From the NCBI GenBank assembly GCA_944390005.1, contig CALXOJ010000012.1:1-55834 (forward strand): a stretch of 55,834 nucleotides of DNA. Reading direction: 5' to 3'. The translations under genes were made by a program, and so were the position numbers. The stretch is from an uncultured Spirochaetota bacterium (GTDB lineage: Bacteria; Spirochaetota; Spirochaetia; JAFGXN01). The notes under the pieces were generated by a model, which did not search any database, was not told the DNA's origin, and worked only from the letters and a program-made list of their open reading frames with translations. Every line of letters begins with the position of its first letter. Position 1 is the first letter of the stretch. Of the stretch, positions 1 through 55,834 are shown piece by piece.

Positions 1-342
1 GAGGTGAAGGAGTTTGCTAAGAAGATAGCCCGCTTTAAAGAGACGCAGCAGTGGAGAAAAGGAAACATGAAATACGAGTTAGATTTACAGGACGCCCGCA
101 TTGAAGGAAAGGAAGAGGGAATAGCGGAAGGCATTGAAATCGGACGAAGCGAAGGGATAGCAAAAGGACTGGAAGAAGGGCTGGAGAAAGGACTTGAGAA
201 AGGTCATTCCGAAGGACGCAGTGAGACACTGTTGCTGATTATTGAGAATGGAGTGAAGCAAGGGTTAACGCCCGAGCAGACGGCGGCGCTGACGGGGTTA
301 ACGGTTGACGAGGTGGAAGCACTGCGGAAGCGGATTCGGTAA
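1..342 (+). CDS. Rpn-family recombination-promoting nuclease/transposase-like protein, C-terminal part
   Basis: The reading frame is open from the first base, so the gene starts outside the window and only the last ~113 residues are visible. The visible part is the charged, glycine-spaced tail typical of the Rpn (PD-(D/E)XK transposase_31-like) family: repeated EG/KG steps (EGIAKGLEEGLEKGLEKG) followed by a short helical end with the sequence LTPEQTAALTGLTVDEVEAL. The nuclease core would lie upstream and cannot be seen. The family promotes RecA-independent recombination and is often multicopy. The GTG at 4 could act as a start but has no ribosome site in view, and a truncated protein starting there would lack the catalytic domain. 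Confidence 0.75.
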   Translation, partial: EVKEFAKKIARFKETQQWRKGNMKYELDLQDARIEGKEEGIAEGIEIGRSEGIAKGLEEGLEKGLEKGHSEGRSETLLLIIENGVKQGLTPEQTAALTGLTVDEVEALRKRIR

Positions 343-371
343 AAACGATCGATTTTCAAATAAATCCGTTC

Positions 372-640
372 TCGAAGCTCAAACCCGCCTTTACCCGCGC
401 CCGGTTTTCCGTTACCTTAAACGGGAACGAAAGTTGCCTCAAAAGACACAAAACACTGCGTTAAAGGCGGCAGATTCTCAAACGCAACCCACAGCTGTCG
501 AAGTTTAAAACCCCGCGTTAAAATCACCCGATTCGCCAAAGAAACTAACAGCTGTCGAAGCTCAAACCCCCGCGTTAAAAACGACAGATTCTCAATACGC
601 AGTCCGTCGCGCTCGAAGCTCAACACAACATCGAAAAGAG
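372..640. repeat. decayed 57-bp tandem repeats
   Basis: The core TCGAAGCTCAAACCC or a close variant recurs at 372, 498, 555 and 613, with a further decayed unit around 435. The last three cores are 57 and 58 bases apart and the first gap is about twice that. Each unit also carries a version of GCGTTAAAA and of CAGATTCTCAA. Because the period is close to 19 codons, the minus-strand translation shows a matching 19-residue repeat (LTRGFELRQL, LTRGFKLRQL). I see no gene that would use this, so I treat it as repeat DNA rather than coding sequence. Confidence 0.6.
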
Positions 641-812
641 CATTGTTGAAAAATTCTGCAGGTTTCTGACGAACGTAAAATCAATCGCTCAATTCACATT
701 CAAATTAAAGAAGCAAAATTGTAAATTCTTTTGGATTAAATTGAAAAAAAACAGCATCGCCGACGACCTGAAAGCGGCTTACCAGAAAAAACTGGCAGCA
801 CAAAACAAATAA
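579..812 (+). pseudogene. open frame without a start codon, probable gene remnant
   Basis: A frame is open for 77 codons from the end of the 57-bp repeats to a TAA at 810-812, but contains no ATG or GTG and no ribosome site. The last part (IADDLKAAYQKKLAAQNK) looks like a genuine soluble protein tail, whereas the first part lies in the degenerate repeats. A hairpin terminator follows at 832. The simplest reading is the 3' end of a gene whose front was lost. I do not recognise the protein. The rest of the 343-950 gap holds only the repeats, the terminator and a promoter element. Confidence 0.25.
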
Positions 813-831
813 GTGTATTTAAACGATAACG

Positions 832-860
832 AAGACCCTGCCGCGGTGCAGGGTCTTTCA
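832..860 (+). terminator. intrinsic terminator after the gene remnant
   Basis: The arms AAGACCCTG (832-840) and CAGGGTCTT (849-857) pair perfectly around an 8-base loop. The short T run is broken (TTTCA), so strength is uncertain. It separates the remnant from the hydrogenase-like gene. Confidence 0.6.
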
Positions 861-914
861 ATTTAAAATTATAGTATGAGGTAGATTTTTCTCGGAAAAT
901 TTCTTATACTGTGA

Positions 915-920
915 TATAAT
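915..920 (+). promoter_or_regulatory. -10 box for the hydrogenase/chemoreceptor gene
   Basis: TATAAT at 915-920 lies 30 bases before the ATG at 951. The hexamer 17 bases upstream (892-897, TCGGAA) is a poor -35 match, so this promoter may need an activator. Confidence 0.45.
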
Positions 921-950
921 ATTAATAGAAAAGTAGACAATGGTGAATCG

Positions 951-3029
951 ATGAGTCAGCAAAAAGCAGTTATATCCGTTAAACAGGAAAGTTGTGTTAA
1001 TTGTCACAGGTGTATCTCGGTATGTCCCGTTAAATTTTGTAACGACGGGTCGGGTGATTACGTTGAAATCGACAGTGATTTGTGTATCGGGTGCGGACTG
1101 TGCCTGACGGCCTGTCAGCATAACGCAAGAGTCGGTGTAGACGATTTTTCCGCTTTTATGCATGACTTGAAAGCCGGGAAAAAGATTGTCGCCATTGTGG
1201 CGCCGTCGTCGGCAGCTGTCTTTAAAGGCATGGAGGGCGAACTCAACGGCTGGTTGCGGAAGTCCGGTGTCGTTGCCGTTTTCGACGTCAGTTTCGGAGC
1301 GGAACTGACAACAAAATCGTATTATGAATATCTGAAAAAAAATCCCAAAGGACCGGTCATCGCTCAGCCGTGTCCGGCTCTTGTTTCCTATATCGAATTG
1401 TATCTTCCCGAGTTGCTGCCTTATCTTTCGCCGGCAGACAGCCCCATGGCGCATACCATTCATATGATCCGGAAATTTTATCCGCAATATGCCGATTGCA
1501 AGATTGCAGCCATTTCTCCCTGCTATGCAAAACGACGGGAATTCGACGAAAACCATTGCGGTGATTACAATGTCACAATGAGTTCGCTTGTTAAATATTT
1601 CGAAGCCGGAAAGATTAATCTGAAATCGTATCCGAAAATAGCTTACGAAAATCCGCCGGCCGAACGCGGCGTTTTATATTCCAGTCCCGGCGGCTTAATG
1701 CGCACAGCCGAGCGTTTTGATCCTCAATTGAGAAATGCAACAAGAAAGATCGAGGGGCAGCCGGCCGTTATTCACTATTTTGGGGAACTTGCATCGCGAT
1801 TAAAAAGCGGGAAAACGGTTCCCTATCGTCTGATCGATTGTCTGAACTGCGAACGGGGTTGTAACGGAGGTCCGGGAACGGCAGACAACGGGCACGATAT
1901 GGACGAGACCGAGCAGTACGTGGAACACCGTATGCAGAAGAGAAAGGACTATTGGAAACGGCAGGCGTACAGTGAAAAGAAAGCTCTGAAAAAATTAGAC
2001 GAGATCATATCCGCCTATTGGCATGAGGACTTGTATTTACGAAAATATACCGACAGAAGCAGTATTTTTGCCGAAAAAGTCAAAATTCCGACGGAGGAAG
2101 AAATCGAAGCGATTTACAAAGAGCTTCGGAAAGATACCGAGCGGGACATTCTAAACTGCAGTTCCTGCGGTTATAACAGCTGCCGCGACATGGCCGTTGC
2201 CATTTTTAACGGAAAGAACAAAAAAGAGAATTGCTCCCATTACGTTATCAGACAAATGGCGGATGTGCAGGAACAGCTGAGAGAAGAAAAAAATAATATC
2301 AAAAAAGCATCGGATATCAGTATGGATAACCTCAATCGTTCTCATAACGAGATCGATTCATTGACCGGTATTACCGAAGATATGAGCGAAGTCGTTTTGA
2401 CCTCATCCGGTGCGGTCGAGGAAATGATACAAAATATCCGGGCAATCGAGGAAACGATTCACCGCAGCTTCGCAACGACCGGACATCTTGACGAAGCGAC
2501 AACATTGGGAGAGAGCAGTCTGGAAGAAGTCAGTAACCTGGTCGAGGCGGTGGAAGAGCAGTCAAACGGTCTGACGGAAATGAGCCGGATTATTCTGCAA
2601 ATCGCATCGCGCACCAACCTTCTGGCAATGAATGCCGCGATAGAGGCGGCTCATGCCGGTGAAAGCGGTAAAGGATTTGCGGTTGTTGCCGAAGAGATCA
2701 AAAAGCTGGCCGAAATATCGGGAACGGAAGCCAAGAAAATCACAACCGTACTGGAAGATATGAAAGGTCTGATCGATGAGGTCTTTGCCAAATCGGTCGA
2801 TACAAGAAAAGAGTTTCGAAATATTGTACAGCTTTCGGCGGAAGTGAAATCCATCGGTGAAGAAATCAAGATGGCGATGAGCGAGCAAAATATCGGCAGT
2901 CACCGCATTCTCGAATCGATCACAAGATTAAAGAAATCGGAAGAAAAACTGCAGCAGGCTTCCGCTAAAGTTAAAAAAACGGTTGCCAATGTCAAAGAGG
3001 CTGTCCAGAATCTTTCGGAATTCCGGTAA
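951..3029 (+). CDS. soluble [FeFe]-hydrogenase-like sensor fused to a chemoreceptor signalling domain
   Basis: This 692-residue protein has no signal peptide or membrane segment. Residues 12-65 carry two 4Fe-4S motifs ([23 protein letters not shown]). Residues ~75-310 are a divergent H-cluster domain. Its cysteine motifs are PCPA (C141), SPC (C191) and DCLNCERGC (C297, C300, C304), in place of the TSCCPAW/MPC/MACxxGC of catalytic enzymes such as HydA at 33150-34916. A further Fe-S motif (CSSCGYNSC, ~403) leads into a coiled coil. Residues ~460-690 form a methyl-accepting-type signalling hairpin with the conserved tip around 551-600 ([30 protein letters not shown]). Group C/D [FeFe] hydrogenases are regarded as H2 or redox sensors. 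I infer a cytoplasmic receptor that passes this signal to CheA/CheW. The gene is monocistronic, with its own terminator. Confidence 0.85.
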
Positions 3030-3042
3030 GCGGAATTGCTTC

Positions 3043-3070
3043 AAACCCTGCCCGACGGCAGGGTTTTTTT
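3043..3070 (+). terminator. intrinsic terminator after the hydrogenase/chemoreceptor gene
   Basis: AAACCCTGCC (3043-3052) pairs with GGCAGGGTTT (3057-3066) around CGAC and is followed by a T run. It is a strong textbook hairpin. Confidence 0.9.
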
Positions 3071-3145
3071 GTGCGGATCCGCCAAAGCGGCCGCGGCCGT
3101 TCATCAATTTAACAGATTTCCTACACTGTTGATACAAACGCAATC

Positions 3146-3174
3146 TTGATTTTTCCGGAGAAAAACATTAGACT
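3146..3174 (+). promoter_or_regulatory. sigma-70-type promoter for the 3196 operon
   Basis: TTGATT (3146-3151) and TAGACT (3169-3174) are separated by 17 bases. A GGAGG ribosome site follows at 3186-3190, directly before the ATG at 3196. Confidence 0.65.
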
Positions 3175-3195
3175 GGAACGCTTTCGGAGGTGCTT

Positions 3196-3810
3196 ATGCA
3201 GGCAAAACACAGAGTTCTGGTCACGAGGAATACCGAGATCAACCTGAAAAAAGTGTCGATTGTCTACGATTTTCAGTCGACATCACACAAAATTCTGGAC
3301 GGACATCACGAAGAGTGCACGCTCATCAACATTCCCGTCGACCGGCTCGAACCGATAGAAGACGAAGACCGCTTTTTTACCAACGGACGGTACTTTTGGC
3401 ATTCGACTGTTCTCAGCTCTTCTTTTATGCCGCTTGAAGTCAAAAAAATGAAGCAGAGACCTCCCTACGGATCCCGCTTTTTCATCGCGCTCTCCGACGA
3501 AGGGGAACTGATGATTATTCATACGGCGGATGGAGATTTCTTCCGCGGTGCCCGCATTGATTGGGGGAATATGCCGTACTGTGCGCTGCACTGGGAGGAT
3601 TTTGCCGAAGCCTGTATGGGAGTCGGTATACGGGGTTCATTCGAAGAACGGCTGATCGATAAACTGCTCAACGAGCCGCGTCCGGCCGATTATCCGTTTC
3701 TCAACAAATATTTTGCCGCGGCAGGCGACAAACCCTATTTCGAGAAAGAGGCTTTTCTTCAGAGAAATGCTTTTGACACCCGGATAAAGTGTGATAGAGT
3801 GAAAAAATGA
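3196..3810 (+). CDS. conserved-looking hypothetical protein
   Basis: I do not recognise this 204-residue protein. It has no signal peptide or membrane segment, is rich in aromatic and acidic residues, and has basic/aromatic stretches such as FFTNGRYFWHSTVLSSSF near residue 60. The start at 3196 is chosen over an in-frame GTG at 3190 because GGAGG at 3186-3190 sits five bases ahead of the ATG and overlaps the GTG. Its stop overlaps the start of the next gene in an ATGA arrangement, so it is probably translationally coupled to that lipoprotein. No function is proposed. Confidence 0.75.
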   Translation: MQAKHRVLVTRNTEINLKKVSIVYDFQSTSHKILDGHHEECTLINIPVDRLEPIEDEDRFFTNGRYFWHSTVLSSSFMPLEVKKMKQRPPYGSRFFIALSDEGELMIIHTADGDFFRGARIDWGNMPYCALHWEDFAEACMGVGIRGSFEERLIDKLLNEPRPADYPFLNKYFAAAGDKPYFEKEAFLQRNAFDTRIKCDRVKK

Positions 3811-4439
3811 AACGAATTCTTTTTTTGATGACGGCAGCCGTTCTTTTTCTGACGGTTTCCTGTACAAAGATCGAACAGCGTATTTCGTTCGACGGGGAAC
3901 ATTACGAAATGGCGTTCACTTACGTTTTCGACAGCCGGTGGATGAGCGAAAATTTCAAAATGGATGCGGATGAGATCCGAGAGCTTCTTCTCTCGGATCT
4001 CGCAGAGTCTCCCGAAGAAATCGAATGCGAAATGATTAACGACGGGAATGAGCCGGGTTTTTCGTTTAAATTGAGTGAGAATATGGAGGAAATGACGGAA
4101 GAAGAATGGAAAAAAGTCGGGCCTCAAAAAGGGGACGGCGTCCTGACGATTCCTTTCTTTTATTCCCAAGTGGTTTCCGAAATGCTGGCCGATTCCGGCA
4201 ATATACCGGTTTCCGATTTGATTCCGGAGCTGGAGAAAATGCACGCCGACCGTTCGCTGTCGGTTTATGTCGATAAAACGGTCATGGAAACGGCAGCTTC
4301 GGCCGAACTGCTCGGGACCGGGGAAACGGAACCGGTGGCGCTTTCGGTAACCGACACGGGCGGGAGTTTCCGTATCGATGTTCCGATGAATCTTCTTCTG
4401 AATCTGCAACCCTACGACCGCATCGTTGTCCGCGAATAG
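3807..4439 (+). CDS. putative lipoprotein
   Basis: A 210-residue protein with a short basic N-terminus, a hydrophobic stretch and a lipobox LTVSC at residues ~15-19, as expected for relaxed spirochaetal lipoboxes. The mature part is acidic and mixed alpha/beta with no family I recognise. It overlaps the upstream gene by four bases (ATGA). It is the last gene before the AT-rich defence locus. Composition falls from genome-like GC to very AT-rich about 110-130 bases after its stop. Confidence 0.75.
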   Translation: MKRILFLMTAAVLFLTVSCTKIEQRISFDGEHYEMAFTYVFDSRWMSENFKMDADEIRELLLSDLAESPEEIECEMINDGNEPGFSFKLSENMEEMTEEEWKKVGPQKGDGVLTIPFFYSQVVSEMLADSGNIPVSDLIPELEKMHADRSLSVYVDKTVMETAASAELLGTGETEPVALSVTDTGGSFRIDVPMNLLLNLQPYDRIVVRE

Positions 4440-4551
4440 GGCAGCGCACCGCGCAATTTTTGTTCCCGATTTTAAAAAGAGACTTTGAAACACCGCGTTT
4501 GTGACTCCGAAACGGCCCTGTTTGAGACGGAAAACGGGGAAAAATCCTTGA

Positions 4552-4580
4552 TTGAAAATAAAGAACGATTGTTTTATAAT
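4552..4580 (+). promoter_or_regulatory. promoter of the defence operon
   Basis: TTGAAA (4552-4557) and a perfect TATAAT (4575-4580) are 17 bases apart. The expected start of transcription is near 4587, about 27 bases before the methyltransferase ATG. The promoter lies exactly where the sequence turns AT-rich. Confidence 0.8.
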
Positions 4581-4613
4581 AATAAAAATAGTAGTTTATT
4601 TTGCTGGAGATTT

Positions 4614-5900
4614 ATGATAGACCAAGAAAAAAAAGAATTTCGATATTTGGATCTTTTTGCTGGAGCTGGTGGGTTATCAGAAGGATTTATCAGAGCAGGC
4701 TTTATTCCCGTAGCTCATGTAGAAATGAATACAAGTGCCTGTTATACTCTCAAGACACGTTTGGCATATCATTGGTTGAGTAAGTGTGACAAGGTTGATA
4801 TCTACAAATCTTATCTCGAGGGTAATATATCTAGAGATGAACTATATAAAAATGTCCCAGAAAAGGTGTTGGAATCAGTTATAAATAAAGAAATCTCTGA
4901 TGAAACAATTCCATCTATTTTTTCGAAAATTGATCATGTTTTAAAAGATGGCAATAAAATTGATTTAATTATTGGAGGGCCCCCGTGTCAAGCATACTCT
5001 TTAATAGGGCGTGCGTGTGATGTAAATAAAATGCAAAATGATAAACGAAATTATCTTTTTAGGTATTATGCTCTTTTTTTAAAAAAATATTTACCCCAAT
5101 ATTTTGTTTTTGAAAATGTTGTCGGATTACTATCTGCAAGAGATAAGTCAAAAAAGTATTATTTTGAAGAAATGAAAGACTTATTTCAAGAAAATGGATA
5201 TACAGTTGAGTATAGAATTTTAAATTCAAGTCACTATGGAGTTCCTCAAAATAGAAAAAGAGTAATTCTTGTGGGTAAAAAAGGGGGGGATGATAGCAAT
5301 TTTTACCCAATCCCAGAAGAATGGATAACCAATATAACTGTTTCGGAAATATTAAGAGATTTGCCAAAAATAAAGGCCGGACAAGGTAGCGTTTTACCTT
5401 GTAAAACAAATGAAAATTGTTCATCTTGGCTTTATGAGGCAGGAATTGAAAATAAAAGTCTTCCGGTTACATGGCATCAATCAAGACCAAACAATGAACA
5501 AGATTTAGAAATATACAAAAAAGCAGTTGAAAGCTGGAATAATGGGCATCAGCGTTTAAATTATAATGATTTGCCAGAACATTTAAAAACTCATAAAAAC
5601 AGGCACTCTTTTACTGATAGATTTAAAGTAGTTGCGGGGGATTTGCCTTATTCACAAACAATAATGGCTCATATTGCAAAAGATGGTCACTATTATATAC
5701 ATCCTGATATAAATCAAAATCGTTCTTTAACACCAAGAGAAGCAGCCAGATTACAAACTTTTCCTGATGATTATTTTTTTGAAAGTGATAGCGGGAAATA
5801 TAGTCGAACAGAGGCTTTCAGACAAATTGGTAATGCAGTTCCTGTTTTGTTGGCCCAAAAAATAGCAGAAAAATTAAAGGAAAAAATGAGATATGAGTAA
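4614..5900 (+). CDS. DNA (cytosine-5) methyltransferase
   Basis: A 428-residue C5 cytosine methyltransferase. Motif I is DLFAGAGGLSEGF near the N-terminus and motif IV is GGPPCQAYS with catalytic Cys125. FENV (motif VI), QNRKRVILVG (motif VIII) and QIGNAVP (motif X) follow in canonical order, with the target-recognition region between VIII and X. ATG 4614 is chosen because CTGGAG precedes it and it lies just downstream of the operon promoter; an upstream in-frame TTG at 4485 would start before the promoter. Its stop overlaps the next gene by eight bases. In this context it should mark host DNA against the McrBC-like pair downstream. An A6G7 run at 5277-5289 inside the gene is a possible slippage site. 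The gene is strongly AT-rich, unlike the flanking chromosome. Confidence 0.95.
   Translation: MIDQEKKEFRYLDLFAGAGGLSEGFIRAGFIPVAHVEMNTSACYTLKTRLAYHWLSKCDKVDIYKSYLEGNISRDELYKNVPEKVLESVINKEISDETIPSIFSKIDHVLKDGNKIDLIIGGPPCQAYSLIGRACDVNKMQNDKRNYLFRYYALFLKKYLPQYFVFENVVGLLSARDKSKKYYFEEMKDLFQENGYTVEYRILNSSHYGVPQNRKRVILVGKKGGDDSNFYPIPEEWITNITVSEILRDLPKIKAGQGSVLPCKTNENCSSWLYEAGIENKSLPVTWHQSRPNNEQDLEIYKKAVESWNNGHQRLNYNDLPEHLKTHKNRHSFTDRFKVVAGDLPYSQTIMAHIAKDGHYYIHPDINQNRSLTPREAARLQTFPDDYFFESDSGKYSRTEAFRQIGNAVPVLLAQKIAEKLKEKMRYE
5277..5289 (+). repeat. A6G7 homopolymer run inside the methyltransferase gene
   Basis: Six A then seven G encode Lys-Lys-Gly-Gly-Asp. Gain or loss of one base would truncate the enzyme before motif X. 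Seven Gs is short for a phase-variation tract, so this is only a candidate. Confidence 0.4.
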
Positions 5901-8046
5901 AGGTGTTTTTCAGATAAGACCGGCTGGTCGCCATATATTGACAATCGGAAGGGATTTAATTCAAGATCCATATGCAGCTGTTGTGGAGTTGGTTAAAAAT
6001 GCTTATGACGCAGATGCGACTCATGTAAAAATCAGTTTTAAAAATCAAGGTTCGACGCTACAAGTTCAAGTGACAGATAATGGACATGGGATGACGGAAG
6101 AAATAATTACCAACAAATGGATGGTTCCATCGACGGACGATAAAAGAATACGTAAGACTAGTCCTAAAGGCAGAATAATGCAAGGGCGCAAAGGCATAGG
6201 TCGATATGCTGCCTCTATATTGGGGAACGAATTATTATTGGAAACAGTTTCTGAGATATCTCGTCAGAAAACCACTTTATTAGTAAATTGGCATGATTTT
6301 GAAGCTGCCAAATATCTGTCAGATGTAAATATACTAATCGAGACAACTGACACGAATGAACCCCACGGAACAAGAATTTTAATAACAGGAGAGAGAGACT
6401 TTCTTGAAGAATGGACTGAAAAACAGTTTTTAAATTTAAAACGTGAATTAAAAAAATTGATGACACCTTTACAGTACACAGAAACAACAAACAAGCGGGA
6501 TTTTGTCATTTTGTTGGATATTTCCGGATTCGATTCAATGGATACTGTAAACGAACCAATAGAACCATTCCCTTTATTGGCATTATTTGATTATAAGATT
6601 TCCGGAACAATACAAGAAGATGGAACAGGAAATTTAAACTATGAAATTCAAAAAGTAAAAAATGCTGAAAGTGAACTTATCAAATTTGATTATAAAAATC
6701 CAACCAAATGCGGAAAAGTTTCTTTTGATATCAGAGTATTTGATAGAGAATCAGAATCTATAGAAAAACTGATTAAAAGAGGACTGAAAGATGATTCCGG
6801 TAATTATATAGGTAAGCTCGATGCCAGGCGTCTTTTAAATGAAAATAATGGAATAGGTGTTTACAGAAACGGGTTTCGAATTAGACCATTAGGGGATCCT
6901 GATTTTGACTGGCTCGAATTAAATAAAGAAAGAGTACAGAATCCATCAAAAAGAATCGGCTCTGACCAGGTTATTGGTTTTGTAAATATAGAAAATGAAG
7001 ACAGATCTGGTCTGATTGAAAAAAGTGCCAGAGATGGATTAAAAGAGAATACAGCATATGAAGCATTACGGGATTTAACAAAAGCAGTGATTTCTCAATT
7101 AGAGGAACGGCGGTATATTTATAGGAGCAAAGCAGGAATCAGCCGCAAAACATTGAAGATAGAAAAAGAATTTGAGAAATTATTTTCATTTGATATATTA
7201 AAAAAATCAATACAAGGATTTTTAAAAAAAGGGAAGGTAAATCCTGCCATCAGTAATGCTATTATTAATGCAATTGATGAAAAAGAAAAAGAGCAAAATT
7301 CTGTCTCACAATCTTTACGGGATACGATTGCTATTTATCAGGGACAAGCTACAATGGGAAAAATTGTAAATGTTGTAATACATGAAGGGAGAAAACCGTT
7401 AAGTTTTTTTAAAAATCAAATACCGCTTTTTAAGTTATATTTTGATAAATATATTAATGGAAATGAAAATGTTCTTCCTGAATTATACAATAAAATTGAT
7501 AAAATTACAGAAAATGCAGATTTTTTACAATCAATTTTTAAGAGAATTGATCCATTAAGTTCAGTTAAACGAGGTGAGAAAAAAAATATAAATATTCTAT
7601 CAGAAATAAAAAGTTGTTTTGTTGTATTTAAATCAGAATTGAACAATATTTCTTGGAGTGTAGATTCTTCAGTAAAAAATGATATTGTAAATTTCTTATG
7701 CTGGAAACAGGATATTTATAGTATATTTACCAATTTAATCGAGAACAGTATTTTCTGGATAAATGAAAAAAAATGTTTACAAAGGAAAATTTCAGTATTT
7801 ATTAAAGTACTGAATAATGAAATAGAATATATAGACTATAAAGATACGGGACCTGGAATAGAAAAACACTTAATTGAAAGCGAGGTTATTTTTGATCCGG
7901 AATTCACTACAAAAACAACCGGTACAGGAACAGGGTTGGGATTAAGTATTGCAGGGGAAGCTGCCAGACGTTGTAATTTTGAACTTAAAGCGTTTTATTC
8001 CGAAACAGGAGCTTATTTCAGATTGGATAAAAAGGAGAAAAGATAA
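5893..8046 (+). CDS. dual GHKL ATPase: Hsp90/MORC-like N-terminus and histidine-kinase-like C-terminus
   Basis: A 717-residue protein with two Bergerat-fold ATPase domains. The N-terminal one has ELVKNAYDAD (N box, Asn36), DNGHGM (Asp62) and GRKGIGR (~98-104), as in Hsp90, MutL and MORC proteins. It is followed by a long transducer-like region. At residue 497 the sequence VVIHEGRKPLSF has the H-box pattern H-E-x-x-x-P-L. An N box (NLIENS, ~614-619), a G1 box (DTGPGI, 651-656) and a G2 box (GTGTGLGLSI, ~677) follow, so the C-terminus is a histidine-kinase catalytic core. There is no membrane segment. The start overlaps the methyltransferase stop by eight bases and the receiver gene abuts its own stop. 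I infer a cytoplasmic sensor kinase acting on the receiver protein. The composition is AT-rich like its partners. Confidence 0.85.
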   Translation: MSKGVFQIRPAGRHILTIGRDLIQDPYAAVVELVKNAYDADATHVKISFKNQGSTLQVQVTDNGHGMTEEIITNKWMVPSTDDKRIRKTSPKGRIMQGRKGIGRYAASILGNELLLETVSEISRQKTTLLVNWHDFEAAKYLSDVNILIETTDTNEPHGTRILITGERDFLEEWTEKQFLNLKRELKKLMTPLQYTETTNKRDFVILLDISGFDSMDTVNEPIEPFPLLALFDYKISGTIQEDGTGNLNYEIQKVKNAESELIKFDYKNPTKCGKVSFDIRVFDRESESIEKLIKRGLKDDSGNYIGKLDARRLLNENNGIGVYRNGFRIRPLGDPDFDWLELNKERVQNPSKRIGSDQVIGFVNIENEDRSGLIEKSARDGLKENTAYEALRDLTKAVISQLEERRYIYRSKAGISRKTLKIEKEFEKLFSFDILKKSIQGFLKKGKVNPAISNAIINAIDEKEKEQNSVSQSLRDTIAIYQGQATMGKIVNVVIHEGRKPLSFFKNQIPLFKLYFDKYINGNENVLPELYNKIDKITENADFLQSIFKRIDPLSSVKRGEKKNINILSEIKSCFVVFKSELNNISWSVDSSVKNDIVNFLCWKQDIYSIFTNLIENSIFWINEKKCLQRKISVFIKVLNNEIEYIDYKDTGPGIEKHLIESEVIFDPEFTTKTTGTGTGLGLSIAGEAARRCNFELKAFYSETGAYFRLDKKEKR

Positions 8047-9126
8047 ATGAATGTTTTACTTGTGGAAGATAATCTGTTAGATGTGGAATCATGTCGAGAG
8101 TATGCAAAATTAATTGGAAAAGATATGGAAATAATTGTTGTCAACTCTGTAGAAGATGCTGCTGCCCAATTATCCAAAAACGATATAGATGTTGCAATTA
8201 TTGATATAAGATTAGGTACACGTGGAGGAGAAGGAAATGATGTAGTTAAGAACATGAGAGATTTGGCGTTACGGATTCCGACAGTTGTACATACAGGAAC
8301 GCCGGGATTGGTAGAAGAAGATGTGTCAATTCTCAAAATCTATACAAAGGGCGAAGTTGAATATGGTGATATTTTACGTTACCTTTATTCAGTATATGAG
8401 ACTGGAATAACCAAAATATTAGGGAAAAAAGGTTTCCTAGAGAAGGAAATAAATAAATTTTATCGTGATGTATTTCTTAAACAAAAAGACATATGGATAA
8501 AAAAAGTTTCTGAGAATTCAGATTCAAAGATGATAAGGGAATCTCTTTTAAGAGTAACTTTATATCATTTAGAACAATATTTGGAAGTTTTATCAAACAC
8601 TCCTTTTTATGAAGAGTTCTATTTATACTGCGCAGATTCTGAGTATCATACAGGATCTCTACTTATTGATAATAAAACAAAAAAAAGTTATATAATCATG
8701 TCTCCGGAATGTGATTTGAAAATACGGGAAGTGAAAGGAAAGCAAAAAAGAAATATAGAATATATTACAATGTGCGAAATTGATGCGATTGAGTCGTGTG
8801 GGTTCATATTAAGGGATAATATAGTTAAAGATATCTCAAACCTGCAGAATCACCCGTTGTTTGGAAAATTGACAAACACAAAAGGCTCTTGCCATTGGAT
8901 TCCTCCAATAGATGAATTTGACGGGGGATTAATAAATTTTACAAAAATCATAACTCGCAAAGAAGATGACATAAGGAATTCTTTTAAGTTGGAACAGTTT
9001 AGAATTTCTCTCCCGTATATAAAAAATATACTTGCAAGATTTTCAGCATATTATGGTCGTCAAGGACAACCAGATCTGGATATAAAGCCATACCTATGTA
9101 GGTTAGATAAATTAATACAGTCATAA
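8047..9126 (+). CDS. receiver-domain protein with uncharacterised C-terminal domain
   Basis: A 359-residue protein. Residues 1-115 form a response-regulator receiver: acidic pocket E7/D8, phospho-acceptor D53 in AIIDIR, Thr83 and Lys101 in the switch positions. There is no DNA-binding domain. Residues ~120-359 are a domain I cannot name. They have conserved-looking points IIMSPECDL, TMCEID, CHWIPPID, GGLINF and FSAYYGRQGQPD, whose Cys, His and Arg could be catalytic or metal-binding. ATG 8047 follows AAAGGAGAAAAG and directly abuts the kinase stop, so the two are surely co-translated. In the locus it sits between the kinase-like gene and mcrB, so phosphorylation may gate the restriction pair or release an effector. 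That function is inferred only. Confidence 0.8.
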   Translation: MNVLLVEDNLLDVESCREYAKLIGKDMEIIVVNSVEDAAAQLSKNDIDVAIIDIRLGTRGGEGNDVVKNMRDLALRIPTVVHTGTPGLVEEDVSILKIYTKGEVEYGDILRYLYSVYETGITKILGKKGFLEKEINKFYRDVFLKQKDIWIKKVSENSDSKMIRESLLRVTLYHLEQYLEVLSNTPFYEEFYLYCADSEYHTGSLLIDNKTKKSYIIMSPECDLKIREVKGKQKRNIEYITMCEIDAIESCGFILRDNIVKDISNLQNHPLFGKLTNTKGSCHWIPPIDEFDGGLINFTKIITRKEDDIRNSFKLEQFRISLPYIKNILARFSAYYGRQGQPDLDIKPYLCRLDKLIQS

Positions 9127-9166
9127 TCAATTAGCGGTATTATTCATTGAAGGATGTGGGAACAAT

Positions 9167-10624
9167 ATGAGAGAACTACATTTAGATACAAATGCAAAAA
9201 GAGCAGCAAAAGAAATATTTGATATGCTCTATCATATTGATAAGTTTCAGTCAATAATTCGTCTTTTTCAGTGTGATACAAATATCAAGATAGATACTTC
9301 AGAGCTTGGATCGCCAAACTATTTAAGGTATGTATTTGTAACAAGTTCTTCCAAAATGTATAATAACACAATACGTACATTTACGGAAAAAGATTATAAA
9401 ATTACAGTTAATGATGAAAATATTGTTTGCCGGTTGACGACACAATGGTACAATTTTGATGTAAAATATGGTACATCCGGCGACAGTAATTATTTGGATG
9501 CTGTCAAACAACTTGTAAATAAATATTATAATGGAATCTTGCATATTGAAAGTGATTATAAAATTACATACGTAGAATTTAATTCTCAAATAGGAATTAA
9601 AAACGCAATAAAATTTGAAAATCATTTTATTGATATTCCCCCCCGTTACATCACCGCCCTTCTTGCCAAACCGTTTGTTATTCTAACGGGAAATTCGGGA
9701 ACGGGGAAAACCCGTATAGCCAGGCGGTTTGCCGAATATCTGAAAAAAGAAAACGAAATCGGGGAAAGCAACATTCTCATCGTTCCCGTGGGTGCGGATT
9801 GGACAGACAACACAAAGATTTTGGGCTATTTCAATCCTCTGGCCGATGACGGGGCGGGTGTTTATGTCAAAACGGAAATTTTCCGGTTTTTGGAACGGGC
9901 AAATGCCAATCCTCAAATTCCTTTTTTTCTGATTTTGGATGAAATGAATCTTTCCCATGTGGAACGGTATTTTTCCGATTTTTTGAGCAAAATGGAAATT
10001 CCCGGCAGTGTGTTTACAATTGACGGTTACGGAACCCTGCCTTATCCGAAAAACCTCTTTGTAACGGGAACCGTCAATATTGATGAAACGACTTATATGT
10101 TCAGTCCCAAGGTTTTGGACAGAGCCAATGTCCTTGAATTTAAGCCGGAAAAGGATTCTGTTTTGACTTCTCTGACTGCAGAAATGAAAGAAGAGTCTTT
10201 GGCAGCAGAGCCCGGCATGGCGGAAGGTTTTTTGCAGTTGGCCGAAAAAATCCGCAATGCACCGGCAACGGATTATAACAATATTGATTTTACTGCTGCG
10301 GAACCGATTTTATCGGACCTTTACGATATTTTGCAAAAGGCCGGTTTCGAATTTGCTTTCCGGACTGTTAAAGAAATCCGTCAGTATCTGATTGCTGCTT
10401 ACGAATTGGCAGAGGAAAAGGAAAGTTTCACTCTGAACGGGCATCTTGATATTCAGATTTTGCAGAAAATCCTTCCCAAAATTTACGGAAACCGTCAGCA
10501 GGTAGGCACTTTGCTGGAAGAACTCAAAGCCTTTTTTGAAAAAGAAAATTTTCAAAAAAGTTTGCAGAAAGTCACTCAAATGGCAGAACGGTTAAGCCGT
10601 TTTCAGTTTGTCAGCTTTGTCTAA
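9167..10624 (+). CDS. McrB-like AAA+ GTPase/ATPase, restriction motor subunit
   Basis: A 485-residue protein with an N-terminal region of about 157 residues (no family recognised, the usual place of the DNA-recognition domain) and an McrB-type AAA+ module. The module shows Walker A GNSGTGKT (175-182), Walker B FFLILDEMNLSHVERYFSDF and the sensor segment TGTVNIDETTYMFSPKVLDR, close to the McrB signature. It should translocate DNA and activate the nuclease encoded next. Base composition changes within the gene: 9541-9600 has 13 G/C in 60, 9661-9720 has 28 in 60. The break is near 9638, at a C7 run, between the two domains. The next gene starts five bases after the stop. Confidence 0.9.
   Translation: MRELHLDTNAKRAAKEIFDMLYHIDKFQSIIRLFQCDTNIKIDTSELGSPNYLRYVFVTSSSKMYNNTIRTFTEKDYKITVNDENIVCRLTTQWYNFDVKYGTSGDSNYLDAVKQLVNKYYNGILHIESDYKITYVEFNSQIGIKNAIKFENHFIDIPPRYITALLAKPFVILTGNSGTGKTRIARRFAEYLKKENEIGESNILIVPVGADWTDNTKILGYFNPLADDGAGVYVKTEIFRFLERANANPQIPFFLILDEMNLSHVERYFSDFLSKMEIPGSVFTIDGYGTLPYPKNLFVTGTVNIDETTYMFSPKVLDRANVLEFKPEKDSVLTSLTAEMKEESLAAEPGMAEGFLQLAEKIRNAPATDYNNIDFTAAEPILSDLYDILQKAGFEFAFRTVKEIRQYLIAAYELAEEKESFTLNGHLDIQILQKILPKIYGNRQQVGTLLEELKAFFEKENFQKSLQKVTQMAERLSRFQFVSFV
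9638..9644 (+). repeat. C7 run at the domain and composition boundary in the mcrB-like gene
   Basis: Seven Cs encode the Ile-Pro-Pro-Arg junction ahead of the AAA+ module. They mark the point where very AT-rich sequence turns into genome-like sequence. It is a possible recombination point or slippage site. Confidence 0.45.
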
Positions 10625-10629
10625 ACATT

Positions 10630-13002
10630 ATGAAAATAGCGGCCGTTTCACTGCAACTGGAAAAGGACACTTTTGCCGTTGTCTATCCTTGCGGAAAAAC
10701 AGACGGAACAGGACTCTCTTTTACGGAAACGAATGACGGAATCGGATTATACCGTGCGGAGAAAGAGACAGACGGCTTTTTTGATTATGTTGATGAAGAA
10801 AACAGCCGTTTCCGGAAATTACGGCTCAAAGAAACAGTGCGTTATGTCTGCCGGATAGACGCTCCCTGCTGGGAAACAAAACAGCGTGTTTATCCGCTCC
10901 TGCCGGATGAAAACAGTCAGATGTTTAAGGTCGAAAAAGACAACGACCGTATCGTATTCCAATTTATCGGTTATCTCGGCAAAAGTGAGCTTCGGTTTGG
11001 AGAATCGGGTATCTGTCTGCCGTTTGAAGTTGTTCCCGACAAATTCGATTATGAAGCGGATTATGTCCGTCTGACGGAAGCTCTGGCACAACAGTGTTCG
11101 CTTCTTTTAATGAATGCTGTCAGTCCGGTTTCTCTTAATTATTCGGCAACGGATAAAGAGCAGACACATCTTATCGAACAGTTCATCTTTTTAAAAACAG
11201 TCTGTTCTCCGCAAAATCTGGATAACTGTTATTTATCTGTTAAAAGGAATCCGGATCGGCATTTGGTAAAAGAAACGGAAATTCGTCCCATAGGAACAGG
11301 CCTTCCTTCACAACGTTTTTTTACCAATCCGTTTTCTTACAGCCGCGGATGGCAAAAGGTTAGGCAGAACCGCTTTCTTCCGCAGGAAGCTGCTGTGACA
11401 CGCAAATATGACAGTTATGATACGGCAGCGAACCGCTTTCTTCGGTTTGCCCTTGAATCGTTTCTTGTTCTGACAGAAAAAGTCCTTGACAGACTGAAAG
11501 AATCTCTGGAGTCAGAATATTACCTCGACGCAAAAAAGATCAAAGAAAAAACCGAGACATTTCTTCAGGATTCTCTTTTTGATGATGTGGGAATCATGTC
11601 TGTTTTACCGGTCAATAATCAGATTCTTGAAAAAAGAGAAGGATATTATCAGATATTCAAAGCATTTTCCATGATGACGCTCGCCCTAAAGCTGGACTGG
11701 GACGGAAAAGATGATATTTATCGGGGAAAGGCCAAAAATACGGCATTACTGTATGAGTATTGGCTCTTTTTTGCACTGAATCAGCTCTTAAAACAAATCG
11801 GCTGTGAGACAGGAAATGACAGTGAAGAGTCCGACGTGCCATTGTTTATTGAGGAAAAAGGAGAATTTCGGATTTCTTTAAAACAGGGAAAGTCATCGTG
11901 TCAAAAATACAGTTATCGGCATCTGAATGTCAATCTTTATTATAACTTTGTCTTTTCACAACAGCGATTTTCTCCCTCCAGTTACAGGGGTTCCTATTCG
12001 CAGTCATTCCGTCCCGATTATACAATAGAAATTTGGGACAAACATCAGTCAAGAAAAGAGGCAGTTCGGACAGGAACGGTGTCCTATCTTCATTTTGATG
12101 CCAAGTATCGTTTAAATAATTTAACGGAATTGTTCGGGGCGGAAACAGATGAGAAATTGAATGAAGACGAAGATAGATTCTTTTCCCGGGAAGAACGCGA
12201 CGAGTCTGTAAAAACCTATAAACGGGGAGACCTGTTTAAAATGCATGCTTACAATGATGCCATCCGACGGACAGTCGGCAGTTATATTTTGTATCCGGGA
12301 ACAGAAAAAAAGCGGTATTCCGATTACGAAGAGATTTTGCCGGGAGTCGGCGCGTTTTGTTTCCGGCCGTCGGATGAAGAAAAAAACAGTCATGAGTTGC
12401 GGCTCTTTATCAAAGCGGTGTTGGATGAAAAATCGGCAAACTGTTCCCGGGAATTTCGAAAAACATTTTTTGAAAATATGATTATACAGCAACCGTCAGA
12501 AAGAAAAGAGACTTTTCCTTCGACTGAAAATGACAGCTTGTTTCTTCTGGGGTTTTTCAAACAGAATTATTATCAGTTTCTTAAAGACCAAAATTATCTG
12601 TCATTTTCACATAATGACAGCAAAGAATTCTATTTTTATTACTACGCTGTCAAAAACGGGTTTGTTTATCCCTCTCATCCGGATATAGCCGGGGTAAAGC
12701 GGTTCTGTTGTTTTTTAAATACAAAGCAGACCGAAAAAGATGTGGAAATAGAGCCGTGGTCGGCAGAAATTCTTTCCACAGAATTGGTGTCTTCGGAAAA
12801 ACTGCGCAATTTATTAAACGATATCGGCTATTTTCCCGAGTCACTTTCGGCAGAGTTTTATTTTTTGGTGCGTCTAAAAAATGCGAGACCTTTTTCCAAG
12901 GAAGAAAAGCAGATTATCAGTCACAGTCTTTATCCGGGAAATGATTTACTGAACGCTTTTTCACCCAAAGTGGTGAGTCGGGATATGATATCAGGTCTGT
13001 AG
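10630..13002 (+). CDS. McrC-like DUF2357 protein with PD-(D/E)XK nuclease
   Basis: A 790-residue partner of the McrB-like protein. The N-terminal two thirds match the DUF2357 type of McrC-like proteins. These couple an adaptor region with many beta strands to a nuclease. The nuclease motif is visible as RPDYTIEIW (Asp463) followed by YLHFDAKYR (Asp490, Lys492), the classic PD-(D/E)XK spacing. A further ~110 residues after residue 680, starting near FVYPSHPDIAG, form an extra C-terminal domain I cannot assign. The start ATG is five bases after the mcrB stop. Composition is closer to the chromosome than to the AT-rich front of the operon. It probably cuts DNA lacking the methyltransferase's mark; the alternative, cutting modified DNA as in true McrBC, is less likely next to a methyltransferase. 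Confidence 0.85.
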   Translation: MKIAAVSLQLEKDTFAVVYPCGKTDGTGLSFTETNDGIGLYRAEKETDGFFDYVDEENSRFRKLRLKETVRYVCRIDAPCWETKQRVYPLLPDENSQMFKVEKDNDRIVFQFIGYLGKSELRFGESGICLPFEVVPDKFDYEADYVRLTEALAQQCSLLLMNAVSPVSLNYSATDKEQTHLIEQFIFLKTVCSPQNLDNCYLSVKRNPDRHLVKETEIRPIGTGLPSQRFFTNPFSYSRGWQKVRQNRFLPQEAAVTRKYDSYDTAANRFLRFALESFLVLTEKVLDRLKESLESEYYLDAKKIKEKTETFLQDSLFDDVGIMSVLPVNNQILEKREGYYQIFKAFSMMTLALKLDWDGKDDIYRGKAKNTALLYEYWLFFALNQLLKQIGCETGNDSEESDVPLFIEEKGEFRISLKQGKSSCQKYSYRHLNVNLYYNFVFSQQRFSPSSYRGSYSQSFRPDYTIEIWDKHQSRKEAVRTGTVSYLHFDAKYRLNNLTELFGAETDEKLNEDEDRFFSREERDESVKTYKRGDLFKMHAYNDAIRRTVGSYILYPGTEKKRYSDYEEILPGVGAFCFRPSDEEKNSHELRLFIKAVLDEKSANCSREFRKTFFENMIIQQPSERKETFPSTENDSLFLLGFFKQNYYQFLKDQNYLSFSHNDSKEFYFYYYAVKNGFVYPSHPDIAGVKRFCCFLNTKQTEKDVEIEPWSAEILSTELVSSEKLRNLLNDIGYFPESLSAEFYFLVRLKNARPFSKEEKQIISHSLYPGNDLLNAFSPKVVSRDMISGL

Positions 13003-13174
13003 GCTGACCGCTTCAAAAATTGTTTTTTACCGCCTTTTCTATCTCATCGGCACAGGAATTCAGTTCTTTTTTGATTTAATTTCTACAAATATAGATGTTT
13101 TCCTATAGGTTATGAGATTCTTCACCGTTTTCTCCATGCCTTACGGGTATAGAAACCCATAACGACGAAATATT

Positions 13175-13202
13175 TTGCATTTTTCCGCGAATCGGTTAAG
13201 AT
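13175..13202 (+). promoter_or_regulatory. candidate promoter for the exported flavodoxin operon
   Basis: TTGCAT (13175-13180) and TAAGAT (13197-13202) are separated by 16 bases. This is a moderate match about 48 bases before the ATG at 13250. Confidence 0.4.
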
Positions 13203-13249
13203 AAGATTATCCGTTGCGAAAACGGAAAAATATTTTTTCGGAGGGAAAA

Positions 13250-13816
13250 ATGAAAATGAAACAACTGCTTTCACTGCTGATGATGGGCGCGGCGGGAATC
13301 TCCGCGTTTGCGGCCGACGGAAAAAAAGAAAACGGAATTCTGGTCGTCTACTTCTCGTGGTCTTCCGCACAAAATACAAAACAGATGGCCGAAGAGATTG
13401 CATCGGCCGTCGGGGCGGATCTGTTTCGCATCGAAACGGCAGAGGCTTATCCCGCAGATTACAATCAAACCGTACGCATTGCCAAGGAAGAGGTGCAAAA
13501 AAATGCCCGGCCGCAGCTGAAAACAACCGTGACACAGGCGGAAATGGACCGCTACGATACGGTTTTCGTCGGTTATCCCGTCTGGTGGTACGACGCACCG
13601 ATGGCGGTATATACGTTTCTCGAATCATTCGATTTGAGCGGCAAAACGGTCATTCCGTTTGCGACCTCCGGGGGCAGCGGGTTGAGCGACCGGAATTTGC
13701 GGGCAAAAATAACCGCAACGTTTAAGGACGGGCTTTGCATTGCCGGTTACCGTCCCGGAGAAAGCAGCCGCCGGCAGATAACAAAATGGCTGTCGGGTTT
13801 GGGTTTTGTCGAATAG
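13250..13816 (+). CDS. exported flavodoxin
   Basis: A 188-residue flavodoxin-fold protein with a cleavable signal peptide (hydrophobic stretch ending AGISAFAAD, residues ~5-22). The FMN-binding loop appears as YFSWSSAQNTKQMAEEI, and GYPVWWYDAP and ATSGGSGLSD are the other flavin contacts of the family. The ATG at 13250 is preceded by GGAGGG at 13240-13245; an upstream TTG in frame is not used. It likely works as an electron carrier or FMN-dependent reductase in the periplasm. It heads a three-gene operon with a cyclophilin-like lipoprotein and a DUF4405 membrane protein. Confidence 0.85.
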   Translation: MKMKQLLSLLMMGAAGISAFAADGKKENGILVVYFSWSSAQNTKQMAEEIASAVGADLFRIETAEAYPADYNQTVRIAKEEVQKNARPQLKTTVTQAEMDRYDTVFVGYPVWWYDAPMAVYTFLESFDLSGKTVIPFATSGGSGLSDRNLRAKITATFKDGLCIAGYRPGESSRRQITKWLSGLGFVE

Positions 13817-13829
13817 AGGACGGAAGACC

Positions 13830-14321
13830 GTGAAGATCGCAAAGATTTTGTTCGGACTCTTACTGACGGGACTCTCCGCCTGTCTCTTTGCGGGCGGCGG
13901 ACAGGAACAGGAAGAAAGCGAATCGGTCGAAGGAATGCGGGTGCGAATGACATTCGCAAACGAAACGGTGACGATTCGTCTGGAAAACACACCGGCGGCA
14001 CGGGCACTTGCGGCCCGTTTGGAAGAAGGTGCGCTGACGCTGACTTTTTCCGATTTTGCCGGAAACGAAAAAATCGCCTCACCCGATCCGCCGCTGGTCT
14101 TTACCGATACGGAGGGGTGCGATCCCGATACCGGTGATTTGACCGTTTATATTCCCTGGGGGAATTTGGCCGCCTTTTACAGAGACAGCTCCGGATTTTC
14201 CCGTGATTTGGCGAAAATCGGCCGTTTCGAGGATGACGGCATCAGCCGGCTGGCGGCACAGAGAGAAGCCTTTTCCGCTGTCTGGGAAGCGGTCGAAAAT
14301 GAAGAGAATAGCGAAAGATGA
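13830..14321 (+). CDS. cyclophilin-like fold lipoprotein
   Basis: A 163-residue protein that I start at GTG 13830, with AGAGGA upstream. A lipobox ends LTGLSAC at about residue 16. The mature part has the bacterial cyclophilin-like fold signature: MRVRMTFANETVTIRLENT at the front, then LTLTFSDFAGNEKI and GDLTVYIPWGNLAAFYRD. These proteins are small beta barrels often found beside flavodoxins, and their biochemical role is not settled. The gene starts 13 bases after the flavodoxin stop and overlaps the next gene in an ATGA. Confidence 0.8.
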   Translation: MKIAKILFGLLLTGLSACLFAGGGQEQEESESVEGMRVRMTFANETVTIRLENTPAARALAARLEEGALTLTFSDFAGNEKIASPDPPLVFTDTEGCDPDTGDLTVYIPWGNLAAFYRDSSGFSRDLAKIGRFEDDGISRLAAQREAFSAVWEAVENEENSER

Positions 14322-14836
14322 AGATGATCTTTACCCTGAAAATGACAGTCGATTTGGCGATGATCATCGTTCTGCATTGTCTGAGCGGTTATCATCTTTT
14401 CGGGAATCGGGCGCACGAGATTCTCGGGATTCTGTTTTTTGTTCTGTTTCTGATTCATAACGGACTGAATGCCCGGCAGTACCGGTTTCTGCTGCGCGGG
14501 CGGGGAGCCTATCCGATTGTGAGAACGGCAGTAATTGCCCTTTTGTGGGTCTGCATCGCGGCGGATGCCGGCAGTGCGCTTGTGATTGCCCGCGACACGG
14601 TTCCGCAGGGATGGTCGCTGCCGGGGGCGGTCGCCTTTATCCTCCGTCGGCTGTACAGCGATCTGTTTCTGCTGTCGGAATTCAAATTCATGAACTTCGG
14701 CGAAAGCCCGTTCCGTTTTTTTGCCGATTCGATCTGTATGATGATTCTTTTTGCCGTTCTCGGTTGGGGATTGAAGAAAGGAACGGAACGGCTGCCGGCT
14801 TTCGGAACAAAACCGTCACCGCAAAAGAATTCATAA
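14318..14836 (+). CDS. DUF4405 membrane protein
   Basis: A 172-residue integral membrane protein with four or so helices. The N-terminal helix region (LHCLSGYHLFGNRAHEILG) and the next helix (LFLIHNGLNARQY) carry the histidines typical of DUF4405 proteins. Their placement inside helices would suit b-type heme ligands. With the exported flavodoxin and cyclophilin-like lipoprotein it may pass electrons across the inner membrane to a periplasmic acceptor; this is an inference from family and context. A bidirectional terminator follows immediately. Confidence 0.75.
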   Translation: MKMIFTLKMTVDLAMIIVLHCLSGYHLFGNRAHEILGILFFVLFLIHNGLNARQYRFLLRGRGAYPIVRTAVIALLWVCIAADAGSALVIARDTVPQGWSLPGAVAFILRRLYSDLFLLSEFKFMNFGESPFRFFADSICMMILFAVLGWGLKKGTERLPAFGTKPSPQKNS

Positions 14837-14840
14837 AAAA

Positions 14841-14870
14841 ACTCCGGCAGAACGCCGGAGTCAGTTTTTT
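14841..14870. terminator. bidirectional intrinsic terminator
   Basis: ACTCCGGC (14841-14848) pairs with GCCGGAGT (14854-14861). A T run at 14865-14870 serves the plus strand and an A run at 14835-14840 serves the minus-strand trpB gene. Confidence 0.9.
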
Positions 14871-14893
14871 CGAATTATCGGTTTTCCCGCAAA

Positions 14894-16276
14894 TCAGAAT
14901 TCGTTTCCGGGGAATCGAGGAATGCCGTCGAATCCCTTTTTCAAGTCGGCGTCAGTCGGAATAAAGTCCGTCATTTTGCCGTCGTTGAAAGATTCGTAGG
15001 CCTTCATATCAAAGTAGCCGGTTCCGGTGAGCCCGAAGAGAATCGTTTTCGCTTCACCGCTCTCTTTGCAAGCGAGCGCTTCGTCGATCGCCGCTTTGAT
15101 TGCATGGCTGCTTTCAGGTGCAGGCAGAATTCCTTCGACGCGGGCGAACATCTCAGCCGCCTTGAATACCTCTGTTTGCTCAACAGTGCGTGCTTCCATA
15201 TATCCGTCGTGATACAGCTGTGACAGAACCGAGCTCATACCGTGGTAGCGCAGTCCGCCGGCATGATTGGCGGCCGGCATAAAGCCCGAACCGAGCGTGT
15301 ACATCTTTGCCAGCGGACACACTTTTCCCGTATCGCAGTAATCGTAGGCGAAAACGCCGCGGGTCAGACTGGGACACGAAGCCGGTTCAGCAGCAATAAA
15401 ACGCATATTGTTTTTGCCTTGCAGTTTTTCTCCCATAAACGGCGCAATCAATCCGCCCAAGTTGGAACCGCCGCCGGCGCAGCCGATAACAATATCGGGA
15501 ACAATATCGTACTTATCCATCGCAATTTTCGTTTCCAATCCAATAATCGACTGATGCAGCAGAACTTGCGAAAGCACGCTTCCCAAAACGTAGCGGTAAC
15601 CCTCATGCGTAACAGCCGCCTCCACCGCCTCGGAAATGGCACAGCCAAGACTGCCGTTTGAATCGGGAAACTCCGCCAGAATCTTGCGGCCGACTTCGGT
15701 CGTATTTGACGGCGACGGCGTTACCTGCGCTCCGTAAGTGCGCATCACTTCGCGGCGGAACGGTTTTTGTTCATACGAACACTTTACCATATAAACACGG
15801 CAATCCAAACCGAGATAAGCGCACGCCATGGAGAGTGCCGTTCCCCATTGCCCCGCACCCGTTTCAGTTGTCACACCTTTTAATCCCTGTTCTTTGGCGT
15901 AATACGCCTGCGCTACGGCGGAGTTGAGCTTATGACTGCCGCTGGTATTGTTGCCTTCAAATTTATAATAAATTTTTGCCGGTGTGTTCAGTTTTTTCTC
16001 CAAACAGTAAGCGCGAACTAATGGAGACGGCCGATACATCTTGTAAAAATCGAGAATTTCCTGCGGAATCGGAATTTCCCGATCCGTATCGTTTAGCTCC
16101 TGACGGACCAACTCGTCACAAAAAACCGCTTTGAGTTCGTCAAACGTCACAGGCTGGTGCGTTGCCGGATTCAGCAGCGGAGCCGGTTTGTTTTTCATAT
16201 CGGCACGCAGATTGTACCAGTATTTCGGCATCTCTTCTTCATGCAAATAAATTTTGTAAGGAATTTTTGAAGCCAT
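14894..16276 (-). CDS. trpB: tryptophan synthase beta chain, TrpB2 type
   Basis: A 460-residue fold-type II PLP enzyme. Its length and N-terminal extension fit the stand-alone TrpB2 class rather than classical TrpB of ~400 residues. The PLP lysine lies in NNTSGSHKLNSA, the glutamate region is TTETGAGQWGTALS, and the phosphate loop is CAGGGSNLGG. It joins indole and serine to give tryptophan, and TrpB2 proteins usually occur without TrpA nearby, as here. The ATG at 16276 has AGGGAGGT in front. Its promoter is covered by two copies of an inverted-repeat operator, so expression is almost certainly repressed by a dedicated regulator. Confidence 0.9.
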   Translation of the reverse strand: MASKIPYKIYLHEEEMPKYWYNLRADMKNKPAPLLNPATHQPVTFDELKAVFCDELVRQELNDTDREIPIPQEILDFYKMYRPSPLVRAYCLEKKLNTPAKIYYKFEGNNTSGSHKLNSAVAQAYYAKEQGLKGVTTETGAGQWGTALSMACAYLGLDCRVYMVKCSYEQKPFRREVMRTYGAQVTPSPSNTTEVGRKILAEFPDSNGSLGCAISEAVEAAVTHEGYRYVLGSVLSQVLLHQSIIGLETKIAMDKYDIVPDIVIGCAGGGSNLGGLIAPFMGEKLQGKNNMRFIAAEPASCPSLTRGVFAYDYCDTGKVCPLAKMYTLGSGFMPAANHAGGLRYHGMSSVLSQLYHDGYMEARTVEQTEVFKAAEMFARVEGILPAPESSHAIKAAIDEALACKESGEAKTILFGLTGTGYFDMKAYESFNDGKMTDFIPTDADLKKGFDGIPRFPGNEF

Positions 16277-16295
16277 AGTTTACCTCCCTGCTTCT

Positions 16296-16340
16296 GTTTC
16301 TATTGATAGAAACATTCTACACGTTTCTATCAATAGAAAC
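16296..16340. promoter_or_regulatory. paired operator over the trpB promoter
   Basis: GTTTCTATTGATAGAAAC at 16296-16313 and its exact reverse complement at 16323-16340. Each copy is itself a palindrome with 8-base arms around a TG/CA centre. One lies in the -35/spacer region and one immediately after the -10 box, with centres 27 bases apart. Two dimers bound here would block RNA polymerase. The regulator is not in the window and I cannot name it. Confidence 0.8.
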
Positions 16341-16342
16341 AA
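16314..16342 (-). promoter_or_regulatory. trpB promoter
   Basis: Read on the minus strand: TTGTTT at 16342-16337, 17 bases, TAGAAT at 16319-16314. The leader to the ATG at 16276 is about 30 bases and carries the ribosome site. Confidence 0.7.
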
Positions 16343-16415
16343 GCCCTTTGATGAAATTTTTTAAAAAATTTCAAAAAAATTATGACTGCGAAAAATGACC
16401 AATTGGAAAATGCTC

Positions 16416-16444
16416 TTGACACAGCGAATTTTTCCTTTTATATT
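16416..16444 (+). promoter_or_regulatory. promoter of the Bax-inhibitor-like gene, leaderless
   Basis: TTGACA (16416-16421), 17 bases, TATATT (16439-16444). The ATG at 16451 begins seven bases after the -10 box, where transcription should start, and there is no ribosome site. Confidence 0.8.
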
Positions 16445-16450
16445 AATTGT

Positions 16451-17155
16451 ATGAATGATTTAACAGAAAAGCACAATGTGCAAGTCGAAATTAAAAGCGA
16501 CGTTCGTAAGAAATTCATGACGGGCGTTTACTTGTGGATGATGTTGGCGCTTGTCATCAGCGCTGTTGTCTCGACAGCATTGGTTGCCTCTCCGTCGGCG
16601 AGACAGGCTATTATTGATTCTTCCGGCATCTTTTGGGGACTTTTGATTGCCGAACTGGTGCTGGTCTTTGTGATCTCGTTGGCAATTCACCGCATCAGCG
16701 TGGGAACAGCGACGGCTCTCTTTTTGGTTTATGCTGTCTTAAATGGCGTGACGTTGACGCCTTTGCTGCTGATTTATACGCAGGCGACGGTGGCTAAAGC
16801 CTTTTTTTCGGCGGCAGGAATGTTTTTGGCTATGAGTATTTACGGAATGGTCACAAAACGCGATCTGTCAATGCTCGGACGCATACTGTTTATGGCGCTC
16901 ATCGGCTTGATTATCGCTTCGCTCATCAATATCTTCACCGCATCGTCAACAATGGATTGGATCATTTCGTTGGCGGGTGTCGCGATTTTTGCGGGACTGA
17001 CAGCTTTCGACACTCAAAAATTAAACGAGATCGGAGCGCAGGCCGAAGAAAACGAGACATACAAAAAAATGGCGATTATCGGCGCGCTGAGTCTTTATCT
17101 CGATTTTATCAATATCTTCATTTATTTGTTGAGGCTGTTTGGCGACCGCAGATAA
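16451..17155 (+). CDS. Bax inhibitor-1/YccA family membrane protein
   Basis: A 234-residue protein with about seven hydrophobic helices and the BI-1 features KKFMTGVYLWMMLALVIS near the N-terminus and GLTAFDTQKLNEIG before the last helices. Bacterial members act as pH-sensitive calcium-leak channels or modulate the FtsH protease. I start it at ATG 16451 rather than the in-frame ATG at 16382. The earlier start would place the promoter inside the gene, and family members begin at this point. The mRNA should be leaderless. A strong terminator follows. Confidence 0.85.
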   Translation: MNDLTEKHNVQVEIKSDVRKKFMTGVYLWMMLALVISAVVSTALVASPSARQAIIDSSGIFWGLLIAELVLVFVISLAIHRISVGTATALFLVYAVLNGVTLTPLLLIYTQATVAKAFFSAAGMFLAMSIYGMVTKRDLSMLGRILFMALIGLIIASLINIFTASSTMDWIISLAGVAIFAGLTAFDTQKLNEIGAQAEENETYKKMAIIGALSLYLDFINIFIYLLRLFGDRR

Positions 17156-17158
17156 GGG

Positions 17159-17187
17159 AAAACCGGGGCAAAGCTCCGGTTTTTTTG
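17159..17187 (+). terminator. intrinsic terminator after the Bax-inhibitor-like gene
   Basis: AAACCGGGG and CTCCGGTTT pair (one G-T) around CAAAG and run into seven or more Ts. Confidence 0.85.
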
Positions 17188-17204
17188 TGCACGGAATTTT
17201 GTTC

Positions 17205-17233
17205 TTGACGAAATCGGCAGTTCGGGTTAAATT
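17205..17233 (+). promoter_or_regulatory. promoter of the RecA-like/Nudix operon
   Basis: TTGACG (17205-17210), 17 bases, TAAATT (17228-17233). A GAAGGAGA ribosome site precedes the ATG at 17268. Confidence 0.7.
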
Positions 17234-17267
17234 AATAACGTAACGCGGCTGCGTTGAAGGAGACACT

Positions 17268-17960
17268 ATGATTAATGAACTGATTGAAAGAAGTCCTATC
17301 CGCATTTTTGAAAAATCCGTCAGCGGCGGATTGGGAGCCGGTCACATCGGCGTTGTCACGTCAAAAGAAGGTGTTGGAAAAACCGCTTTCCTCGTTCAGC
17401 TTGGATTGGACAAAATGCTTCAAGATAAGCACATTGTGCATATTTCGTTTTCTGATAAAGTCGATCACATTTTGGGATGGTACCAGAATCTGTTTATGGA
17501 GCTGAGCGCCTCCAAAAAAATTGAAAATCCGCTCTCTGTTTATGACAACATCTGTAAAAACCGGATTATTCTGAATTTCAATTCCGAAAAAGTCTCCGTT
17601 GTTGATTCTCTGAAAAAAGTCGAACTTCTTATTTCCGACGCTCGATACAATGTCGATTCGATTTACTTCGACGGCATTACGGTCGATATGCTGAAAAAAG
17701 AGGATTTTGCGGTATTGCGGCAGTTCGCCCAGACTTTGAATCTTGAAGTCTGGTTGAGTTTGACTGTTAAACAGTACGATGAAAACGGAATCGCGCCGTC
17801 GGTTAAAGAGTTTGTCGATGAAATCGATGTATTGATCGATATTCGCTATAAAGATGACCATATTCAACTGGAAGTAGCTAAAGATCGGGATGATGTTTCA
17901 TTGCAAAACACACAGTTGAAATTGGATCGGACAACGTTTCTTTTGAAAAAGAATAAATGA
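17268..17960 (+). CDS. RecA/KaiC-like P-loop ATPase
   Basis: A 230-residue soluble protein with a RecA-superfamily core: GVVTSKEGVGKTAFLVQLG is the Walker A loop near residue 30-45 and SIYFDGITVDML the likely Walker B strand near 128. It resembles the single-domain KaiC/RAD55-like ATPases that are regulatory or of unknown role, not RecA itself. No DNA-binding extension is visible. Its TGA overlaps the ATG of the membrane Nudix gene, so the two products are made together, but I cannot say what links them. Confidence 0.65.
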   Translation: MINELIERSPIRIFEKSVSGGLGAGHIGVVTSKEGVGKTAFLVQLGLDKMLQDKHIVHISFSDKVDHILGWYQNLFMELSASKKIENPLSVYDNICKNRIILNFNSEKVSVVDSLKKVELLISDARYNVDSIYFDGITVDMLKKEDFAVLRQFAQTLNLEVWLSLTVKQYDENGIAPSVKEFVDEIDVLIDIRYKDDHIQLEVAKDRDDVSLQNTQLKLDRTTFLLKKNK

Positions 17961-18790
17961 TTTTCAATATTTGTCTGTATGTGCTGACGGCTGTGTCGGT
18001 TATTCTGGCAGGAATTTTTCTGGCACAGCGTCGTCATCTCGATACGGGCGGAAGTAAGCGGTTAGCCGTTCTTTATGCGCTGTTACTGACCGTTGCTCCG
18101 ACGCTGACGGTCATCGGCGTGGTTAACAGCGGCTTCCGTCCTTATTTTTTCTATGTTTCATTGGCGATTGTCGCCGTTTGTTTTATCGTTTACCGAAAAA
18201 AAATTTTTATTTTTCGTTTTACATGCTGCAGCTGCGGGCGTCGGCTCTCTTTTCCTGCGTTCTTTTTTTATGACGACAACCGCTGCGGGCACTGCCGTCT
18301 GTCAGAGGTCGAATCGGTTGATGAAATCGACTGGGAAAATCTGAAATTCACCGAAGAAGCAGTGCTTTGCTTTATTCGAAATGAAGGAAAAGTGCTGCTG
18401 ATTCACAAAAAAACCGGATTGGGGAAAGGAAAAATCAATGCTCCCGGAGGACGAATTGAGCAGGGCGAAACGGCGGCGCAGGCAGCTGTGCGCGAATGTA
18501 CGGAAGAGGTAGGACTGACACCGAAAGCCGTTGTTCCGGCGGGGACGCTTCATTTTTATTTCCGCGACGGCTATTCCCTGAAAGGTTTTGTGTTTACGGC
18601 AGCCGAATTTGAAGGCGATTTGACGGAAACCGAAGAGGCTGCGCCGTTTTGGTGCGCAGAGACCGAAATTCCGTTTGACAGAATGTGGGAAGACGACATT
18701 CATTGGGTTCCCAAGCTCTTGAAAGGCGAATCTTTTGACGGATATTTTTTACTGGAAAAAGATACGCTTCTTGATTATCGACTCAAATAA
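17957..18790 (+). CDS. membrane-anchored zinc-ribbon Nudix hydrolase of MTH1 type
   Basis: A 277-residue fusion. Residues 1-80 contain about three membrane helices. A zinc ribbon follows with C90-x2-C93 and C110-x2-C113. Residues 130-277 are a Nudix domain with a complete box (G165, E171, R179, E180, E183, E184, G186). The C-terminal part (MWEDDIHWVPKLLKGESFDG, then LLDYRL at the end) resembles the human MTH1/8-oxo-dGTPase subgroup. The activity should be hydrolysis of oxidised purine nucleotides on the cytoplasmic face. Membrane and zinc-ribbon domains are not standard for MTH1-like enzymes. It overlaps the RecA-like gene by four bases. Confidence 0.8.
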   Translation: MIFNICLYVLTAVSVILAGIFLAQRRHLDTGGSKRLAVLYALLLTVAPTLTVIGVVNSGFRPYFFYVSLAIVAVCFIVYRKKIFIFRFTCCSCGRRLSFPAFFFYDDNRCGHCRLSEVESVDEIDWENLKFTEEAVLCFIRNEGKVLLIHKKTGLGKGKINAPGGRIEQGETAAQAAVRECTEEVGLTPKAVVPAGTLHFYFRDGYSLKGFVFTAAEFEGDLTETEEAAPFWCAETEIPFDRMWEDDIHWVPKLLKGESFDGYFLLEKDTLLDYRLK

Positions 18791-18820
18791 AAAAGCCGCC
18801 CATAAAAACGGACGGCTTCG
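18788..18820 (-). terminator. terminator of the ferredoxin gene
   Basis: On the minus strand AAGCCG and CGGCTT pair around a loop of about 14 bases, part of which can extend the stem, and run into TTTTTTATTT. It overlaps the end of the Nudix gene and lacks a T run on the plus strand. Confidence 0.7.
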
Positions 18821-18832
18821 CATTGAAAGCGG

Positions 18833-19000
18833 TTATTGAGCGGAAATCGCATTGACCGGGCATTGATCCGCGCACGCGCCGCAATCGATACAAGTGCTTG
18901 CATCAATTTTGTACGGTGTGCCTTCGGAAATCGCATTGACCGGGCATTGACCGGCGCAAGAACCGCATCCGATACAATCATCTGAAATTACATGTGCCAT
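18833..19000 (-). CDS. 2[4Fe-4S] ferredoxin
   Basis: A 55-residue clostridial-type ferredoxin. Two motifs of the form CIxCGxCxxQCPVNAIS, at residues 9-25 and 37-53, each bind one cubane cluster; the internal duplication is nearly exact. The ATG at 19000 is preceded by AGGAG at a good distance, with a clear promoter upstream and a terminator downstream, so it is a monocistron. It is a plausible low-potential electron carrier for the HydABC hydrogenase encoded at 33-38 kb and for other anaerobic oxidoreductases. Confidence 0.95.
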   Translation of the reverse strand: MAHVISDDCIGCGSCAGQCPVNAISEGTPYKIDASTCIDCGACADQCPVNAISAQ

Positions 19001-19019
19001 ATGTTTCTCCTATATTGAC

Positions 19020-19048
19020 AGTATAATGCGAATCGGCGGGAAAATCAA
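19020..19048 (-). promoter_or_regulatory. ferredoxin promoter
   Basis: On the minus strand TTGATT (19048-19043), 17 bases, TATACT (19025-19020). The ribosome site AGGAG and the ATG at 19000 follow. Confidence 0.8.
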
Positions 19049-19104
19049 TAATGAAAACAAAAAAAATCGCTTTTCCGAAAAGTGGGCTTCTGTCAAAAAA
19101 AGAG

Positions 19105-19133
19105 TTGTGTTTTCCGATTGTTCATGATATTAA
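19105..19133 (+). promoter_or_regulatory. candidate promoter of the DUF4349/adenosine deaminase operon
   Basis: TTGTGT (19105-19110), 17 bases, TATTAA (19128-19133); a TTAAAAT just beyond is an alternative -10. The ribosome site AGAGAGG and the ATG at 19154 follow. Confidence 0.5.
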
Positions 19134-19153
19134 AATAGAAAAGAGAGGTTTTT

Positions 19154-20008
19154 ATGAACGGATTTTTAAGAAAGGCAATCGTTATTGCGGCTGTCGGAGC
19201 ATTTTTGAGCTGTTCGGCTGCCGGTCAAACTGAAACAGAATCCGCTGTTGCGGAAGAATATTCCGCCGGGTTTGCGGCCGATGCGGCTGCCGCTCCCATG
19301 ATGAAAGCGATGCGGAGTGCCAATCAATCCGATGCAGTTCCGGAGCGAAAAATCGTTTATCGGGCTGATTTAACCATTGAAACAACGGATTTGGTTGGTA
19401 CTCGAGAGAAAATTCTTAATCTAATGGAAACTGAAAATGGAATTCTCGAATACAACGAACAAAACGAGCAGCAGTTTTATCTTTCTCTCAAAATTCCTGC
19501 GGAAAAATTCGAAGAATTCCTCAATGAAGCGAAAGCTGTCGGCCGCGTGATTTATTCGTCAATTTCGGCAAATGACGTCACCGAACAGTACATCGATACG
19601 GAAACGAGACTGGCGTCAAAACGGGCGCTGTTGGAGAAGTATCAAAGTTATCTTCCTCAGGCAAAAGATTTGAAAGAAATTTTGGAGGTTGAAGCGCAAA
19701 TTAACTCCGTGACGACTGAATTGGAGCAATGGGAAGGACGTTTGCAGCGGCTGGAGAAGGAAGTTGCCTATTCGTCGGTATCCGTTCGTTTGAAGCTGCC
19801 GACGTATGTCGAAAAAGAAGATGACGCAAAAACAATAGCGGACTTATTTTTGAGCATTGGGAAAAATTTACGGATTGCGTTTGCTTATATTGCATTGGGA
19901 TTGATTTATATTGCTGCTGTCGGCGGACCGTTCATTGCGGCAGTTGTCATTATTGCTCTTTGCATCAGGATAGTGCGACGGAAAAAGCGCGGAAAAACAA
20001 AGGCATGA
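19154..20008 (+). CDS. DUF4349 lipoprotein
   Basis: A 284-residue protein with a lipobox AFLSC (residues ~16-20), then a low-complexity Ala/Glu stretch. The DUF4349 domain follows, beginning RKIVYRADLTIETTDL near residue 65. A coiled coil at ~145-195 (TETRLASKRALLEKYQ, LEQWEGRLQRLEKE) precedes a C-terminal membrane helix (~245-272) and a basic tail. The family is envelope-anchored at both ends and of unknown function. The stop overlaps the adenosine deaminase start in an ATGA. Confidence 0.85.
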   Translation: MNGFLRKAIVIAAVGAFLSCSAAGQTETESAVAEEYSAGFAADAAAAPMMKAMRSANQSDAVPERKIVYRADLTIETTDLVGTREKILNLMETENGILEYNEQNEQQFYLSLKIPAEKFEEFLNEAKAVGRVIYSSISANDVTEQYIDTETRLASKRALLEKYQSYLPQAKDLKEILEVEAQINSVTTELEQWEGRLQRLEKEVAYSSVSVRLKLPTYVEKEDDAKTIADLFLSIGKNLRIAFAYIALGLIYIAAVGGPFIAAVVIIALCIRIVRRKKRGKTKA

Positions 20009-21030
20009 CCTTTTCTCGCCTCAAAAAACTGGAATTTCACGACCATTTGGACGGAAGTTTACGGCCTCTGACTGTTTGGGAGGAAGCACAGAAGAACGGC
20101 GTTAATATCGCCTGCTTGACGGGAGAGACTCACCCGACCCCCGAGTCGACCGAAAAGTGGCTGAAATCGGCGGCGGCAAGCCGCAATTTGAACAGTTTTT
20201 TGGAGAAATTTGCCTTAACGACAGCGGTCTTGCAGACAGAAGAGTCACTGTTTCGGGCGGCGCGGGAGACGGTGCACGACTGGCACGCCGTGAACACGGT
20301 TTACGGTGAAACGAGATTTGCTCCTGAAAATCACACCGCAGGCGGTTTAAGTGAAGAGCGTGCGGTGGAAGCGGTTGCTGCCGGATTGAAGGCGGGCAGT
20401 GCGGAAACAGGTGTTCGGACGGGGTTGATTTTGTGTGCAATGCGGCAAAACTGCCGGTCTCGGAAAACGGCTGAACTGTGTTTAAAGCGGCAGGATTTGG
20501 TTTGCGGTTTCGATTTGGCGGGGCCCGAACGCGGTTTTCCTGTAACGCTGCACGAAGAGGCGTTTCGTTTACTGCGGGAAGCCGGATTTCGCGGAATTAC
20601 CTGCCATGCCGGTGAAGATGCGAATGAGGAAGCTGTGTCGCTTGCAGTGGAGGCAGGCGCCCTCCGAGTCGGTCATGCGGCTGTCTTTGCCGATCAGCCG
20701 CTTCGCGAACGACTGCGGGAACGGTTGATTGAGTGCTGCCTTACTTCCAATGAAGCAACCCGCGCTGTCAGCGACATTCGATGTCACCCCGTTAAAACGT
20801 TTTTTGCCGACGGAATTCCGTTTTTGCTCTGTTGCGACGACCGATTGATGTGTAATACCGATTTAAACCGCGAATACGCGCGGGCGGCAGACGCTTTCGG
20901 TTGGGACGAATCGGTTTTTATTGAAATGAATCGAAGGGCGGTTGATTTTGCGTTCGGACTGACGGATGACGAAAAAACGCGGCTGAAAGCGGAAATCGGC
21001 GAATCCGTTCCGTCAGACGCGAATCTTTAG
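20005..21030 (+). CDS. add: adenosine deaminase
   Basis: A 341-residue TIM-barrel metal-dependent deaminase. The N-terminal metal ligands are in EFHDHLDGSLRP; CHAGE (a third His plus the catalytic Glu), RVGHA and the Asp pair in CCDDRLMCNTD complete the site. It converts adenosine, and probably deoxyadenosine, to inosine in purine salvage. The usual STDDP of the family is CCDDR here, so a related substrate such as an adenosine derivative is possible. The start overlaps the DUF4349 stop by four bases. It converges on, and overlaps by four bases, the gene on the other strand. Confidence 0.85.
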   Translation: MTFSRLKKLEFHDHLDGSLRPLTVWEEAQKNGVNIACLTGETHPTPESTEKWLKSAAASRNLNSFLEKFALTTAVLQTEESLFRAARETVHDWHAVNTVYGETRFAPENHTAGGLSEERAVEAVAAGLKAGSAETGVRTGLILCAMRQNCRSRKTAELCLKRQDLVCGFDLAGPERGFPVTLHEEAFRLLREAGFRGITCHAGEDANEEAVSLAVEAGALRVGHAAVFADQPLRERLRERLIECCLTSNEATRAVSDIRCHPVKTFFADGIPFLLCCDDRLMCNTDLNREYARAADAFGWDESVFIEMNRRAVDFAFGLTDDEKTRLKAEIGESVPSDANL

Positions 21031-21677
21031 AAATAATCGAAATAATCGGCCTGCGTAAAATAAATGCGGAAAACAGCTTGAATCACATATTCGCCGCTTT
21101 GAATCGAAACAAACGGCATTTTTTCAAGAACAAGCCTGCCGCGGATTTCACGTGGTTTTTGCTGCAGAAAATAACTTTTTGCCGCTTTTTTAACGGCATT
21201 TTCTTTTGCTTGATCGTATGCGTCGAGCAGCGGCAGCAGTTCTGTTTGAGAAAATAAGTCGATTGATGAGGTTCCGGCGCTGCGCACGCCGTCGGCATGA
21301 ACAGACAGCCGTTTTTGCTCCATTGGTGACAAATCGTAACGAAACCAAGCACTCATAAAAATTTCGTCTCTCTCGATATCGAAAACCGAAATTTCTTTTG
21401 GTTGATTGAGTTCGCTTGGATTGGTCCATTCGAATTGAGATGTGATTTTCCGGTCGTTGTGTGTCAGGAAGTAAGTGAAGCTCCGTCCGTAAATCATATC
21501 GGCAAACCAGACAGAGGCGTAAGTGAACAGCGCTTCAAGGTTTTCCTGCTGGGTTTTCGGTTCGCTGATTCGCCCCTCCGAAAATCGCGGATCGCTGATT
21601 TTTCCTTGAAGAAACGGTTGTGCGCCAGCCTGCATCCAAATCAAAAATGCGAAAACGACAATTCCGAATTTTTTCAT
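21027..21677 (-). CDS. exported hypothetical protein
   Basis: A 216-residue protein with a signal peptide ending AGAQ (residues ~1-19). The mature part has mixed strands and helices and is rich in aromatic residues, and I do not recognise a family. It starts with an ATG overlapping the rhomboid stop by four bases and is thus the last gene of the polyprenyl synthase-rhomboid-21677 operon. Its end overlaps the adenosine deaminase end on the opposite strand. Confidence 0.7.
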   Translation of the reverse strand: MKKFGIVVFAFLIWMQAGAQPFLQGKISDPRFSEGRISEPKTQQENLEALFTYASVWFADMIYGRSFTYFLTHNDRKITSQFEWTNPSELNQPKEISVFDIERDEIFMSAWFRYDLSPMEQKRLSVHADGVRSAGTSSIDLFSQTELLPLLDAYDQAKENAVKKAAKSYFLQQKPREIRGRLVLEKMPFVSIQSGEYVIQAVFRIYFTQADYFDYF

Positions 21678-22324
21678 CGCCGACGGTTTTTAAACGTATC
21701 GATAATGACACGGATCGGGTTAATGCGCATTCGCAGCCAAAGGTAGAGCCACGCAAAACCGAATCCTGCCAAGTGCGTCATGTGCGCAACGTTGGAGACC
21801 GAACCCATTGACAGGATTTCGATTCCGGCATAAATAACAATCAACGCATAGGCAGGGATCGGAATGATCCCAAAAAGGAAGATGCGTTCTTCGGGAAAGT
21901 AGGTTGCAAATGCGAGCAGAACACCGAAAATCGCTCCCGACGCACCGACCAATAAAACGTTTTGCCCTGTCAGCCAATAAATCAAAAATGAAAAAATACC
22001 GGCTGTAATTCCTGTAAAAAAATAAAAAAAGCTGTAATCGGTTGACCCCATACGCTGTTCAACAGGTGTTCCGAAGAAAAAAAGCGCCAACATATTGAAA
22101 AAAAGGTGGCTGATTCCGCCATGCATAAACATGTACGTCAAAAATTGCCAGTAAAAATGATTTTGGATAACCGCCGGCGGATAAAGACCGAGATAAAAGT
22201 TGACGGTTTTCGGAGAAATCATAGTCAGAATAAATAAAACGACACACGTTCCTATGAGGTAAAGGTTGAGGTTCCAGTAAGTGTAACGGACGGGCCGTCG
22301 AATAAAATTCAGTATTTTGCTCAT
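21674..22324 (-). CDS. rhomboid-family intramembrane serine protease
   Basis: A 216-residue six-helix membrane protein. The catalytic serine is in VGASGAIFG and the catalytic histidine in AHMTHLAGF; HGGISHLFFNM is the conserved histidine-rich helix start. The family cuts transmembrane segments of other proteins within the membrane; the substrate is unknown. It overlaps the polyprenyl synthase stop and the next gene's start, four bases each, so it lies in the middle of a tightly coupled operon. Confidence 0.9.
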   Translation of the reverse strand: MSKILNFIRRPVRYTYWNLNLYLIGTCVVLFILTMISPKTVNFYLGLYPPAVIQNHFYWQFLTYMFMHGGISHLFFNMLALFFFGTPVEQRMGSTDYSFFYFFTGITAGIFSFLIYWLTGQNVLLVGASGAIFGVLLAFATYFPEERIFLFGIIPIPAYALIVIYAGIEILSMGSVSNVAHMTHLAGFGFAWLYLWLRMRINPIRVIIDTFKNRRR

Positions 22325-23382
22325 GATTCAGAATAACCGATTTTTGAAGAAACGGCAACCTCTCGGAAAAATCCGTCAATCATTTCTTCAATTTTGAGGG
22401 AAAACTCCGAAGCGGGAAAACTTTTCCGCAGCAAGGCGGCGGTTTCGTCCCGTAAGGCGAGCGCCGTTTTTTCGGCCTCTTTGTCGGCGCCATCGGAAAG
22501 AATGAGGGAAACCGCTTCGTCAATTTCCGTTCGAGCGTTATCGTAGCCGTGTTCCGAAGCAATTTTCATCAGCTGAAGCAGCGGTGCCGGATCGTTTTTG
22601 CGGCAATAATACAGAACCGGCAGACTTTTTTTTCTTTCGACAATGTCATCGCCGCGGTTTTTTCCTTTGTTTCCTGTCCGCAGATTGATGATGTCGTCAA
22701 CGATTTGGAAAAAGACGCCGATATTTTCGGCAATGACAGCTGCCGCTTGCCGCTGAGATTCCGTTCCGCCGCCGAGAAAAACGCCGATTTGCGCCGCCAT
22801 GGCCGCTAACGAGCCGGTTTTCAGCCGGCACATTTGAAAATACGCCTCTTCTGACGGGATTTTGTCGGTTTTGTGCCACTCGATATCAAGCGCCTGTCCA
22901 AAGTGAACGCGGCGCATATACAGCGAATAAATTTTATAGAGTCCGAGTTTTTGAGAGTCGTTCAACTCGGCGTTATCAATGAGTACGGTCGGTAAAAAAT
23001 AAAGCAGATTGCCGCTGTTGACGGCGGTGTCGACTCCGAAACGGATGTGGGCGCACGGCGCGCCGCGGCGCAAAACCGCACCGTCTTCAATATCATCAAT
23101 GATTAAAGTGCCGTTGTGAACCGCTTCCGGCAAAACCGAAAGCCGCAAAACCGTTTCGGTCGGCGTTTTTCCGCACAAGCCGCTGCAGTAAACCGCCAAA
23201 AGCGGCCGCCATCGTTTTCCGCCGCCGGCAAGCAGCGTTTCCGCCGGTAAATAGGCTGCTGCCAAATCTTTGTTATCGATCGGTTCGAAACCCTCTCCGC
23301 CGACAAGCTCGATGCTCTGTTTCGGTTCGGAGGTTTGCAGCAGTTTTTTCAATTCGGCTTCGATTGATTTTAAAATTTCCAT
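22321..23382 (-). CDS. polyprenyl diphosphate synthase
   Basis: A 353-residue trans-isoprenyl diphosphate synthase. GGKRWRPLL is the substrate-binding loop, LIIDDIEDG the first Asp-rich motif (with RRGAP after it), and FFQIVDDIINL the second, where the last Asp of DDxxD is replaced by Asn. It builds a linear prenyl chain for quinone or lipid-carrier synthesis, with chain length not predictable from what I see. ATG 23382 is preferred to an in-frame TTG at 23418, because a promoter occupies 23418-23390 and its -10 ends seven bases ahead of this ATG, making the mRNA leaderless. Confidence 0.85.
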   Translation of the reverse strand: MEILKSIEAELKKLLQTSEPKQSIELVGGEGFEPIDNKDLAAAYLPAETLLAGGGKRWRPLLAVYCSGLCGKTPTETVLRLSVLPEAVHNGTLIIDDIEDGAVLRRGAPCAHIRFGVDTAVNSGNLLYFLPTVLIDNAELNDSQKLGLYKIYSLYMRRVHFGQALDIEWHKTDKIPSEEAYFQMCRLKTGSLAAMAAQIGVFLGGGTESQRQAAAVIAENIGVFFQIVDDIINLRTGNKGKNRGDDIVERKKSLPVLYYCRKNDPAPLLQLMKIASEHGYDNARTEIDEAVSLILSDGADKEAEKTALALRDETAALLRKSFPASEFSLKIEEMIDGFFREVAVSSKIGYSES

Positions 23383-23389
23383 GTGCTTT

Positions 23390-23418
23390 ATTTTACCGAG
23401 AAACAGCGGTTTTGACAA
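23390..23418 (-). promoter_or_regulatory. promoter of the polyprenyl synthase operon, leaderless
   Basis: On the minus strand TTGTCA (23418-23413), 17 bases, TAAAAT (23395-23390). Only AAAGCAC separates the -10 from the ATG at 23382. Confidence 0.75.
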
Positions 23419-23462
23419 CTCTTTTCTTTTCGGAGTGCTGAACAGCGGTTTCTGCCGTTCGT

Positions 23463-23491
23463 TTGACTTTCATCGGCGAATCCGCTATAAT
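23463..23491 (+). promoter_or_regulatory. hisA promoter, leaderless
   Basis: TTGACT (23463-23468), 17 bases, perfect TATAAT (23486-23491). The ATG at 23498 is six bases further on. There is no ribosome site. Confidence 0.85.
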
Positions 23492-23497
23492 GCCCCT

Positions 23498-24223
23498 ATG
23501 AAAATCATTCCGGCTATCGATTTACTGGGAGGACGCTGTGTGCGCCTTCAAAAGGGGAGTTACAGCGATGTGACCGTTTATTATGAAGACCCGGCGGAGG
23601 CGGCGGCGGTTTTTCAGTCGCTCGGCGTGCCGCGGCTTCATGTGGTCGATTTGGATGCGGCGCGCGGTCTGGGAAAAAACAACCGTGAAGCGCTGCGGAA
23701 AATTGCGGCGGTTTTTGACGGAGAAATCGAAGTCGGCGGCGGCGTCCGTTCCGAAAACGATATTGAAGAGCTTTTGAAGGCGGGCGCCGATTTTTTAATT
23801 GCGGGCACGGTTTTGGCAAAAGAGCCGGAAACAGTCGGACGGTGGGTGCGGCGGTTCGGTTCCCGGTTTATCGCCGGCATTGACGCGCTGAATGCAGCTG
23901 TACGCGTTTCGGGGTGGGAAAAAGACGGCGGTATCAGTGATGAAGCGCTGGCAAAAACGGCGGCGGAAATCGGATGTTCAGCCGTTATTTACACCAATAT
24001 CGACAAAGACGGAACGATGAGCGGCCCCGATATCGAAAACACGAAACGGATTGCAAATGCCTGCGGACTGCCGGTGATTCTTTCGGGAGGTGTTTCCCGC
24101 ACGGAAGATTTGTACCGCATTGCCGAAAGCGGCGGTATCGACGGCGCTATCGTCGGAAAGGCGTTTTACGAAAAAACCGTCGATTTGGAAGAAGCGTCAA
24201 AACGATTGTCGGATCGGAGTTGA
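23498..24223 (+). CDS. hisA: phosphoribosylformimino-AICAR ribotide isomerase
   Basis: A 241-residue beta/alpha-barrel enzyme of histidine synthesis. IPAIDLLGGRCVRL carries the first catalytic Asp, VVDLDAARG and EVGGGVRS the first phosphate-binding half, and YTNIDKDGTMSGPD the second catalytic Asp, with VILSGGVS closing the barrel. The start is the ATG at 23498, since the promoter's -10 box ends at 23491. HisIE follows with its ATG one base after the stop. Only these two his genes are in the window. Confidence 0.95.
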   Translation: MKIIPAIDLLGGRCVRLQKGSYSDVTVYYEDPAEAAAVFQSLGVPRLHVVDLDAARGLGKNNREALRKIAAVFDGEIEVGGGVRSENDIEELLKAGADFLIAGTVLAKEPETVGRWVRRFGSRFIAGIDALNAAVRVSGWEKDGGISDEALAKTAAEIGCSAVIYTNIDKDGTMSGPDIENTKRIANACGLPVILSGGVSRTEDLYRIAESGGIDGAIVGKAFYEKTVDLEEASKRLSDRS

Positions 24224-24224
24224 G

Positions 24225-24872
24225 ATGAACACAGTTTTATTGATTGAAGACGAGGCGGGACGTTTGCTGACCTCCGCCGTTATTAACGAAAAAGGATTTT
24301 CTAAAAGCCGGGAAAACGGTCTTTTGTGGACAGTCGACTTATCAACAGGACGGCTGCTCCCGTTCGGAAACACGGATGTGCCTTTTTTAACTCTTTCCAA
24401 GGAAACGACTTGCATCGGAAAAGAATATGCAAAAGCAGTTGTTTCTGACGAAGTTATCAACAGGTTATCCACAATTTGTCAAAAAGAAGCGGCCGAAGAG
24501 CGGTCCGAAACGGAGAAAAAAACAGGCGAAAATACGCTAAATATAGAGGATTTTGACATAAATTCAGGTAAAAATCCGGAAAATTTAACCGACGACGAAT
24601 TCCCGGCGGATTTTTTAAAAAGTCTTGCACAAGTTATTCACAATCGTCGTGTGGAAATGTCGGAAGGTTCGTACACAACCCATCTGTTTTCAAAGGGGGA
24701 AGCTAAAATTCGCAAGAAAGTCGGTGAAGAAGCGGTCGAGTTGGTGCTGGCGTCGACCCCGCAGGATGTCATTTACGAAGCGGCCGATCTGATTTATCAC
24801 ATGATGGTGATGCTGGAGAACAACGGTTTGAGTCTGGGAGATGTTCTCCGCGAACTGAAAGGGAGAGAGTGA
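24225..24872 (+). CDS. hisE: HisIE-like protein with intact HisE and degenerate HisI domain
   Basis: A 215-residue protein. Residues ~120-215 are a good phosphoribosyl-ATP pyrophosphohydrolase (HisE) domain: SYTTHLFSKGEAKIRKKVGEE, then EAADLIYHMMVMLE. Residues 1-110 look like a relic of the HisI cyclohydrolase fold (VINEKGFSKSRENGLLWTVD resembles its SRSRxxLW segment). They lack the acidic and cysteine/histidine metal ligands expected after it. I infer that only the HisE step is catalysed and that a functional HisI is encoded elsewhere, or that the pathway is bypassed. Its stop overlaps the next gene's start (TGATG). Confidence 0.7.
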   Translation: MNTVLLIEDEAGRLLTSAVINEKGFSKSRENGLLWTVDLSTGRLLPFGNTDVPFLTLSKETTCIGKEYAKAVVSDEVINRLSTICQKEAAEERSETEKKTGENTLNIEDFDINSGKNPENLTDDEFPADFLKSLAQVIHNRRVEMSEGSYTTHLFSKGEAKIRKKVGEEAVELVLASTPQDVIYEAADLIYHMMVMLENNGLSLGDVLRELKGRE

Positions 24873-25564
24873 TGCTGGCGATTGTCGGAGCAATGGATGA
24901 AGAAATCCGTTATCTCATTTCGAAAGTGAAAATTCTTTCGAAAGAGGTGGAAGGTCAAACCGAAGTTTGGCGGGCGGAAGGTCCGCGCGGACCTTTTTTG
25001 ATTGCGAAAAGCGGAATCGGAAAAGTGGCGGCGGCTTCGTCAACGCAGATCCTGATTACAAAATTTGCGGCGGATCGCATCATTTTTTCCGGAGTGGCCG
25101 GCGGACTGCGCGACGACATTAAACGCGGTGATTTGGTTTTAGCTTCCGATTTGGTTCAACACGACTTTCATCTGGAAGCGTTCGGCCGTAAGCCCGGAGA
25201 AATTCCCGGTATCGGCGAATCGGTCGTCTGCGACGGCGATCTGGCGGAACAATTCCGCAAAGCATATTCCGAAGCGGCCGGCGAAAATCCCGGTTTTCCG
25301 AAACTTCACGAAGGACGGATTGCGACCGGCGACTGTATCGTTGCCGACAGCTGTTTAAAAAAACAAATTACCGATACTTTCGGTGCGATTGCGGCAGAAA
25401 TGGAAGGAGCGGCGCTCGGTCAAGTCTGTAAAATGAACCGTGTGCCGTTTTTGGTTGTCCGTACCGTTTCTGACAACGCTGACGAAGATGCGATTGATGA
25501 TTACGGCGCCTTTGTTCGGAATGCCGGAGAAAACGATTATCAAATTCTCAAAAAATTCTTTTAA
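24872..25564 (+). CDS. mtnN: 5'-methylthioadenosine/S-adenosylhomocysteine nucleosidase
   Basis: A 230-residue nucleoside phosphorylase-fold hydrolase. GAMDEEI begins the protein with a catalytic Glu region, SGVAGGL is the ribose/phosphate site, and EMEGAALGQV plus RTVSDNADED give the purine-binding Glu and the catalytic Asp. It removes adenine from MTA and SAH, recycling methyl-transfer by-products. The ATG at 24872 overlaps the hisE stop, so it is translated with the his genes. Confidence 0.9.
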   Translation: MLAIVGAMDEEIRYLISKVKILSKEVEGQTEVWRAEGPRGPFLIAKSGIGKVAAASSTQILITKFAADRIIFSGVAGGLRDDIKRGDLVLASDLVQHDFHLEAFGRKPGEIPGIGESVVCDGDLAEQFRKAYSEAAGENPGFPKLHEGRIATGDCIVADSCLKKQITDTFGAIAAEMEGAALGQVCKMNRVPFLVVRTVSDNADEDAIDDYGAFVRNAGENDYQILKKFF

Positions 25565-25589
25565 AACGACGTTTAACCCTCTTCAATTC

Positions 25590-25618
25590 TCGACAATTCT
25601 TTGCCTTTGTGGTAGAGT
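25590..25618 (+). promoter_or_regulatory. promoter of serC-serA
   Basis: TCGACA (25590-25595), 17 bases, TAGAGT (25613-25618). The ribosome site AAAGGAG precedes the ATG at 25641. Confidence 0.55.
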
Positions 25619-25640
25619 GGAATAGGAAAGGAGTTTTCAC

Positions 25641-26717
25641 ATGAGCAGAGTTTATAATTTTTCGGCAGGTCCCTCCTGCTTACCGGAAGAAGTATTGCGG
25701 CAAGCAGCCGACGAAATGATGGATTACAAAGGAACGGGAATGTCCGTTATGGAAATGAGTCACCGTTCCAAACCGTATCAGGCGATTATCGATGAAACCG
25801 AAGCCTTGGCGCGCGAGTTAATGGGAATTCCTGATAACTACAAAGTGCTTTTTCTTCAAGGCGGAGCCTCTCTGCAATTTGCGATGATTCCGATGAATCT
25901 GATGGTCAATCATAAAAGAGCTGCTTTTATGAATACAGGCGCTTGGTCGGATAAAGCCATCAAAGAAGCGAAAAAATTCGGAGAAGCGTTGGTTGTTGCT
26001 TCGTCAAAAGAAACAACATTCAATCATATTCCCGAAATTCCCGCAGTTCCCGAAAATATCGATTATTTTTACATCTGTGCCAACAATACGATTTATGGGA
26101 CGAAATTTAACGAATTCCCGAAGACAGGCGATGTTCCGCTGATTGCCGATTTTTCTTCGAGTATTATGTCCGAAAAGATCGACGTTTCCAAGTTTGGATT
26201 GATTTTTGCGGGAGCGCAGAAGAATTTGGGACCGGCCGGAGTTTGTTTAGTTATCATCCGTGACGACCTGGTCGGAAAAGCTCCGGAATCGACGCCGACC
26301 ATGCTCAATTATCAGACCCACGTCGATAACGGTTCGATGTTCAACACGCCTCCGACTTACGCTATTTATATTATGGGATTGGTTTTTCAATGGCTGAAAA
26401 AGAACGGCGGTATTGACGCTATCGAAAAAATTAACCGCGAAAAAGCGAAAATTCTCTACGATTTTCTCGATTCGTCGTCATTATTTAAAGGAACGGTTGC
26501 CGTCAAAGACCGCTCGCTGATGAATGTACCGTTTGTCACCGGTAACGAAGAACTGGATGCCGCATTCATTAAAGAAGCAACGGCTGCCGGCTTTGTCAAC
26601 CTGAAAGGCCACCGCAGCGTCGGCGGTATGCGCGCCAGCATTTACAATGCGATGCCGACGGAAGGCGTCCGCGCCCTTGTCGACTTCATGAAAGCTTTCG
26701 AAGCCAAAAACAAATAA
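25641..26717 (+). CDS. serC: phosphoserine aminotransferase
   Basis: A 358-residue class V aminotransferase. NFSAGPSCLP opens the protein as in all SerC enzymes, MEMSHRSK binds the substrate phosphate and FAGAQKNLGPAG holds the PLP lysine. It makes phosphoserine from phosphohydroxypyruvate. AAAGGAG lies in front of the ATG. SerA, the preceding enzyme of the pathway, follows 13 bases after the stop. Confidence 0.95.
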   Translation: MSRVYNFSAGPSCLPEEVLRQAADEMMDYKGTGMSVMEMSHRSKPYQAIIDETEALARELMGIPDNYKVLFLQGGASLQFAMIPMNLMVNHKRAAFMNTGAWSDKAIKEAKKFGEALVVASSKETTFNHIPEIPAVPENIDYFYICANNTIYGTKFNEFPKTGDVPLIADFSSSIMSEKIDVSKFGLIFAGAQKNLGPAGVCLVIIRDDLVGKAPESTPTMLNYQTHVDNGSMFNTPPTYAIYIMGLVFQWLKKNGGIDAIEKINREKAKILYDFLDSSSLFKGTVAVKDRSLMNVPFVTGNEELDAAFIKEATAAGFVNLKGHRSVGGMRASIYNAMPTEGVRALVDFMKAFEAKNK

Positions 26718-26730
26718 AAAGGGGAAAACA

Positions 26731-27894
26731 ATGTATCGAATCAGTACGATGAATAAAATTGCGGCGATCGGTTTGGATCGGTTCGACCGCGAACAGTACG
26801 AAGTGGCAAGCGAACTGAACAATCCCGATGCGATTATTGTCCGCAGCGCCAAACTTCACGATATGGAAATGCCGGCGACACTGAAAGCAATCGCCCGTGC
26901 GGGTGCCGGCGTCAACAACATTCCGGTAGCCGACTGCACTGCAAAAGGAATCGTGGTTTTCAACACACCGGGCGCCAACGCCAACGCGGTGAAAGAGCTG
27001 GTCATTGCGGCTCTGCTGCTGGCCTCCCGCGGGATTATTAAAGGCGTGGAATGGACCAACACCCTGAAAGGAACCGAAAACATTTCCAAACAGGTTGAAG
27101 ACGGTAAAAAGAACTTCGCCGGTACGGAAATCAAAGGCAAAACCCTTGGCATCATTGGATTGGGCGCTATCGGCGTTTCTTTGGCTAATGCCGCTCTGGC
27201 CCTCGGTATGAATGTTGTCGGATTTGACCCCTACATCTCTGTTGAAGCGGCGTGGAGCCTCTCCGGTCAGGTGAAACGGGCTAAATCACTGGATTCGATG
27301 CTGTCAAAAGCGGATTATATCTCTGTTCATGTTCCGTTTTTACCGGATACGAAAAATATGATTTACAAAGAGAAGTTTGCGATGATGAAAGACGGCGTGA
27401 AAATCGTCAACTTCTCCCGCGATGGAATCATCAATACGGAAGATATGATTGCCGCTTTGGACAGCGGGAAGGTTTCCTGCTATGTAACCGATTTTGCTGA
27501 AGATGCGCTGCTTCAGCGGGACAACGTCATTGTCATGCCGCATTTGGGGGCTTCAACAAAAGAATCGGAAGACAACTGTGCCATGATGGCGGTCGACGAA
27601 ATCAAACTCTTCCTCGAAACGGGAAATGTAATCAATTCCGTCAACTTCCCCGCGTGCGAACTGCCGATGGGTGACGATTTTCGCATTGTCTTGATTAACA
27701 AAAACATTCCGAATATGTTGGGGCAAATTACTTCGGTTTTGGCGAAAGGCGGCATTAACATCACCGCCTCCATCAATAAACAGAAGAACGATTACGCTTA
27801 CAACATCATTGAAACCGATTCGTCGGTTTCCGATGCGTTGATTTCCGAATTGACGGGAATTGACGGCGTGGTGATGGTTCGCCGCATTAAATAA
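26731..27894 (+). CDS. serA: D-3-phosphoglycerate dehydrogenase
   Basis: A 387-residue NAD-dependent dehydrogenase. The short N-terminal substrate domain contains VRSAKLHDMEMP, GIIGLGAIG is the nucleotide loop, the catalytic Arg is in NFSRDGIIN and the His in VMPHLGAST. A C-terminal ACT domain (~315-387, RIVLINKNIPNMLGQITSVL) would give serine feedback control. It is the first step of serine synthesis and is cotranscribed with serC; AAGGGGAA precedes the ATG. A strong terminator ends the operon. Confidence 0.95.
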   Translation: MYRISTMNKIAAIGLDRFDREQYEVASELNNPDAIIVRSAKLHDMEMPATLKAIARAGAGVNNIPVADCTAKGIVVFNTPGANANAVKELVIAALLLASRGIIKGVEWTNTLKGTENISKQVEDGKKNFAGTEIKGKTLGIIGLGAIGVSLANAALALGMNVVGFDPYISVEAAWSLSGQVKRAKSLDSMLSKADYISVHVPFLPDTKNMIYKEKFAMMKDGVKIVNFSRDGIINTEDMIAALDSGKVSCYVTDFAEDALLQRDNVIVMPHLGASTKESEDNCAMMAVDEIKLFLETGNVINSVNFPACELPMGDDFRIVLINKNIPNMLGQITSVLAKGGINITASINKQKNDYAYNIIETDSSVSDALISELTGIDGVVMVRRIK

Positions 27895-27911
27895 CTTTTC
27901 TGTTGAAATGA

Positions 27912-27940
27912 AAACTCCGCCTGCAAAGCGGAGTTTTTTA
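27912..27940 (+). terminator. terminator of serC-serA
   Basis: AAACTCCGC (27912-27920) pairs with GCGGAGTTT (27928-27936) around CTGCAAA and continues into Ts. The 27941-28095 stretch beyond it shows nothing I can call. Confidence 0.9.
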
Positions 27941-28095
27941 TTATCGAAAAGAACCAGTTGAAATCGCAGACTGCTTTACGACGCACTTATGAATTTCAAC
28001 GAATCGATAGTACGATTTTGCGTCATGCGGTCGTATCAAGTTAAAAAATCTGTGTGGTTCGGTAACCGTCGGTTTTGTTAACGGAACGGCGGCAA

Positions 28096-28914
28096 TTAAA
28101 ATCGCGATTCATGAAGAGAAACATCTGCACCGATTAAAGTTTCCTCTTTTTCCGTTTGGAGCCAGCGGACTTTCAGGCGGCAGTTGTCATCAACGCCGAT
28201 AACCGCCGCCTCTTCGGTATTTTTGCCGCGGGTGACAGAAACCGTACGGCCGACAAGAAAGGAACGGCGGCGATACTCTTCTTCACAGCCGCTTTTCCCC
28301 GACTCAATTAAGGCTCGGTAGTGCGCCCGCAGCCGTTCCAAAATACCGGCAAGAACGGCTGCCCGCCGTTTTTCCGCTTCTTCGAAAGTCGGAAAAACGG
28401 CGCCGGCGGTTTCCGCAATATCAGAAGGGAAACCGCCGGGGGGCGCGGCGAGGTTGAGACCGATGCCGCAGACAACGGCTTCCAGGCGGCCGGCGGCGGA
28501 AAAGCGCCCTTCGGTAAGAATACCGCACACCTTTCGGCGGTTAATGTAAACGTCGTTGACCCATTTGATGAGCGCTTCTTCGCTGCCGCATGCTTCAAGT
28601 GCGGAGCAAACGGCAACGGCCGCTGCCGCGGTGATGCGGACAAGATTTTCGGGAGGGATTGCCGGCGGACGGAATAAAACGGAAAAGTAAAGCCCGCAAG
28701 GCGCAGCGCTGAAAAAAGAACGTCCGCGGCTGCCTTTCCCGGCAGTTTGCCGAACAGCGCAAACTGTCAGCCCTTCCGCAGCGCCGCCGGCAGCTTCGGT
28801 TAAAATGCGGTTATTGGTGGAGTCGGTCTTTTCCAGCATCAGAAAACGGTAAAAATCGTTGCTGTCATCCGATAAGAGAGCGCGTACGGCCGCTTCCGTT
28901 TCAGACAGATTCAT
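28096..28914 (-). CDS. birA: biotin--[acetyl-CoA-carboxylase] ligase
   Basis: A 272-residue biotin protein ligase of the short kind without the N-terminal helix-turn-helix, so it should not act as a repressor. TAGKGSRGRSFFS is the biotinyl-AMP loop, KWVNDVYINRRKVCGIL the substrate site, followed by the C-terminal SH3-like cap (~225-272). ATG 28914 is chosen because AAGGAGAAAA lies in front; a longer in-frame start would add a basic tail with no ribosome site. It overlaps the upstream small gene by 14 bases. Confidence 0.9.
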   Translation of the reverse strand: MNLSETEAAVRALLSDDSNDFYRFLMLEKTDSTNNRILTEAAGGAAEGLTVCAVRQTAGKGSRGRSFFSAAPCGLYFSVLFRPPAIPPENLVRITAAAAVAVCSALEACGSEEALIKWVNDVYINRRKVCGILTEGRFSAAGRLEAVVCGIGLNLAAPPGGFPSDIAETAGAVFPTFEEAEKRRAAVLAGILERLRAHYRALIESGKSGCEEEYRRRSFLVGRTVSVTRGKNTEEAAVIGVDDNCRLKVRWLQTEKEETLIGADVSLHESRF

Positions 28915-29140
28915 CAAAGTTTTCTCCTTTCTCCGGATCAACGAATCGGATCTTCGGCTGCGGAGTTTCCGCTTCCTCTTTCGGTTCAAATCCGAGACAA
29001 AACGATCCTACAGCTTCAAATATAACCAAAGACGGCATTGACATCCGCGACGATTCGAAGCCGTATCGCTGACAAATGTACGGAAAATTTCCGGCCGGTC
29101 GGATGAGAAGGTGTCTGCATTGGAAACAGTTCGGATTCAC
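28901..29140 (-). CDS. small cysteine-rich, probably zinc-binding protein
   Basis: A 79-residue protein with CFQCRHLLI at the N-terminus, then ICQRYGFESSRMSMPS and GSFCLGF. This four-cysteine layout with a GFxSxxMPS centre recurs in small bacterial proteins of unknown function. Metal binding is inferred from the cysteines. It starts at GTG 29140; TATTAT at 29151-29146 is only five bases upstream and there is no ribosome site, so the mRNA may be leaderless. It is coupled to birA by a 14-base overlap. Confidence 0.6.
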   Translation of the reverse strand: MNPNCFQCRHLLIRPAGNFPYICQRYGFESSRMSMPSLVIFEAVGSFCLGFEPKEEAETPQPKIRFVDPEKGENFDESV

Positions 29141-29182
29141 ATCTCATAATAGCGTAAAAAAAAAATTTTGAAAACAGAATTC

Positions 29183-29211
29183 TTGCAATCATCGTTGGAT
29201 GAGTTTAAAAT
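29183..29211 (+). promoter_or_regulatory. promoter of the MFS gene
   Basis: TTGCAA (29183-29188), 17 bases, TAAAAT (29206-29211). AAAAGGAG and the GTG start at 29230 follow. Confidence 0.75.
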
Positions 29212-29229
29212 TAAGAAAAGGAGTTTGAC

Positions 29230-30855
29230 GTGAAAAAAGAGTATCGCGTTTACAATTATCGATGGTTTTTGTTGGCTGTATTTATGTTTTTAAACATCGT
29301 CATCCAGATTCAATGGCTTTCACATGCAATGATTGCCCGTCCGGCGACGATTTTTTTTGAATCGCGCGGAGTCGAATTCACATCATTTTATAATATCGAT
29401 ACGTTGGCGATTTTATACATGCTGGTTTACATCGTCGTTTGTCTGCCGGCGTCCTATATTATTGATCGGTTTAATTTGAGAATGGGAATCGGAATCGGTG
29501 CGGTACTTTCGGCAGTCGGAGCGCTGATGAAAGGTTTTTTTGCGTCGTCGTTTTCTGTTGTTTTTTTCGGACAGGTGCTTTTAGCGATTGGACAGCCGTT
29601 TGTTTTGAATGCAGCGACAACATTGGTCGTACGTTGGTTTCCGATGAAGGAACGGGGAACTGCCGTCGGTTTGGCGTCGCTGGCCCAATATTTGGGTATT
29701 ATTTTGGCGGCTTTGATCACTCCGATGGTGGTTGGTTCTGCCGGAGAGGGAATGGAGACGGTTCAGCTGGTTTACGGATTGATTACTGCAGCTGCTTGTT
29801 TGCTTTCCCTTCTGTCAATGAAAAATGCCCCGGCTCTTCCTCCCGATGCCAGTGCGGAAGTTGAACGGTTTTCCTTTTTTAAAGGCATGGGGCACATGTT
29901 TAGAAACCGAGATATGCTTCTGGTAATTTTTCTGTTTTTAATCGGTTTAGGAATTTTCAATGCTATCAGCTCCATGGCAGACGCCATCAACGCATACTTG
30001 GGTATTGAAGATTCTGACGGACTTGTCGCTGCATTGATGTTGGTTGGAGGCGTTATCGGCGCCGTGATCCTTCCGATTCTTTCCGACAAAATGCGAAAAC
30101 GGAAAATTTTCGTTGTTGTCTGTATGTTCGGCATGTTGATCGGTGTTTTCGGACTAACTTTTTCTCGCTATTTGAATCCATACGAATATGAATGGACGAT
30201 TATTTCCAAGCCCGAAGGCAGTGAACTGAAACTGCTCAATCCCTCTTCCGGAATTCAAATGATATCTCCCGATGTCGATGGATTGTATGCGTTTGATGTC
30301 AGGGTGACGAGAAATGACAGTGTCAAAGAGGATAGAACCGTTTATCTGTTGGCTGCTGCTGAAGATCCCCAAAACGTTGTTTTTGAGGATGTAATTTTAA
30401 CTTCTTGTTCTGCTGATTCGTCCCGGGAGGCGACATACACATTTTCTCAAACATCAATAATCGAAGGCAAACGGTATCCCACAAAAGTTTATATCGAAAG
30501 TCCGAAAACCGATGATACTGTCGTTTCGCTGATCTATTTGTTGGCGTTGTTTTCATCGTTTGTATTGGGATTCTTTGTGATGAGCGCCGGTCCGATCGGT
30601 TTTCAGTATGCGGCAGAGGTGACTTTTCCGACACCCGAGTCGTCTTCGCAGGGAATTTTGCTTCTTTCCGGACAAATTACTGGAATTATTTTCACTCAAC
30701 TGATGAGTATTCAGCAAAATGCTTATCTCGGTACGATGATGATTATCTATTTTGCTCTGAGTATTGTTGCATTTGTGACGGTTCTTTTTCTTCATGAGTC
30801 GCCGATGATTGTGACGGAAGATGACAAGATTCGCAGCGCTGAAGAGCAATCTTAA
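29230..30855 (+). CDS. MFS transporter with a large periplasmic insert
   Basis: A 541-residue major-facilitator protein with twelve predicted helices. The first half resembles the SLC49/FLVCR branch (PASYIIDRFNLRMGIGIGA, then VRWFPMKERGTAVGLAS and QYLGI), whose members carry choline, ethanolamine or heme-related substrates; the substrate here is unknown. Residues ~316-426, between helices 9 and 10 and so on the periplasmic side, form an inserted soluble domain of about 110 residues with beta-strand character (DGLYAFDVRVTRND), like an Ig-type fold. Such an insert is not part of the standard family. GTG start at 29230 with AAGGAG ahead. A 12-bp-stem terminator follows. Confidence 0.8.
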   Translation: MKKEYRVYNYRWFLLAVFMFLNIVIQIQWLSHAMIARPATIFFESRGVEFTSFYNIDTLAILYMLVYIVVCLPASYIIDRFNLRMGIGIGAVLSAVGALMKGFFASSFSVVFFGQVLLAIGQPFVLNAATTLVVRWFPMKERGTAVGLASLAQYLGIILAALITPMVVGSAGEGMETVQLVYGLITAAACLLSLLSMKNAPALPPDASAEVERFSFFKGMGHMFRNRDMLLVIFLFLIGLGIFNAISSMADAINAYLGIEDSDGLVAALMLVGGVIGAVILPILSDKMRKRKIFVVVCMFGMLIGVFGLTFSRYLNPYEYEWTIISKPEGSELKLLNPSSGIQMISPDVDGLYAFDVRVTRNDSVKEDRTVYLLAAAEDPQNVVFEDVILTSCSADSSREATYTFSQTSIIEGKRYPTKVYIESPKTDDTVVSLIYLLALFSSFVLGFFVMSAGPIGFQYAAEVTFPTPESSSQGILLLSGQITGIIFTQLMSIQQNAYLGTMMIIYFALSIVAFVTVLFLHESPMIVTEDDKIRSAEEQS

Positions 30856-30861
30856 AACCGC

Positions 30862-30898
30862 AAACGCCGATTTGAATTTCTCAAATCGGCGTTTTGGT
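30862..30898. terminator. bidirectional terminator between the MFS gene and purQ
   Basis: AAACGCCGATTT (30862-30873) and AAATCGGCGTTT (30883-30894) pair perfectly over 12 bases around a 9-base loop. It lies between two convergent genes. Confidence 0.8.
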
Positions 30899-30924
30899 AG
30901 TCTGCCAAGAATAGGCGTTTATCG

Positions 30925-31668
30925 CTATCGGAAAAAACGAACGCCGTTTTTGAAGATTTTCAGGCCATCCGCTTCGGTAATCGGCTGCCGTGTCCATTTC
31001 GGATGGTTTTCGGGGAAAATAAAGGCTTCGGGATGGGGCATCAGTCCGAGAATGTGTCCGCTCGGATCAGTAATACCGGCTATATCGTTGACTGAACCGT
31101 TGGGATTGCGGTCATTATATTGAACGGCAATCAAGTTGAGTTCTTTCAGCTGTTTGAGTGTCTCTTGCGAATCGGTAATGAAACGCCCCTCTCCGTGTCG
31201 GATTGGAACATCCATCGTCTGTAATCCTTTTGTCCAGACGCACGGCGAATCGGGATTGAATTTCAAATTCACCCAACTGTCTTCAAAAACGCCGCTTTCG
31301 TTGTGAATCAGGGAGACTTCCTGGGTCCAGTCGCCGCGGAGATTCGGTAAAATTCCCGATTTGACCAAAACTTGAAAACCGTTGCAGATACCGATAATCA
31401 ATTTTCCGTCGGCAACAAAGCGGTCAGTTTCTTCTTTTAAATTCTTTTTGACCAATTCGGCGTACACCAATCCGGATCCGAGATGGTCTCCGAATGAAAA
31501 TCCGCCGGCAAATCCGGCAATTTGGTAACGGTGCAGCAGAGCGGGATTTTCAATAAAATCGTTAATGTGAATTTTTTCGGCTTCGGCGCCCGCCATATTA
31601 AAGGCGGCCGTCAATTCGTTGTCGGCATTGATGCCGTATCCGGTTAAAACGCAAACTTTAACAGACAC
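30925..31668 (-). CDS. purQ: phosphoribosylformylglycinamidine synthase, glutaminase subunit
   Basis: A 247-residue class I glutamine amidotransferase. The nucleophile Cys is in IGICNGFQVL, the His-Glu pair in LMPHPEAF, and AGFAGGFSFGDHLGSG is the PurQ glycine loop. It supplies ammonia to PurL (not in the window) in purine synthesis. It starts at GTG 31668 with AAAAGGAG in front. Both flanking genes face other ways, so it is a single-gene unit with its own promoter. Confidence 0.95.
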   Translation of the reverse strand: MSVKVCVLTGYGINADNELTAAFNMAGAEAEKIHINDFIENPALLHRYQIAGFAGGFSFGDHLGSGLVYAELVKKNLKEETDRFVADGKLIIGICNGFQVLVKSGILPNLRGDWTQEVSLIHNESGVFEDSWVNLKFNPDSPCVWTKGLQTMDVPIRHGEGRFITDSQETLKQLKELNLIAVQYNDRNPNGSVNDIAGITDPSGHILGLMPHPEAFIFPENHPKWTRQPITEADGLKIFKNGVRFFR

Positions 31669-31685
31669 AAGTCGCTCCTTTTCCC

Positions 31686-31714
31686 ATCATAGCCGATTCG
31701 GAGAAAAAATGCAA
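31686..31714 (-). promoter_or_regulatory. purQ promoter
   Basis: On the minus strand TTGCAT (31714-31709), 17 bases, TATGAT (31691-31686), shortly before the ribosome site and GTG start. Confidence 0.75.
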
Positions 31715-31724
31715 GTTTTTTCAT

Positions 31725-31989
31725 AAAACCTCCCGATCGATATAAAGACTGTTTTTAATAATTTTCGCTGGATTATCGATATTGAAAATATGATTATTAT
31801 TTGTATTGCGGTTCAATACTTCTTAAAAGTACTTTCAGAACTTCCGCATGCCTTCCGATGTCTCGACTGAGATACGGGTGCTGTTTTATGTTGATACAAG
31901 AATCTTCTTCATTCGTAAAGATTTCCGATTGAGGCAGAGCTTGACATTTTCGATTTTTCGAAAGAATTTTTTGGCAGTTGCGGAAAAAG
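31725..31989. other. intergenic stretch between divergent purQ and DAHP synthase genes
   Basis: Together with the two flanking promoters this 31669-32026 gap is about 360 bases. Apart from those promoters I see no RNA gene, riboswitch-like fold or convincing reading frame. A 71-codon minus-strand frame (31797-32012) is open but begins inside the DAHP synthase promoter and has no ribosome site. Confidence 0.5.
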
Positions 31990-32018
31990 TTGACAAACAA
32001 AGGGCGTTGCATTAATAT
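31990..32018 (+). promoter_or_regulatory. promoter of the DAHP synthase gene, near-leaderless
   Basis: Perfect TTGACA (31990-31995), 17 bases, TAATAT (32013-32018). The ATG at 32027 lies eight bases after the -10, so the leader is at most one or two bases. Confidence 0.85.
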
Positions 32019-32026
32019 TGAACCGT

Positions 32027-33073
32027 ATGAATCTGAATAATATCAACATCAGCGAAAAATACAAATTGACACCGCCCGGAAATTTGTATAAGGAAATTCC
32101 TTTGACAGAAGCAAGCGAAAAAACGGTTGCCGAAGGTCGGAGGGAAATTGAAAGGTTTTTAAATCATGAATCAACACGAAAATTGATTGTCATTACAGGA
32201 CCGTGTTCGATACACAATGAAGATGATGCGGCGGAATATGCCTCTCGTTTAGCCGGTTTGAAGAAGAAGGTCGGGGATAGACTCTTTTTGATTATGCGCG
32301 TCTATTTCGAAAAACCGAGAACGACGGTCGGCTGGAAGGGGTTGATTTACGATCCCGATTTGAATCGAACTTACGATTTTGAAAAAGGCTTGCGGATGGC
32401 ACGACGGATTATGCAGGGCGTCAACGAAGCGGGTATTCCGGTTGGTGCGGAAATTCTCGATCCGATTATCACGCAGTATATCGCCGATATGGTTTCGTGG
32501 GCGGCTGTCGGCGCCCGAACGACGGAAAGTCAAACTCATCGGCAAATGGTCAGCGGTCTTTCTATGCCGGTAGGATTCAAAAACGCGACTAATGGCAATA
32601 TTGATGTGGCTATCGATGCAGTGGAAGCGGCTTCGGCTCCTCACGCATTCATCGGTGTTCTGCCGGACGGTCAGACGGGGATTTTTAAAACAACGGGCAA
32701 CCCGTACTGTCACGTGATTCTGCGCGGAGGAAAGAACAGTCCCAATTTTCAACCGCAGTACATTGCGTTTACGACGGAACTTTTAAAACAGCACGGACTG
32801 ATGCCCAACATTATCGTCGATTGTTCGCACGATAACTCGATGAAAAACCACAAAAATCAGAGGTTGGTTTTTGAGAGTGTGATTCGACAAAAAAAAGAAG
32901 GCAATCAATCGGTTATCGGTGTTATGTTAGAGAGCCATTTAAAGGAAGGAAAACAAAACCTGATTCCGGGAACGGTGCCCGAAAAGGGTCTTTCTGTGAC
33001 TGACGCCTGTTTGGGATGGCCGGAAACGGAAGAGTTGATTTTAAAAGCGTATGAAGAATTGTCATCCGATTAA
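32027..33073 (+). CDS. aroF: 3-deoxy-7-phosphoheptulonate (DAHP) synthase
   Basis: A 348-residue class I-alpha DAHP synthase of the AroF/G/H type. VITGPCSIHN carries the metal Cys, MRVYFEKPRTTVGWKG the PEP site, GARTTESQTHRQ and GFKNATNG the phosphate contacts, and DCSHDNSMKNHKNQ the metal His. It opens the shikimate pathway from PEP and erythrose 4-phosphate. ATG 32027 is used rather than the in-frame TTG at 32018, which lies inside the -10 box. Which of the three feedback types (Phe, Tyr, Trp) applies cannot be read from sequence by eye. Confidence 0.95.
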   Translation: MNLNNINISEKYKLTPPGNLYKEIPLTEASEKTVAEGRREIERFLNHESTRKLIVITGPCSIHNEDDAAEYASRLAGLKKKVGDRLFLIMRVYFEKPRTTVGWKGLIYDPDLNRTYDFEKGLRMARRIMQGVNEAGIPVGAEILDPIITQYIADMVSWAAVGARTTESQTHRQMVSGLSMPVGFKNATNGNIDVAIDAVEAASAPHAFIGVLPDGQTGIFKTTGNPYCHVILRGGKNSPNFQPQYIAFTTELLKQHGLMPNIIVDCSHDNSMKNHKNQRLVFESVIRQKKEGNQSVIGVMLESHLKEGKQNLIPGTVPEKGLSVTDACLGWPETEELILKAYEELSSD

Positions 33074-33107
33074 TTGGTTTGTCAGATCAAAATAGAATTC
33101 CTTATTT

Positions 33108-33134
33108 GAAAAAAGGGGCGGAAATTTCCGCCCC
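33108..33134 (-). terminator. terminator of the hydrogenase operon
   Basis: GGGGCGGAAA and TTTCCGCCCC (33115-33134) form a perfect 20-base palindrome. On the minus strand it is followed by TTTTTTC, so it ends hydA transcription; it may also help stop the convergent DAHP synthase transcript. Confidence 0.85.
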
Positions 33135-33149
33135 TCAATCATTTTCAGA

Positions 33150-34916
33150 TTACTTTTTGTACGTCGGCCGCGATACGTAATGCGTGTGAAGAAGTTTATG
33201 GGCTTTATGCGACGACGGTTCTCCGAAGAAATCTTTGTAAATTTTTTGAATGTCGGGATTTTGATGCGATTTGCGGAATTCGCATTTTTTATCATCCGTG
33301 TAGAGCCCGTTGATTCGTTTAGCACGAATTTCATCTTCTGTTCCATACGGCTGTCCGCCGCCGGCAATACAGCCGCCTTTGCACGCCATGACTTCGATGA
33401 AGTGGTACGGCAGCTCCTTTCCGTTTTCTCTTGCGTCGCGGACTTCCTGCAGCAGCGTCTGAACATTTTTCAGTCCGTGGGCCACTGCCACACGCACCGG
33501 GGTTCCTTTTACATCGACGGTTGCCTTTTTGATTCCTTCCATACCGCGGACGCAGGTGAAATCCACCGCTTTTTCGGACAGCTCCTCTTTAGTGACGAGG
33601 TAATACGCCGTTCGCAAAGCCGCTTCCATAACGCCGCCGGTCACGCCGAAAATGGTCGCCGCGCCGGTGTATTGACCGATGGGGCTGTCAGCTTTTTGCG
33701 GTTCGATATTTTTAAAATCAATTCCGAATTGCTTAAACAACCGTGCCAATTCCCGCGTTGTAAGAACCAAATCGTTGTCCTGGCATCCGCTGGAAAACAT
33801 GTCTTCGCTGCGTTTGATTTCCTGTTTTTTTGCCGTACACGGCATAATCGAAACCGAGAAGATTTTTTTCGGATCCAATCCTGCGTTTTGCGCATAATAG
33901 GTTTTCGTAATGGCGCCCTGCATCTGCTGCGGAGATTTAGCGGTGGAAAAATTCGGAATCATGTCGCAGGCATACTTTTCCATGTATTCGACCCACGCCG
34001 GACAGCAGGAGGTAATCAGCGGCAGATCCTTGTTTTCCGTGAATCGACGGACGAATTCGGTTCCTTCTTCCATGATAGTCAGATCGGCTCCGAAGTTGGT
34101 GTCGAAAACGGTGTCGACGCCGATGGCTCTTAACGCGGCATAGATTTTTCCCGTCGTCACCTCACCCGGTTCCATGTCGAATTCTTCGCCGATAGCTACG
34201 CGGACAGCCGGCGCAATCTGAGCGATAACCGTCAGCTCCGGATTGCGGATTGCTTCAAGCAGTTTGGCGGTTTCATCCAACTCATAGATGGCGCCGACCG
34301 GACAGTGAGCGGAACATTGACCGCATTTGATACATGGCGTTTCGTTGAGAACGATGTCTCCGGCGCCGGCAATTCTCGTTTTTTCACCGCGTCCGATGAA
34401 TTCCAACGCCCAAACGTTCTGCAGCTGCTGACAAACTTGGGCACAGCGGCCGCACTGAACACATTTCGACGGATCCAAAACAATGGCGCCGGTTGAATCG
34501 TCTTTCGGCATGTTTTTGACGTTGCGGGCAAACGGAATTTCTCTGATACCGAATTCGGCTGCCAGCGTTTGCAGTTCGCAGCTGCCGTTTCGGCCGCAGG
34601 TCAGACACGATTGCGGATGATCGGCCAAAATCATTTCGATAATTGTCCGTCGGATTTTGTTTAATTCGGGATCATGGGTGATGTAATTTTCGCCTTCAAC
34701 ACATTCGGTTGCGCAGGCGCGAACCAGTTTTGGAGAAATGCCGCGCGCGTTGGAAACTTTAACAACACAAATGCCGCATGCCGCCCAGGCGTCCAAATCG
34801 GGATGAGCGCACAAAGAAGGAATTTTGACACCGGCTTGTTTGGCGGCCGCCAAAATATGAGTTCCTTTTTCAACCGTAATCGGTTTTCCGTTGATTTGAA
34901 TATTGACAGTACTCAC
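33150..34916 (-). CDS. hydA: [FeFe] hydrogenase catalytic subunit HydA of a trimeric NADH/ferredoxin enzyme
   Basis: A 588-residue enzyme. The N-terminus is a 2Fe-2S ferredoxin domain (CAHPDLDAWAACGIC), then the His-Cys 4Fe-4S cluster (HPQSCLTCGRNGSCELQ) and two 4Fe-4S motifs (CVQCGRCAQVCQ, CIKCGQCSAHCP). The H-cluster domain has all canonical motifs: TSCCPAWVEY (C304/C305), SIMPCTAKKQE and EVMACKGGCIAGGGQP. The start is GTG 34916 with AAGGAG in front, ten bases after the hydB stop. It makes or consumes H2 with electrons from NADH and reduced ferredoxin, in a complex with HydB and HydC. Confidence 0.95.
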   Translation of the reverse strand: MSTVNIQINGKPITVEKGTHILAAAKQAGVKIPSLCAHPDLDAWAACGICVVKVSNARGISPKLVRACATECVEGENYITHDPELNKIRRTIIEMILADHPQSCLTCGRNGSCELQTLAAEFGIREIPFARNVKNMPKDDSTGAIVLDPSKCVQCGRCAQVCQQLQNVWALEFIGRGEKTRIAGAGDIVLNETPCIKCGQCSAHCPVGAIYELDETAKLLEAIRNPELTVIAQIAPAVRVAIGEEFDMEPGEVTTGKIYAALRAIGVDTVFDTNFGADLTIMEEGTEFVRRFTENKDLPLITSCCPAWVEYMEKYACDMIPNFSTAKSPQQMQGAITKTYYAQNAGLDPKKIFSVSIMPCTAKKQEIKRSEDMFSSGCQDNDLVLTTRELARLFKQFGIDFKNIEPQKADSPIGQYTGAATIFGVTGGVMEAALRTAYYLVTKEELSEKAVDFTCVRGMEGIKKATVDVKGTPVRVAVAHGLKNVQTLLQEVRDARENGKELPYHFIEVMACKGGCIAGGGQPYGTEDEIRAKRINGLYTDDKKCEFRKSHQNPDIQKIYKDFFGEPSSHKAHKLLHTHYVSRPTYKK

Positions 34917-34926
34917 TTTTTTCTCC

Positions 34927-36711
34927 TTATCTCTTTTCGATGGCGTCAAACTTGCAGTTCTTCATACATTCGCCGCACTTGATACACTTCGTTTGGTCGA
35001 TCGTATGCTTTTGTCTGACTTCGCCGCTGATGCAGTTGACCGGACATTTACGGGCGCAGAGCGTACATCCTCGACAGTTGTCGTTGATGGTGTACGTAAT
35101 CAGCTTCTTACACTTTCCGGCGCGGCATTTTTTCTCATTGATATGCTCCAAATATTCGTCATAGAAATAATGGAGGGAAGAGAGAACCGGATTGGGTGCG
35201 GTTTGTCCGAGTCCGCAGAGAGCAGCGCGTTTCATTGCTTCACCGATCTCTTTCAGCTGTTCCAAATCTTCCATAGTGCCTTTGCCTTCGGAAATTTTGG
35301 TCAGGATGTCGTAAAGTTTCCGCGTTCCGATTCGGCACGGCGAACATTTTCCGCACGACTCTTCGACGCAGAATTCCTGGTAGAATTTCGCAACGTCGAT
35401 GATACAGTCATCTTCATCCATGACGATCATTCCGCCGGAACCCATCATTGAACCGGCTGCGACAAGATTGTCGAAGTCAATCGGCGTGTCGATCATTTTG
35501 GCGGTAATTACACCGCCGGAGGGACCGCCCGTCTGTACGGCTTTAAACGCTTTGCCGCCTTTGATTCCGCCGCCGATATCGTAAACGATTTCGCGCAGCG
35601 TCGTTCCCATCGGAACCTCTACCAAACCGGAGTTTTTGATTTTTCCCGTCAGAGCGAAAACTTTCGTTCCGGAGGATTTTTCCGTTCCGATGGATGCAAA
35701 CCATTTTCCGCCTTTTGTGATGATGACCGGAACATTGGCCCAAGTTTCAACATTGTTGATAACCGTCGGTTTTTTCCAAAGACCGCAAACGGCGGGAAAC
35801 GGCGGTTTCGGAGTCGGCATACCGCGTTTTCCTTCAATGGATGCAAGGAGGGCTGTTTCTTCACCGCAGACGAAAGCGCCCGCCCCCAAACGAATTTCAA
35901 TGTCGAATGAGAAATCGCTGCCGAGAATATTTTGCCCCAACAGTCCGTATTCACGCGCCTGCGCCATGGCGATTTCCAGCCGTTTGATAGCCAGAGGATA
36001 TTCGGCGCGGATGTAAATAAAGCCTTGATTGGCGCCTACAGTGTAACCGGCAATCGCCATGGCTTCCAAAACAGAGTGCGGATCGCCTTCAAGGGTACTG
36101 CGGTCCATATACGCGCCCGGGTCGCCTTCATCGGCGTTGCAGACGATGTACTTGACGTCGCTCTCTACCTGTTTTGTGAAATTCCACTTCATCCACGTCG
36201 GGAACCCCGCGCCGCCGCGGCCGCGCAGACCGGAGATCTTCATTTCTTCGATCACTTGATCCGGCGTCATTTCAAACAGGACTTTTTCCAGTGCGGCGTA
36301 ACCGTCGCGGGCGATGTACTCATCAATTTTTTCGGGATCGATTAAACCGCAGTTGCGCAAAACGATGCGCATCTGTTTCTGGTAAAATCCAATCTCTTCA
36401 GGAACGGCAGAGGTCTTCCCCGATTCATCAACGTAAGCCAACCGTTTGACAATACGCCCTTTAATCAGCGTCTCTTTGACGATTTCTTCCGCGTCTGATG
36501 GTTTGACTTCAACGTAGAACGCGTCTTCCGGCAGAACTTTGACAATCGGTCCTTTTTCACAGAAACCGAAACAGCCGGTTTTTACAACTTGAACGTCGTG
36601 CTCCAGTCCGGCGTTTGCCACTTCGGTTTTCAGGTTTGTGAAAATGTCATCGGCTTTTGATGATTCGCAGCCTGTACCGCCGCAAACCAATACGTAGTGT
36701 TTATATGCCAT
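34927..36711 (-). CDS. hydB: hydrogenase subunit HydB (NuoF-like, FMN and NADH site)
   Basis: A 594-residue flavoprotein. Residues 1-90 are a thioredoxin-like 2Fe-2S domain (CGGTGCESS, TGCFGFCEKGP). The NuoF core has GRGGAGFPTWMKW and GAGAFVCGEETALLASIEG for NADH and FMN, then SLBB and the 4Fe-4S motif ESCGKCSPCRIG. Two C-terminal 4Fe-4S motifs (CRGCTLCARKCP, CIKCGECMKNC) complete the layout of electron-bifurcating HydB. It accepts NADH electrons and shares them between hydrogen production and ferredoxin. The ATG at 36711 follows the small 2Fe-2S gene by 13 bases. Confidence 0.95.
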   Translation of the reverse strand: MAYKHYVLVCGGTGCESSKADDIFTNLKTEVANAGLEHDVQVVKTGCFGFCEKGPIVKVLPEDAFYVEVKPSDAEEIVKETLIKGRIVKRLAYVDESGKTSAVPEEIGFYQKQMRIVLRNCGLIDPEKIDEYIARDGYAALEKVLFEMTPDQVIEEMKISGLRGRGGAGFPTWMKWNFTKQVESDVKYIVCNADEGDPGAYMDRSTLEGDPHSVLEAMAIAGYTVGANQGFIYIRAEYPLAIKRLEIAMAQAREYGLLGQNILGSDFSFDIEIRLGAGAFVCGEETALLASIEGKRGMPTPKPPFPAVCGLWKKPTVINNVETWANVPVIITKGGKWFASIGTEKSSGTKVFALTGKIKNSGLVEVPMGTTLREIVYDIGGGIKGGKAFKAVQTGGPSGGVITAKMIDTPIDFDNLVAAGSMMGSGGMIVMDEDDCIIDVAKFYQEFCVEESCGKCSPCRIGTRKLYDILTKISEGKGTMEDLEQLKEIGEAMKRAALCGLGQTAPNPVLSSLHYFYDEYLEHINEKKCRAGKCKKLITYTINDNCRGCTLCARKCPVNCISGEVRQKHTIDQTKCIKCGECMKNCKFDAIEKR

Positions 36712-36724
36712 TTGTCTCTCCTTT

Positions 36725-37114
36725 TTATTTCATGATGTCGCCGGCGGGACGGTCGATGATGTGTCCGCTGACCAATTTCTTTCCGAGAATGTGATCGTCA
36801 ATCAGTTGATCCACCAAAGCGGCATCCACTTTTCCGTAGATGGTATCCGGCATTCCCGGCATTTTGATTTCCACCGTCGGTTCGGAGTGACACAGCCCCA
36901 TGCAGCCGGTTTGTTTGACCACCGCATCGGAGATTCCTTTTTCATCAAGTTTGGCAATGAAGGCATTTAAAACGTTCTTTGCTCCGGCGGCAATTCCGCA
37001 GGTTCCCATGCCGATTACGATGAAAATTTCCTTTCCGTGAGTTTGACGGGTGTCAATTTGTTTTTTTCCGGCTTCGCGCATTTTGCGCAAATCTTCTAAT
37101 GTTAATTTCGCCAT
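36725..37114 (-). CDS. thioredoxin-like 2Fe-2S protein of the hydrogenase operon
   Basis: A 129-residue protein with a thioredoxin-like ferredoxin domain; GMGTCGIAAGAK and TGCMGLCHSEP hold the four cluster cysteines. It resembles the N-terminal domain of HydB and the NuoE fold and is often seen next to hydB in fermentative bacteria, probably as an extra electron-transfer subunit. AAAGGAG precedes the ATG at 37114. Its first 62 bases overlap the end of the upstream ATPase gene in another frame. Confidence 0.85.
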   Translation of the reverse strand: MAKLTLEDLRKMREAGKKQIDTRQTHGKEIFIVIGMGTCGIAAGAKNVLNAFIAKLDEKGISDAVVKQTGCMGLCHSEPTVEIKMPGMPDTIYGKVDAALVDQLIDDHILGKKLVSGHIIDRPAGDIMK

Positions 37115-37670
37115 TTTTTATCTCCTTTATTTCCGATTCTTGATCTGTCAGAAATTGTTTGAGAAGTGCCAACGCCTGAGCGTCTTCGAACGAACCGAGC
37201 GCTTCTTTCAGTTCCGAACGGATAACCGTGTATTCGGCCGCCTTTTTTCCCGTATAACAGCGGTGAATAACCAGTTCATAGTTTCCGTTGAAAATCATGG
37301 TTGAAAAAAACGCCAGCGGCAAATCGCCGATCTTCGGTAAGTCGATGTGGTTGACGTTCAAATGAAACGCTAAACGCGTGCCTTCGCCTTTTTTTGATTG
37401 AATCGACCATGTGCCGTCCGTCATATCCACCGTTTGAAGCAGAAACGGCAGTCCGAGTCCGACTTTGCGGTGTTTGTGCTTCACCCCGTCGGTATAAAAC
37501 GGGTCTGTCGCCCGCTTCAGCTCTTCATCACTCATGCCTTTTCCGTTGTCTTCAATGCAAACGTCCAAAAATTCAGGCGTTTCGTTAACGGTCAGAACAA
37601 TTCGGGAAGCGTTTGCCTCCACCGAGTTTTGCAGACAGTCGACAATCATGTCGCCGATTGAATCGTGCAT
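37053..37670 (-). CDS. GHKL ATPase domain protein of the hydrogenase operon
   Basis: A 205-residue soluble protein. IVDCLQNSVEANASRI is the N box, EDNGKGMSDEEL the G1 box and KVGLGLPFLLQ the G2 box of the histidine-kinase/Hsp90 ATPase fold; there is no phospho-acceptor histidine domain. Such stand-alone ATPases sit between hydC and hydB in many HydABC operons and have no established role. I start it at ATG 37670, four bases after the hydC stop, with AGGAGA in front. The 3' end overlaps the next gene by 62 bases, unusually long for this compact operon. Confidence 0.8.
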   Translation of the reverse strand: MHDSIGDMIVDCLQNSVEANASRIVLTVNETPEFLDVCIEDNGKGMSDEELKRATDPFYTDGVKHKHRKVGLGLPFLLQTVDMTDGTWSIQSKKGEGTRLAFHLNVNHIDLPKIGDLPLAFFSTMIFNGNYELVIHRCYTGKKAAEYTVIRSELKEALGSFEDAQALALLKQFLTDQESEIKEIKNGEINIRRFAQNARSRKKTN

Positions 37671-37674
37671 TCTC

Positions 37675-38157
37675 CTATTCCGAGAAATTAGCCAGAATTT
37701 CGGGCATCTGCTCGGGCAGAACCTTTCCGAAAACCTCGTCTCCAATCACGACAACGGGTGCCAACCCGCAGCAGCCGACGCAGCGAACCGATTCCAACGA
37801 AAACATTCCGTCTTCGGTGACTCCTTTGACGGGAATATTCAGGTGTTTGGCTGTTTCGTCCAAAATCGCCTGACCGCCTTTGAGGTAGCACGCAGTTCCC
37901 ATGCACACCTGAATCACGTTTTTTCCCGGTTTGTTCAGTTTAAAAAAGTGGTAGAATGTGATGACTCCGTAGATTTTCGCCAGCGGAATGTCGAGCATTT
38001 CGGCGACCTTCATAGCCGCCCCCCTCGAAATGTACCCAAATTCGCTTTGAACCTTGTGGAGAATCATAATCAGATTTCCCGGCTTTTCCTTCCATTCGGC
38101 GATAAAGTTTTCCAGTTCTTTTGAGAAAACCGTATCCGTTTTTTGCTCTGTGGGCAT
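37675..38157 (-). CDS. hydC: hydrogenase subunit HydC (NuoE-like)
   Basis: A 160-residue thioredoxin-like 2Fe-2S subunit. HKVQSEFGYIS and IYGVITFYHFF match the NuoE helical N-terminus, and the cluster cysteines are in CMGTACYLKGG and CVGCCGLAP. It passes electrons between HydB and the rest of the complex. It is the first gene of the operon, has GGAGG in front of the ATG, and lies downstream of a clear promoter. Confidence 0.95.
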   Translation of the reverse strand: MPTEQKTDTVFSKELENFIAEWKEKPGNLIMILHKVQSEFGYISRGAAMKVAEMLDIPLAKIYGVITFYHFFKLNKPGKNVIQVCMGTACYLKGGQAILDETAKHLNIPVKGVTEDGMFSLESVRCVGCCGLAPVVVIGDEVFGKVLPEQMPEILANFSE

Positions 38158-38192
38158 AAGTCCTCCGTAAAAATATATACTTTTATCTGTAC

Positions 38193-38221
38193 ATTATAAA
38201 ATGACAGCCCTGTTTTTGCAA
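38193..38221 (-). promoter_or_regulatory. promoter of the hydrogenase operon
   Basis: On the minus strand TTGCAA (38221-38216), 17 bases, perfect TATAAT (38198-38193). The expected leader to the ATG at 38157 is about 29 bases. Confidence 0.85.
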
Positions 38222-38353
38222 CTTTTTTTCCGTAAAATTAAGGAATATTTTTACCCTCTATTTCGAATCGGGAGGCCGCCGAACCGGGAAAATAACGGGT
38301 AGTTAAGTGTGTTAACAAACGTAAAAAAGATGAACTTTTTTTAAAAATCGGTA

Positions 38354-38382
38354 TTGACAAATTGAAAAACAGGAGTGATAAT
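38354..38382 (+). promoter_or_regulatory. promoter of the lipoprotein cluster
   Basis: Perfect TTGACA (38354-38359), 17 bases, GATAAT (38377-38382). The ribosome site GAGGAGG precedes the ATG at 38404. Confidence 0.75.
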
Positions 38383-38403
38383 CATATTGTGAGGAGGCAA
38401 AAA

Positions 38404-38829
38404 ATGAAAAAATTATTGATTTTCCTTTCGGTATTGTGTTTTTCGTGCCAATACTATTTCGGAACAGCCGGCGAATTCGGACGTTTTCAGGTTCAAAAAA
38501 ACGGAAACGGTCTGCTGTTTTCCTGGGATCAGCCGGATTATACGGAATATAAAAAAGAATGGCAGCTGACAGCGCAAAAAGCCGAAGAACAGCAGGATGT
38601 GACCTTTCGGATTCTTTCGGGCGATGGGGAGTCGGTCTTTCATCGTCAGACCGGCAAAGAAACTTCGGTTACGGTCTCTTCGGATACATTGACATCGGGA
38701 GAATATGTCGCCTGTATCCGTTATGCTTATTTATCCGGCTATATGCCTTCTTCTGTTCGGTATGAGAGTCGGCTTCGGTTTACTCTCGATGAAAAAAAAG
38801 AAATTGTTTCCGTAAATCTGGAAGAATAA
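38404..38829 (+). CDS. lipoprotein with one FSW domain, cluster member 1
   Basis: A 141-residue lipoprotein with lipobox LCFSC (residues ~11-15). The mature part is a single beta-rich domain beginning FGRFQVQKNGNGLLFSWDQ, with TSVTVSSDTLTSGEYV in its second half. The same order of motifs occurs in the next two genes, so these are paralogues; the pattern resembles a fibronectin type III-like sandwich, which is an inference. GGAGG lies eight bases ahead of the ATG. Confidence 0.8.
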   Translation: MKKLLIFLSVLCFSCQYYFGTAGEFGRFQVQKNGNGLLFSWDQPDYTEYKKEWQLTAQKAEEQQDVTFRILSGDGESVFHRQTGKETSVTVSSDTLTSGEYVACIRYAYLSGYMPSSVRYESRLRFTLDEKKEIVSVNLEE

Positions 38830-38869
38830 ATTAACGACTATTCGATTTTGCAGGATCAGGAGGTTTACA

Positions 38870-39301
38870 ATGAAAAAGCTTTTTATTTTATTTTTATTAT
38901 CAGCCATGCTGACAGCGTGTCCGGCTGCCCTGCCTCCGGAACAGCTTTTTTGCGATATAGACGGGTTGCAGATGAAAGAAACAGAAAACGGCTATGTGTT
39001 TTCGTGGGAGCCGATTGACTTTTCGGGAATCGGAATGAGTGATGCGAAAAGAACGTTTCTTAAAAAACAAATCGATTACCGGTTTTTTATCGGATTAAAG
39101 GATTTCGGCGATTTGGTTTCGGATTTCGGTACGCTGCTGATGGCACAATGCGGTGATACACCGTCCGTGACGATCGCCAAAGACCGGATTCCGCCCGGAC
39201 GTTATACGGTTTCGGTTTCTTTTCAATACAAACCGGTCGAGTCAATTTCAATGCCGATTCTGAACTATTCTGCCGGTTTTGATATGACGATTAGCGAATA
39301 A
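38870..39301 (+). CDS. lipoprotein with one FSW domain, cluster member 2
   Basis: A 143-residue lipoprotein with lipobox MLTAC (residues ~13-17). Its domain shares the plan of the neighbours: ETENGYVFSWEPIDFSG near the start and TPSVTIAKDRIPPGRYTV in the second half. AGGAGG precedes the ATG, 40 bases after the first lipoprotein. Function unknown; likely surface or periplasmic. Confidence 0.8.
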   Translation: MKKLFILFLLSAMLTACPAALPPEQLFCDIDGLQMKETENGYVFSWEPIDFSGIGMSDAKRTFLKKQIDYRFFIGLKDFGDLVSDFGTLLMAQCGDTPSVTIAKDRIPPGRYTVSVSFQYKPVESISMPILNYSAGFDMTISE

Positions 39302-39313
39302 GGAGGCTGTATT

Positions 39314-40105
39314 ATGAAGAACTTCGCAAAGGGAATTCTTTTATTGGCAATGGGGCTGTTGTTCGGTTGTCCGGTGCCCGATTTGTATCCTTCGGGCGGC
39401 GGGACGATCAGCCGGTTTGAAGTAAAAGAAGCCGACACAGGCTTTACTTTTTCATGGAACGCGGTTGATTTGTCGGCATATCAAAAAGCCTGGCCGAAAT
39501 ATGCGGATGAAAAACCTGTCTATGAGATTTGTGCCAACAATCTCAATGAGAACAATGAGAGGGGAAGCGATCTTTCTCTCTGGATGGGGGGCGATACTTC
39601 CGTCACGTTGACAAAAGAGGATTTTCCGAAAACAGGTATTTACTGTGTCTTTGTCCGATGTAAAATCGGCGAAAATCGCAGAGAGTCGGGCGCTTACTGG
39701 TATTATATCAGTCGTCAGATTGATATAGATGTGACAATTTCGGGTGAGATTAAAACCTATCCGATTAATAATTTTCGTTATGAAGAGACAAGCAACCGGT
39801 ATCTGTTTTTGTGGGATCCGATTAATTTCGACAGTTATTCTGCCGCGGCAGGCGACAGTTCGGCGAAAGAGGCAGAAGAAAAGCTCTTTTATACGGTAAA
39901 AGTTACGGATGCATCCGGGAACCCGGTGTTTGTGAAGACAAGCGGCAAAAATACCGAATTATCGGTTGAGAAAACAGCCTTGCCGTCGTCTGAAGAGTAT
40001 ACGGTTGAAGTTTTTTACGAATACTTTGTATCGACCGATATTTCGGATTCCCGTAACGTTGCGTATAAAGGAAGTCTGAAACTGCCTTCTCCGGGAACAC
40101 CGTAG
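39314..40105 (+). CDS. lipoprotein with two tandem FSW domains, cluster member 3
   Basis: A 263-residue lipoprotein with lipobox LLFGC (residues ~15-19). It contains two copies of the domain seen once in the two upstream genes: EADTGFTFSWNAVDLSAYQK (~36-55) with TSVTLTKEDFPKTGIY, then ETSNRYLFLWDPINFDSY (~157-174) with TELSVEKTALPSSEEY. This shows internal duplication within a recently expanded family. AGGAGG precedes the ATG. Confidence 0.8.
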   Translation: MKNFAKGILLLAMGLLFGCPVPDLYPSGGGTISRFEVKEADTGFTFSWNAVDLSAYQKAWPKYADEKPVYEICANNLNENNERGSDLSLWMGGDTSVTLTKEDFPKTGIYCVFVRCKIGENRRESGAYWYYISRQIDIDVTISGEIKTYPINNFRYEETSNRYLFLWDPINFDSYSAAAGDSSAKEAEEKLFYTVKVTDASGNPVFVKTSGKNTELSVEKTALPSSEEYTVEVFYEYFVSTDISDSRNVAYKGSLKLPSPGTP

Positions 40106-40162
40106 TCGGATTAGGGAGATGCCAAATTGTAAAACGCCGGCTCGAATGATTTATTTGGTAAG

Positions 40163-40182
40163 AAAAAAAAAGGGGGGGGGGG
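40163..40182 (+). repeat. A9-G11 homopolymer tract before a lipoprotein start
   Basis: Nine A (40163-40171) followed by eleven G (40172-40182) end five bases before the ATG at 40188, so the G tract occupies the ribosome-site position. Tracts of this length are prone to slipped-strand mispairing. An upstream ATG at 40119, with AGGGAG directly against it, is in frame with the lipoprotein only at the present tract length. Confidence 0.8.
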
Positions 40183-40187
40183 ATTAC

Positions 40188-40811
40188 ATGAATAGGAAGC
40201 AAAGATTTTTATTTTTGACGATGACTGTTCTTCTGATTTCCTGCCCGATCGGACCGTCGATACCGACGGAAACGCTTTTATGTATTACCGGAAAGACGAA
40301 AGGAACGGCAAAGATCGAAGCGGTCGGCGGGAATGTGGCAATGGAACTGTTTTCGGTGACGGCGGACGGCAAAGAGGATAGACTCGCTTCAAACGAAATA
40401 GTCTTTTCTCCCGAATCTTTCTTTTATAAAGTGAGATATATCGATAACGGCTCCCCAAAAGGAGTCGAATATCCGACCGGATTTAGGCTGGTTTTACCGA
40501 ATGATGGAAGCGGCGTCGAAATTGCTGTTTTGGCCGGACGGGAAGTGCGTGATTTTCCCGAAAAACAGCGGATGGAGATTAATGATATGGCAAAAGTTTT
40601 TATGACTTTGGCCGAAGCGGGGAAAACGGATGAGGCATGGACGCGTTTGCGGGAGGCGTCGGCCTACGATAAAGACCGCCGTTATACGCAAACGGATTCC
40701 GCCGCCCGAACGTGGGAAATGACCTTTCGAGAGGTCGAAACATACCGCAGCCGCCTGAATGAGGATGTCGTCAAATACGGTTACCGGTGGAATTATGCCA
40801 ACCGGAAATGA
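40188..40811 (+). CDS. lipoprotein, cluster member 4, possibly phase-variable
   Basis: A 207-residue lipoprotein with lipobox LLISC (residues ~15-19). The mature protein is unlike the three FSW lipoproteins. A beta-rich front is followed by a helical half (~125-205, EKQRMEINDMAKVFMTLAEA) with an Arg/Tyr-rich end. I do not recognise a family. The start is ATG 40188 directly after the A9-G11 tract, so both ribosome binding and reading from the upstream ATG at 40119 would change with tract length. A UUCG-loop terminator ends the cluster. Confidence 0.7.
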   Translation: MNRKQRFLFLTMTVLLISCPIGPSIPTETLLCITGKTKGTAKIEAVGGNVAMELFSVTADGKEDRLASNEIVFSPESFFYKVRYIDNGSPKGVEYPTGFRLVLPNDGSGVEIAVLAGREVRDFPEKQRMEINDMAKVFMTLAEAGKTDEAWTRLREASAYDKDRRYTQTDSAARTWEMTFREVETYRSRLNEDVVKYGYRWNYANRK

Positions 40812-40835
40812 ATTGGCGGTCGGTTTCGGAAAACG

Positions 40836-40862
40836 AAAAGAGAGCTTCGGCTCTCTTTTTTT
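40836..40862 (+). terminator. terminator of the lipoprotein cluster
   Basis: AAAAGAGAGC (40836-40845) pairs with GCTCTCTTTT (40850-40859) around a stable TTCG loop and runs on into Ts. Confidence 0.9.
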
Positions 40863-40967
40863 GCGGTCGTTTTCGGTCGTCCTCTCCTTCGCGCTGCTGC
40901 CTCATTAGTAAGAATCGACTGCCCGAAATCCGCAGAAATCGCCCTTTTCCAACTCGTTTTTTTTTGG

Positions 40968-40973
40968 TATACT
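40968..40973 (+). promoter_or_regulatory. -10 box for icd
   Basis: TATACT lies 24 bases before the icd ATG. The hexamer 17 bases upstream (TTTTCC, 40945-40950) is a weak -35. Confidence 0.45.
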
Positions 40974-40997
40974 GAATCATTCCGAGCGGAGGTTTTT

Positions 40998-42215
40998 ATG
41001 GGTGAGAAAATTACGATGACCGAAAACGGTTTGCGGGTTCCGGCGAATCCGGTGATTCCGTTTATCGAGGGGGACGGTATCGGTCCCGATATTTGGAAGG
41101 CGGCGCAGCGGGTTTTTGATGCGGCGGTAGAGAAAGCGTACGGCGGCGAACGGAAAGTCGAATGGTTGGAGGTGCTGGCGGGGGAAAAGGCATTCAATCT
41201 GACGGGTGAGTGGCTGCCGAAAGAGACGGAAAAGACAATCGCCGAGTATTTGGTCGGTATCAAAGGACCGTTGACGACGCCGGTCGGAGGCGGCATCCGT
41301 TCGCTGAATGTGGCGCTGCGGCAGTTATTGGATTTGTATGTATGTCTTCGTCCGGTGCGTTACTACGCCGGTATTGATACGCCGGTGAAACATCCCGAGG
41401 CAGTGGATATGGTGATTTTCCGTGAAAATACGGAAGATGTGTACGCCGGCTTTGAAACAAAAATGGACGAAGTGAAGACGGCGGAGTTGATTGCAGCGCT
41501 GGAGAGTATTTTCGGATGGAAAGTGAAAGCCGATTCGGGCATCGGGATCAAACCGATCAGCCGTTCGGGAACGGAGCGGTTGGTCAAAGCGGCAATCGAT
41601 TACGCTATAGCTCACAACCGCAAAAGCGTAACATTGGTTCACAAAGGCAATATTATGAAATTCACCGAAGGAGCGTTCCGCGACATCGGTTATGAAACAG
41701 CAGAGAAGTTTTACGGTGCTCGCCCGTTAGACGGCGGTCCGTGGCGGGTAATGAAGAATCCAAAGACCGGCGCGGATATTGTCATCAAAGATGTGATTGC
41801 CGACGCTTTTCTGCAGCAAATTCTGACGCGGCCGGCCGAGTACGATGTGATAGCGACAATGAATTTAAACGGCGATTATATTTCGGATGCGTTGGCGGCT
41901 CAGGTTGGCGGAATCGGAATCGCGCCGGGGGCCAATATCAATTACATAACCGGCACCGCGGTGTTTGAAGCCACTCACGGAACGGCGCCGAAATACGCGG
42001 GGCAGGACAAGGTCAACCCGTGTTCGTTGATTCTTTCCGGAAAAATGATGTTCGATTACCTCGGCTGGACTGAAGCGGGAGCGTTGATCGACAAAGGCAT
42101 TGAATCGGCGATTGCCGGCAAACGGGTCACTTACGATTTTGCCCGTATGATGGACGGTGCGGCAACGGTTTCTACATCGGAATTTGCTTCCTGCATCATC
42201 AAGGGAATGGAATGA
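40998..42215 (+). CDS. icd: isocitrate dehydrogenase, NADP type
   Basis: A 405-residue decarboxylating dehydrogenase. [12 protein letters not shown] opens the fold, [13 protein letters not shown] carries the substrate-binding Ser, [13 protein letters not shown] and [17 protein letters not shown] hold metal and substrate contacts, and [16 protein letters not shown] the cofactor loop. It gives 2-oxoglutarate for glutamate synthesis. GCGGAGG precedes the ATG. It overlaps the next gene by four bases. Confidence 0.95.
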
Positions 42216-42838
42216 GACGGCTGCTGCAGGCGTTCTTTTTGACGGCGGCGGTTTTGACCGTCGCCGCCCAAACCGCGCGCACGCCTCAAAACGAGACTCT
42301 GCAAGCCGAAACGGCGGCTGACGGCGTAAAGGCGGAAAAAACCGCCGGTTCATCGTTAAAAGGCGAAGCGGCTGCAGAGAAGGCAGCAGAAGACGACGGC
42401 GGAACGGCGGCCGATTCTCAAAAGTCGGCGGCGGATTTGACGGAAAACGTTTCCGCCGAGCAGCTGCTTCCGTTGCTTGGCAGCGATCCGCAGACGGCGT
42501 TCGAGGCATTCGGCGCGCCGGTTTCGCTCAATATTTTGCGCGGAAGCGATCCGTCGTTGGATGATGTTGTTTCGATTCACGAATCCGGCATTTATCTGTT
42601 TTGGTTTCGCGATCGGGTGTGGCAAATCGGGTTCGGTTCGTATTTTGGCGGGATGTTTGAAGGCGTTAAAATCGGAATGACGGAAGCGGAAGTGTTTGAA
42701 AAACTTGGCGAGCCGCAGCTTCGGGAAAAAACGACGGCGATTTACGAAATTTTTTACCGGGAGTTTCCCGTGTCGATGCGCTTTGTTTTCAAAGGCGCAA
42801 AAATAGCCGAAATGTATCTTTATCGTTCCGATTTGTGA
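42212..42838 (+). CDS. exported protein with BamE/SmpA-like C-terminal motif
   Basis: A 208-residue protein with a signal peptide (~1-20), then a long Ala/Glu/Lys-rich linker (~21-75) and a compact C-terminal domain. [19 protein letters not shown] is the motif seen in BamE/SmpA-type proteins, where it starts the second helix; the rest is too divergent to place. It is coupled to icd by an ATGA overlap and followed 19 bases later by aroDE, with no evident functional link to either. Confidence 0.65.
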
Positions 42839-42857
42839 TTTTTTCGGGGGAAAACCG

Positions 42858-44297
42858 ATGATTTTTCTGACTTTGACGGGAAAGACAATGGAAGAAAACC
42901 GTCGTTTATGGGCAGAGAACCAAGCTTTTGCCGACGGTATCGAACTGCGCGCCGATTTTCTGCTTCGCGAAGAGCGGGCGAAGGTTTGCGTTTTTCCGAA
43001 AGAGGTCGGTGTTCCGGTGATTTTGACCTGCCGCAAGATCGAAGATGGCGGCTGTTGGGCTGACGATGAGGCGGTGCGTACCGAATTTTTCCGTTCTCAG
43101 CGGGAGAGCGGATTTTCGTTTTTCGATTTTGAAGAAAATTTCGATTTTCCCGAAACTGAAAGTTTGACCCACTTCGGAATTCGGGTGATTCGTTCTCGTC
43201 ACGATTTTTGCGGCTTTCCGGCAGATTTTTCGCAATTTCTTCACCGAGTCAATGCAGCGGGGGAAATCCCAAAAGCGGCGGTGACAGTTTCGTCGGCGTT
43301 CGAACTTTCCCGATTTTTTGAGGAGAGTCGGGCGGCGGCTTTTCCGAAAATTGTGTTAGCCATGGGAGAGTTCGGTTTTGCTTCGCGCATTTTGACGGAA
43401 GTTTCAGGGTCGATGCTGACGTTCTGTTCGGTCGGAGGCGTTCTTTCGTCGTTGGGGCAAATTTCTCCGAAAGAAGCGGTTGAAGTTTATCGCTGTCGGG
43501 ATTTGAATCGAGAAACAGCGATTTTCGGCGTGACGGGAAATCCGTTATCACAGAGCCGTTCTCCTCAAATTCATAACGAATATCTGGCTCAACACGGTTT
43601 GAATGCAGTGTTTTTACCGTTTTCCGCCGTTGATTTTAATGATTTTTTAGCGTTAGCGAAAACACTGTCGGTTCGGGCGGCGGCGGTGACGGTGCCGTTT
43701 AAAGAGGCGGCTGCCTCTTGTGCCGATGAGGCTTCATTCGATGTGAAGAGTTGCGGCGCATCGAATTCGTTGATTTTTCACAGAGGACGAATCGAAGCGT
43801 ATAATACCGATATCGGCGGGTTTTTAAAGCCGCTGACGGAAGTCATTCCGTCTTTAAAAGGAAAAAAATGTCTGGTTTTTGGTGCCGGGGGAGCGGCGGC
43901 GGCGTGCGTCTGTGCGTTAGCGGATCGAGGAGCTGATGTAACGGTGCTCAATCGAACGGTTGAAAAGGCGCAGCGGCTGGCAACGCGGTTTGGATGCGCA
44001 TTCGGCAGTTTAGAAGATGCCGCTGCGATAAAGAACGCCGCGATTCTGGTGCAGGCGTCGGCGGCGGGAATGACCGGTTTTGAAGCGACGGATCCGGCAG
44101 CTGCTTATGTTTACAGCGGGAATGAAATCGCTTACGATATTGTTTACAAACCGCGGGAAACGCCGTTTTTGAAAAGAGCCGCCGCTGCCGGCTGCCGCTG
44201 TCTTTACGGTCTTGAAATGCTGGAGGCGCAGGCGCGGCTTCAATTCGATTTGTTTTATTCGCCGGAATGCGGGCTTTGGGACGAACGTGATATTTGA
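42858..44297 (+). CDS. aroDE: bifunctional 3-dehydroquinate dehydratase / shikimate dehydrogenase
   Basis: A 479-residue AroD-AroE fusion. Residues 1-215 are type I dehydroquinase: ELRADF, the catalytic His in VIRSRHDF and the Schiff-base Lys probably in PKIVLAMG. Residues 220-479 are shikimate dehydrogenase: SRSPQIHNEY, the catalytic Lys in VTVPFKEA, NTDIGGF, the NADP loop GAGGAAAA and LNRT. It performs steps three and four of the shikimate pathway. The same fusion is known from plants, Chlamydia and some spirochaetes. GGGGG precedes the ATG. Confidence 0.95.
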   Translation: MIFLTLTGKTMEENRRLWAENQAFADGIELRADFLLREERAKVCVFPKEVGVPVILTCRKIEDGGCWADDEAVRTEFFRSQRESGFSFFDFEENFDFPETESLTHFGIRVIRSRHDFCGFPADFSQFLHRVNAAGEIPKAAVTVSSAFELSRFFEESRAAAFPKIVLAMGEFGFASRILTEVSGSMLTFCSVGGVLSSLGQISPKEAVEVYRCRDLNRETAIFGVTGNPLSQSRSPQIHNEYLAQHGLNAVFLPFSAVDFNDFLALAKTLSVRAAAVTVPFKEAAASCADEASFDVKSCGASNSLIFHRGRIEAYNTDIGGFLKPLTEVIPSLKGKKCLVFGAGGAAAACVCALADRGADVTVLNRTVEKAQRLATRFGCAFGSLEDAAAIKNAAILVQASAAGMTGFEATDPAAAYVYSGNEIAYDIVYKPRETPFLKRAAAAGCRCLYGLEMLEAQARLQFDLFYSPECGLWDERDI

Positions 44298-44334
44298 TGC
44301 TGCAGCTCTTTGCCGTAATTGACCGGCAGTACCG

Positions 44335-45297
44335 TCAGTTAACGCGGTTTTGAGGTTGCCCGCTTAAAAACGCTTTAACATTGGCGACGGCGATGTCCAT
44401 CAGCCGCTGCCGCGCTTCGGTTGACTGCCATGCAATGTGAGGCGTTATCAGTGTGTTCGGTGCGCTTAAAAGCGGATTATCGGGCGTCGGAGGCTCGCTC
44501 GAGAGTACGTCGGCCGCATATCCGCTCAGCCGACCGTCGCGCAGCGCTTCGGCGACGGCCGTTTCGTCAATCAAACCGCCGCGCCCCGTGTTAATCAGCT
44601 TGGCTCCCGGTTTCATTTTACCGATAAAATCGCGGTTCACCATGCGGGCAGTCGCTTCGGTTTGCGGAACGTTGAGGCTGACAAAATCGGCGCAGGCCAG
44701 CAGATTCTCCAAAGGCAGTTGCCGCGCATTTTTTAAAAGCGGCGAATCGGGCATTTTCGGCGATCGGTTAGTGTAAACAATTTCCATTCCGAAGGCGGCG
44801 CCGATTTCCGCCGTTTTTCTTCCGATATTTCCGAATCCGATAATCCCCAGCGTTTTTCCTTTCAATTCCGTAATCGGAGCCACGCGGTAGCAAAAGTGCT
44901 CGCACCGGCACCAGCCGCCGGCTTTGACGTCGGCATCGTGGGCGGCGGTTTGCATCGCCATCTCCAAAATGAAGGCAAAAACCAGCTGAGCAACGCTGTC
45001 GGTGCTGTATGCCGGAATGTTGCAGACCGGAATGCCCCGTTCGCGGGCTGCGTCAATGTCAACCGTGTTGTAACCGGTCGCCAAAACACCGATGTAACGC
45101 AGCTTCGGCAGAGTTTCGATGATTTCCCGCGTCAAAACGGTTTTGTTGGTCAGAACGATTTCCGCCTCTTTGGCTCGTTCAAAAATCGAATCGGCGGCAG
45201 TTTTGTCATAAACGGTGAGAGTTCCTAACGATTTCAAATCTTTCCACGATAAATCACCCGGATTGAGCGTGTAGCCATCCAAAACGACAATATCCAT
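44335..45297 (-). CDS. D-2-hydroxyacid dehydrogenase (glycerate/hydroxypyruvate reductase type)
   Basis: A 320-residue NAD(P)-dependent dehydrogenase. LGIIGFGNIGRKTAEIG is the nucleotide loop, INTGRGGLID the catalytic Arg, SSEPPTPDNPL the Glu region and ITPHIAW the His. The closest named activity by pattern is glycerate dehydrogenase, but related enzymes act on other 2-oxoacids. It lies 14 bases downstream of ilvH and probably belongs to the ilvBH transcript, where reduction of a branched 2-oxoacid is conceivable. Confidence 0.85.
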   Translation of the reverse strand: MDIVVLDGYTLNPGDLSWKDLKSLGTLTVYDKTAADSIFERAKEAEIVLTNKTVLTREIIETLPKLRYIGVLATGYNTVDIDAARERGIPVCNIPAYSTDSVAQLVFAFILEMAMQTAAHDADVKAGGWCRCEHFCYRVAPITELKGKTLGIIGFGNIGRKTAEIGAAFGMEIVYTNRSPKMPDSPLLKNARQLPLENLLACADFVSLNVPQTEATARMVNRDFIGKMKPGAKLINTGRGGLIDETAVAEALRDGRLSGYAADVLSSEPPTPDNPLLSAPNTLITPHIAWQSTEARQRLMDIAVANVKAFLSGQPQNRVN

Positions 45298-45311
45298 CTT
45301 TCTTCCTTGTT

Positions 45312-45803
45312 TTATGTACGCTTGCTGCCGCGCGCCATGATAATTTTCCCCGAACGGATGACTTCAATCAATCCGAACGGTGCCAAAATCTGTTTGATGC
45401 CGTCAATTTTTTCACCTGAAGAGTCGACCGAAAAGATAACCGCTTCGTCGCAGATGTCGATCGGTTTGACGCCGAAAGCGTGCAGCAGTTGCAAAAGTTC
45501 GGAACGGTTTTCTTCGTTGATTTTGACTTTGAAAAGCGCCAGTTCTTTTTTGATGACCGGCAAATCGGTTAAATCTTTCGCTTGAATGACGTCGACAAGG
45601 CGGTTAAGCTGTTTGAGCATCAAATCGAGGGTTGCGGGATCTCCGGTTGCAGTAATCGTCATGCGTGAAAAAGCGGGGTCGTTCGACTGCGAAACGACAA
45701 GACTGTCAATGTTGTATCCGCGTCTGGCAAATACCAACGCGATGCGGATTAAGACACCGGGTTTATTGTTGACGTATAAACTGATGTTGTGTTGTTTTTT
45801 CAT
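45312..45803 (-). CDS. ilvH: acetolactate synthase regulatory subunit
   Basis: A 163-residue protein with an N-terminal ACT domain ([20 protein letters not shown], then [11 protein letters not shown]) and the IlvH/IlvN C-terminal domain. It activates IlvB and confers valine feedback inhibition. The ATG overlaps the ilvB stop by four bases. Confidence 0.95.
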
Positions 45804-47509
45804 TTTGCTTTTTCCCCCGTCGAATCGAGAATCATCTCTTCCAACGGTTTACCAGCCGGCACCATCGGAAAAACGTTATCGTCTTTGGCGATTTCGGCAT
45901 CAATCAAACACGGACCGGATTTCCACGCCAGCGCTTCTTTTAAGACGCGGCGAACATCGGCACTCCGTTTGATTCGAAACGCTTTGATTCCGTAGCTTTG
46001 AGCCAGTTTGACAAAATCGGGATTTCCTTCCAGCCAAACTCCGGAGAGGCGATTTTCATAAAACAAATCTTGCCACTGTCTCACCATGCCGAGGTAATTG
46101 TTGTTTAAGAGAAGGATCTTTATTGGCAGTTTATTGACTGCTGCCGTTGCCAATTCGGAAAGTGTCATTTGAAAACCTCCGTCGCCGACGACAGCTACAA
46201 CGGTTTTGTCGGGGCGGGCGATTTGCGCACCGACGGCCGACGGCAGTCCAAAACCCATTGTGCCGGCGCCGCCGGAGGAAATCCATTGAAACCGTTCGGA
46301 GATTTTGTAGTATTGAGCTGCCCACATTTGATTTTGTCCGACGTCGGTTGTCACTACGGCTTGCCCCTTGGTTTGGAGGTATATTTCATCGATTAAATGC
46401 TGGGCCCTCAGTTTTCCCGATTTTTTGTAGCGCAAAGGGAAATTTTTTTTCAAAAAGCGGATTCGGTTGCCCCACGCTTCGTTTTTCTTCGGTTCAAGGT
46501 GAACAAAAATCGATGAGAGAGCTTCCTGAGCATCGGCGCAAATACCGATATCGACGGGAATGATTTTGTTGATTTCGCTCAAATCGATATCAATGTGGAT
46601 TTTTCGAGCATTTTTACAGAAAGACGACGGATCTCCGGCAATACGGTCGTCCCAACGCGAACCGACAGAAATCACCAAATCAGCTTCCGACAGCGCCTTG
46701 TTGGCATAAGCCGTTCCGTGCATTCCCGCCATGCCGAGGCTGAGCGGATGGGTTTCGGGGAAAGCTCCCTTTCCCAAAAGCGTCGAAGCGACGGGAATGT
46801 TCTGCTTTTCGGCGATTTCCTGTAAAATTTTTCCTGCGCCGGCAATCACCGCACCGTGACCTGCTATGAACACCGGTTTGGAAGCCGCCGAAATCATTTC
46901 GGCGGCCCGTTTGCACAATTCACCGTCAACCGGTTCAGCTGTTTTATATCCGATCAAGCGGAACGGTTCGGCGTTCAGTCGAAATTCTTCGTCAGTCAGC
47001 ACGGCGGAAGAGACGTCTTTCGGAATATCGATCAGAACCGGTCCCGGCCGCCCGGATTTCGCAATATACAGCGCTTCCCTTGTAACGCGGGGGATGTCTT
47101 TTGGGTCGGTAATCAGATACGAGTGTTTGACAATCGGATAGCTGATTCCGAGCATATCGGCTTCCTGAAACGAATCGAGACCGAGCGATTTTTTCGGCGC
47201 CTGCCCCGTAATAACAACCATCGGAACGGAATCCATGTGCGCCGTCATGATGCCTGTCACGGTGTTGGTGGCGCCCGGACCCGAAGTAACCAGCGCGACT
47301 CCCGGTTTCCCTGTCGCACGGGCGTAACCGTCGGCCATATGAGTTGCTCCCTGTTCGTGGCGTGTCAAAACAAATCGAATAGGAGAGGTCGGTAAAACAT
47401 CAAAAATCGGGATAATCGAACCGCCGGGGTAACCGAAAATGCATTCGACTCCTTCGTTATGCAGAACTTCAACGAGAAGATGCGCTCCTGTTTTCTTTTC
47501 GGAATTCAT
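45800..47509 (-). CDS. ilvB: acetolactate synthase catalytic subunit
   Basis: A 569-residue ThDP enzyme. The glutamate and ThDP region is [13 protein letters not shown] and [17 protein letters not shown], and the ThDP-magnesium motif is [15 protein letters not shown] with [12 protein letters not shown]. It condenses pyruvate (or 2-oxobutyrate with pyruvate) in valine, leucine and isoleucine synthesis. ATG 47509 is chosen because AAGGAGTT lies in front; the frame extends seven codons upstream without another ribosome site. Confidence 0.95.
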
Positions 47510-47528
47510 TTTTAACTCCTTTTTTATC

Positions 47529-47557
47529 AAAGTATCTTAACAAAAGAATAATGTCAA
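47529..47557 (-). promoter_or_regulatory. promoter of ilvB-ilvH
   Basis: On the minus strand perfect TTGACA (47557-47552), 17 bases, TACTTT (47534-47529). The surrounding 47510-47761 gap is very AT-rich and shows no leader-peptide attenuator. Confidence 0.65.
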
Positions 47558-47746
47558 CGATTTTAAACGAAAATTTGTTTAAATGAGCTGTGTTTTTAAA
47601 TATTTTCTAAATTTTAAACGAGAAATACGAGTTATTTTATTGTATTTATTTTTTAATTACTGTTTTTATCAAAAATAAGTTAAATTTCAAAATCGCTTAA
47701 AATAACTTTGAAACAAATTCGCTTTTCTTTTTTGGAAAATTTGCCG

Positions 47747-47752
47747 TAAAAT
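47747..47752 (+). promoter_or_regulatory. -10 box of the rlmE gene
   Basis: TAAAAT lies nine bases before the ATG at 47762, so the leader would be about two or three bases. The -35 is poor (TTTCTT at 17 bases). Confidence 0.45.
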
Positions 47753-47761
47753 AAAGAAGAG

Positions 47762-48355
47762 ATGAAAAACGACAGAAGTCACGCCGATTTTTATACATTG
47801 AAAGCCCGGAAAGACGGGTACCCCGCGAGGAGTGTTTATAAACTGAAAGAAATTGACGAAAAATTTCGAATTCTGGCTAAAGGACAGACGGTGGCTGACA
47901 TCGGAGCGGCGCCGGGAAGCTGGAGTTTGTATGCGTGTCAAAAAACGGGACCGAGCGGCCGCGTGGTTGGGATTGATTTGAAAGAGTTTCAGATCAATCC
48001 GTCCGGCGCTGTGTTTGTCGGATTTTTCGGAGATGCGTTTGATCCGAAGAATACGGAAAAAATTGCGGCGGCAGGTCCTTACGATACGGTTTTAAGCGAT
48101 GCGGCTCCTGCAACAACCGGCAACCGCACCGTTGACGCGGGAGCGTCGTTTGAAATTGTCGAACAGGTGGTGACATTGGCCGAGACAATTTTGAAAAAAG
48201 GCGGTAATTTGGTAGTGAAGGTGTTTCAAGGCGGCGATGAAAAAGAAATTTTCGACCGTATGAAAGAGATGTTTGAAATTGTGAAGAGTTTTAAACCCGA
48301 AGCGTGCCGAAAAATTTCGTTTGAAACGTATTTTATCGGAAAGGGGAAAAAATGA
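47762..48355 (+). CDS. rlmE: 23S rRNA (uridine-2'-O) methyltransferase RlmE/FtsJ family
   Basis: A 197-residue SAM-dependent 2'-O-methyltransferase. YPARSVYKLKEIDEKF carries the first catalytic Lys, ADIGAAPGSWS is the SAM loop, SDAAPATTG the catalytic Asp and VVKVFQGGD the second Lys. It should methylate U2552-equivalent of 23S rRNA. Its stop overlaps the next gene's ATG by four bases. Confidence 0.95.
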   Translation: MKNDRSHADFYTLKARKDGYPARSVYKLKEIDEKFRILAKGQTVADIGAAPGSWSLYACQKTGPSGRVVGIDLKEFQINPSGAVFVGFFGDAFDPKNTEKIAAAGPYDTVLSDAAPATTGNRTVDAGASFEIVEQVVTLAETILKKGGNLVVKVFQGGDEKEIFDRMKEMFEIVKSFKPEACRKISFETYFIGKGKK

Positions 48356-48981
48356 AGCGAATTGCAGCGTTTTTAGTCTTGGTGATGTTGTTTCCGTCTT
48401 GTGTAACGGCTCAAGAGGTGATGAATCGAGATAAAATCGACCTCATTGTGAAGGCAGCCTACGCTCTCAACGGAAAAAGCGAAGTTGTTGTCGGCGGACA
48501 AAAATTTAACAGCGACTGTTCCGGTTTGATTTACGGATTGTATTCGGCTGCCGGCATCGATTTACAGTCGGCGGTTGCCCGCTATAAAGGCGACGGCGTC
48601 AAACGCATTTACCAGCTGATGGACGAGAACGGTTTGCTTTATTATGCGTGGGTTCCCGTTCCCGGCGATTTGATTTTTTGGGACAATACTTATGACAAAA
48701 ACGGAGACGGACGCGAAAACGATTATCTGACCCACATCGGCGTTGTTGTCTCAGTCGAAGACGACGGTCAAATTTCTTACATTCATTACCATACCGGACA
48801 GGGAATCATGATCGAACAGATGAATATGTTTCAACCCCATGTTTATGCCGATGTTGTTGATGGAAAAACCGTTGTCCGTAATTCGTATATGCGCGCAAGC
48901 GACGCTCCCGACAGCCGCTTTCAACTGGCGGGAGAGTTGTGCCGCAATTTTGCGATGGGATATGCGTTACCGCTTCGCTAA
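48352..48981 (+). CDS. NlpC/P60-like lipoprotein, probable peptidoglycan hydrolase
   Basis: A 209-residue protein with a signal ending LFPSC (~13-17). The papain-like core shows FNSDCSGLIYGLYSAAG (probable catalytic Cys), PGDLIFWDN and LTHIGVVV (probable His), followed by YIHYHTGQG. This fits cell-wall peptidases of the NlpC/P60 or related amidase group. It overlaps rlmE by four bases and the ankyrin gene on the other strand by 15. Confidence 0.75.
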   Translation: MKRIAAFLVLVMLFPSCVTAQEVMNRDKIDLIVKAAYALNGKSEVVVGGQKFNSDCSGLIYGLYSAAGIDLQSAVARYKGDGVKRIYQLMDENGLLYYAWVPVPGDLIFWDNTYDKNGDGRENDYLTHIGVVVSVEDDGQISYIHYHTGQGIMIEQMNMFQPHVYADVVDGKTVVRNSYMRASDAPDSRFQLAGELCRNFAMGYALPLR

Positions 48982-49770
48982 ACCGCTTTTTCCGTAATCG
49001 AAAAAAGAAAGACCGTCTTTCGAAACGGTTTTCATATCGGCGCCTGCGGCAATCAGCAGCCGGACAGCGTTTTCATGACCTTCGGCGGCGGCAATCATCA
49101 ACGGCGTCATTCCGTCGGCGTTGACGGCATTAATATCGGCTTTATATTGAATCAGCACTTTTACCGTTTGAGCGGAACCGTTGGCGGCTGCCAAATGAAG
49201 CGCCGTAAAGCCGGCGGTATCCTTCACCGCGATGTCCGCTCCGCGGCTCAACAGCGTGCGGACGTAAACCGATTTTCCCCAGTAAGCGGCATACATCAAC
49301 GGAGTGGCACCCTCTTTTGAAGTCTGATTGATGAGTTCAGGATGTTCGGCTATTGCGGAAAGAAATTCAGCCGTATCGTTATTTTTGATTATGTTAATCA
49401 AGTCTGAAAAACTTTTGGACGGACGGGTAAAATCTTCACCGCTCTTCAACCGATCGGCGATTTCGGAGAGGTTCCGCATTTGCGCCGTTTGGACGGGGGA
49501 AAGCATTCCCGGAGCATGAAAATCGGGATCGGCTCCGTTTTCGAGCAGCAGCATCACCATTTCGGTATTTTCACGCAAAATAGCACAAATTAAAGGCGTT
49601 CGGCCGTCTTCGGCGAGAAAATTGACGTCGGCGCCGTCTTCGATCAATATTCGGACAGTCTTGGTATCTCCCGCGGAAACGGCCTCCAGTAGCCGATCCC
49701 CGCTGTCAGACGAAAATCCGGCTGTCGAAAAAAAACACAGTATTAAACAAAACGCAATACGATTGAACAT
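48967..49770 (-). CDS. exported ankyrin-repeat protein
   Basis: A 267-residue protein with a signal peptide (~1-20) and about six ankyrin repeats in two blocks. LLEAVSAGDTKTVRILIEDG and DGRTPLICAILRE open the first. GATPLMYAAYWGK, GFTALHLAAANGS and GMTPLMIAAAEGH are the best repeats of the second. A less regular linker lies between. It likely mediates protein contacts in the periplasm. It converges with the NlpC/P60-like gene. Confidence 0.85.
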   Translation of the reverse strand: MFNRIAFCLILCFFSTAGFSSDSGDRLLEAVSAGDTKTVRILIEDGADVNFLAEDGRTPLICAILRENTEMVMLLLENGADPDFHAPGMLSPVQTAQMRNLSEIADRLKSGEDFTRPSKSFSDLINIIKNNDTAEFLSAIAEHPELINQTSKEGATPLMYAAYWGKSVYVRTLLSRGADIAVKDTAGFTALHLAAANGSAQTVKVLIQYKADINAVNADGMTPLMIAAAEGHENAVRLLIAAGADMKTVSKDGLSFFDYGKSGLAKR

Positions 49771-49830
49771 TCCGTATCCTCCGTTATATATATTTTAACA
49801 GGAAAGCTTTCAGTTTGCAACGAAAAAAAG

Positions 49831-49860
49831 TTGACAAATAAAAGAATTCGTGTTTATAAT
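49831..49860 (+). promoter_or_regulatory. promoter of the outer-membrane protein gene
   Basis: Perfect TTGACA (49831-49836), 18 bases, perfect TATAAT (49855-49860). The ATG at 49873 is 12 bases on, so the leader is about six bases. Confidence 0.85.
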
Positions 49861-49872
49861 TTTTAATAACGG

Positions 49873-51465
49873 ATGATTTTAAAGAGAAGCCTGATTTTTA
49901 GTCTTTTGTTTTTCTGCGCCGGTTTTCTTTTTGCGCAGGAAATTGAATCGGTTGAATCTTCGTCGGAAGAGATAAATGCAGCGAGCGATGGATCCGTCGG
50001 AAACGAAGCGGCCGAAGAAAAATCGAATGACAGAGAAGTGGAAATTTCACGCGACATCGGCGTTTCGTTCAATATCGGTTCGATTGTCACTTACGACAAT
50101 GAGCGGATGCACGATTTTCACAGTCAATGGTTCGGTTGGTACCCGGAATTTCTTATTTTTCTCGGATTGGATTTACCGAGCGGAATTCAAGACATGAATT
50201 TGACGATTTCCGGTTTGAATATCGGAAAATTCGAAAATTCGTTCCGTTTCCGTTGGGGCGGAGGCGTTGAGTTTATTGTTTATAAAGGCGGTCCTGACGG
50301 ACGTGCTATTCAATACAGCGAAGATTATGACAATTACGGCGATTTTTGGACGGAGCAGGAAGAAAAACGAATTGCCGGGTTGGATTATGTCGAAACCGGT
50401 TACGATCGGGCTTTTGCCGATTGGGGGTTTGATTGGATAGGCGGTTATTCGTTCGGTAAAAACGACAGCTCTGATATCTCGATTTTGGTCGGTTATTCGG
50501 GGCGTTGGGGAAAATTCCTGCAAGATTACAAAGACGAGACGATTCAGTATCTCTTTGACACCGATTATCCCGATCGGGACATGTATCTTTTAAACAAACT
50601 GACAGCGTCTTTCAGTTACAGTTTTCGGGAAGAGTTCAACGAACGGTTTTCTCACGGGTTGTTTAACGAAGTCGGCACCGGAGTTTCGTTGGACATTGCG
50701 CCGGCGTTCATGAATCCCTCTATTACGGGAGAATTTCTTCCTTTAAAAAACAGCGACGGCAGTTTTGTTTACGATGCGGACGGCAACAAAGTGTTTTCCG
50801 GTGAGCGGGCTTACACCGCGGATTATTATCGACTGGAATGGGAAGTTTTCGGCCGCCGCAAACTCTTTGACGTGGCGCCCGAACGCAAAAGTGTTTTGTT
50901 TACCGGTCATTTGCGGTGGGGCGCCTCTCTGCGTTATACCGATTATTTGGGCGACGAAGGTTATATTCCGCTGGACGTTCGAATGGAAATTCGGGATGAT
51001 TCGCTGTTCGGCCGTCGAGACGACGTGCTGACAATCCGCGAATACACCCGATCGGTTGCTTTCAATACCACATTGGAGTTGGTTTTAGGTTTGCCTCAAA
51101 TCAAAATCGAAGATTTGAAAACGTGGACCTCGCCGGAGTCCAACGCCGCTTGGGGAAAATTTGAAGATTCATTCGGCCGCACTCTTCGAAAATTCGGAGT
51201 GGAACCGAATGCCGCACGGTGGAACCAAACGAATTTAATCGATCCGACGCTGACGCTGCGTATGGGAACCGCATGGATTAAGCAACTGCAGGAAAGCCCC
51301 GGAAACCGCTACCAAACCTTTTATATTGATCAGCCGAGTTGGCTGGATATTGATTTCGTCATCGACTTAAATGTCCGTGTTTTCGATATTCTGAATCTCG
51401 GACTTGTGTTTGAATTCGAATTGGAACATCCGCGCTTCAACGAATTCTGGTTCCGATTCGGATAA
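49873..51465 (+). CDS. putative outer-membrane beta-barrel protein
   Basis: A 530-residue protein with a signal peptide ending FLFAQ (~1-21), an acidic Ser/Glu linker, then long alternating hydrophobic/aromatic strands (for example NSFRFRWGGGVEFIVY and LLNKLTASFSYSFREEF). The C-terminus ends FNEFWFRFG with the aromatic pattern of barrel proteins. No named family is recognised. Product level should be high, given near-consensus promoter hexamers, although there is only a six-base leader and no ribosome site. The next gene begins ten bases after the stop. Confidence 0.65.
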   Translation: MILKRSLIFSLLFFCAGFLFAQEIESVESSSEEINAASDGSVGNEAAEEKSNDREVEISRDIGVSFNIGSIVTYDNERMHDFHSQWFGWYPEFLIFLGLDLPSGIQDMNLTISGLNIGKFENSFRFRWGGGVEFIVYKGGPDGRAIQYSEDYDNYGDFWTEQEEKRIAGLDYVETGYDRAFADWGFDWIGGYSFGKNDSSDISILVGYSGRWGKFLQDYKDETIQYLFDTDYPDRDMYLLNKLTASFSYSFREEFNERFSHGLFNEVGTGVSLDIAPAFMNPSITGEFLPLKNSDGSFVYDADGNKVFSGERAYTADYYRLEWEVFGRRKLFDVAPERKSVLFTGHLRWGASLRYTDYLGDEGYIPLDVRMEIRDDSLFGRRDDVLTIREYTRSVAFNTTLELVLGLPQIKIEDLKTWTSPESNAAWGKFEDSFGRTLRKFGVEPNAARWNQTNLIDPTLTLRMGTAWIKQLQESPGNRYQTFYIDQPSWLDIDFVIDLNVRVFDILNLGLVFEFELEHPRFNEFWFRFG

Positions 51466-51475
51466 AGGAGGCGTT

Positions 51476-52474
51476 ATGAGTATTAAGATTGCTTTTTTTG
51501 ATGCAAAACCGTATGATATTGCGTTTTTTGATGCGGAAAACAAAAAATACGGTTTTGAAATCAAATATTTTGAATCGCGATTGTCGTTTGATACAGCGCT
51601 TTTGGCAGCCGGGTTCGATGCGGTGTGCGTTTTTGTCAACGATCATCTGGATGCGGCAACCATCGATCGCCTTTACGATCAGGGACTGCGTTTGGCGGTT
51701 TTGCGCTGCGCCGGATTCAACAATGTTGATTTGGAAGCCGCCAAAGGCAAACTGACGGTTTTAAGGGTTCCGGCGTATTCGCCGCATGCCGTTGCCGAAT
51801 ACGCATTGGCGTTGATTCTGACTTTAAACAGAAAGACCCACAAAGCGTATCAGCGAACGAGGGAAAACAATTTCCGCATCAACGGACTCCTTGGCTTCGA
51901 TCTTTGCGGCAAAACCATCGGTATCATCGGAACGGGAAAAATCGGATTGACGTTTATCGAAGTGCTTTCCGGTTTGGGAATGCGGATTTTGGCATACGAC
52001 TCCTTTCCGAATGCGGAGCTTCAGGAACAGTACGGCTTCACTTATGCTGATCTCGATACGCTGTATCAGGAGTCGGACATTATCTCTCTTCACTGTCCGC
52101 TGACCGATCAAACGTATCATATGATTAACGAAGAGAGTCTTTCGAAAATGAAAGACGGCATCATGCTCATTAACACCGGACGCGGTGCTCTGATTGATTC
52201 GAAGGCGTTGATTGCGGCGTTGAAATCCAAAAAAATCGGTTCGGCGGCGCTCGACGTGTACGAAGAAGAGGAAAATTACTTTTTCGAGGATATTTCGGAT
52301 GAGGTCATGGAAGATGATACGTTAGCGCGGCTTCTTTCTTTTAATAACGTGTTGATTACCTCTCATCAGGGATTTTTTACAAAAGAAGCTGAGCAAAATA
52401 TTGCGGCTGTGACGCTGAAGAATGTCGATGCGTTTTTCCACAGAGGAGATACTTCCGCAACGGAAGTTAAATAA
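51476..52474 (+). CDS. ldhA: D-lactate dehydrogenase
   Basis: A 332-residue D-2-hydroxyacid dehydrogenase of the LdhA type. LRCAGFNNVDLEAA and VPAYSPHAVAEYALAL are substrate-domain signatures, GIIGTGKIG the NAD loop, INTGRGALID the catalytic Arg, DVYEEEENYFFED the Glu and LITSHQGFFT the His. It reduces pyruvate to D-lactate in fermentation. ATG 51476 is preceded by AAAGGAGG. Confidence 0.9.
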   Translation: MSIKIAFFDAKPYDIAFFDAENKKYGFEIKYFESRLSFDTALLAAGFDAVCVFVNDHLDAATIDRLYDQGLRLAVLRCAGFNNVDLEAAKGKLTVLRVPAYSPHAVAEYALALILTLNRKTHKAYQRTRENNFRINGLLGFDLCGKTIGIIGTGKIGLTFIEVLSGLGMRILAYDSFPNAELQEQYGFTYADLDTLYQESDIISLHCPLTDQTYHMINEESLSKMKDGIMLINTGRGALIDSKALIAALKSKKIGSAALDVYEEEENYFFEDISDEVMEDDTLARLLSFNNVLITSHQGFFTKEAEQNIAAVTLKNVDAFFHRGDTSATEVK

Positions 52475-52494
52475 ATCAAATAAATAATGTAAAA

Positions 52495-52516
52495 CAAACG
52501 CTTTTAAAAGCGTTTG
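52495..52516 (-). terminator. palindrome serving as terminator
   Basis: CAAACGCTTTT and its complement form a perfect 22-base palindrome. On the minus strand TTTTAC follows, so it may end the beta-propeller gene; it has no T run on the plus strand after ldhA. The 52517-52631 bases hold nothing else I can call. Confidence 0.55.
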
Positions 52517-52631
52517 CTGCGTACCAAGACTTCGCGCGGTTTGCTTCCGTTTTATAAAAATCGATGCAAACCGCGCTTCTTTGCAGTCTGCGGCAATTTA
52601 AGGCAAGCGGGCGTCTCCTCTGTCGGATTTG

Positions 52632-54194
52632 TCACTCTTCCCAACGGAAAACAATCAATCCCTGCCCATTGGAGGCAACATACACTGTTTGATCATCACC
52701 GTCGGCGTTGACCTGAACGGCTGCATCGGTCACCCGTGTCTCCTCAAAAGCTGTCAAAACGTTGTGGTAAGTGACCCACGAATCAACCAAATCGGCGGAA
52801 GTAAATGTCAGTCCTGTAACATCGGTATATTGACGCAGTTCGGCAATGCTCAGACCGCACTCCGTTCCCGCATAGAAAAGTTTTGTTTTTCCCGAATTGA
52901 TTTGTCCGAAACGCAGAAAGGAAACGTTATTCGACTCCATTCCCGCCAATACCATTCCGTTGTCATACTCTTCGATATAATCAACACTCTTTTCATTGAC
53001 AAAACCGTCAACCTCATCCGTTCCGTCGGAGTCGTACTCCTTCCACAGCCGTACCGCCGGCCGCCGAATCAATCGCGCCGACTCATAAGCCGCCGCTGTT
53101 CCGTTTTCATCCGGCCGCACTGCTGAAGAAAAAACAGTTGAACCGTCGGTTGACGCTGCATAGCGGAAGCGGCCGAAATCATCCAAAAACGGAATATCGT
53201 CGGAAACATCGCGGTCCCCGATTTTGCCGCCGTGAGAGGTCAAAGAAATTCCGTCGGCCGTCGCTGCAAAAATTCCGAATGACTGCACCGAAACGCGGCG
53301 CACAAAACGGCTGCGCAGTGTCCAGTCTGCTTCCGCCGCGCGGTTTTCGTCAATTGCATTGCGGAAATCACCCGCCGCTTCGGAAGAAAAAAAGTACCAC
53401 GGTCTCAAATAAGACTCCCAAACCGGCTGCCAGTCGGCAAATGAAGCCGGCCGCGGCGTATAAGCCAACCCGCCGCCGAAAGTCGCCGCATAAATAACAC
53501 CTTCATAAACACAAATATCGCATACCGTTGAAGATTTCAAACTGCCTGTGTAATACGGTTCGATTTTAATCAAGCCTGCCGTGTCTGCAAACGCCGCATC
53601 CGCCGTTTCTGCCGCTTTGTAACCGTCGTAAGTTAAATCACCGGCGCCTGTGTAGAGTTTAAAGTCGCTGCCGGGAACATGGATCCACGAAGCGCCGCCG
53701 TCCTCGGAGACATAAAACCCGTTTTGATAAGTTCCCGCATAAAGAACGCCGTTTTCATCGGAGGTGATGCAAAGAAACTGAACGGCGGCGCCGCTGCCTG
53801 TCGGATCGAGTTTTTCGGCACTGCTTCCGTCCGGAAGCGACAGCCTGAAAAGTCCTTTGTCGGCAGCGGCAAACAAAACATTCCCCGAAACCGCGTCGTC
53901 GACTGCATGCAGCCCGAAAACCCGCACGTTTTCGCCGGTCTGCAGCCCTTCCATTTCGACAGGCTGCAGGCTGTCTCCCGACAGCCGCAGCAGTCCCTGC
54001 TGCGAACCGGCGAAAACTGTGCCGCCGGCAATTTCCGTTGAGTAAAAAATATTGGTCGGTGAATTGCCGGCGTACGTGGTGTACGCTGTCTGCCGTTTCA
54101 TCATTTTTCCGCCAAGGGTGTTGTGAATATTTGGTTCTGTGCCGCAGCCGCCGAGAAAAAAAGCAGCTGTCAACAAAAAGAAAAAGAATCTCAT
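52632..54194 (-). CDS. beta-propeller lipoprotein
   Basis: A 520-residue lipoprotein with lipobox FLGGC (~13-17). The mature part is a string of beta-propeller blades of the BNR/WD-like sort. GTVFAGSQQGLLRL, NVLFAAADKGLFRL, GVLYAGTYQNGFYVSEDGG, VIYAATFGGGLAYT and TVYVASNGQGLIVF repeat the pattern of a strand, a short turn and a second strand. An Asp-box-like SEDGGASW is present. It is probably envelope-located and of unknown ligand. It has no close operon partner; radC lies 40 bases upstream on the same strand. Confidence 0.75.
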   Translation of the reverse strand: MRFFFFLLTAAFFLGGCGTEPNIHNTLGGKMMKRQTAYTTYAGNSPTNIFYSTEIAGGTVFAGSQQGLLRLSGDSLQPVEMEGLQTGENVRVFGLHAVDDAVSGNVLFAAADKGLFRLSLPDGSSAEKLDPTGSGAAVQFLCITSDENGVLYAGTYQNGFYVSEDGGASWIHVPGSDFKLYTGAGDLTYDGYKAAETADAAFADTAGLIKIEPYYTGSLKSSTVCDICVYEGVIYAATFGGGLAYTPRPASFADWQPVWESYLRPWYFFSSEAAGDFRNAIDENRAAEADWTLRSRFVRRVSVQSFGIFAATADGISLTSHGGKIGDRDVSDDIPFLDDFGRFRYAASTDGSTVFSSAVRPDENGTAAAYESARLIRRPAVRLWKEYDSDGTDEVDGFVNEKSVDYIEEYDNGMVLAGMESNNVSFLRFGQINSGKTKLFYAGTECGLSIAELRQYTDVTGLTFTSADLVDSWVTYHNVLTAFEETRVTDAAVQVNADGDDQTVYVASNGQGLIVFRWEE

Positions 54195-54234
54195 GAAAAC
54201 GCCTCATTTTATTATAACACAAAACCGGAAAATT

Positions 54235-54915
54235 TCAACGTTCCGGCATTAAGTCGTTTTCGAGAAACGAAAAATAATCCCATCCGTTGAAAACAATATG
54301 GTCGAGGAGTCGGATCCCCAGTAAATCGCCCGCTTTTCTCAATGTTTCAGTGATTTTTTTATCGTCCTCGCTCGGAATCAACCGACCCGACGGATGGTTG
54401 TGGGCGACAATTACAGCGCCTGCCCGTCTTTTTACGGCGTCGGAAAATACTTCACGCGGATGAGTGAGAGTTTTGTTTAACAAACCCGTTGTTACCGGTC
54501 GGACGCAAAGGATTTCGTTGGCGCCGTTAAGCAGAACCGAAAGAAAAGTTTCTTGACTGCGGTCTCCGTAATGAAGTAAAAACGGAACAACATCGCGGGG
54601 GCACGAAATGACTTTTTTCGTCGGGCAAAGGTAGCGGCGCGCCAATTCGAATGCAGCCGCAATCAATGACGCCTTCGCCAAACCGATGCCGGAAACCGAT
54701 TGCAATTTTTCGATGTCGGAAAAGTCGAAAGTTTTGTCACAGTAATCTTGCAGCCGCTGTGCCAAATCGCGAACGCCGCACTGTTTATTCCCGCTGCCAA
54801 GAAGCAGTGCGAAAAGTTCTTTGTCCGTCAAAGCAGAGATTCCGTATTGGCTTGCCCGCTCACGCGGAAGCAGCTCCGAAGGAGGATGAATGTAAACAAT
54901 AGTCTTTCTCTTCAT
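54235..54915 (-). CDS. radC: RadC/JAMM-domain protein
   Basis: A 226-residue protein with an N-terminal helix-hairpin-helix region (LQSVSGIGLAKASLIAAAFE) and the JAMM metal site VAHNHPSGRLIPSEDD. Despite the name, its role in DNA repair is not established. The ATG at 54915 has no ribosome site; TAATAA lies eight bases upstream, again suggesting a near-leaderless mRNA, although the -35 is weak. Confidence 0.9.
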   Translation of the reverse strand: MKRKTIVYIHPPSELLPRERASQYGISALTDKELFALLLGSGNKQCGVRDLAQRLQDYCDKTFDFSDIEKLQSVSGIGLAKASLIAAAFELARRYLCPTKKVISCPRDVVPFLLHYGDRSQETFLSVLLNGANEILCVRPVTTGLLNKTLTHPREVFSDAVKRRAGAVIVAHNHPSGRLIPSEDDKKITETLRKAGDLLGIRLLDHIVFNGWDYFSFLENDLMPER

Positions 54916-55004
54916 AACTAAGATTATTAATGGGCAAAAAAGAGATTTTCGACAAATTTTATTTAACTTATAGTTCTCCTCTGTTCAAATATTATGAAAT
55001 GTAT

Positions 55005-55010
55005 TATAGT
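55005..55010 (+). promoter_or_regulatory. -10 box of the last lipoprotein gene, leaderless
   Basis: TATAGT ends six bases before the ATG at 55017. The -35 is weak (TGTTCA at 17 bases). Confidence 0.5.
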
Positions 55011-55016
55011 GAAAAT

Positions 55017-55834
55017 ATGAAAAAGAGTCGAATCGGAGCAATTATCGTTCTTGTTTCTGCATTGTGTTTTTCGTGCGCATTGGGAGACGAAACGGCGGCA
55101 ACTGTCAATTTTTGGGATTTTAAAAATGCGGCGGTAAAAGATTGGAAAGACAATCCGGCATCGTTTTTGCCGGTCGACTTCTCTGACACGGAACTGACGG
55201 CCGATTTGATTGAAACGTACGGAACAGGAAGCCGTTTTGCGCGATTGTCAGAGAGAAAGGCTGAGACGCCGAAACTTCTCTTTGGAGATCCTGAAGACAA
55301 TTACTTCGGAAATCAGTACTATTACAAATATTACACAGCCGAGAAACCGCTTGAATCGGCGTTGGGAACGTGGACGGGATCGGTTTTGTACGTTGTTTAT
55401 TCCGTTGCCAATCCGATTGTAGAAATGGTGTCTGCGGGTTCGGGCATCGATACTATTTACTGTGTTTTTATGGCGGTTGCTGAACGGGACAATAAAGCTA
55501 CTCCGGGAAAAATCGAAATCAGAGTCGATATGGACTGCATGACAAAGATTATTTTGGCGGGATATTCATATTTTTATCCCCGTTTGGAAGAAGGCAAAGA
55601 AATTCAACGCGTTTATGCCGCCAATTTGGAAGGAATGTACATGACCGGATTTGACGTGGCTTTTTCGAATAAAGATTCTGCTGCGGGAAGCGGTTCGACT
55701 GAAAGCGGTTCGACTGAAAGCGGTTCGACTGAAAGCGGTTCGACTGAAAGCGGTTCGACTGAAAGCGGTTCAACTGAAAGCGGTTCAACTGAAAGCGGTT
55801 CAACTGAAAGCGGTTCAACTGAAAGCGGTTCAAC
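55017..55834 (+). CDS. lipoprotein with GSTES repeat tail, 3' end outside the window
   Basis: At least 272 codons with no stop before the window ends. A lipobox ALCFSC (~15-20) follows the signal. The globular part (~25-222) has FLPVDFSDTELTADLIETYG near the start and LEGMYMTGFDVAFSN at its end; I know no family. From residue ~226 the protein turns into perfect Gly-Ser-Thr-Glu-Ser repeats, a flexible hydrophilic tail. The start ATG 55017 has no ribosome site but lies just after a -10 box. Confidence 0.8.
   Translation, partial: MKKSRIGAIIVLVSALCFSCALGDETAATVNFWDFKNAAVKDWKDNPASFLPVDFSDTELTADLIETYGTGSRFARLSERKAETPKLLFGDPEDNYFGNQYYYKYYTAEKPLESALGTWTGSVLYVVYSVANPIVEMVSAGSGIDTIYCVFMAVAERDNKATPGKIEIRVDMDCMTKIILAGYSYFYPRLEEGKEIQRVYAANLEGMYMTGFDVAFSNKDSAAGSGSTESGSTESGSTESGSTESGSTESGSTESGSTESGSTESGSTESGS
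55692..55834 (+). repeat. 15-bp tandem repeat coding GSTES
   Basis: Nine and a half copies of GGTTCGACTGAAAGC are visible and the array continues past the window. The first five use TCG and the remaining copies TCA for serine, an otherwise silent difference that divides the array into two blocks. Confidence 0.95.

Follow-up and report, generated by a model that had tools for sequence, protein, structure and literature searches.

Domain architecture and conservation of the fusion protein

Near the start of the window, by which we mean the whole 55,834-nucleotide stretch of Spirochaetota DNA analysed here, we identified a gene that joins a ferredoxin domain, an [FeFe]-hydrogenase H domain, a further Fe-S domain, a coiled coil and the signalling domain of a methyl-accepting chemotaxis protein (MCP) in one chain (Table 1). 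The Fer4-type motifs occupy residues 6–61 of the 692-residue protein (Pfam), and a chance match is excluded because all Pfam scores exceed the curated cut-offs. A sequence-only reading of the locus had described the open reading frame with its ferredoxin motifs, H-cluster motifs and MCP hairpin, and all of these were recovered as stated by Pfam and alignment; to its otherwise correct list of domains we add a fourth Fe-S site, formed by C403, C406, C411 and C428.

Table 1. Positions of the fusion gene, its encoded features and the HydABC operon in the window
Feature	Position	Strand	Remarks
Whole gene	951–3029	+	692 aa; ferredoxin domain, H domain, Fe-S domain, coiled coil, MCP signalling domain
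Two [4Fe-4S] ferredoxin motifs	975–1133	+	aa 9–61; cysteines 15, 18, 21, 25 and 45, 48, 51, 55; Fer4 matches
H domain (Fe_hyd_lg_C), aa 77–308	1179–1874	+	122 bits, cut-off 22.1 (Pfam); 124 bits in the genome-wide search
C141, L1 motif AQPCPAL (PCPA at 140)	1371–1373	+	H-cluster ligand, CpI C300; invariant in 35/35
C191, L2 motif (SPC at 189)	1521–1523	+	H-cluster ligand, CpI C355; invariant in 35/35
L3 motif C297-L-N-C300-x3-C304 (DCLNCERGC at 296)	1839–1862	+	Ligands C300 and C304, CpI C499 and C503; invariant in 35/35
C-terminal Fe-S domain (PF04060), C403-x2-C406-x4-C411-x16-C428	2151–2237	+	aa 401–429; 32 bits, cut-off 23 (Pfam)
Coiled-coil connector from Fe-S domain to signalling domain	2241–2501	+	Long single helix 431–509 in a low-confidence AlphaFold model
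MCP signalling domain, aa 518–661	2502–2933	+	94 bits, cut-off 34.6 (Pfam); alignable with E. coli Tsr (1qu7) and receptor 2ch7
Hairpin tip, expected CheA/CheW contact	2604–2720	+	Conserved residues among relatives
HydABC	33150–38157	-	30 kb from the fusion gene

The alignment to Tsr and 2ch7 spans the hairpin tip, which is of the conventional MCP type. No HAMP or other membrane-linked domain was found in the Pfam search and no transmembrane helix is indicated (highest 19-residue Kyte-Doolittle mean, 1.17), so that the protein is taken as cytoplasmic, as the sequence-only reading had it. Transmembrane segments and HAMP, both typical of MCP chemoreceptors though not required, are thus absent, while the signalling domain with its conserved CheA/CheW-binding tip is present, and the predicted protein belongs to the cytoplasmic class of MCP chemoreceptors. 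A search for the strict methylation consensus gave no site, and two relaxed sites only, at residues 533 and 642. AlphaFold modelling from the single sequence gave a poor result (mean pLDDT 40.8, pTM 0.32, H domain below 40), and a PDB search returned no close relative (best match, 80 bits).

To assess conservation we aligned 101 H domains and, separately, 35 MCP-fused relatives over their full length (H domains 47–63% identical). All 16 cysteines expected to ligate Fe-S clusters are kept in 34–35 of the 35 relatives: the eight ferredoxin cysteines in 34–35 and C403, C406, C411 and C428 in every one. The loss of H-cluster ligands in homologues, which had been named as a finding that would speak against a sensor, was not seen in any of the 35. 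The extra cysteine C297, three residues ahead of C300, is likewise invariant. In the hairpin tip, T555, L558, N561, A562, I564, E565, A566, A567, A569, G570, G573, G575, F576, V579, E582, L586 and A587 are invariant or nearly so among the same relatives.

That the gene lies 951 bases from the contig end and is followed by a low-GC island could point to an assembly artefact or a decayed gene, but it forms a single open frame without stops and its ligands are intact, which makes the chance of such an origin vanishingly small; a decayed or chimeric gene is refuted by full-length relatives of the same domain order and length. The predicted product is a genuine and well-preserved soluble fusion of a hydrogen-sensing-type hydrogenase with the signalling half of a chemotaxis receptor.

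Active site and place among [FeFe] hydrogenases

Membership in the [FeFe] hydrogenase superfamily is indicated by the Fe_hyd_lg_C score above its cut-off together with the four H-cluster cysteines in L1, L2 and L3. The H domain had been called divergent, a description borne out by scores far under the profile cut-offs of both the monomeric group B enzymes (TIGR04105, 141 bits vs 450 needed) and group A (TIGR02512, 95 bits vs 406). The protein also differs from groups A and B in its L1 motif, which is not of the TSCCP type, and in forming a separate clade. A phylogeny of the H domain had been proposed as a check. In a maximum-likelihood tree built from 76 such domains of the phylum, group A, group B, the PAS-type proteins and the clade of the window protein each fell on one side of a branch (support 100/100, 96/89, 100/98 and 100/100, respectively), the last being a fully supported clade of its own. 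Several group A relatives in the phylum (L105, L108, L109, L110 and others) carry TSCSPGW in place of TSCCPGW in L1.

By alignment, the positions of CpI C299, M353 and M497 are held by Pro140, Ser189 and Leu298, a set that fits the low-activity pattern of sensory enzymes. The protein does not agree with the PAS-type C1/C3 HydS proteins, as it stands in a separate clade and has Ser, not Gly, at CpI 353; it does agree with group D as described (PMC8163306), with a hydroxyl residue at CpI 353 (Ser189) and no PAS domain found. TamHydS of Thermoanaerobacter mathranii (group D, M2e) shares with it two ferredoxin clusters, the H domain, a Cx2Cx4Cx16C cluster and the lack of PAS (PMC8163306), as well as Ser at CpI 353 and Leu at CpI 497 (PMC8163306, PMC11803613). 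Unlike TamHydS, for which no fused output domain is described, the window protein carries one, and it has Pro instead of Ala at CpI 299 and Asp instead of Glu289. TmHydS of Thermotoga maritima (group C, M2f, PAS) resembles it in the sensory-type H domain, the two N-terminal clusters and a four-cysteine cluster ahead of the output, but there the output is PAS and CpI positions 299, 353 and 497 are Ala, Gly and Ser (PMC8163306, PMC10055695, PMC11803613); the PAS-type proteins of this phylum form a clade separate from that of the window protein. The spacing from C403 to C428 is identical to the Cx2Cx4Cx16C of group C/D HydS (PMC8163306).

The closest description is that of HydDB [FeFe] group C2, 'Chemotactic (putative)', whose members are described as possible H2 sensors that signal through methyl-accepting chemotaxis proteins, the role being left undetermined there (PMC5037454), and which is described likewise in a study of acetogenic Clostridium (PMC9431212). 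Here, too, an [FeFe] hydrogenase of sensory type carries a methyl-accepting chemotaxis domain, and no distinguishing feature was seen when the two were compared by description. Between C2 and group D, our filing of the protein under C2 is putative and follows domain architecture and published description. The sequence-only reading took group C/D enzymes as proposed sensors; its statement that they are usually linked to PAS or kinase/phosphatase domains is incomplete in view of this MCP-linked class (PMC5037454).

The counterpart of Glu289 in the group D proton path of TamHydS is Asp in this clade (Asp296 in the window protein), and the TamHydS variant E289D retains about 70% of H2 evolution and at most 3% of H2 oxidation (PMC10407848). 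Together with the replacement of the first proton-relay cysteine (CpI C299) by Pro and the equal conservation of Fe-S ligands outside the H-cluster, this speaks for the main rival to an H2 sensor: a sensor of general cytoplasmic redox or electron-donor status that works through the ferredoxin and PF04060 clusters, with an H domain that has lost H2 chemistry or merely holds a redox cofactor. We consider it unlikely, since the four H-cluster ligands are kept across distant relatives, HydEFG is kept in the genome (though HydABC would require HydEFG anyway), and the group A proton path is likewise missing from TmHydS and TamHydS, yet both react with H2. Because both of these enzymes turn over H2, a weak catalytic role is possible for the window protein.

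Relatives, outputs and genome context

Of 393 genomes of the phylum, 89 encode relatives of the protein (E ≤ 1e-50), and these genomes span 46 of 168 genera. Many of the relatives are full length, and dozens of genomes encode proteins of about 690–730 residues with the same domain order, so that the suggested search for this order returned MCP-fused relatives widespread in the phylum. When named genomes were scanned with this protein alone, three Treponema MAGs only were matched, all via the MCP half; one of them, the rumen MAG Treponema sp. Tb.RUG.506, encodes a relative with 54% identity over the full length. The architecture is thus already catalogued (HydDB C2) and common in the same phylum, and the window gene adds a member, not a new kind.

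The window protein groups within a set of 25 rows, nearly all from one other family (f3; support 99/98). The sequence from its own family (L006) is placed elsewhere in the tree, and grouping both was rejected (p-AU 0.016). The gene is absent from the other genome in its genus, which is 98% complete, and is therefore not essential to the lineage. Judged from this absence and from the topology, horizontal acquisition is the likely history of the window gene.

An MCP domain was scored as the C-terminal output in 43 of the clade's 49 rows; the others end in GGDEF-EAL (L060, L066), a histidine kinase (L059, L061) or CheA-like HATPase parts (L057, L067), and the output was swapped at least four times on the tree. 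That the same sensor module is joined to GGDEF-EAL, histidine-kinase and CheA-like outputs elsewhere is as would be expected of an input module. Fusions of the ferredoxin-H-FeS module to GGDEF-EAL lie at L060:4907–7552 and L066:4768–7359 (Pfam) and, by reading of the translation only, at L153:1–2886; they are candidate H2- or redox-controlled c-di-GMP enzymes in spirochaetes. The module precedes a C-terminal HATPase at L057:3585–6260 and L067:3084–5876, with a sub-threshold Hpt match in L067 only, and these two may join a CheA-type kinase directly to a hydrogenase sensor. At L054:5455–9600, paralogues lie in tandem; the MCP part is shorter in one, and the other is full length.

The genome to which the window belongs (G000) is 1.95 Mb in size and 97% complete. 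A domain search detected four H-domain genes in it. Besides the fusion, these encode the HydA subunit of the window's HydABC operon (781 bits, NCBIfam group A6), a monomeric enzyme of group B (530 bits, TIGR04105) and a ferredoxin-H-FeS protein of 577 residues, which adjoins a SpoIIE-type phosphatase and fits HydDB C3. The three maturases expected for an [FeFe] hydrogenase are all encoded, HydE (321 bits, cut-off 254.6) and HydG (504 bits, cut-off 312) together on contig 8 and HydF (433 bits, cut-off 326) on contig 2. The sequence-only reading had matched the fusion to HydABC. The operon does lie in the same window, but the link is weak: an operon connection was rejected because of the 30-kb separation, and no conserved neighbour of the gene was found in 25 loci of relatives, as is expected for a stand-alone receptor.

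A lack of chemotaxis genes, the other finding named in advance as contrary, does not apply, as the genome encodes two CheA at separate loci, both with a CheW-like domain, CheR, CheB, three further CheW-domain genes (one a CheW-CheR fusion) and six MCPs including the window protein. Flagellin and FliM are also encoded. An H2 sensor that acts through one of the two CheA systems on gene expression or another output, and not on swimming, would suit the separate CheA loci, the GGDEF-EAL or histidine-kinase outputs of sister proteins and the presumed role of TamHydS and TmHydS as regulators of gene expression. It appears quite improbable given the flagellar genes, the CheW-like domain in both CheA and the conventional MCP tip, which is most simply read as coupled to the motility array.

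Putative signalling route and additional loci

We consider it likely that the protein is a cytoplasmic H2/redox chemoreceptor in which a low-turnover [FeFe]-hydrogenase domain serves as sensor and acts through CheA on flagellar behaviour. This proposal draws on the domains, ligand conservation, maturases, chemotaxis and flagellar genes, the lack of a membrane segment and the phylogenetic place, from which we infer H-cluster occupancy, H2 as the signal, an Fe-S relay to the coil, coupling to CheA and taxis as the outcome. H2, or the balance of H2/H+ and ferredoxin redox state, would shift the redox state of the H-cluster, and electrons would pass via the two N-terminal [4Fe-4S] clusters, the C-terminal [4Fe-4S] cluster heading the coiled coil, or both. 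The redox shift would alter how the dimeric MCP hairpin packs. Its tip, seated in a CheA-CheW array, would tune CheA activity, so that flagellar behaviour would track H2 or redox. The signal could be intracellular redox rather than H2. Of the H2 or redox taxis without a membrane receptor that had been suggested at the outset, the analysis bears out a soluble protein that combines a sensory-type H domain and a chemoreceptor output in one chain; H2 as the signal and taxis as the response are putative.

A broader proposal, which we put forward tentatively as possible rather than probable, is that the clade represents a sensory H-domain lineage apart from PAS-type group C, with a second-sphere set of its own (Pro, Ser and Asp at CpI 299, 353 and 495, and an additional invariant Cys beside L3). 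Spirochaetes would use it as a plug-in that feeds H2 or redox state into MCP, CheA-like, histidine-kinase and c-di-GMP outputs, and the window protein would genuinely be a soluble chemoreceptor for H2.

Fermenters, acetogens and methanogens in guts and the rumen exchange H2 as a main currency. The title of Ballor et al. 2012, as cited in PMC4070709, names hydrogen sensors of termite-gut treponemes, and for Fibrobacteres of the termite gut a role of sensory hydrogenases in orientation along H2 gradients has been proposed (PMC4704652). In the literature searched, H2 taxis via a hydrogenase receptor has been proposed, but we found no demonstration of it and no biochemical or behavioural experiment on an MCP-fused hydrogenase; the new member is real and intact, and its kind is known. 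With the protein, a CheA pathway and the maturases in one small genome, it is a clean candidate for testing H2 taxis. The value of the gene therefore lies in its testability, spread and output diversity and not in the architecture, whose class is already on record.

Three further regions were observed. A second hydrogen cluster (L020:271–8646, contig 15 of the same genome) encodes the group B hydrogenase, the SpoIIE-type phosphatase and a PAS-group HydS-like protein, followed by proteins resembling AdhE and the redox repressor Rex by eye. Between HydB and HydC in the window, positions 36725–37745 (minus strand) hold a HATPase-domain protein (37053–37745) and a small 2Fe-2S thioredoxin-like frame (36725–37114). 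Finally, GC content falls to 0.29–0.35 between about 4500 and 9500, compared with 0.44–0.49 before this stretch, and positions 4485–10624, likely an acquired restriction/defence island, encode a C5 DNA methyltransferase (PADLOC DrmMII, 563 bits), a HATPase-like protein of 717 residues that matches type II restriction weakly, and a protein matching PADLOC PDC-M26A.
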